From: a virus
Length of the DNA stretch: 22,179 nucleotides
Virus record (IMG/VR): IMGVR_UViG_3300008266_000908
Coordinates: 1 to 22,179 of that record
Strand: one strand, 5' to 3'
A model generated the notes under the pieces. It worked only from the letters and a program-made list of their open reading frames with translations, made no database searches and was not told the origin of the DNA. This document shows positions 1 to 22,179 of the stretch, in pieces. Position 1 is the stretch's first letter. Each line of letters starts with the position of its first letter. The position numbers and the translations under genes were made by a program.

Positions 1-310
1 TGTTTTGAACTTCAAATGTTAACTTGGACTCTTCTATTTCTGTGATTTTGTTTTGAAGATCCTCCATCATTTTTTCGTTTTTTTCATTTAACGTTACAAG
101 TTCTTCATTTTGTTTTTGTATTTTTTTTGTCATCTCAAGACGTTTTTTTCTTTTGTCTCCGTCTTTTGTTTCACAATCTTTTAAATATTTTTTAAAGTCC
201 TCATCATTTTCAGTATCAATAAGTTTAGTAATATTACCTTCAAGACCTATACCTTTTTTAAGGTATAAGTCCATCAATGTTTTTTTAGTATTACTATCTA
301 TTTTTATCAT
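1..310 (-). CDS. Coiled-coil protein, partial (3' end outside window)
   Basis: Only the first 103 or so codons are in the window. The start is an ATG at 310-308 that overlaps the stop of the upstream response regulator gene as ATGA, so the two are probably translationally coupled. The visible protein begins MIKIDSNTKKTLMDLYLKKG, is very rich in Lys and Glu, and from about residue 55 reads as a continuous heptad-like helix (NEELVTLNEKNEKMMEDLQ). Such a helix often precedes the dimerisation domain of sensor kinases, and this is the last gene of a two-component operon, so a third kinase is possible. No catalytic motif is visible before the edge, so function is unassigned. Confidence 0.7.
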   Translation of the reverse strand, partial: MIKIDSNTKKTLMDLYLKKGIGLEGNITKLIDTENDEDFKKYLKDCETKDGDKRKKRLEMTKKIQKQNEELVTLNEKNEKMMEDLQNKITEIEESKLTFEVQN

Positions 311-744
311 TTGTAAACTTTAAATGGTAAAGTTCTATTTTTATAACCTTCATAATCATTTCTAAATTCTTCTAAACGAGGTTCAATGTCGTCAGATTTA
401 ATAATCCAAAATTGAGCACCTGCTTGGATTGCCTTTGCTTGTTCTTCAGGTTCATTTGATGATGATATGATTCCAACAACTACGTGATTACCATATTCAA
501 AATTAATTTTTCTAATTAATTCTATACCATCAAAAGAACTACCAATGATGTTTAAATCAACAAACACACATTCAGGTTTATCATTATTATCTCCATCTTC
601 AAACCATTTTTGAAATAGTTTTGCCGCTTCGTCAGAACTATTTAACGCATTTAAAGACAAACTTATATCAAGTAATGAACAAGCATCTTCAAAAACCAAA
701 TGGAATAAATCCTCATCATCAACCAATAAAATAGAATCAATCAT
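307..744 (-). CDS. Single-domain response regulator (CheY/Rcp1-like)
   Basis: This 145-aa protein is a stand-alone receiver domain. The acidic pocket is D9-D10 (LLVDDED), the phosphoacceptor is D63 in FVDLN at the end of strand 3, the switch Ser/Thr position lies at S94-S95 (GIISSS), and the conserved lysine is K116 (IIKS). There is no output domain, so it should act by binding a partner or passing phosphate on. The length and the loop after D63 resemble Rcp1-type regulators that partner with PAS or phytochrome-like kinases. It lies 3 nt after the 478-aa histidine kinase, the obvious cognate donor, and overlaps the next gene by 4 nt. Receiver identity is firm; its target is unknown. Confidence 0.92.
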   Translation of the reverse strand: MIDSILLVDDEDLFHLVFEDACSLLDISLSLNALNSSDEAAKLFQKWFEDGDNNDKPECVFVDLNIIGSSFDGIELIRKINFEYGNHVVVGIISSSNEPEEQAKAIQAGAQFWIIKSDDIEPRLEEFRNDYEGYKNRTLPFKVYK

Positions 745-747
745 CTT

Positions 748-2184
748 TTAATTTTTTATTTTTATTTTTATTTTAGTTCCAATTTCATTTCTTTCACATT
801 CAAGGTCATACCCATGTTCTTTTAAAATTGCAATTGAAATATTCAACCCTAAACCAATTTCTCCTTTATCTTCTTTAGAAAATGATTTAATATGTTTTTT
901 AAATTCTTCATCTGTCATTCCAACACCGTTGTCTTGGACTATTATATAATTATCTTCAATAAATATTAAAACTTCTTTGTTTTCGCTCTTATTATATTTT
1001 AATCCGTTTTTAACTAAATTTTCAATTGCGTTACAAAATAACGTAGGATTAACTTCAAGACTTGGTAGTTCGTCAATTTTAATCTGTTTAAAGTATGATG
1101 TTTTAGCAAAATACATTTCAAGTAACTTTTTAATTTCTAATTCTTTTTTCTCTAATAAAACATTTTGTTTTACAAGATTTGTAAATTCATAAACACTTTT
1201 ATAAACTTTTTGAGTGTGGTCCAGACCTTCTCTAATCATTTTAATTGAACCTTCTATTTTAAGATTTTTTATATCTTCTGCCGTTAATCTTTTTTCTAAT
1301 GAACTTATACCTCTTGGGATATATGTATTTATTCCTGAATGCATGTCGTGTCTTATGATTCTTGCTGCGTGTTCTAAATAAGTATTTTTTGTGTTGATGT
1401 CTTGTAATTGTTCATCAATTTTAAAATCTTTTACTTTGATTGTTTTTCTCTGAAGTAAAACCAAAAACCCTAAAAGTAAAATGGAACCTACAATTACCGC
1501 CCATATTAAATAAGTTTTTAATTCTTCTTTTTCTAACCCTAAAATATTTTTTTCCTTTTTTAATTTGTTTTTATCTAAACTTAAATCAATAACTTGTTTT
1601 TCCTTTTTTAAACTTTTTATTGTTACATCTTTTTCATCTATTACTTTTTGACTTTCACCATTTTGAATTAATAATTGTTTTTCTTTTATTAATTTTTGTA
1701 TTTTTCCTTCTATCTCCTTTGCGATTTTTTGCATGTCATTAGGTGATAAGTTATCGTAAGATTTTGGTAGGTTATTTAAAAACTCTTTATCAGCCGCTAA
1801 ACTTGCTGCCAAATTTTCTGAAATTTTTTCTTCAGGGATTTCTTGTGGTATTTCAAAAACTTTTTCAGGCTCTAAATCAACAACTTCGACGTAGTCTTTA
1901 ACTCTTGATAAATACCAATCAGCTTCATCATACATGCCTTTATTGTAAAAGGCAATACCTATCTGCCTACAAAGTTTTACACTTTCTTTATCTTTATGTT
2001 TATTGTTTATCAATAAAGAATCAAAAGTTAATTTATCTGTTAAACTTTTAATATATGGATCACCATTTAAATAAGGAATTCCTTGATCCCAATTAGCCTC
2101 AATTTTTTGTTCCTTTATTTCTTTAAATTGTGAATGACCATTAAAAGAAATTAAAAGTATTATTATTAATAAAATTTTTTGCAT
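748..2184 (-). CDS. Membrane sensor histidine kinase with exported N-terminal domain
   Basis: This 478-aa protein has a signal peptide (MQKILLIIILLISFNGHSQ), then an exported region with a TPR-like helix pair (about residues 70-98, GIAFYNKGMYDEADWYL) and a long coiled coil (about 155-222). One transmembrane helix follows (about 226-245). The kinase core has an H-box with H279 (RHDMHSGIN), an N-box around N385-N393 (NAIENLVKNGLKYN), G1 box DNGVG at 418-422 and G2 box around 441-447 (GEIGLGL). All catalytic motifs are present. The core closely resembles the PAS kinase upstream in the same operon, so they are paralogues with different sensors. The next gene is a receiver domain, its likely acceptor. 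Exported TPR-plus-kinase proteins are common in Bacteroidota chromosomes and unusual on a phage. Confidence 0.9.
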   Translation of the reverse strand: MQKILLIIILLISFNGHSQFKEIKEQKIEANWDQGIPYLNGDPYIKSLTDKLTFDSLLINNKHKDKESVKLCRQIGIAFYNKGMYDEADWYLSRVKDYVEVVDLEPEKVFEIPQEIPEEKISENLAASLAADKEFLNNLPKSYDNLSPNDMQKIAKEIEGKIQKLIKEKQLLIQNGESQKVIDEKDVTIKSLKKEKQVIDLSLDKNKLKKEKNILGLEKEELKTYLIWAVIVGSILLLGFLVLLQRKTIKVKDFKIDEQLQDINTKNTYLEHAARIIRHDMHSGINTYIPRGISSLEKRLTAEDIKNLKIEGSIKMIREGLDHTQKVYKSVYEFTNLVKQNVLLEKKELEIKKLLEMYFAKTSYFKQIKIDELPSLEVNPTLFCNAIENLVKNGLKYNKSENKEVLIFIEDNYIIVQDNGVGMTDEEFKKHIKSFSKEDKGEIGLGLNISIAILKEHGYDLECERNEIGTKIKIKIKN

Positions 2185-2194
2185 ACTAATTAGT

Positions 2195-2785
2195 TTATAA
2201 TTTATAAGGGAATTTAATTAAAGTTGGTTTCCATCTTTTTTTATAAAATGTGTCCCAATTTTCTGGTGGTTCATCTGAATATAATCTATTATGATTTTTC
2301 CATTTTTCATCTTCTTCTATTGGTGCTCTTCTTACTATATTAAAATTACCGGTCCTTCTGTTACCTATCAAAATATATGAACCAAAGTCGATACCAATAA
2401 CTTGCTGTTCCCTGTATGAATAATAAAGGTATGTATTATCTATTGATGAATTATAGATCCACTTTTCAACAGTATCTAATTTTATTTTTAAACTATCGTA
2501 AATTGAATTTTTATTTTTAAGTTCAGTGTATAAACTATCTATCATAAAATTTTTTCTTATCAGGGCATTAACAAATATTTCTATTTCTTTATCTTTTTTT
2601 AATACATCTTTTTTGTAATTAACAACCCTTTGTTTTTGATTTTCCAATAGTGTCTGCATAACTTCGTATTGATCGGTGGTTAGAATGACTACTGAATCGT
2701 TTTTTAATTTTGTTTTTACGGGGTATTTCTGCGCACTGGTTAAGTGTGCGACTAATAATAATATTATTAATAAAAGTTTTTTCAT
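2195..2785 (-). CDS. Secreted coiled-coil protein of unknown function
   Basis: This 196-aa protein has a clear Bacteroidota-type signal peptide ending LTSAQ (cleavage near residue 18). The middle (about 38-110) is a charged coiled coil (NQKQRVVNYKKDVLKKDKEI). The C-terminal third is rich in Tyr and Trp (IDNTYLYYSYREQ, PPENWDTFYKKRW) and probably forms a small beta-rich domain. Its ATG overlaps the stop of the PAS kinase as ATGA, and the second kinase starts about 10 nt after its end, so it belongs to the signalling operon. A periplasmic adaptor for one of the kinases is possible from context only. I do not recognise the family. Confidence 0.8.
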   Translation of the reverse strand: MKKLLLIILLLVAHLTSAQKYPVKTKLKNDSVVILTTDQYEVMQTLLENQKQRVVNYKKDVLKKDKEIEIFVNALIRKNFMIDSLYTELKNKNSIYDSLKIKLDTVEKWIYNSSIDNTYLYYSYREQQVIGIDFGSYILIGNRRTGNFNIVRRAPIEEDEKWKNHNRLYSDEPPENWDTFYKKRWKPTLIKFPYKL

Positions 2786-4380
2786 ATAAATTTAATTTTC
2801 ATTTTTGTTCCTATTTCATTTTTTTCACAGGTAATGTTAAATCCGTGTTCTTCTAAAATCGCAACGCAAATATTTAACCCCAAACCAGTGCCTGATTCTT
2901 TTTGTCCTTCTTTTCTTGTGTATGGTTTACATAGGTGATCAAAGTCTTCTTGGGTAATCCCTCTACCATTATCTTGGATATAGATGTTATTTTCGTCAGA
3001 ATAAATTTTAACAAATTTGGTATCAGAGTCGTTATATTTTAAACCGTTTCTAATAAGGTTATCAACTGCAGTACAGAATAATGGTTCGTTTACTTCAACT
3101 GTTGGTAATTCATCAATAATAACTTGACTTAGATATGCTGTTGATGATAGGTAATCGTGTAGAATATTTTTTAGGTCACATTCGGTTTTATTTAAAACCA
3201 CATCTTTTTTAACTAAGTTGGTGAATTCGTAAACTCCCTTATAAACTTTTTGTGAATGTTTTAATCCTTCTTTAATCATTTTAATGGGCGCTTCAATTTT
3301 TAATGATGCAATGTCTTCAGGGTTTAATCTTCTTTCTAATGAACTTAACCCTCTTGGCATATAAGTATTTATACCTGAATGCATGTCGTGTCTTAATATT
3401 TTAGCTGCGTGTTCTAAGTAAGTGTTTTTCTTTTCAATTTCTTTTCTTTGTTCATACGAATTTGTAACATCTGTAGCGATCTTCATAACACGATAAATTT
3501 TACCGTCCACGCCAATAATAGGATTGTAGGTTGCTTGTAGATATACTAAAGAACCGTCTTTTTTAACTCTAGTGATTTCACCTGTAAATAATACACCCTC
3601 ATTTAATTTTTTCCAAAAAAGAGAATATTCCTCACTTTTTGAATGTTCCTCATCTATAAAAATTCTGTGGTGTTTTCCAATTATTTCATCCGGTGAAGAA
3701 TAACCCATAGTATTTAAAAACAATTCATTAGCAAAAATAATGTTCCCCTGTAAATCAAACTCAATAACCGCATTAGATTTGTTAATTGCGTTCATTCTGT
3801 TACGGATCTCAACTTCTTTTCTTTTAAGTTCTGTAACATCTTGTCTAATTGATGAAAACCCATCTAACTTACCCTTCTTATTAAATTTCGCTTTGATGTA
3901 TGTATCAACGTAATATAGTTCTCCTGACTTTCCTTTATTGGTAACAACGTCATTCCATATCTCACCTTTCATAACGGTTTCATACATCTTACCCCAATAC
4001 CCATCAGGTTGTAATCCGGAGTTAACAACACTATGATCTTTACCTTTTACCTCATCCAAAGACCAACCCGACACTTCTTCAAATTTTTTATTAACGTATG
4101 TTATTTTACCGTATTTATCGGCAACAGAAACAATTGTTGCAGAATCAATAAAATCCTCACTATCTTTTATTTGTTTTAATAATTCACCTTTTAACTCTAC
4201 TGTTTGGGTTTTCATTAAAAAATAAAATAATGGTGAAAATAATAAAAAGCAAGACATCTCAATAATTCTTGTTATATCATTAGCGTGAATAAGACCTACC
4301 AAAATAAAAATTTTAGTTAAAAGAAAAGTAACCATCAATATTACAGATGGTATTATTAATAATTTACGTTTTTTAGTCAT
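2782..4380 (-). CDS. PAS-domain sensor histidine kinase
   Basis: The protein is 532 aa if translation starts at the ATG at 4380. The frame is open further upstream, but that extension would run into the divergent gene at 4448 and lacks a promoter, whereas the chosen ATG has a TATTTAT element 4 nt upstream. Two transmembrane helices (about 7-30 and 40-56) are followed by two PAS/PAC domains (about 75-185 and 195-307, with GWSLDEVKGKDH and MGYSSPDEIIGKHH). The kinase core has H-box H331 (RHDMHSGINTY), N-box N441-N445, G1 DNGRG at 470-474, and G2 GTGLGLN at 497-503. All catalytic residues are intact. It heads the five-gene signalling operon. The PAS ligand cannot be told from sequence. Confidence 0.9.
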   Translation of the reverse strand: MTKKRKLLIIPSVILMVTFLLTKIFILVGLIHANDITRIIEMSCFLLFSPLFYFLMKTQTVELKGELLKQIKDSEDFIDSATIVSVADKYGKITYVNKKFEEVSGWSLDEVKGKDHSVVNSGLQPDGYWGKMYETVMKGEIWNDVVTNKGKSGELYYVDTYIKAKFNKKGKLDGFSSIRQDVTELKRKEVEIRNRMNAINKSNAVIEFDLQGNIIFANELFLNTMGYSSPDEIIGKHHRIFIDEEHSKSEEYSLFWKKLNEGVLFTGEITRVKKDGSLVYLQATYNPIIGVDGKIYRVMKIATDVTNSYEQRKEIEKKNTYLEHAAKILRHDMHSGINTYMPRGLSSLERRLNPEDIASLKIEAPIKMIKEGLKHSQKVYKGVYEFTNLVKKDVVLNKTECDLKNILHDYLSSTAYLSQVIIDELPTVEVNEPLFCTAVDNLIRNGLKYNDSDTKFVKIYSDENNIYIQDNGRGITQEDFDHLCKPYTRKEGQKESGTGLGLNICVAILEEHGFNITCEKNEIGTKMKIKFI

Positions 4381-4391
4381 ATAAATAAATA
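4381..4391 (-). promoter_or_regulatory. TATTTAT start-proximal element (PAS kinase)
   Basis: Read on the minus strand this is GATATTTATTTAT followed directly by ATG. TATTTAT sits 4 nt before the start codon. The same element at 4-5 nt spacing precedes four other leftward genes (ATGs at 9230, 12335, 16012 and 19052). It could be a late promoter giving near-leaderless mRNA, or a translation signal. Confidence 0.5.
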
Positions 4392-4423
4392 TCAAGAAAG
4401 TCTTTACTTTACAAAATAAGATA

Positions 4424-4430
4424 TATTTAT
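4424..4430 (+). promoter_or_regulatory. TATTTAT element upstream of wall-enzyme gene
   Basis: On the plus strand TATTTAT occurs within GATATATTTATAG, 17 nt before the ATG at 4448. It faces away from the element serving the PAS kinase, so this 67-nt divergent gap has one copy in each direction. The spacing differs from the five minus-strand cases, so it is less certain. Confidence 0.35.
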
Positions 4431-4447
4431 AGAAAAAATTAATTATT

Positions 4448-5041
4448 ATGTATACAAAAGAACAAGTAGAATTGGCCGTCAAGGCGAAAGGGTATGTTTG
4501 GTTTGAGGACACAAACAACAAAGGTTATGATGTTAATATCGTAGGCGTTAGAAATGCAAGTACAGGTCAAAAAGTGACTAATGTATTTGATGATCACATT
4601 ACATTATCTTACAAAGTTGATGGTCAATGGAAATTCCATATTTGGCCAGCAACGACTGACCCAGGTAAAAAAGGTGTTATGGAATACCACAACAAAGATG
4701 GTGTTGCTAGACTTGTTGAAGGTCAATATAGAGGTTCTCACACTATCAGATTACATCAAGGTAAATACGAAGCGTTAGGTCAAGCAAAAAGTGTTAAAGT
4801 TTATCGTGATGCTAACCGTGATATGGTATATGATGAAAAAAAGATTGCAGAAGGTATTTTTGGTATTAATATCCACAAAGCAGGTGCGGATTCAACCTAT
4901 GTTGAAAACTGGTCTGAAGGTTGCCAAGTATTTAAAAAGGCGGCAGATTTTGAAGAATTTATGAGTATTTGTAGAAAGGCTAGAAACATTCACGGTAACT
5001 CATTTAGTTATACGTTAATTGAATCAACAGACATTAAATAA
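4448..5041 (+). CDS. Putative cell-wall enzyme with H...SxGC motif
   Basis: This 197-aa protein is one of the few rightward genes. Its N-terminus (YTKEQVELAVKAKGYVWFED) resembles a phage lysis-protein family as I remember it. The key region is FGINIHKAG (H143) followed by NWSEGCQVF (S156, G158, C159). A His followed about 15 residues later by S-x-G-C resembles the YkuD L,D-transpeptidase active site (H...S/T-x-G-C). The substrate would be peptidoglycan, and the likely role host wall cleavage or remodelling. There is no signal peptide, so release would need a holin or entry with the virion. It has its own terminator and is divergent from the kinase operon. Phage gene: likely. Enzymatic class: tentative. 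Confidence 0.75.
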   Translation: MYTKEQVELAVKAKGYVWFEDTNNKGYDVNIVGVRNASTGQKVTNVFDDHITLSYKVDGQWKFHIWPATTDPGKKGVMEYHNKDGVARLVEGQYRGSHTIRLHQGKYEALGQAKSVKVYRDANRDMVYDEKKIAEGIFGINIHKAGADSTYVENWSEGCQVFKKAADFEEFMSICRKARNIHGNSFSYTLIESTDIK

Positions 5042-5044
5042 AAT

Positions 5045-5066
5045 AAAGGGACTTCGGTCCCTTTTT
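5045..5066 (+). terminator. Rho-independent terminator with UUCG loop
   Basis: The stem AAAGGGAC / GTCCCTTT with a TTCG tetraloop is followed by further Ts, starting 4 nt after the stop of the 197-aa gene. It lies between two convergent genes. On the other strand it is followed by a T-rich run, so it may serve the zinc-finger gene ending at 5073 as well. Confidence 0.9.
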
Positions 5067-5072
5067 ACTTTA

Positions 5073-5804
5073 TTAAAACATCTGTAACAAGATGTCGTTC
5101 TCACCTTCCCACTTCACAATTTTAGATTTAGGAACCCAGAACTCCATCTCTCCGATTTCCTCAACTTTGGCCAAGTACTCGTTACGGAAACGTTCTGCTT
5201 GTGTTCTATCAGTGATGTACTCAACTCCCATGTGTTTGGCACATGTCTTACCCATTTTAGTTAACATTGAAAACTCGTCGGTCAAGGTCTTAGCACAACA
5301 CAAACAAACATCACCACGTTTAACTGTCATTTTACCTGAGAACTTAACAGCCTTAGGTGATACCGCCAACACCTTAGTGATGTCTAAGATAGTTGGGTTG
5401 AATTTTAAACCGTAAGTGTCTTTCAACTTTTGACCTACCATACGACCAACTTTGATTGAATCACCCTCAACTGGGATATTCATGTGAACTGTCGCTTTTT
5501 GGTTTTTTTCTTTTTGGATTTGGTTCAATCCTGCTTGGATTTGTTTTTCAGACAATTTACCATAAAGGTTAAGTTTTGACTTCAAGTCATTAACAAATGA
5601 AGAAGGACCATCATAAGAAAGGATCTCTTTCATTTCAGGAGTAAACTCAACTTTTTTTACTTCCTCAACATTTTTGAAGATCTTTTCGACCGCAGATTTT
5701 TGGTTTACAGTTAATGAACCGTATTTAGATAGAGCATCTTTCATTTTTAAAACGAAAGAGTTAGAACCTTTGTAATTTTTTACTTGTGAAGTTATATCTG
5801 TCAT
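5073..5804 (-). CDS. Zinc-finger phage protein with duplicated SF-LSxxQ module
   Basis: This 243-aa protein starts with two copies of a roughly 35-residue helical module: residues 13-47 (GSNSFVLKMKDALSKYGSLT) and 66-100 (GPSSFVNDLKSKLNLYGKLS then EKQ). The second copy matches a single copy in the DHH protein encoded at 14180-16012. A compact zinc-binding site follows, with C167, C169, C170, C188 and H191 (VCLCCAKTLTDEFS ... GKTCAKH). This resembles the small Cys motif of DUF6011-type phage proteins. The C-terminus is acidic and Trp-rich. Function is unknown; nucleic-acid or protein binding is plausible. It has its own strong host-like promoter. Confidence 0.82.
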   Translation of the reverse strand: MTDITSQVKNYKGSNSFVLKMKDALSKYGSLTVNQKSAVEKIFKNVEEVKKVEFTPEMKEILSYDGPSSFVNDLKSKLNLYGKLSEKQIQAGLNQIQKEKNQKATVHMNIPVEGDSIKVGRMVGQKLKDTYGLKFNPTILDITKVLAVSPKAVKFSGKMTVKRGDVCLCCAKTLTDEFSMLTKMGKTCAKHMGVEYITDRTQAERFRNEYLAKVEEIGEMEFWVPKSKIVKWEGENDILLQMF

Positions 5805-5823
5805 AATGTATTTGATTATGAAA

Positions 5824-5854
5824 CAAAGATATAGTAAAGATTTGAATTGGCAAA
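5824..5854 (-). promoter_or_regulatory. Bacteroidota-type promoter for zinc-finger gene
   Basis: On the minus strand, TTTG (5854-5851), 19 nt, then TATCTTTG (5831-5824). This matches the Bacteroidota primary-sigma consensus TTTG-N19-21-TAnnTTTG exactly. The start codon is at 5804, so the leader would be about 10-15 nt. Confidence 0.85.
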
Positions 5855-5855
5855 A

Positions 5856-6065
5856 TTATTTGTTATCTATTTTAAATAATTTTTGAAATAATTTTTCCCA
5901 CACATCCATTGCAGGACTTACCGCAACAAAAAAACCAATTATACCAAGAATAAATTCACCTATTGAAGACTTTGATTCCAAGTAGTATTCAAATAAACCT
6001 AAACCAATCCAAACAATCAAAAATGAAAGGAACCAAGACAAAAGTAACAATAAGAATTTTTTCAT
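5856..6065 (-). CDS. Small two-helix membrane protein
   Basis: This 69-aa protein begins MKKFLLLLLSWFLSFLIVWI, one hydrophobic helix (about 4-25), followed by a short polar link and a second helix (about 36-55, EFILGIIGFFVAVSP), then a basic tail ending FKIDNK. It probably sits in the inner membrane. Size and topology would fit a lysis or superinfection-exclusion protein, but no family was recognised. It lies downstream of the RNA cluster on the same strand. Confidence 0.65.
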   Translation of the reverse strand: MKKFLLLLLSWFLSFLIVWIGLGLFEYYLESKSSIGEFILGIIGFFVAVSPAMDVWEKLFQKLFKIDNK

Positions 6066-6084
6066 AACATAAATTTAAAAAAAG

Positions 6085-6163
6085 AGGTCAGTAAAGGATT
6101 CGAACCAATGACACGTCCACTTCTTAGGGTTGTGGATTGCTCTACCAGCTGAGCTAACTGACC
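6085..6163 (-). tRNA. Aberrant tRNA-like gene with 11-nt anticodon loop
   Basis: Read on the minus strand, the acceptor stem GGTCAGT / ACTGACC pairs perfectly and the D-arm GCTC-AGCTGGTA-GAGC is canonical. The anticodon stem TCCAC / GTGGA pairs, but its loop is 11 nt (AACCCTAAGAA) instead of 7 and has no U at the normal position 33. The T-loop TTCGAAT is canonical but the T-stem ATTGG / CCTTT has two T-T mismatches. No CCA is encoded. It is followed by seven Ts. It could be a decayed tRNA, a tRNA needing processing, or a tRNA-derived stable RNA. I cannot assign an amino acid. Confidence 0.6.
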
Positions 6164-6169
6164 TACCTG

Positions 6170-6285
6170 TTGTCAGGGTGGGATTCGAACCCACAATGAG
6201 TGACCTTATAACTTCTCGCGTCCAAATTGCTCTTGGACCGTGGCGTCTTTAGGACTCGGCACCATGCCTCATTACACTCCTGACA
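6170..6285 (-). ncRNA. tRNA-like RNA of about 115 nt with non-canonical centre
   Basis: The ends form a perfect 7-bp acceptor-like stem (TGTCAGG / CCTGACA) next to a perfect T-arm (GTGGG-TTCGAAT-CCCAC). Between them, where D-arm, anticodon arm and variable loop should be, are about 80 nt with no normal D-arm or anticodon loop. Instead AATGAG (6273-6268) can pair with CTCATT (6200-6195), directly abutting the T-stem, and inside are hairpins GGC-ATGGT-GCC and GTCCAA / TTGGAC. An acceptor, T-arm and long extra helix recall the tRNA-like domain of tmRNA, but tmRNA 5' sequences and a tag ORF are absent. It may instead be a type II tRNA carrying an insertion. Confidence 0.55.
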
Positions 6286-6290
6286 AAAAA

Positions 6291-6384
6291 CGACTCTTCA
6301 GCTTTCTACTCCCAGCGCCGAGGAATTGTATATAACTTAGCCCGTCTCACCGCTGTATGGGAACTGAAGTTCACCGTCTCTTTC
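6291..6384 (-). ncRNA. Structured small RNA at the start of the RNA cluster
   Basis: On the minus strand a long imperfect hairpin is closed by CTTCAG (6369-6364) with CTGAAG (6301-6296), then CAGCG (6355-6351) with CGCTG (6317-6313), and inside by GAG/CTC. It is followed by six Ts. It starts just downstream of a predicted promoter, so it would be the 5' portion of the tRNA-cluster transcript. No T-loop or anticodon arm is present and no ORF covers it. T4 has two stable small RNAs (C and D) in its tRNA cluster, a possible analogy in position only. Confidence 0.5.
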
Positions 6385-6390
6385 TTATTA

Positions 6391-6421
6391 TAAACATAAG
6401 AAATATAAATGATAATAACAA
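6391..6421 (-). promoter_or_regulatory. Bacteroidota-type promoter for RNA cluster
   Basis: On the minus strand, TTG (6421-6419), 20 nt, then TATGTTTA (6398-6391), one mismatch from TAnnTTTG. Transcription would begin near 6384, just before the first structured RNA. Together with the following RNAs and no ORF it explains the stretch 6066-6441. Confidence 0.65.
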
Positions 6422-6441
6422 TAGTGGTGTCATAATTTTTT

Positions 6442-6732
6442 TTATAGTTCTTGAACTTGAATCATAACCCAATCAACTTCACCTTCCGTTAAATGACCCA
6501 TTACATCATCTGTAATATGTGTGTTATAAGTTATTTGCCAATCTTTTTCGTTACCATAGATAACCGCCACCTCCCACTCATTACCATTTGATGTGTATGA
6601 TGAATAAGTTTTAGATAATGGACTTTTGAATCTAACTACCGATAAACCATACCCATTATCAAAAAAGATTAATCCGTGAAGACCTTCACCGAAACTGTGT
6701 GGTTTAAATTTTATGTCTTTAAATGATTTCAT
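6442..6732 (-). CDS. Conserved phage protein of unknown function
   Basis: This 96-aa soluble protein begins MKSFKDIKFKPHSFGEGLHG and contains two likely beta segments (GYGLSVVRF and WEVAVIYG), then DWQITYNTHITDDVMGHLTE. In my recollection proteins with this layout (FKPH, GxSVVRF, E-W-E-x-A-V, ITDDVxGHL) are common small phage ORFs and are always hypothetical. No catalytic motif is visible. It overlaps the upstream gene by one base (TAATG) and probably shares that gene's promoter. Confidence 0.75.
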   Translation of the reverse strand: MKSFKDIKFKPHSFGEGLHGLIFFDNGYGLSVVRFKSPLSKTYSSYTSNGNEWEVAVIYGNEKDWQITYNTHITDDVMGHLTEGEVDWVMIQVQEL

Positions 6733-7031
6733 TAGTTATTTAACATTATATATTGATCTTCATCAATTCCTTTTACTCCTAGTTTTTCTAAAGCAATTTT
6801 TAAATTATGTAGTTGTTTTGCTACGTTGTGTTTATTAAGTAACAAATTACCTAAAGTAATTCCTGTTTCTTTATGGAACTTATTAAAATCTTCAAATCTA
6901 CGTTCCATTCGTAGTCTCAATTCACACCCACTAATATAAAAATCTAAAAGTTGTTCTTTATTGAATACATCTATTAATTCATCGGATTCGTGTTCCATTG
7001 AAAAAAATAGTGTAATAAGTTCTTTGTTCAT
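6732..7031 (-). CDS. Small helical protein of unknown function
   Basis: This 99-aa protein is acidic at the N-terminus (FFSMEHESDELIDVFNKEQ) and largely helical (LRLRMERRFEDFNKFHKETG). It is predicted cytoplasmic, with no transmembrane segment and no recognised family. It has its own host-like promoter and is co-transcribed with the 96-aa gene that follows. Confidence 0.65.
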   Translation of the reverse strand: MNKELITLFFSMEHESDELIDVFNKEQLLDFYISGCELRLRMERRFEDFNKFHKETGITLGNLLLNKHNVAKQLHNLKIALEKLGVKGIDEDQYIMLNN

Positions 7032-7042
7032 ATGTTTTATTT

Positions 7043-7150
7043 TTACAAAGATACGTATTTTTCTGAATACTCGTCAAGTTCTTTAAGATATTTTATAAAC
7101 TCATCGCTGTTTATAAATTCTTCGTGTAGTTGTTGGTGTATATCTTCCAT
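7043..7150 (-). CDS. 35-aa acidic small protein
   Basis: A short ORF between the tRNA at 7163 and the gene at 7031 encodes MEDIHQQLHEEFINSDEFIK then YLKELDEYSEKYVSL. It starts at the ATG at 7150, 13 nt after the tRNA end. The composition (Glu, Asp, Lys, Tyr, Ile) and amphipathic helix resemble neighbouring real proteins. Its last codons double as the promoter of the next gene (TATCTTTG includes its stop region). Too short to assign; real on balance. Confidence 0.5.
   Translation of the reverse strand: MEDIHQQLHEEFINSDEFIKYLKELDEYSEKYVSL
7046..7077 (-). promoter_or_regulatory. Bacteroidota-type promoter for 99-aa gene
   Basis: On the minus strand, TTG (7077-7075), 21 nt, TATCTTTG (7053-7046). 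The ATG is at 7031, giving a short leader. The promoter lies inside the 3' end of the 35-aa ORF. Confidence 0.75.
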
Positions 7151-7162
7151 ATGTTTGATTTG

Positions 7163-7265
7163 TGATCCCGGATGGATTCGAACCATCGACCTACTGCTTC
7201 TCCATAGAACGTCCGAGAGGTACTATCGAGAAGGCAGTTACTCTAATCCGCTGAGTTACGGGACC
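7163..7265 (-). tRNA. tRNA-Arg(UCU)-like gene with 29-nt insertion in the anticodon loop
   Basis: On the minus strand all arms are canonical: acceptor GGTCCCG / CGGGATC (one G-T pair), D-arm ACTC-AGCGGATTA-GAGT, anticodon stem ACTGC / GCAGT, variable loop AGGTC, T-arm GATGG-TTCGAAT-CCATC, discriminator A. Between the stem strands lie 36 nt instead of 7. Removing positions 7228-7200 leaves the loop CTTCTAA with anticodon UCU (reads AGA). The insertion's end GAG plus A37-A38 pairs with U33-UCU-C, and ATAG pairs with CTAT further in, so the anticodon is buried in an extended hairpin. No CCA is encoded. Bacterial tRNA introns are normally self-splicing group I or II, which are far larger. Confidence 0.8.
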
Positions 7266-7270
7266 ATATT

Positions 7271-7453
7271 TTAATGTAGTTTTTTAACTTCGTAAGTGTG
7301 TCCTGAATCTGAATTTAATTCAAACACTTTTCTCATATCATCGGCCTCTTCAAATGTGTTAAATTCCCAAATTTCATGAAATCCATTTAAAATAATAACA
7401 GGGACTCTTTTTTTATTTTCCTGTATCTTAATGTGTTTAACTATTACGTACAT
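7271..7453 (-). CDS. Small conserved phage protein of unknown function
   Basis: The protein is 60 aa from the ATG at 7453 (MYVIVKHIKIQENKKRVPVI). An in-frame GTG at 7465 is rejected because it overlaps the predicted -7 promoter box. The pattern RVPVIIL, then WEFNTFEEADDMRKVFELNSD, then YEVKKL suggests a small alpha/beta fold and looks like a recurrent phage family, function unknown. It is immediately upstream of the tRNA-Arg-like gene and probably shares its transcript. Confidence 0.72.
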   Translation of the reverse strand: MYVIVKHIKIQENKKRVPVIILNGFHEIWEFNTFEEADDMRKVFELNSDSGHTYEVKKLH

Positions 7454-7464
7454 TCTTTTTTTCA

Positions 7465-7495
7465 CAAATATAAACCTTTTTTTTCAAATGGACAA
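7465..7495 (-). promoter_or_regulatory. Bacteroidota-type promoter for 60-aa gene and tRNA
   Basis: On the minus strand, TTG (7495-7493), 20 nt, TATATTTG (7472-7465). The ATG at 7453 lies 11 nt after the box, so the leader is only a few nucleotides. This decides the start of the gene. Confidence 0.75.
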
Positions 7496-7499
7496 TGGC

Positions 7500-7952
7500 T
7501 TATAATGTTTTTTCGTAATATAAAACTTCGTTGATCTCTTTTATGAATCTGAAACCGTTTTGTGTATATAGTTTTTTTGCGGTATGATTATCTTTATCTA
7601 CCGTCAATGATATTTTTTTATAACCGAGTTCTGAAGATGAATTTAGACATTCATTAAGAATTTTAGTACCATAACCATTCTTTCTAAAAGACTCCTGTAC
7701 TTCCAAACCATATAAAAACACAACCTCTTTATCGTCTATGTTTTCTGTCATAAATAAATCGGATACATTTTTTTCTTCAATTTTTGCAACAGAAATATCT
7801 AACAAGTAAGTCTCTGCTAGTTTTGTACTATTTTCTTTGATTTCTATTTTAAGACCAGGTAAATTATTTAACTTTCCGGTTTTTGTTAATGTTTCCATTT
7901 TATAACCGGACATTAGATATTTTACTCTATTTAGATCTTCATTAAGTGTCAT
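7500..7952 (-). CDS. GNAT acetyltransferase with N-terminal tag-like sequence
   Basis: This 150-aa protein carries an acetyl-CoA-binding GNAT core. Motif A is LEVQESFRKNGYGTKIL (R90, G93, G95), followed by LTVDKDNHTAKKLYTQNGF (115-134), the typical motif B with its Asn and Tyr. It should transfer acetyl from acetyl-CoA to an amine, substrate unknown. The first 18 residues (MTLNEDLNRVKYLMSGYK) sit outside the fold and resemble the start of the 607-aa protein (ISEVDRINSLMG), one of several tag-like N-termini in this region. The start codon overlaps the preceding stop as TAATG. A second GNAT gene lies at 13755. Confidence 0.85.
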   Translation of the reverse strand: MTLNEDLNRVKYLMSGYKMETLTKTGKLNNLPGLKIEIKENSTKLAETYLLDISVAKIEEKNVSDLFMTENIDDKEVVFLYGLEVQESFRKNGYGTKILNECLNSSSELGYKKISLTVDKDNHTAKKLYTQNGFRFIKEINEVLYYEKTL

Positions 7953-8251
7953 TATTTTCCAATGATTATGTTATCTAAATCAATACCATCGTGACCCTTC
8001 ATTCTTTCTTCAACCTCATCATATAAATAAGATTTAACAACTGCACTAACAGATTGTTCAGCTTGAGCAATTTTTGTTTCCATCCAATCTTCAAGTTGTT
8101 CACCATCTTCTAACATTTCCCACATCTTGTAAGCTAAAGTGGCCATAGTAAATAGTTGTTGTTTTGCCATGTATGATCCTTCATCATGGTTTTCTTTTAA
8201 AACCTTGACCATTCTTTCAAGTTGTTTTTCTGTTATAATAATTTTACTCAT
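7952..8251 (-). CDS. Conserved phage protein with TExxL N-terminal tag
   Basis: This 99-aa protein begins MSKIIITEKQLERMVKVLKE, an amphipathic helix of the hTExxLxxhhxxhLxE type. The rest (YMAKQQLFTMATLAYKMWEM then LEDGEQLEDWMETKIAQAEQ) is a helical region I recall as widespread in marine T4-like phages (GEQLExWxxxKIxxA), function unknown. A possible prohead-protease site L18-K-E20|N follows the tag, matching only the P3 and P1 positions of the T4 gp21 consensus. It is coupled to the following GNAT gene by a TAATG overlap. Confidence 0.78.
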   Translation of the reverse strand: MSKIIITEKQLERMVKVLKENHDEGSYMAKQQLFTMATLAYKMWEMLEDGEQLEDWMETKIAQAEQSVSAVVKSYLYDEVEERMKGHDGIDLDNIIIGK

Positions 8252-8270
8252 TAGTTTGATTTAACATTAT

Positions 8271-8813
8271 TTATTGTTCTGCCGATGGTGTTGGTGTTTC
8301 TGGTGTTTCTGATGTTGGTGTTGATGGTGGTGGTGGTGTTGGAGTTTCTTCGTCTTTTTCATCCTGATTTACCATATAAAGCCCTTTTTGTGCATTAAAA
8401 GCTTCATATAATGCCTTATCTAATTCGTCTATTTTTGCCTGTATATTATTGAAATTTTGATCCAAAAGATTTAATCTGTTTTCTACATTTGAAGCGTTTG
8501 CCTTTCCTTTATTTTTTAGTTTTGTAACTGCATTATTTAAATAAACTTTTCTATCAGTATAAAGATTTTTAAACTCACCTTTAAATGTTGCAAGTTCTCT
8601 TCTTAATTGGTTACCTTCAGCATTTACTCTAGCAAAAGCAGCTTCTATTCTAGGTGATAAATCGTTTTCGGACTTTCTAAAAACATTACCTACCGCAGTA
8701 CCAACTCTCGCTTTTAATCCTGCAATATTTGCATTTTGTTCATTTAAATAATCATTTTCTATTCTTTGGTTAATTTCTTGAATATGTCTGATTTTACTAA
8801 AACTTTTATTCAT
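8271..8813 (-). CDS. Tagged coiled-coil protein with Pro/Thr-rich tail
   Basis: This 180-aa protein begins MNKSFSKIRHIQEINQRIEN followed by DYLNEQ, a tag-like segment with a possible cleavage site L23-N-E25|Q. Residues 30-145 are a long charged helix (LRRELATFKGEFKNLYTDRK, NLLDQNFNNIQAKIDELDKA). The tail (about 155-180) is low complexity, TPTPPPPSTPTSETPETPTP, encoded by a GGTGTT-rich repeat at about 8281-8345. This looks like a structural or internal virion protein rather than an enzyme. No family recognised. Confidence 0.72.
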   Translation of the reverse strand: MNKSFSKIRHIQEINQRIENDYLNEQNANIAGLKARVGTAVGNVFRKSENDLSPRIEAAFARVNAEGNQLRRELATFKGEFKNLYTDRKVYLNNAVTKLKNKGKANASNVENRLNLLDQNFNNIQAKIDELDKALYEAFNAQKGLYMVNQDEKDEETPTPPPPSTPTSETPETPTPSAEQ

Positions 8814-8834
8814 ATTTTTTTTATTTATTATTTA

Positions 8835-9230
8835 TTACCATGTTCTACATGCCCAATATCTTGGTTTCCATCTTGGGCCAGGGTTATCACAATTATGTCT
8901 AGCTCTGAATGACTTTCTTCTTTCAGGGTTATTTTTTTTAATAACCATTCTTTTACCTTTTGCTGACTTTCCACCAAAACCAAAGTTCACCTTAACTACT
9001 TTTCCTTTATCGTTTTTAACATAAACTTTAAATTTTTTAATGTCTCCTTGCATAATTTTTCCAAGTTGAACTTTTCTGCCTTGATATTCGGCTTCGTTTA
9101 AAAAATTACTTTCTTTAAAGTTTGTACTTTCTACTGAACCGTAAATATCCTCGTAAATAGGTGTATTTTGTTTTTTTAATACAGTTTTTATTACCTGTAT
9201 CAATTCTGATTCTGTTAGTTGTAATTTCAT
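8835..9230 (-). CDS. Tagged basic phage protein with FRARHNC...YWxC ending
   Basis: This 131-aa protein has three parts. Residues 1-20 (MKLQLTESELIQVIKTVLKK) are an amphipathic tag. Residues 21-46 end in F-L44-N-E46|A47, an exact match to the T4 prohead-protease consensus (I/L-x-E|A/G/S). The rest is strongly basic: EYQGRKVQLGKIMQGDIKKF, then NNPERRKSFRARHNCDNPGP and a final RYWACRTW. I recall the ERRKSFRARHNC...YWxC ending as a widespread small family in cyanophages and other marine T4-like phages with no known role. DNA binding inside the head would fit its charge. The ATG is preceded by the TATTTAT element. Confidence 0.85.
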   Translation of the reverse strand: MKLQLTESELIQVIKTVLKKQNTPIYEDIYGSVESTNFKESNFLNEAEYQGRKVQLGKIMQGDIKKFKVYVKNDKGKVVKVNFGFGGKSAKGKRMVIKKNNPERRKSFRARHNCDNPGPRWKPRYWACRTW

Positions 9231-9241
9231 ATAAATAAATA
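9231..9241 (-). promoter_or_regulatory. TATTTAT start-proximal element (131-aa tagged gene)
   Basis: On the minus strand ATATATTTATTTAT precedes ATG; TATTTAT (9241-9235) is 4 nt from the start codon, with a second overlapping copy adjoining it. This is the same arrangement as at the PAS kinase. Confidence 0.5.
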
Positions 9242-9252
9242 TATGGATACAT

Positions 9253-9279
9253 AAAAAAAGGTGAGGAAAACCTCACCTT
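9253..9279 (-). terminator. Rho-independent terminator
   Basis: On the minus strand the stem AAGGTGAGG / CCTCACCTT with a TTTT loop is followed by seven Ts. It ends transcription from the 88-aa gene just before the TATTTAT element of the 131-aa gene, separating the two units. Confidence 0.9.
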
Positions 9280-9344
9280 ATTTTCGGGTCGACACTAGAA
9301 GTGTTCGAACTGCCACCACTTTGTTTTAAAGATTAACAAAGAAA

Positions 9345-9611
9345 CTACCCCTCTAACTTAGATTTTGCAAGAACCACCTCAGCCATAGAGACTTCTTTTG
9401 TCTTACCAATAACTAAGGACTCTTTTAGTATTGAACTTGGTATATGAACTAAAAAGTCCTTACCATTAAAAGTAGAAAGGTTTTGATTCAACTCGATTGA
9501 AGAGTGAACCATATTTAAAAATATTTTGAATTGTACCTCGTCCATAAAAGTTTCATTTAAAACTTCTCCAAACTTTGGGTGAACTATCAATACGTGTTTA
9601 TGTGTTGCCAT
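9345..9611 (-). CDS. Small protein of unknown function
   Basis: This 88-aa protein begins MATHKHVLIVHPKFGEVLNE and continues with DEVQFKIFLNMVHSSIELNQ and DFLVHIPSSILKESLVIG. It is predicted soluble alpha/beta. No family recognised. It is a single-gene unit with its own promoter (TTG-N20-TAACTTTA) and a strong terminator about 65 nt downstream. Confidence 0.7.
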   Translation of the reverse strand: MATHKHVLIVHPKFGEVLNETFMDEVQFKIFLNMVHSSIELNQNLSTFNGKDFLVHIPSSILKESLVIGKTKEVSMAEVVLAKSKLEG

Positions 9612-9626
9612 ATTTTTTATTTAATG

Positions 9627-9657
9627 TAAAGTTAAGAATAAAATTTTAATTAAACAA
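9627..9657 (-). promoter_or_regulatory. Bacteroidota-type promoter for 88-aa gene
   Basis: On the minus strand, TTG (9657-9655), 20 nt, TAACTTTA (9634-9627), one mismatch from TAnnTTTG. The ATG is at 9611. Confidence 0.6.
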
Positions 9658-10033
9658 TTTCTTTGTAGGTTATTTTTTTTATATCTATTTCATCCCTTTG
9701 AGTATCGGACCCAAAATATTTAATTTCGTTCATTAGTACTTTAGCAATTCTACTTCTGTAATATCCATTACTTCTTTTTTTAAATCTTTCACAGTATTTG
9801 TTTGAATAATAGTATCCTTCACTATATCTCATATCAACAACCACGTCAAACTCAAAAGTAAAATTACTACTCCAATAATTTCTTTTGTATTTTCTTATAT
9901 TTACTATTTTGATTACGGCATTTTTTAATTCTTCCCAACCATAATCAAACCCACCAAATCCTATCGTGGTATCTTTCAAATGTGTTTTGATTGCCTTTAT
10001 TTGTGTATCTCTGATTACTTTTCCTACTTTCAT
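9650..10033 (-). CDS. Paralogue A of a tandem pair, unknown function
   Basis: This 127-aa protein is basic and Tyr-rich. It shares an ordered set of motifs with the next gene upstream (10061-10471): a short K-x-G-K start, LKNAVIKIVNIRKYKR, FEFDVVVDMRYSEGYYYSNK, YCERFKKRSNGYYRSRI, and a final I-x-K-I-x-Y-K. The two are clearly diverged duplicates. The conserved YYYSNxYCxRxxxRxNGYxR block could be a nucleic-acid-binding or structural motif. No known family recognised. It has its own -7 box. Confidence 0.75.
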   Translation of the reverse strand: MKVGKVIRDTQIKAIKTHLKDTTIGFGGFDYGWEELKNAVIKIVNIRKYKRNYWSSNFTFEFDVVVDMRYSEGYYYSNKYCERFKKRSNGYYRSRIAKVLMNEIKYFGSDTQRDEIDIKKITYKEIV

Positions 10034-10037
10034 AAGA

Positions 10038-10045
10038 CAAAGATA
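10038..10045 (-). promoter_or_regulatory. -7 box for paralogue A
   Basis: TATCTTTG on the minus strand, 4 nt before the ATG at 10033 after allowing for TCTT. The -33 region is only TTTTTCG, so the promoter is weaker than its neighbours. The context ACTATCTTTG is shared with the promoter of paralogue B, suggesting that promoter and gene were duplicated together. Confidence 0.5.
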
Positions 10046-10060
10046 GTGGTTTTATTTTGA

Positions 10061-10471
10061 TTACGAAAAACTTTTGTACTCTATTTTTGAAATATTCACA
10101 TCGTCACGACCATCTATTGAAAAATATTTCAATTCTTGTAACACTGCACCTAAGATGCCATTTCTAAAGTATCCGTTACATCTTCTTGCATATCTTGTAC
10201 AATAATCATTACTATAATAGTAACTATTATTTTTCATGTCGATTATAACATCAACTTCATATACGTATTGTTCTTGATTAACAGACCAACCGATTCTTCT
10301 GTGTTTATATTTTCTAATAGATTTAATTTTAACTACCGCATCTTTTAAATCGTTGTCAAAATAGTAACTCTCATTTTTATAAAATTTAATTTCAACGTCT
10401 TTAGTAAATTTTTTAACAACCTTAATGTGTTTGTCTAAGATGTGTTTTCCTAATTTATACGGGTTTTCCAT
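10061..10471 (-). CDS. Paralogue B of a tandem pair, unknown function
   Basis: This 136-aa protein is homologous over its length to the 127-aa protein encoded just downstream. Matching blocks are LKDAVVKIKSIRKYKHRR, YEVDVIIDMKNNSYYYSNDY, CTRYARRCNGYFRNGI and DVNISKIEYKSF. It differs mainly in the loop around residues 65-75. Both are basic with clustered Tyr and Arg. It has an excellent host-like promoter of its own, so it could be expressed independently and early. Function unknown. Confidence 0.75.
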   Translation of the reverse strand: MENPYKLGKHILDKHIKVVKKFTKDVEIKFYKNESYYFDNDLKDAVVKIKSIRKYKHRRIGWSVNQEQYVYEVDVIIDMKNNSYYYSNDYCTRYARRCNGYFRNGILGAVLQELKYFSIDGRDDVNISKIEYKSFS

Positions 10472-10475
10472 GACA

Positions 10476-10505
10476 CAAAGATAGTAAAAAAAACTAAATG
10501 CACAA
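10476..10505 (-). promoter_or_regulatory. Bacteroidota-type promoter for paralogue B
   Basis: On the minus strand, TTG (10505-10503), 19 nt, TATCTTTG (10483-10476). The ATG at 10471 is only 4 nt beyond the box, so the mRNA would be nearly leaderless. Confidence 0.75.
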
Positions 10506-10511
10506 AAAAAA

Positions 10512-12335
10512 TTATATAGGTATATTAGTATAAAAGTCGTTAATTCCGTCTGAATTTATATCAATATAATGTACACCACCACTTCTTTTAAACCCTAAAC
10601 CACTTTTAACCCATTCACCTGTTTCTGGATTTTTTACATATTGCATTTGAGGACCAAAGACTAAAAAGTTATTATTACTATCTATTACAACACCTAAATC
10701 TTTTTCCCCTTTTAATCTTATACCACTAGATAACCATACATTAAAACTATCTTTACCCGGATTTACACTAGATGGACTTAAATTTATTTTATTAGTTGTC
10801 TTAATTTGGGCGGCAACTAATTCATTATTTTTATTTTTCATTATTAAATCTATACCTAATATTGTATCTATTGGATTTCCTTTTTTAGCACCGGCATGAT
10901 ATACAATATCAAAGTGATCTGATAATTGTTTTAGTGTTAAAATATCATTTATGAAGTATGTTTCACTAAAATCTCCTTTCTCTGTTGTTTTTGTGGATGT
11001 TTTTGTAAAGAAGTCTTTATTTTCTTTTAAATAATTTAACTCTTTAATTAGTTCATTATCTGAATAATTATTTATTTCATCTAAAAAAGTTTCTAATTCT
11101 TTTTCAGTTATTTCTGCGGTATTTTGAATATTTTTTTTTCTTTTTAGTAAATCTTCTAAATAATTTGGTCCATCAACTAAGTTTGTGTCTAACATATTTA
11201 ATTGGTCCCAATTACCATTTTCATCTGCCAAATATTTATATTTACCACTTTCAACGTTAGATAAAAAATTAGGATAATTACTATCTAAGAATGCCTTTAT
11301 CTCTTCAGTTATTTCTAAATCATTAATTTTCCATACACTAATCTCACCTTTACTGTATAGTACTTTTCTAACAAATTTAGTAAATCTGTCTTTAGCTGTT
11401 TTATTATTTTTCAATATATCTGACAATGTCAATTTCATTTTTTTATTTATTTCTTCTATTAATTTCAAATAATTAGTATCGGTACTTTTTATGAACTTAT
11501 CGACTAAATTCATAATTATTGTCTCTTCTTTAGTTAAACTTTGGTATCCATTATTTTCAAATTTTTTTAATATTTCTTGATACTTAGTATTTGTTGCCTT
11601 TGGTAGTTGTTTACCTGATGTGTTTTGAACTGTCACTTCATCTGCTAAATCAAAAATTTCACGTAAAGGTTGGTAATTTTTTAATTTGTTTGAAATATAA
11701 TCAGTAAAGAAGTCATAAAATTCTTTTTCTTGTCCTGGTACATTTTTTTCTAATAGTTTATAAAGCTGAACTTTAGCATTGGTTACTACTTCATCTACAT
11801 TTCTATAATCCTTAATTATTCTCTCACTGTTATTATTTATCTGTTCATCGACTTTTTTGAAATAAAGATCTTCTAACTTAACTTTAAAATCATTTTTGGC
11901 ATTTATAAGACTCTCTGTAGTCTGCTCCAAACTTTTAATAATATTAGAATATATTATATTTGTTTTTTCTAAATCTAATTTTATTTTTTTAGGATCTATT
12001 TCATTTTTAAACTTTTTTACGGCATCATCAAATGTACTTTCCGTTGAACTACCTATCTCATCTGCAATATTTTTTAGTTTATTTTTAGTTGCGTCGTCAA
12101 TAGAATCTCCCAAAATGTCAATTTGTTTCAATAAATTTTGTTTGAGTTCTCTATTAGTATTAATTTTACCTATTTGTCTTAATTTAACCAAATTATCGAC
12201 TTGGTTAGAGAATGAAGTACCAACTTTAATTGAATAATTTCTTATTAGAGGCCCTTCTTTGATAAAAACTTTCTTATTGTTTCCCATCAAAGAATTTATT
12301 CTATCTACTTCTGATATTAAAAGTTTATTTTTCAT
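10512..12335 (-). CDS. Tagged large protein with PD-(D/E)XK-like nuclease C-terminus
   Basis: This 607-aa protein has an N-terminal tag (KLLISEVDRINSLMG) followed by F-I25-K-E27|G28, an exact match to the T4 prohead-protease consensus. Residues 30-440 are helical and charged, with coiled-coil stretches. The C-terminal domain (about 450-607) has E458 (GDFSETYF), then GNPIDTILGIDLIMK with D496 and, after a strand, AAQIKTT with Q510 and K512. The order E ... D ... QxK is the layout of PD-(D/E)XK endonucleases with Gln in place of Glu. The domain ends in beta-rich segments. I infer a head-packaged protein with a nuclease domain released at infection. The nuclease call is motif-based and moderate. 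The TATTTAT element precedes the ATG. Confidence 0.75.
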   Translation of the reverse strand: MKNKLLISEVDRINSLMGNNKKVFIKEGPLIRNYSIKVGTSFSNQVDNLVKLRQIGKINTNRELKQNLLKQIDILGDSIDDATKNKLKNIADEIGSSTESTFDDAVKKFKNEIDPKKIKLDLEKTNIIYSNIIKSLEQTTESLINAKNDFKVKLEDLYFKKVDEQINNNSERIIKDYRNVDEVVTNAKVQLYKLLEKNVPGQEKEFYDFFTDYISNKLKNYQPLREIFDLADEVTVQNTSGKQLPKATNTKYQEILKKFENNGYQSLTKEETIIMNLVDKFIKSTDTNYLKLIEEINKKMKLTLSDILKNNKTAKDRFTKFVRKVLYSKGEISVWKINDLEITEEIKAFLDSNYPNFLSNVESGKYKYLADENGNWDQLNMLDTNLVDGPNYLEDLLKRKKNIQNTAEITEKELETFLDEINNYSDNELIKELNYLKENKDFFTKTSTKTTEKGDFSETYFINDILTLKQLSDHFDIVYHAGAKKGNPIDTILGIDLIMKNKNNELVAAQIKTTNKINLSPSSVNPGKDSFNVWLSSGIRLKGEKDLGVVIDSNNNFLVFGPQMQYVKNPETGEWVKSGLGFKRSGGVHYIDINSDGINDFYTNIPI

Positions 12336-12340
12336 TTATA

Positions 12341-12347
12341 ATAAATA
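12341..12347 (-). promoter_or_regulatory. TATTTAT start-proximal element (607-aa gene)
   Basis: TATTTAT lies 5 nt before the ATG at 12335 on the minus strand. Located between the large-RNA terminator and the gene, it is the best local candidate for the gene's own expression signal. Confidence 0.5.
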
Positions 12348-12381
12348 TAAAGATTATTTTTTAATAACAAATTATACAAAC

Positions 12382-12414
12382 AAAAAAAGGACACAAAATA
12401 TAGTTTGTATCCTT
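12382..12414 (-). terminator. Strong Rho-independent terminator of the large RNA
   Basis: On the minus strand AAGGATACAAA pairs with TTTGTGTCCTT (one T-G pair) around a short loop and is followed by a run of Ts at 12388-12382. It ends the non-coding region and insulates the 607-aa gene. Confidence 0.92.
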
Positions 12415-13410
12415 AGATGTCTTTTTTACCAGTAAGTTTTTAAAAAAAGGCTGAGATTACACCTGTTATTGAGAACCTTTGAAAGGATTATTGTTTCCCT
12501 TTGTATCCACCATCTTTTGAATGGTATTTCTCAGTGACGGTTATTTAAGTGAACCACTCTTTAAGGTTTTGTCTACTCTCCTATTACTCAACTCTCTTCG
12601 AGGATGCCTCCCCAACTAGTCCTTGCGGGATTAGAGGTCTTTGGTAAAATTACACTCGGACTTGGGATCTTTGTGTGCAATGAACAACTCATTACTAGGT
12701 AGTCACCTTTCGACCAAACCTGACGGACACTTTTCCTTTCTGTAGTTAATAATAGTTTTATTACTTTCCATAAAGTTTTTGTGTCGTGGATTGTGAAAGT
12801 AGTGGTCCGTCACGGGCTTCGTTATCTTTTGAACAACGAAATACTCAACTACTCTCTGAAATGTCCCCATTTCCATATTTCAAGATTACTTCAAAACAAT
12901 TCCTTTGGTAAAGAATCATTAGGGTTGGTAACAGCACCACCTGTACACGAACATACCTTTCGGTTTTAAGTGCCCTATCATAATGGAGGACGCAATAATA
13001 AAGTTGGATACTGTATTTTTTGCATCGTTCCTACGGGTTATTCCTCTTGGTGTTCCCACCTCAAACTGACAACCCACATTGCCAGTTCATCTAACCACTT
13101 TCCCTACAGCGTTGCCCTCGGTACTAAAGGTTAAACGGTATCCCGCTTGTGTACTCGACCTCAACAAGTCCGAAGACTCACCAAGACGCAAACCTATTAC
13201 ACGTTAGGTTCACTTTATCCCACTTTCGTGGTTTATTTTAATGGACCATACACGGCCCAATGACTTAATTTAGTTTCACGCTTAAAGAAAGGGAGGTGTT
13301 AATTCGCTTTTTTTTAATTGTGACGACCATTTCAGTCGGTTTTAGTTTTTCAAAGAACGTTTTCTCTAATTCGACAACGAGTATCTTTCATCTCCTGTGG
13401 TTTCGAATCT
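12384..13410 (-). ncRNA. Candidate giant structured non-coding RNA, about 1 kb
   Basis: This stretch lacks credible ORFs on both strands, is much richer in G+C than the neighbouring genes (50% in 13141-13200), and is packed with minus-strand hairpins. Examples: CCAC-GAAA-GTGG (13220-13231), AACCTA/TAGGTT (13191-13210), AGTC-TTCG-GACT (13167-13178), a 9-bp AACTGGCAA/TTGTCAGTT stem (13064-13087), GGTG-GGAA-CACC (13049-13060), TTCGTT/AACGAA (12818-12840), AATGA/TCATT (12679-12693). Longer-range helices include TGACGGAC (12812-12805) with GTCCGTCA (12728-12721) and CTGAGA (12534-12529) with TCTCAG (12456-12451). A consensus promoter lies upstream and a strong terminator closes it. No 16S, 23S, RNase P, tmRNA or group I/II core was recognised. 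Style and size resemble GOLLD, ROOL or OLE RNAs; class unassigned. Confidence 0.85.
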
Positions 13411-13415
13411 TTTTA

Positions 13416-13446
13416 CAAAGTTAAGTCTTTTTTTTTAATTAGACAA
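13416..13446 (-). promoter_or_regulatory. Bacteroidota-type promoter for the large RNA
   Basis: On the minus strand, TTG (13446-13444), 20 nt, TAACTTTG (13423-13416), an exact consensus. It lies just downstream of the 47-aa ORF. Transcription should start near 13410. The first bases can form a hairpin ATTCGA / TCGAAT. Confidence 0.8.
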
Positions 13447-13464
13447 GTACCTTGTGAACTTTTT

Positions 13465-13608
13465 TTAATTTTTTTCTACGTACACTTTTTGAGTTCCGTA
13501 TTTATTAGCCATAATCTCAGCGAACTGAAGATTAGGTGTGAATACTCTTTGACCTTTGTCATTAATGTAAGAGTAAATTTCGTTTACAATTATTTGTTCT
13601 TCACTCAT
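13465..13608 (-). CDS. 47-aa small protein of unknown function
   Basis: An ORF from ATG at 13608 encodes MSEEQIIVNEIYSYINDKGQ, then RVFTPNLQFAEIMANKYGTQ and KVYVEKN. Composition and predicted secondary structure are protein-like, and a consensus promoter stands about 50 nt upstream. It lies directly before the large-RNA promoter. The reading FTPNLQFAEIMANKYGT suggests a small helix-turn-helix-like or recognition helix, but this is weak. No family recognised. Confidence 0.62.
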   Translation of the reverse strand: MSEEQIIVNEIYSYINDKGQRVFTPNLQFAEIMANKYGTQKVYVEKN

Positions 13609-13656
13609 TTTTTTCAGTTTTTCAAATTATTATTAGGTCGTTTCCTAATTGTTTAA

Positions 13657-13687
13657 CAAATCTAAAACATTTATTCTAAACTGTCAA
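13657..13687 (-). promoter_or_regulatory. Bacteroidota-type promoter for 47-aa gene
   Basis: On the minus strand, TTG (13687-13685), 20 nt, TAGATTTG (13664-13657), an exact consensus. Read-through could also extend into the large RNA, so that RNA may have a primary and a longer form. Confidence 0.8.
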
Positions 13688-13754
13688 TTGTTTTCTATAA
13701 AAAAAATGAAATTTGTCAGAGGTATTGTATAAATATATTGAAAGGTATCAAAAT

Positions 13755-14156
13755 CTATACTTTTTTTAAAAAAATTACAATTTTTTCATTTTCTATTATT
13801 TCAGCATTTAATGATTCAAGTATACTTTTAGATAAATTATTATTTTTATATCTATAACCTATCCAATATTCTATACCCATTTTTTTTGTTTCTTCAATTG
13901 AAAGATTTAATATGTGTTTCCCAAAACCATTTTTTCTATAATTTTCATTGACAAATAAATCAAGACAAACTACAGAATTACTAAAATTTAAAACAGGTTT
14001 ATCAGGTATAAATTCATATATTTCATTCTGAAGAATTTCTAAATAATCAAAATTGTATATTTTTATTTCCGCAATGACCTCTTGATCATTGAAAAAATAA
14101 ATTTTTAGTCCGTCTTTTTGATTTATATTTCCAGTTTTACCTACTTTATAATCCAC
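13755..14156 (-). CDS. GNAT-family acetyltransferase
   Basis: This 133-aa protein begins at GTG (14156), as no in-frame ATG is suitably placed. The acetyl-CoA site is VCLDLFVNENYRKNGFGKHI (R74, G77, G79), followed by LSIEETKKMGIEYWIGYRYK and NNNLSKSILESLNAEII, the usual motif B layout. It lacks the tag seen on the other GNAT (7500-7952) and is more compact. Both share the N-terminal phrase G-K-T-G/T-G-K-L-N type start and KIEI/KIYFF strand, so they may be distant paralogues. Substrate unknown. It is downstream of the DHH gene and probably co-transcribed. Confidence 0.82.
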   Translation of the reverse strand: MDYKVGKTGNINQKDGLKIYFFNDQEVIAEIKIYNFDYLEILQNEIYEFIPDKPVLNFSNSVVCLDLFVNENYRKNGFGKHILNLSIEETKKMGIEYWIGYRYKNNNLSKSILESLNAEIIENEKIVIFLKKV

Positions 14157-14179
14157 AATTTATAAAGTAAAATTAAAAA

Positions 14180-16012
14180 TTAGAATCTCAATAAATTAGT
14201 TGCTAAATTTTTATATTTACCTATCAAAGGTATTTCTAAAACTTTTTTACCTCTGAATTCATAATTTTGTTCAGGTAACATTAATTTAATCTGACCTGTT
14301 TCATCAATACCAACTAAAGGATAATTTACATTTCTCATAGTAATATTACGACTTTGTATTACGGTACATTTGCCAGGATGGTCCCATTGACCTCTATTAT
14401 CAAATATAGATTCCAAATTTTCATTTATAAAATCCCATTCACTTTCAGTTAATTTACTATTCCCAGATACGTGATTTTTTAACATAATGAAGACATCTTT
14501 TTTACTTATGGACTCAGTAATAGTCTCACCTCCTGATGTTATTTTTTGATTTAAAATTTCAACAAACTTATCTCTTATGTCTTTTGTAAGTTCTGTCGTT
14601 CCTCTCCCCTGTTTTGGGTTTGCAAGTGACTCAACATCAATACCCTCTTTTTTCATTCCATTAATTGCTGATTGAATTTGTTTTTCTGAAAGTTTTCTAA
14701 ACCTTAAAAGTTTTTGTTTGATGTCTTGTATGAACGTATTTGAACCTTCGTAAAATGCGATAGGTATTGCATCTGCCGGTAAATCTTTTACATATGGTTT
14801 ATCATATCCGCTATAAACAAAACCAATACCTGAAATAGTTGTTATACATTTATGTCCACCAGCATTTGCAACTAAATAATCATAAGCACTTATTGTATTT
14901 GTTTTTGGGTCGAAAGAAGGCATTGACCCGTAAATGGCATCCATGTCTTTTTGAGTGAACCCAACAGAATCTGCTGTTGCCTTTTTTTCAGATACTTTTT
15001 TTATTATTTTATAAGGTAATATTACTTTTTCTAGTTCTGGTTTAAAACTTAATAACACCTCATCTTTTATTTTTCCTAAATCAACACCTTTAAGCTCTCT
15101 ATCCGCTTTATATGGATTACAAGATGCCTGAACTAAACCTACAGGAGCACCAAGACCAGTAACTAAAAAGTCCGCATCAGGGTGTAAATCAAATGGTGTA
15201 TATCTGTCGTATGAACCTTTTTTCATTGATCCTAAACCAAATTGATAAAGTACCCCACCCTCTTTTTGAATTACCCCTTCTTTTGATCTGTCTTCGATAT
15301 ATTTTTGTTGATTTTGTTGCATTACTTCTGGCGAAGCAAAACCATGTTTTTTTGCAATATTAACAATTGTATTATACAAGTTCTCTAAAGATGGTTCACA
15401 GTTCATAACAAGGTATTCAAGTAAATCTCTACCATCGACCTTATCATTTTTATACGCTAAAAGAAGTTTGTTTAAAACAAGACCCATTAATAATTTATTT
15501 CTTTTAACACTTTGATCCTTATCGTATTTAAAAATAAAATTCATTACCATTTTTGTTGTGATCTGATTTGCTGCAAAGTTTGCAGAATCAATGGTTGATA
15601 CAACAAATAAATCTTCGTCTTTAAATAAATCTTTAGGTGATATTTTTTGAGAGATTGTTTCTACGTTGGATCTTGAATGTTTAAAATCTGTTGCAGTATC
15701 TTTTTCTACACCTACTTGTGAATCATGATGGTCTGTATGGATTTTAAACATTGGTTTTCCGTGTGCAAAATCAACAAGTACTGGCATTATTTTACCTTCA
15801 GCATCTGCTTTTTTAATTGCCCATTCTTTTTCACCATATTGAATAATTTCAGCATCAACTACTTTAAATCCTTGATTTTCAAGATACGCCTTCATTGCAA
15901 TTCCTGATGCAACACCATCAAGATCCTGATGAAAGTATACTTTTGCTTCCTTATATCTTTCAAGAAGGTTATTTATGTCTCTGATTCCCGATTCCTTAAT
16001 AAGTTTTTTCAT
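14180..16012 (-). CDS. Tagged DHH-family phosphoesterase
   Basis: This 610-aa protein has the DHH superfamily signature. Motif I is VYFHQDLDGVASG (H28, D30, D32), motif II includes LVDFAHG (D81), motif III is IHTDHHDS (D94-H95-H96), and a later acidic residue lies in STIDSAN (D142). VANAGGHKC (G385-G386-H387) resembles the GGH of DHHA1 domains. These bind two metal ions and hydrolyse phosphodiesters in RecJ-type nucleases, nanoRNases or cyclic-dinucleotide phosphodiesterases. Residues 423-456 carry an SF-LSxxQ module also found twice in the zinc-finger protein. A further domain (about 500-610) is unknown. The start LIKE|S (residues 4-8) fits the prohead-protease consensus, though it lies very near the N-terminus. 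The TATTTAT element precedes the ATG. Confidence 0.85.
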   Translation of the reverse strand: MKKLIKESGIRDINNLLERYKEAKVYFHQDLDGVASGIAMKAYLENQGFKVVDAEIIQYGEKEWAIKKADAEGKIMPVLVDFAHGKPMFKIHTDHHDSQVGVEKDTATDFKHSRSNVETISQKISPKDLFKDEDLFVVSTIDSANFAANQITTKMVMNFIFKYDKDQSVKRNKLLMGLVLNKLLLAYKNDKVDGRDLLEYLVMNCEPSLENLYNTIVNIAKKHGFASPEVMQQNQQKYIEDRSKEGVIQKEGGVLYQFGLGSMKKGSYDRYTPFDLHPDADFLVTGLGAPVGLVQASCNPYKADRELKGVDLGKIKDEVLLSFKPELEKVILPYKIIKKVSEKKATADSVGFTQKDMDAIYGSMPSFDPKTNTISAYDYLVANAGGHKCITTISGIGFVYSGYDKPYVKDLPADAIPIAFYEGSNTFIQDIKQKLLRFRKLSEKQIQSAINGMKKEGIDVESLANPKQGRGTTELTKDIRDKFVEILNQKITSGGETITESISKKDVFIMLKNHVSGNSKLTESEWDFINENLESIFDNRGQWDHPGKCTVIQSRNITMRNVNYPLVGIDETGQIKLMLPEQNYEFRGKKVLEIPLIGKYKNLATNLLRF

Positions 16013-16017
16013 ATTAA

Positions 16018-16024
16018 ATAAATA
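16018..16024 (-). promoter_or_regulatory. TATTTAT start-proximal element (DHH gene)
   Basis: On the minus strand CATATTTATTTAAT precedes ATG at 16012; TATTTAT is 5 nt from the start. It lies just beyond a terminator, so the DHH gene starts a new unit here. Confidence 0.5.
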
Positions 16025-16035
16025 TGAAATAAAAC

Positions 16036-16059
16036 AAAAAAACCAACATTACTGTTGGT
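16036..16059 (-). terminator. Rho-independent terminator overlapping methyltransferase stop
   Basis: On the minus strand ACCAACA / TGTTGGT with loop GTAA is followed by seven Ts. The TAA stop of the methyltransferase C-terminal fragment (16051-16049) falls in the loop. Confidence 0.9.
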
Positions 16060-16513
16060 CTTCCTTGATTTCTTCTAACTTCTTAAAGTATTCGACTCTT
16101 GTTCTTGCAACTTCGGCGTAGTTTGGTGAAAGTTCTATTCCCAACCACCTTCTTCCTAACACTTCTGCAGCCACCAAACTTGTTCCTGAACCGGTAAAAG
16201 GATCTAAAACTATATCGTTTTTGTAGGACAATATCTTAATTGCTTTAGTTGGTATATCCATTGAAAAGGTTGCCTTAGTCAAAGACTTCGTATCTGCAAA
16301 GTATTTCCACTGAGCGAATACTAAATCCATGAATTCTTTTTTATCTTGTTCTTCATAAACCACTTTCTTCTTTATTGTACCATCTTCTTGTTCAATCTCC
16401 GTTGGTGTTCCTTTCCATTGTGGCTCACCTTTTACCTTTCTGATATGTTGTTTTTTATATGCTAAAATAATACACTCCTTTGGGTTATATATGTAAGGTG
16501 AGGATGGTGACAT
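16049..16513 (-). CDS. DNA methyltransferase, C-terminal fragment
   Basis: This 154-aa frame holds the C-terminal half of an N6-adenine/N4-cytosine methyltransferase. It begins at SPSSPYIYNPKECIILAYKK, continues through WKYFADTKSLTKATFSMDIP, and ends with the S-adenosylmethionine motif IVLDPFTGSGTSLVAAEVLG and the usual RRWLGIELSPNYAEVA. The catalytic SPPY motif is on the other fragment (16462-16746), which overlaps it in a different frame. An ATG at 16513 could allow separate translation, but the region normally linking the halves is missing, so this is most likely part of a broken gene. Confidence 0.8.
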   Translation of the reverse strand: MSPSSPYIYNPKECIILAYKKQHIRKVKGEPQWKGTPTEIEQEDGTIKKKVVYEEQDKKEFMDLVFAQWKYFADTKSLTKATFSMDIPTKAIKILSYKNDIVLDPFTGSGTSLVAAEVLGRRWLGIELSPNYAEVARTRVEYFKKLEEIKEDQQ

Positions 16514-16746
16514 CCAGGTATATTTAATGCAATACGACCATCATCTTTTAAAACTCTATATGTTTCTGTTAACCAGTTTCTAGCAAAAACAAGATAGTCT
16601 TCAAACTCAACATCATCTTCATGCACATCATATGCAATACCAACACCATAAGGAGGACTGGTTACAACCAAATCAATACACCCTTCAGGTAATGTCTTCA
16701 TTACTTCAATACAATCACCATTTATAATCTTTCCTGTTTCTATCAT
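16462..16746 (-). CDS. DNA methyltransferase, N-terminal fragment
   Basis: This 94-aa frame begins KIINGDCIEVMKTLPEGCID and contains catalytic motif IV LVVTSPPYGVG, then EDYLVFARNWLTETYRVLKD and GRIALNIPG. After that the frame runs into out-of-register sequence (CHHPHLTYITQRSVLF) and stops, while the correct frame resumes in the 154-aa ORF at about 16513. In intact relatives roughly 40-60 residues separate NIP from the SPSSPYIYNP segment; here they are gone. The gene therefore suffered an internal deletion that also shifted the frame, and is probably inactive. It overlaps the DUF3310 gene as ATGA. Confidence 0.8.
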   Translation of the reverse strand: MIETGKIINGDCIEVMKTLPEGCIDLVVTSPPYGVGIAYDVHEDDVEFEDYLVFARNWLTETYRVLKDDGRIALNIPGCHHPHLTYITQRSVLF

Positions 16747-16964
16747 TTGTTTTCTAATGTATTAATATGATGTTGTAAATACCATAAAGATTTCTTTAGG
16801 TCCTCCAACTCCTTTTCTTTATTTTTTTTACCAGCTCTTGAGATATACTTTACAGTATTTCCTAAACTAAAACCTAAATCCCAAGCATCAATAACCTTGA
16901 TTGCCTCATATGGATTTTCTTCTCCACCATAATGTTGGGGGTGGTTTACTTGTTCTTTACTCAT
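16743..16964 (-). CDS. DUF3310 family protein
   Basis: The protein is about 73 aa from the ATG at 16964 (MSKEQVNHPQHYGGEENPYE); a TTG three codons upstream is possible but less likely. It matches the DUF3310 pattern: VNHPxHY near the start, AIKVIDAWDLGFSLGNTVKY in the middle, then ISRAGKKNKEKELEDLKKSLWYLQHH. This domain occurs in many phages, including in the T7 gp1.7 nucleotide kinase, but its own role is not established. It is coupled by overlaps with the genes on both sides. Confidence 0.88.
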   Translation of the reverse strand: MSKEQVNHPQHYGGEENPYEAIKVIDAWDLGFSLGNTVKYISRAGKKNKEKELEDLKKSLWYLQHHINTLENK

Positions 16965-17151
16965 AAATTCCAAGTTGGATTAAATAACTTCTTACTTTTT
17001 TACCTAAATCTGCATCGTTTGGGTATTTTTTTACTAGTTCAATTATTACTTTTGAATCAACATTGATTTCTTTTTTTTGAACTTCAGGATTTTTATACCC
17101 AAACTCTTTTTCCTGTCTTAACTCGTTTAATGATCTTTGTTTTACTACCAT
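16957..17151 (-). CDS. Small basic protein of unknown function
   Basis: This 64-aa protein begins MVVKQRSLNELRQEKEFGYK and ends VRSYLIQLGIYE. It is charged and helical (VIIELVKKYPNDADLGKKVR), with no cysteine or membrane segment. The stop overlaps the start of the DUF3310 gene by 8 nt, indicating one operon. No family recognised. Confidence 0.68.
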   Translation of the reverse strand: MVVKQRSLNELRQEKEFGYKNPEVQKKEINVDSKVIIELVKKYPNDADLGKKVRSYLIQLGIYE

Positions 17152-17177
17152 GACTTTTTTATTTCAATAATAATAAA

Positions 17178-17927
17178 CTATATCTTATTTGTCAAATTTT
17201 TGTGTTTAATAATTTTTGATTGGATCATGTAGTTCATTATTTTCCTTTTTGCAATAGGAATCAATGTTTCTTTGAGTGGGTAATTATTATTGTGGTTAAT
17301 GGTAAAAACAATCAATTTACTATGAATCTTCGGGTCCTGTAAATTTTTAATTAGTGGTTTTTTTACCTCTTTTAGTTTTTCATCAAAATCTCCTTTTAGA
17401 CATTCACATATTCTTTTTATGTGACATTTTGTTTCAAGGTTTCCTTTCTTAATTGGTTTTATAATAAACTCATAAAGATATGTTTTGTTATTATAATCCA
17501 AAAAGAAAAGACCTTGTTTTGGTTCAATGTTTTTTGGGTTTTGTACCGGGTCAATTGAAACTGTGTCATTTACAATATCCCAAATTGCTTTAGCGTGGTT
17601 AAAGTAATCTGTTAGTTTTGTTGATGAGTATTTACAAATGTGGTATACATCAAGTATTTCTTCCTTTGTTAATAAAGGACAATCAACAGGAATTAAATCC
17701 GATATTAATATTTCATCGTCAGGGTCCTTTAATGCCCTATTAAGTGTTAAAATTTGACCTTTTTCAATTAAAAGATTAATACTAGCAAGATGTAATGAAA
17801 TTTCTTGAAACTGTGGGTATAACTTAAAACCATTTAAGTTTTTGTCTAATTTTTGTAAATAACCTAAAAGAACCAATTGTTTGTGTTCTAAATCGATTGG
17901 GTCTTGAAATAACCAGTCAGTTTTCAT
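17178..17927 (-). CDS. Conserved phage protein of unknown function
   Basis: This 249-aa soluble protein begins MKTDWLFQDPIDLEHKQLVL followed by LGYLQKLDKNLNGFKLYPQF, a start I associate with a recurrent Bacteroidota phage family without assigned function. The rest is alpha/beta with strands GLFFLDYNNKTYLYEFIIKP and SKLIVFTINHN, and a basic C-terminal helix (KRKIMNYMIQSKIIKHKN). No catalytic motif is evident. Confidence 0.78.
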   Translation of the reverse strand: MKTDWLFQDPIDLEHKQLVLLGYLQKLDKNLNGFKLYPQFQEISLHLASINLLIEKGQILTLNRALKDPDDEILISDLIPVDCPLLTKEEILDVYHICKYSSTKLTDYFNHAKAIWDIVNDTVSIDPVQNPKNIEPKQGLFFLDYNNKTYLYEFIIKPIKKGNLETKCHIKRICECLKGDFDEKLKEVKKPLIKNLQDPKIHSKLIVFTINHNNNYPLKETLIPIAKRKIMNYMIQSKIIKHKNLTNKI

Positions 17928-17976
17928 TAAAATATTTTAGATAAAAAATAGATGTTTTTTTAATGAGTGTAAATGA

Positions 17977-18186
17977 TTAGTTATATCTCATAACATAATA
18001 TTCCTCTCCGTTGATGTTATATGAGTCTTCTGTTCCATCATAACCATTTAATACGTGTCCATAACCATCAGTTCTTATCACATAATCAATAGCCGCCTCA
18101 ACATCAACAAAATCTAAAAGTGCGCTATTATCATAACCTCTATCTCTTAAAAGGTCAAAAATATTATCAACATTGTCGTCAACCAT
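17977..18186 (-). CDS. C-terminal fragment of a frameshifted tagged gene
   Basis: The 69 residues from the internal ATG at 18186 read VDDNVDNIFDLLRDRGYDNS ... GYGHVLNGYDGTEDSYNING ... YYVMRYN. The same frame is open upstream to about 18245 and reads IKENPEGDYDEESIEEAIEN in front of the ATG, continuing the upstream 286-aa ORF. This is therefore the end of one gene of about 355 aa interrupted by a frameshift rather than a separate gene. The GYGHxLNxYDGTE motif looks conserved but I cannot name its family. Confidence 0.65.
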   Translation of the reverse strand: MVDDNVDNIFDLLRDRGYDNSALLDFVDVEAAIDYVIRTDGYGHVLNGYDGTEDSYNINGEEYYVMRYN

Positions 18187-18191
18187 GTTTT

Positions 18192-19052
18192 CTATAGCTT
18201 CTTCGATTGATTCTTCATCGTAATCACCTTCTGGATTTTCTTTAATGTGTGTATTTCTAAATATTGTTTTTGTTGATCTGTTAATTCTTTATTTATATTC
18301 CAATCTTCAGGGCTTTGTCTAACGTATTCGTTGTAGTCCTCATAAAGATAGTCCCTCACATATCTTTCATCAATATGGTTTTCCCAAACATGTTCTCTAA
18401 ATGCATCAAAACCACTATCATCAATTAGTGATTCTAAATTTTCTTTTGCTGCTTCATATAAATTATCTTCACCTTCATAAACAACATATTCACTTTCAAA
18501 GTTTTTTGAGCCTAACCAAAGATACATACTTGAATCTCCATAGTGTTTGTATTTGGTATTAACTAAAAAATATTTATCTTCACCTTCTTGTACAATTCCA
18601 CCTTCTTCAAGATAATAAAAAATTGCTTCAGTTTCATTTGATTCTTTATTATCATTTTTAACGTCCCAAGCACCTTCTTCTCTTAATTCGTTTTGATATG
18701 CAATTCTTTCTTCGTATATTTTTTGTTTTTCTAATCTTTGCATTTCAGAACCCCAATAATCTAACCTACCTCTTACTTTATTTTTATCAAAAAATGGAAT
18801 TTTAGTATAACCGATATCTAAATTACCTTGTACTAAATCAATACTATCAATATTTGTCACATGTTCTTTTCCTCTAAGATCTAATTCACCGGTAATTCTA
18901 ATTTTTTTACCAGCATAATCAGGAAGTCTTTTAATAATAGATCCATCACCATTAACATAATCCAAAAGTTCTTTATATTCTTCAGGACTAACGTCAACCC
19001 ACTCTTCGGTTTCTTCTTTTATTATTTTTTTAATTAAGGAATTTAAACTCAT
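18192..19052 (-). CDS. Tagged phage protein, N-terminal part, frameshifted
   Basis: This 286-aa ORF begins MSLNSLIKKIIKEETEEWVD, a short tag helix with I11-K-E13|E, then WVDVSPEEYKELLDYVNGDG. Residues about 40-90 (IRITGELDLRG, SIDLVQGNLDIGYTKIPFF, VRGRLDYWG) look like short leucine-rich-repeat strands. A charged middle and an acidic, Tyr-rich segment follow (DERYVRDYLYEDYNEYVRQS). The last 15 or so residues (TLKKIQKVITMKNQSKKL) are out of register: at the CA repeat 18246-18253 the natural frame moves to the 17977-18186 ORF. Function unknown; internal virion protein is an inference from the tag and the TATTTAT element. Confidence 0.78.
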   Translation of the reverse strand: MSLNSLIKKIIKEETEEWVDVSPEEYKELLDYVNGDGSIIKRLPDYAGKKIRITGELDLRGKEHVTNIDSIDLVQGNLDIGYTKIPFFDKNKVRGRLDYWGSEMQRLEKQKIYEERIAYQNELREEGAWDVKNDNKESNETEAIFYYLEEGGIVQEGEDKYFLVNTKYKHYGDSSMYLWLGSKNFESEYVVYEGEDNLYEAAKENLESLIDDSGFDAFREHVWENHIDERYVRDYLYEDYNEYVRQSPEDWNINKELTDQQKQYLEIHTLKKIQKVITMKNQSKKL

Positions 19053-19057
19053 ATTTT

Positions 19058-19064
19058 ATAAATA
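19058..19064 (-). promoter_or_regulatory. TATTTAT start-proximal element (18192-19052 gene)
   Basis: On the minus strand AACTATTTATAAAAT precedes the ATG at 19052; TATTTAT is 5 nt from the start, the same geometry as at the other tagged genes. Confidence 0.45.
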
Positions 19065-19092
19065 GTTTATGTTTACAAATGATTATTCATAG

Positions 19093-19110
19093 TTTATAAA
19101 TATTTATAAA
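19093..19110. repeat. 18-nt perfect palindrome in divergent intergenic gap
   Basis: TTTATAAATATTTATAAA equals its own reverse complement. It lies between the leftward gene starting at 19052 and the rightward 43-aa gene starting at 19138, and contains TATTTAT facing each way. It could be a bidirectional late promoter or an operator. Confidence 0.55.
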
Positions 19111-19137
19111 TAAAATAAACACAAAAAAACAAAGGTC

Positions 19138-19269
19138 ATGGGATGCGGTTGCAAAAATAAAAACAACGGAGGACAACAGGCACAACCTGTTCAGACTAAC
19201 CAACAAAACAATCAATCAGTTCAAGAGGCTGTAAAAAAAATTGTTGAGAAGTATTACAACAAAAAGTAA
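19138..19269 (+). CDS. 43-aa Cys/Gln/Asn-rich small protein
   Basis: A short rightward ORF begins at ATG 19138, encoding MGCGCKNKNNGGQQAQPVQT then NQQNNQSVQEAVKKIVEKYY and NKK. It has a CxC pair at residues 3-5, a Gln/Asn-rich linker, and an amphipathic C-terminal helix. The AT-rich palindrome and a TATTTAT copy lie upstream. I recall very similar MGCGCKxK starts in Bacteroidota phages. Metal binding by the CxC or a structural peptide role are possibilities only. Confidence 0.68.
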   Translation: MGCGCKNKNNGGQQAQPVQTNQQNNQSVQEAVKKIVEKYYNKK

Positions 19270-19333
19270 AAACTATTTAATCATAATTTTATTTTTTTTA
19301 AAATTGTTTAAATAAAAACAATAAAAAAATAAT

Positions 19334-20209
19334 ATGATTGAAATAAGTAACTTTTTGAATGGTGTCAACCTATGTAATATTTTCGCTTCTTTAGTAGTTG
19401 ATGAGATTAATAAAAAGTCTCCTAACTCGGTTACTGAAATAAATGTAACCGATGTTGGGAATTTTTATGTTGTGAGGGGTGTTACCTCATCTAAAGAGGT
19501 TATTGATGTTAATAAAGTTTTTCAGGATTTTACAAAACAATACCCTAAAAGATTCCAAACCTCTCTTAGATTGTTTGACTTAATACAGTATGACAAAAAA
19601 ATTACAGATAACCGTTTAATGATTAATTATGTTTGGGAAAAATCTAAAAGATTAAACGATATTCAAGAATTTGTAGATAACTCATCTAAAAAAAATATTT
19701 TTTATAATTTATCAATTTGTGATAAAAGTAAAACAGTTTTTTACGAATGTTTAGATGAAGACGTGAATCAAACCTATTATGAAATAGAAAAGTTTTTCGA
19801 GGGATACGTTTTGTCTAGAACTAATCAAATTAAAAAAAGTTATTCATCTGATAGATATTATGGGTTATCTAATAATGGTGAAAAGTTTTTCCATGTTTTA
19901 GTAAAAAACATAAAACATTGTCTTTTTATGATGGGTATATCTAATAAACTTAATATATCAATTTCTTCTAATTTATCTTTAGAAAATATTAATAATGAAG
20001 TAATTGGGTTAGATATCAAAGATAGTTCATTTATTGTTAGTAAAGATTGGTTAGAGTCTCTACTTCTTGATGTGTTCCCGTTTTCTTTATCTGAATTAGA
20101 GAATTATTTTGATCTTACAGATTATAGTTCTTCACAGGAAATATTAAAAAATGATTGTGTATTACCTTTTGAAAAATTAGATTTAATTAAAGAAATTATT
20201 TTAATCTAG
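19334..20209 (+). CDS. Phage protein of unknown function, 291 aa
   Basis: One of three rightward genes. The N-terminus (SNFLNGVNLCNIFASLVVDE then VTDVGNFYVVRGVTSSKEVI) has a strand-turn reminiscent of the first domain of S-adenosylmethionine synthetases (VxDxGxFYVxxGxTSS), but the catalytic HPDK and metal motifs are absent, so no enzyme is claimed. The remainder is helical and rich in Ser, Asn and Lys. Its end overlaps the convergent glutaredoxin gene by 9 nt. Confidence 0.72.
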   Translation: MIEISNFLNGVNLCNIFASLVVDEINKKSPNSVTEINVTDVGNFYVVRGVTSSKEVIDVNKVFQDFTKQYPKRFQTSLRLFDLIQYDKKITDNRLMINYVWEKSKRLNDIQEFVDNSSKKNIFYNLSICDKSKTVFYECLDEDVNQTYYEIEKFFEGYVLSRTNQIKKSYSSDRYYGLSNNGEKFFHVLVKNIKHCLFMMGISNKLNISISSNLSLENINNEVIGLDIKDSSFIVSKDWLESLLLDVFPFSLSELENYFDLTDYSSSQEILKNDCVLPFEKLDLIKEIILI

Positions 20210-20488
20210 TAAATAATTTTTAACTATTTCAACACCTTCATTTATATCATCAAAATCTCTTGTTGGTGCCAATAGAGTAACATTTTCCGGTTCGTCAGCC
20301 TCATTTAGTGTAAGTAACATTAATGCCGGAACATACTCATTACCAACCGCCTCTGCAAAATCATTATATTCTTCTTCGTACTCATCTATATCTCTTTCAA
20401 TGAATATTATTTGATTTTTTTTCAACTCCTCTTTAATCATCACACAATATGGACAACCTTTCATTGTGTATACTAATGTTACTTTCAT
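20201..20488 (-). CDS. Glutaredoxin
   Basis: This 95-aa protein has a thioredoxin fold with active site C12-P-Y-C15 (YTMKGCPYCVMIKEEL), typical of glutaredoxins, and the cis-proline in EYVPAL (P54). Phage glutaredoxins usually supply electrons to ribonucleotide reductase for deoxynucleotide synthesis; no reductase gene is in the window. An acidic insert (DIDEYEEEYNDFAEAVG) is somewhat long. It overlaps the upstream 118-aa gene by 4 nt, so both are in one operon with the PcfJ-like gene. Confidence 0.9.
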   Translation of the reverse strand: MKVTLVYTMKGCPYCVMIKEELKKNQIIFIERDIDEYEEEYNDFAEAVGNEYVPALMLLTLNEADEPENVTLLAPTRDFDDINEGVEIVKNYLLD

Positions 20489-20841
20489 ACGAAATCTATT
20501 GTAAAAAATTTATTTAACCCTTTAACTAATAATGAAACACTCATTTCTGAATCTACTTCTGACATTATTTTTATATTGTATACGTTTTCCAATTCAACTT
20601 TTTTAAAATATATTAAAATCTTGTTAACTTCACTGTAAAGAATTACACCTTCTATTTTTTGTGTACTAGTTTCATCGCAATAACTAATATACCATAAAAT
20701 TTTATTTTTTTTTGTTAATAAATCAATTGCAGATGAAGTAACATTTCTAGTTTTAGTTATACAAGGATAATTGTCAAACTTTTTAGAAAATATTTCTATT
20801 ACATTTTCCGGTAAATCTTTTTTTTCTATTTTATCATTCAT
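20485..20841 (-). CDS. Protein of unknown function, 118 aa
   Basis: This soluble alpha/beta protein begins MNDKIEKKDLPENVIEIFSK, followed by KILWYISYCDETSTQKIEGV and ILIYFKKVELENVYNIKIMS. The repeating strands suggest a small beta sheet with a terminal helix. No family recognised. It is coupled by 4-nt overlaps both to the PcfJ-like gene upstream and to glutaredoxin downstream. Confidence 0.68.
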   Translation of the reverse strand: MNDKIEKKDLPENVIEIFSKKFDNYPCITKTRNVTSSAIDLLTKKNKILWYISYCDETSTQKIEGVILYSEVNKILIYFKKVELENVYNIKIMSEVDSEMSVSLLVKGLNKFFTIDFV

Positions 20842-22179
20842 GGTAAATCAATAAATAGTTCTTCAAATTCATTATATGAATCAAAAGTTAAATTAACTTC
20901 TTCTTGTGTTTCATTAACCCATCTTGGATAAATATCATAAATAGGTTTTGTCTCATCAAACTCCTGAAACTTAGAATATGTTCTGATACTTTTTCCGTTC
21001 TTAAACTTTTTGGTCATTATAGGTAATTTAATAAAACCTTTTTTAAATAAATGATCAAGTCTTTTATCTAAATCTTTTATGGGTTCTATCCATTCGTCGG
21101 TTAATGGTTTATTGAACTTACCTAATGTCTGCACTCTTTTTAACCCATTTTGTGTAAAAGTATATTCAATAGTTGACCTATCGGATCCATTTTTATCGTC
21201 TTTTCTAAGTGATACGATAAAACAGTATGGTTTTTCTGAATAAGTCCTAACACAGTTATGTTGATGTGCAGATTCTCCCTGATACTCTTCTGTTGTTTTT
21301 AGTAGAATTGGGAAGTAAGTATTGTCCGATGTAAAAATTGGGTCCTCAACTAAACCAGAGTCTTCTCCGTAAAATCTAGTAACATGACCATTACTATATG
21401 ATTCAATTAAGGTTGACCATTCTACGTGTTCTTGACTGAACTCTTCTAAATTCTTTGCGGTTATTTTAACTTCCTCACCGTATTTTAAAAGTCTATGTTT
21501 AAATCTTAAATGATCCCTTAAAGTGGCTAAAAAATTTTTAGATTTTGTTTCATTTAAAATGTTAAGTATATTTTCTTTTTCTTTTTTTGTAATAAGTGAA
21601 TCCATATTTTCAAAATATATACCCCCATCCGATACCGGATTATAAACTGAATACATTTCTGTTGTAAAAAAAACCTCCTCTTTAATTTTATTAAATAAGT
21701 CTTGTCCTAAAAATCTATATAACTCAACAATACCATCAATGTCCAAATAATTATAGTTATTTAAAAGTTGTCTTATTTTTACACCTTTCAGATTATTTTT
21801 TTTCATAAACCAAGTAACCAAATTGGCATCATACTTTCTTACTTCTTTAGTTGGTGCAAACATTTTAGAAAACTTCAAAAAAGCATTTGGGTATTTTATT
21901 TTTGAATTTTTAAGAATGATTTCATAATACTTTTCTTGTATTGTGTTAAAATTATTTGTTGAGACTTTGACATTAGTTTTTTCAATTATTTTATTTAAAA
22001 ACGTATGAATTACGTCGTATCTTTCATGAACTGTAAAATAATAGTTTAGTTCACTCATAATTGAGGTTAGTTCAATGTCAGGAACATTAACATTACATCT
22101 GAATCCTAAATTTTGTTTTCTTTTGAATTTAGATTCTCCAGTATAAAATAACTTTTTCTTATAATTAAAAGTTAAAAAA
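20838..22179 (-). CDS. PcfJ-like protein, 5' end open at window edge
   Basis: From the ATG at 22058 the protein is 406 aa; the same frame continues without a stop to 22179, so the true start may be outside. In the 406-aa numbering, residues about 255-330 match the PcfJ-like pattern: EEYQGESAHQHNCVRTYSEK (H265, H267, C269), KPYCFIVSLRKD, SDRSTIEYTF, and LKRVQTLGKFNKPLTDEW. The family is known from conjugative plasmids and phages, biochemical role unclear. The upstream in-frame segment reads FYTGESKFKRKQNLGFRCNV, ending like a formylglycine-generating-enzyme-type domain (LGFRC). Either this is a fusion, or a stop was lost. Confidence 0.75.
   Translation of the reverse strand, partial: FLTFNYKKKLFYTGESKFKRKQNLGFRCNVNVPDIELTSIMSELNYYFTVHERYDVIHTFLNKIIEKTNVKVSTNNFNTIQEKYYEIILKNSKIKYPNAFLKFSKMFAPTKEVRKYDANLVTWFMKKNNLKGVKIRQLLNNYNYLDIDGIVELYRFLGQDLFNKIKEEVFFTTEMYSVYNPVSDGGIYFENMDSLITKKEKENILNILNETKSKNFLATLRDHLRFKHRLLKYGEEVKITAKNLEEFSQEHVEWSTLIESYSNGHVTRFYGEDSGLVEDPIFTSDNTYFPILLKTTEEYQGESAHQHNCVRTYSEKPYCFIVSLRKDDKNGSDRSTIEYTFTQNGLKRVQTLGKFNKPLTDEWIEPIKDLDKRLDHLFKKGFIKLPIMTKKFKNGKSIRTYSKFQEFDETKPIYDIYPRWVNETQEEVNLTFDSYNEFEELFIDLP

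Follow-up and report, generated by a model that had tools for sequence, protein, structure and literature searches.

The locus studied here raises the question of what becomes of a phage tRNA whose anticodon loop is interrupted by an insert of only 29 nucleotides. To our knowledge, the tRNA introns described from bacteria are self-splicing group I introns. The gene lies in the window, by which we mean the whole of a 22-kb viral fragment in IMG/VR (22,179 nucleotides, GC 29%) that is distantly related to the huge phages LR745206, LR756502 and LR756501 (634-735 kb). A preliminary description, made from the letters alone, had proposed that the insert is either spliced out by a novel route or diverts the tRNA to another use.

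A tRNA-Arg(UCU) gene interrupted between U36 and A37

The tRNA and its insertion, as first described, are borne out both by a full-model match and by alignment to orthologues. A complete tRNA-Arg(UCU) occupies positions 7265-7163 on the minus strand, where Rfam tRNA model RF00005 scores 55.4 bits against a cut-off of 29 and is matched over model positions 1-71 of 71 (Table 1). In its default mode ARAGORN calls no tRNA at this locus; with introns allowed, it places a 29-nt intron there and misreads the anticodon as Leu GAG. Alignment with intronless orthologues puts the insert exactly between U36 and A37, the window reading ACTGC-CTTCT[29 nt]AA-GCAGT against ACTGC-CTTCTAA-GCAGT in two relatives (L006 and L016), with the loop ordered C32, U33, the anticodon U34-C35-U36, the 29 nt, A37 and A38. 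No CCA is encoded at the 3' end. The codon count that the preliminary description had proposed gives AGA 141 of the 172 arginine codons of the window (82%), and tRNA-Arg(UCU) is therefore what such a phage would use.

Table 1. Components of the interrupted tRNA-Arg(UCU) gene, with positions in the window
Feature	Position	Strand	Basis
5' exon: acceptor 5' strand, D arm, anticodon stem 5' strand, C32, U33, U34-C35-U36	7229..7265	-	Rfam RF00005, orthologue alignment
Anticodon U34-C35-U36	7231-7229	-	within 5' exon
29-nt insert (presumed intron), upper part of extended anticodon hairpin	7200..7228	-	absent from orthologues, fold, covariation
3' exon: A37, A38, anticodon stem 3' strand, variable loop, T arm, acceptor 3' strand, discriminator A	7163..7199	-	Rfam RF00005, sequence
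Extended pre-tRNA hairpin	7193..7238	-	folds; architecture common to 12 other distinct hairpins

Gain or loss of the insert among relatives

With a neighbouring protein as query, 40 related loci were retrieved, in several of which the tRNA is syntenic. The identical insert is present in L005 and in L008 (L230), which are separate contigs, and L231, with about 83% identity in the surrounding DNA, carries an insert that differs only in its apical loop, exons and stems being identical to those of the window despite that divergence. An assembly error, which the preliminary description had named as a finding that would undo its claim, is contradicted, because L005, L008/L230 and L231 have the insert in separate contigs. 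In four other relatives (L006, L016, L017 and L018), one of which (L006) is 80% identical to the window across the locus, this tRNA has its CUUCUAA loop uninterrupted. Since syntenic copies of this tRNA occur both with and without the insert, the alignments indicate that the insert was gained or lost as a discrete unit, exactly at 36/37. The D stem has an A-U pair in the window and L231 and a G-C pair in the relatives, which on comparison of the sequences is a compensatory change of the kind expected where a tRNA works.

Recurrence in cultured phages and in other tRNAs

The search of related phages that had been suggested found identical, near-identical and sequence-unrelated inserts at the same site. 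A search pattern describing an insert-bearing tRNA-Arg(UCU), which imposed the CUUCU/AGAAG pairs and no further pairing, recovered sequence-unrelated inserts of 25-38 nt at the same position in L205 (Aeromonas phage PX29), L210, L212, L224, L261 and L003 (Aeromonas phage Ah1). Besides metagenomic phages, the carriers of the interrupted tRNA-Arg(UCU) include cultured T4-like phages of Aeromonas, namely Aeh1, Ah1, PX29, AsFcp_4, phiWae14 and avDM12-TAAL; in Aeh1, AsFcp_4, phiWae14 and avDM12-TAAL, inserts of 26-28 nt interrupt an orthologous tRNA adjoining gene 57B, and their relative phiAS5 has a plain loop in the orthologous tRNA. Plain loops are likewise found in CC2, AS-zj, P19, RaK2 and the huge phages LR745206, LR756502 and LR756501. 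Existing annotations give the gene of Aeh1 as tRNA-Glu(UUC) and that of PX29 as a tRNA-Lys joined from two pieces. A 2006 survey listed an Arg UCU tRNA for T4 and 44RR and none for Aeh1 (PMC1524935), presumably because of the insert. In Ah1, where all 25 tRNA matches fall in one region, ARAGORN covers most amino acids there and finds no tRNA-Arg, and the intron-bearing gene is therefore the only tRNA-Arg found.

Inserts are found in tRNAs for other amino acids as well. Searches in which the anticodon was not fixed identified an Ile(UAU) tRNA (L376), a Gly(GCC) tRNA (L183) and a class II CAU tRNA (L111), and one in which it was partly fixed identified a Thr(UGU) tRNA (L506). The inserts of the Ile and CAU cases end in U, so that a site at 35/36 would yield the same product as one at 36/37. 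Insert length across all phages found is 25-44 nt. A looser structural filter applied to 549 records returned essentially the same set plus one doubtful extra, L463. Many other long-loop calls by the tRNA finder, such as a tRNA-Glu of phiAS5, fall outside the class and were left uncounted.

An extended anticodon hairpin

Folding bears out the earlier claim that the insertion extends the anticodon hairpin. The window fold comprises five anticodon-stem pairs, a bulged C32, U33:A38, U34:A37, C35:G(-1), U36:A(-2) and nine pairs internal to the insert, negative numbers counting back from the insert's 3' end. Of the pairing first described between the insert and U33 plus the UCU anticodon, the part involving C35 and U36 stands; U33 and U34 pair instead with the exon bases A38 and A37. 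The minimum free energy is -18.1 kcal/mol, against a mean of -9.6 kcal/mol for shuffled sequences (z -3.5), and the window hairpin is beyond chance. Across the class, pairs +1:-3 to +4:-6 form in 46 of 52 cells, whereas shuffling of the inserts gives 21.7 and 0 of 20,000 shuffles reach the observed level. In 13 hairpins, 90.8% of cells are paired in the proposed structure, 13 of its 15 pairs have changed on both sides, and the covariation score is 0.735, against 0.194 with shuffled partners and 0.09-0.15 with the register slid.

The last two bases of the insert match the anticodon, AG with UCU, AU with UAU, AC with UGU and GG with GCC, a match that the search itself imposed for pattern-found Arg cases and, at purine/pyrimidine level only, for Thr, and that was not imposed for the window, the homology-found Aeromonas orthologues, Ile or Gly. 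Hairpin dimensions are constant, with 6-7 exon-exon pairs, two anticodon-insert pairs and, for inserts of 25-29 nt, 8-10 internal pairs. The two junctions are staggered: with U34 paired to A37, the 5' exon ends in C35-U36 as a 2-nt 3' overhang, and with insert base +1 paired to -3, the insert likewise ends in a 2-nt 3' overhang. This geometry appears on the exon side in 14 of 16 folded hairpins and on the insert side in 12 of 16, counts that express consistency and no independent test, since the 2-nt stagger is implied by a 36/37 site together with the U33:A38 register and the site is fixed by the pattern for most Arg cases. Minimum-energy folds of L183 and L111 depart slightly from the register. 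Judged by these comparisons, the hairpin of insert-bearing tRNAs is real, recurrent and under structural selection.

Comparison with known introns and repair systems

Group I introns also interrupt the anticodon loops of bacterial-type tRNAs, whereas the phage inserts, at 25-44 nt, have no catalytic core. The earlier remark that the window insert falls well below the size of group I and group II introns holds: a group I core takes well over 100 nt, against 29 nt here, and Rfam gives no group I or other intron match at the locus. Both kinds were rejected on size and the lack of a match.

A likeness to archaeal and eukaryal tRNA introns had also been drawn, and part of it stands, since both are short anticodon-loop inserts that pair with the anticodon and would need protein enzymes. 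The rest does not, because the canonical site is 37/38 (PMC4090602) against 36/37 in the window, the folds give a near-continuous helix at the junctions in place of a bulge-helix-bulge, and EndA, the enzyme those introns use, was absent from the phages searched here. The search for a splicing endonuclease that the preliminary description had advised thus came back empty for EndA (PF01974) in each of 19 phages represented by a genome or, as for the window, by a fragment. An archaeal-type intron was rejected on its site, the continuous helix and the outcome of this search.

Small hairpin inserts in a stable RNA are also known as the intervening sequences of bacterial 23S rRNA, which RNase III removes; there the pieces stay unjoined, whereas a tRNA would need ligation. 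Joining of tRNA halves broken in the anticodon loop by a phage ligase, as proposed below, is what T4 Pnkp and Rnl1 accomplish after PrrC (PMC3400036), although that pathway repairs damage and here an encoded insert must first be excised.

The closest precedent is in Lak megaphages, whose tRNA introns were first reported in 2019 by Devoto et al. and termed "enigmatic" (PMC6784885). These introns are likewise conserved, occur in large phages with Bacteroidetes-type hosts and have an unexplained mechanism, and one of them aligned one nucleotide off its predicted site. The window shares with them an insert that sits precisely in the anticodon loop, that some close relatives have and others lack, and that leaves the rest of the phage tRNA normal. 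It differs from the Lak tRNA-Thr(UGU) intron, the one described there in detail, which may itself encode a tRNA, in being a simple hairpin that is not tRNA-like. The main text of that report describes neither a class of short anticodon-pairing hairpins nor covariation. Some Lak introns may overlap with the short hairpin class, which nevertheless looks different from Lak introns as reported in being short, anticodon-pairing and cultivable. Among open-licence papers, we found no account of a short anticodon-pairing class, its covariation, its presence in cultured phages or an RNase III-like stagger. Separately, longer inserts of 79-96 nt with a T-arm-like hairpin, in L096 (loci 3871-4021 and 5005-5157) and L161, resemble the Lak description.

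A candidate route of removal and its alternatives

The comparisons make it very probable that the insert is a removable intron of a working tRNA-Arg(UCU). RNase III products have a 2-nt 3' overhang stagger with 5'-phosphate and 3'-OH ends, which T4 RNA ligases can join. In the route that we propose, the anticodon stem of the pre-tRNA, the loop bases and the intron would form one hairpin of about 17-19 bp; an RNase III-type double-strand endonuclease, probably the host's, would cut this hairpin on either strand where exon meets intron, to give 2-nt 3' overhangs with 5'-phosphate and 3'-OH ends; and a T4-type phage RNA ligase, Rnl1 or Rnl2, would seal the tRNA halves into a normal CUUCUAA loop that decodes AGA. 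We infer the cutting, the identity of the nuclease and the sealing by a phage ligase, and put the chance of an RNase III-type cut followed by such sealing at a little short of even. The benefit may be that host anticodon nucleases are kept from the anticodon as long as the ligase has yet to be made; alternatively there may be none, the insert being selfish and tolerated.

The search for an RNA ligase that the preliminary description had advised was productive: both Rnl1 (PF09511) and Rnl2 (PF09414) are encoded in every complete genome of an Aeromonas carrier. Two carrier contigs, G020 (120 kb, with L224) and G021 (147 kb, with L261), both possibly incomplete, show no Rnl1, Rnl2 or RtcB, which weakens the proposed route if they are in fact complete, and Rnl1/Rnl2 families are found also in intronless phages, namely phiAS5 and the huge phages (Mahaphages). 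RNase III was not found in the phages searched, so that host RNase III would have to act. The insert hairpins are rather short for RNase III, which weighs against an RNase III cut. Gene 57B, annotated in RefSeq as an RNA ligase (Aeh1, L289 3945-4439, minus strand), was rejected as a candidate; its Pfam match is anti-CBASS Acb1 (E 9.8e-36), and an apparent linkage of the Aeromonas tRNAs to a ligase gene was therefore dropped.

Excision might instead begin with an anticodon-loop nuclease of phage or host that leaves 2',3'-cyclic phosphate and 5'-OH ends, which Pnkp would heal and Rnl1 seal, or RtcB join directly, a tRNA repair pathway thereby doubling as splicing. We regard this as possible, if doubtful: T4 Pnkp and Rnl1 mend exactly such breaks after PrrC (PMC3400036) and the carrier of the Ile(UAU) case, G026, encodes RtcB, but the Aeromonas carriers lack RtcB, and the nuclease, for which no candidate was identified, must locate both junctions in a duplex of variable sequence.

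It seems improbable that the molecule stays unspliced, with the insert making it a decoy for anticodon nucleases, as the preliminary description put forward, or serving some other non-decoding use. The anticodon is indeed buried in a helix, and phage tRNAs are known to escape anticodon nucleases through loop changes (PMC10264068). A decoy is nevertheless disfavoured by the exact, intron-like gain and loss between orthologues, the matched pairing in five isoacceptors, the intact tRNA body with its compensatory D-stem change, the preference for AGA and the location of the insert in the only tRNA-Arg found in the large tRNA set of Ah1. Still less credible, to the point of being very improbable, is a decaying tRNA pseudogene that received a chance or palindromic insertion. 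Odd tRNA-like elements do occur in the tRNA regions of large phages, some of them at 6085-6286 of the window, but a pseudogene would not be expected to keep exons and stems identical to those of L231 at 83% surrounding identity, to acquire compensatory changes, or to recur at one exact site in unrelated phages. Removal of the insert by splicing thus remains our preferred reading, and the early suggestion of a novel route is supported by an insert too short for self-splicing and devoid of a bulge-helix-bulge, EndA not having been found in the phages searched. The evidence suggests that phage-infected bacteria excise and rejoin small tRNA introns by an undescribed route.

Other unusual elements in the window and in other phages

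A second tRNA-like gene of the window, at 6085-6163 on the minus strand (RF00005, 41.8 bits), has about 11 nt in place of the 7-nt anticodon loop, and its U33 and anticodon are unclear. Next to it, at 6170-6286 on the same strand, an element that forms good acceptor and T arms (GTCAGG ... GTGGGTTCGAATCCCAC CCTGAC) has an unusual middle of 84 nt; a sub-threshold match to YrlA, a Y RNA-like RNA, covers this element and the next tRNA. Elsewhere, L201 1367-1467 (plus strand) is an Asn(GUU)-like tRNA whose anticodon loop is interrupted at another site, about 30 nt separating U33 from G34. In L492 6116-6210 (minus strand), a tRNA-Gly(GCC), the 36/37 site holds a 24-nt hairpin whose bases form no pairs with the anticodon. 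The tRNA-Glu(UUC) of phiAS5 (L293 240-332, minus strand) has a tandemly duplicated anticodon arm, CGCCCTTTCACGGC being repeated, and a loop of 29 nt. A further set of tRNA-like genes keeps a normal acceptor, D arm and T arm but has 46-67 nt in place of the anticodon loop (L111 7683-7797, L127 3733-3845, L130 11026-11136, L133 4302-4414, L172 6852-6968, L173 3376-3493, L182 9979-10092 and Ah1 84975-85093). Their loops have recurring motifs, an AU start, a hairpin, and CCGC- or GCA-type followed by UGGGA-type stretches, and they possibly represent a separate RNA family.

The window also contains a GOLLD RNA at 12448-12856 on the minus strand (Rfam RF02032, 328.7 bits, E 6.9e-94), and over the conserved stretch around it, 12380-13750, relatives are 74-87% identical in DNA whether or not they carry the tRNA intron. 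Consecutive open reading frames at 307-4521 (minus strand) resemble, by eye, genes for a response regulator and for a pair of histidine kinases, of which one has PAS-like repeats.

Implications

If a nuclease of the RNase III type excises these tiny anticodon-pairing introns and Rnl1 or Rnl2 then ligates the exons, phages would have a third kind of tRNA splicing, neither self-splicing nor dependent on EndA, a proposal that we advance tentatively and consider somewhat less than an even prospect. Among the carriers are Aeromonas phages that are in culture and have genomes made public long ago, which makes the question posed by the Lak introns directly testable. Were the proposal true, a phage tRNA would be shielded from anticodon nucleases until the phage's own ligase is present, RNA ligases of the T4 family would have a constitutive job, and T4-type Rnl1 and Rnl2 may gain a natural substrate beyond the repair of damage.
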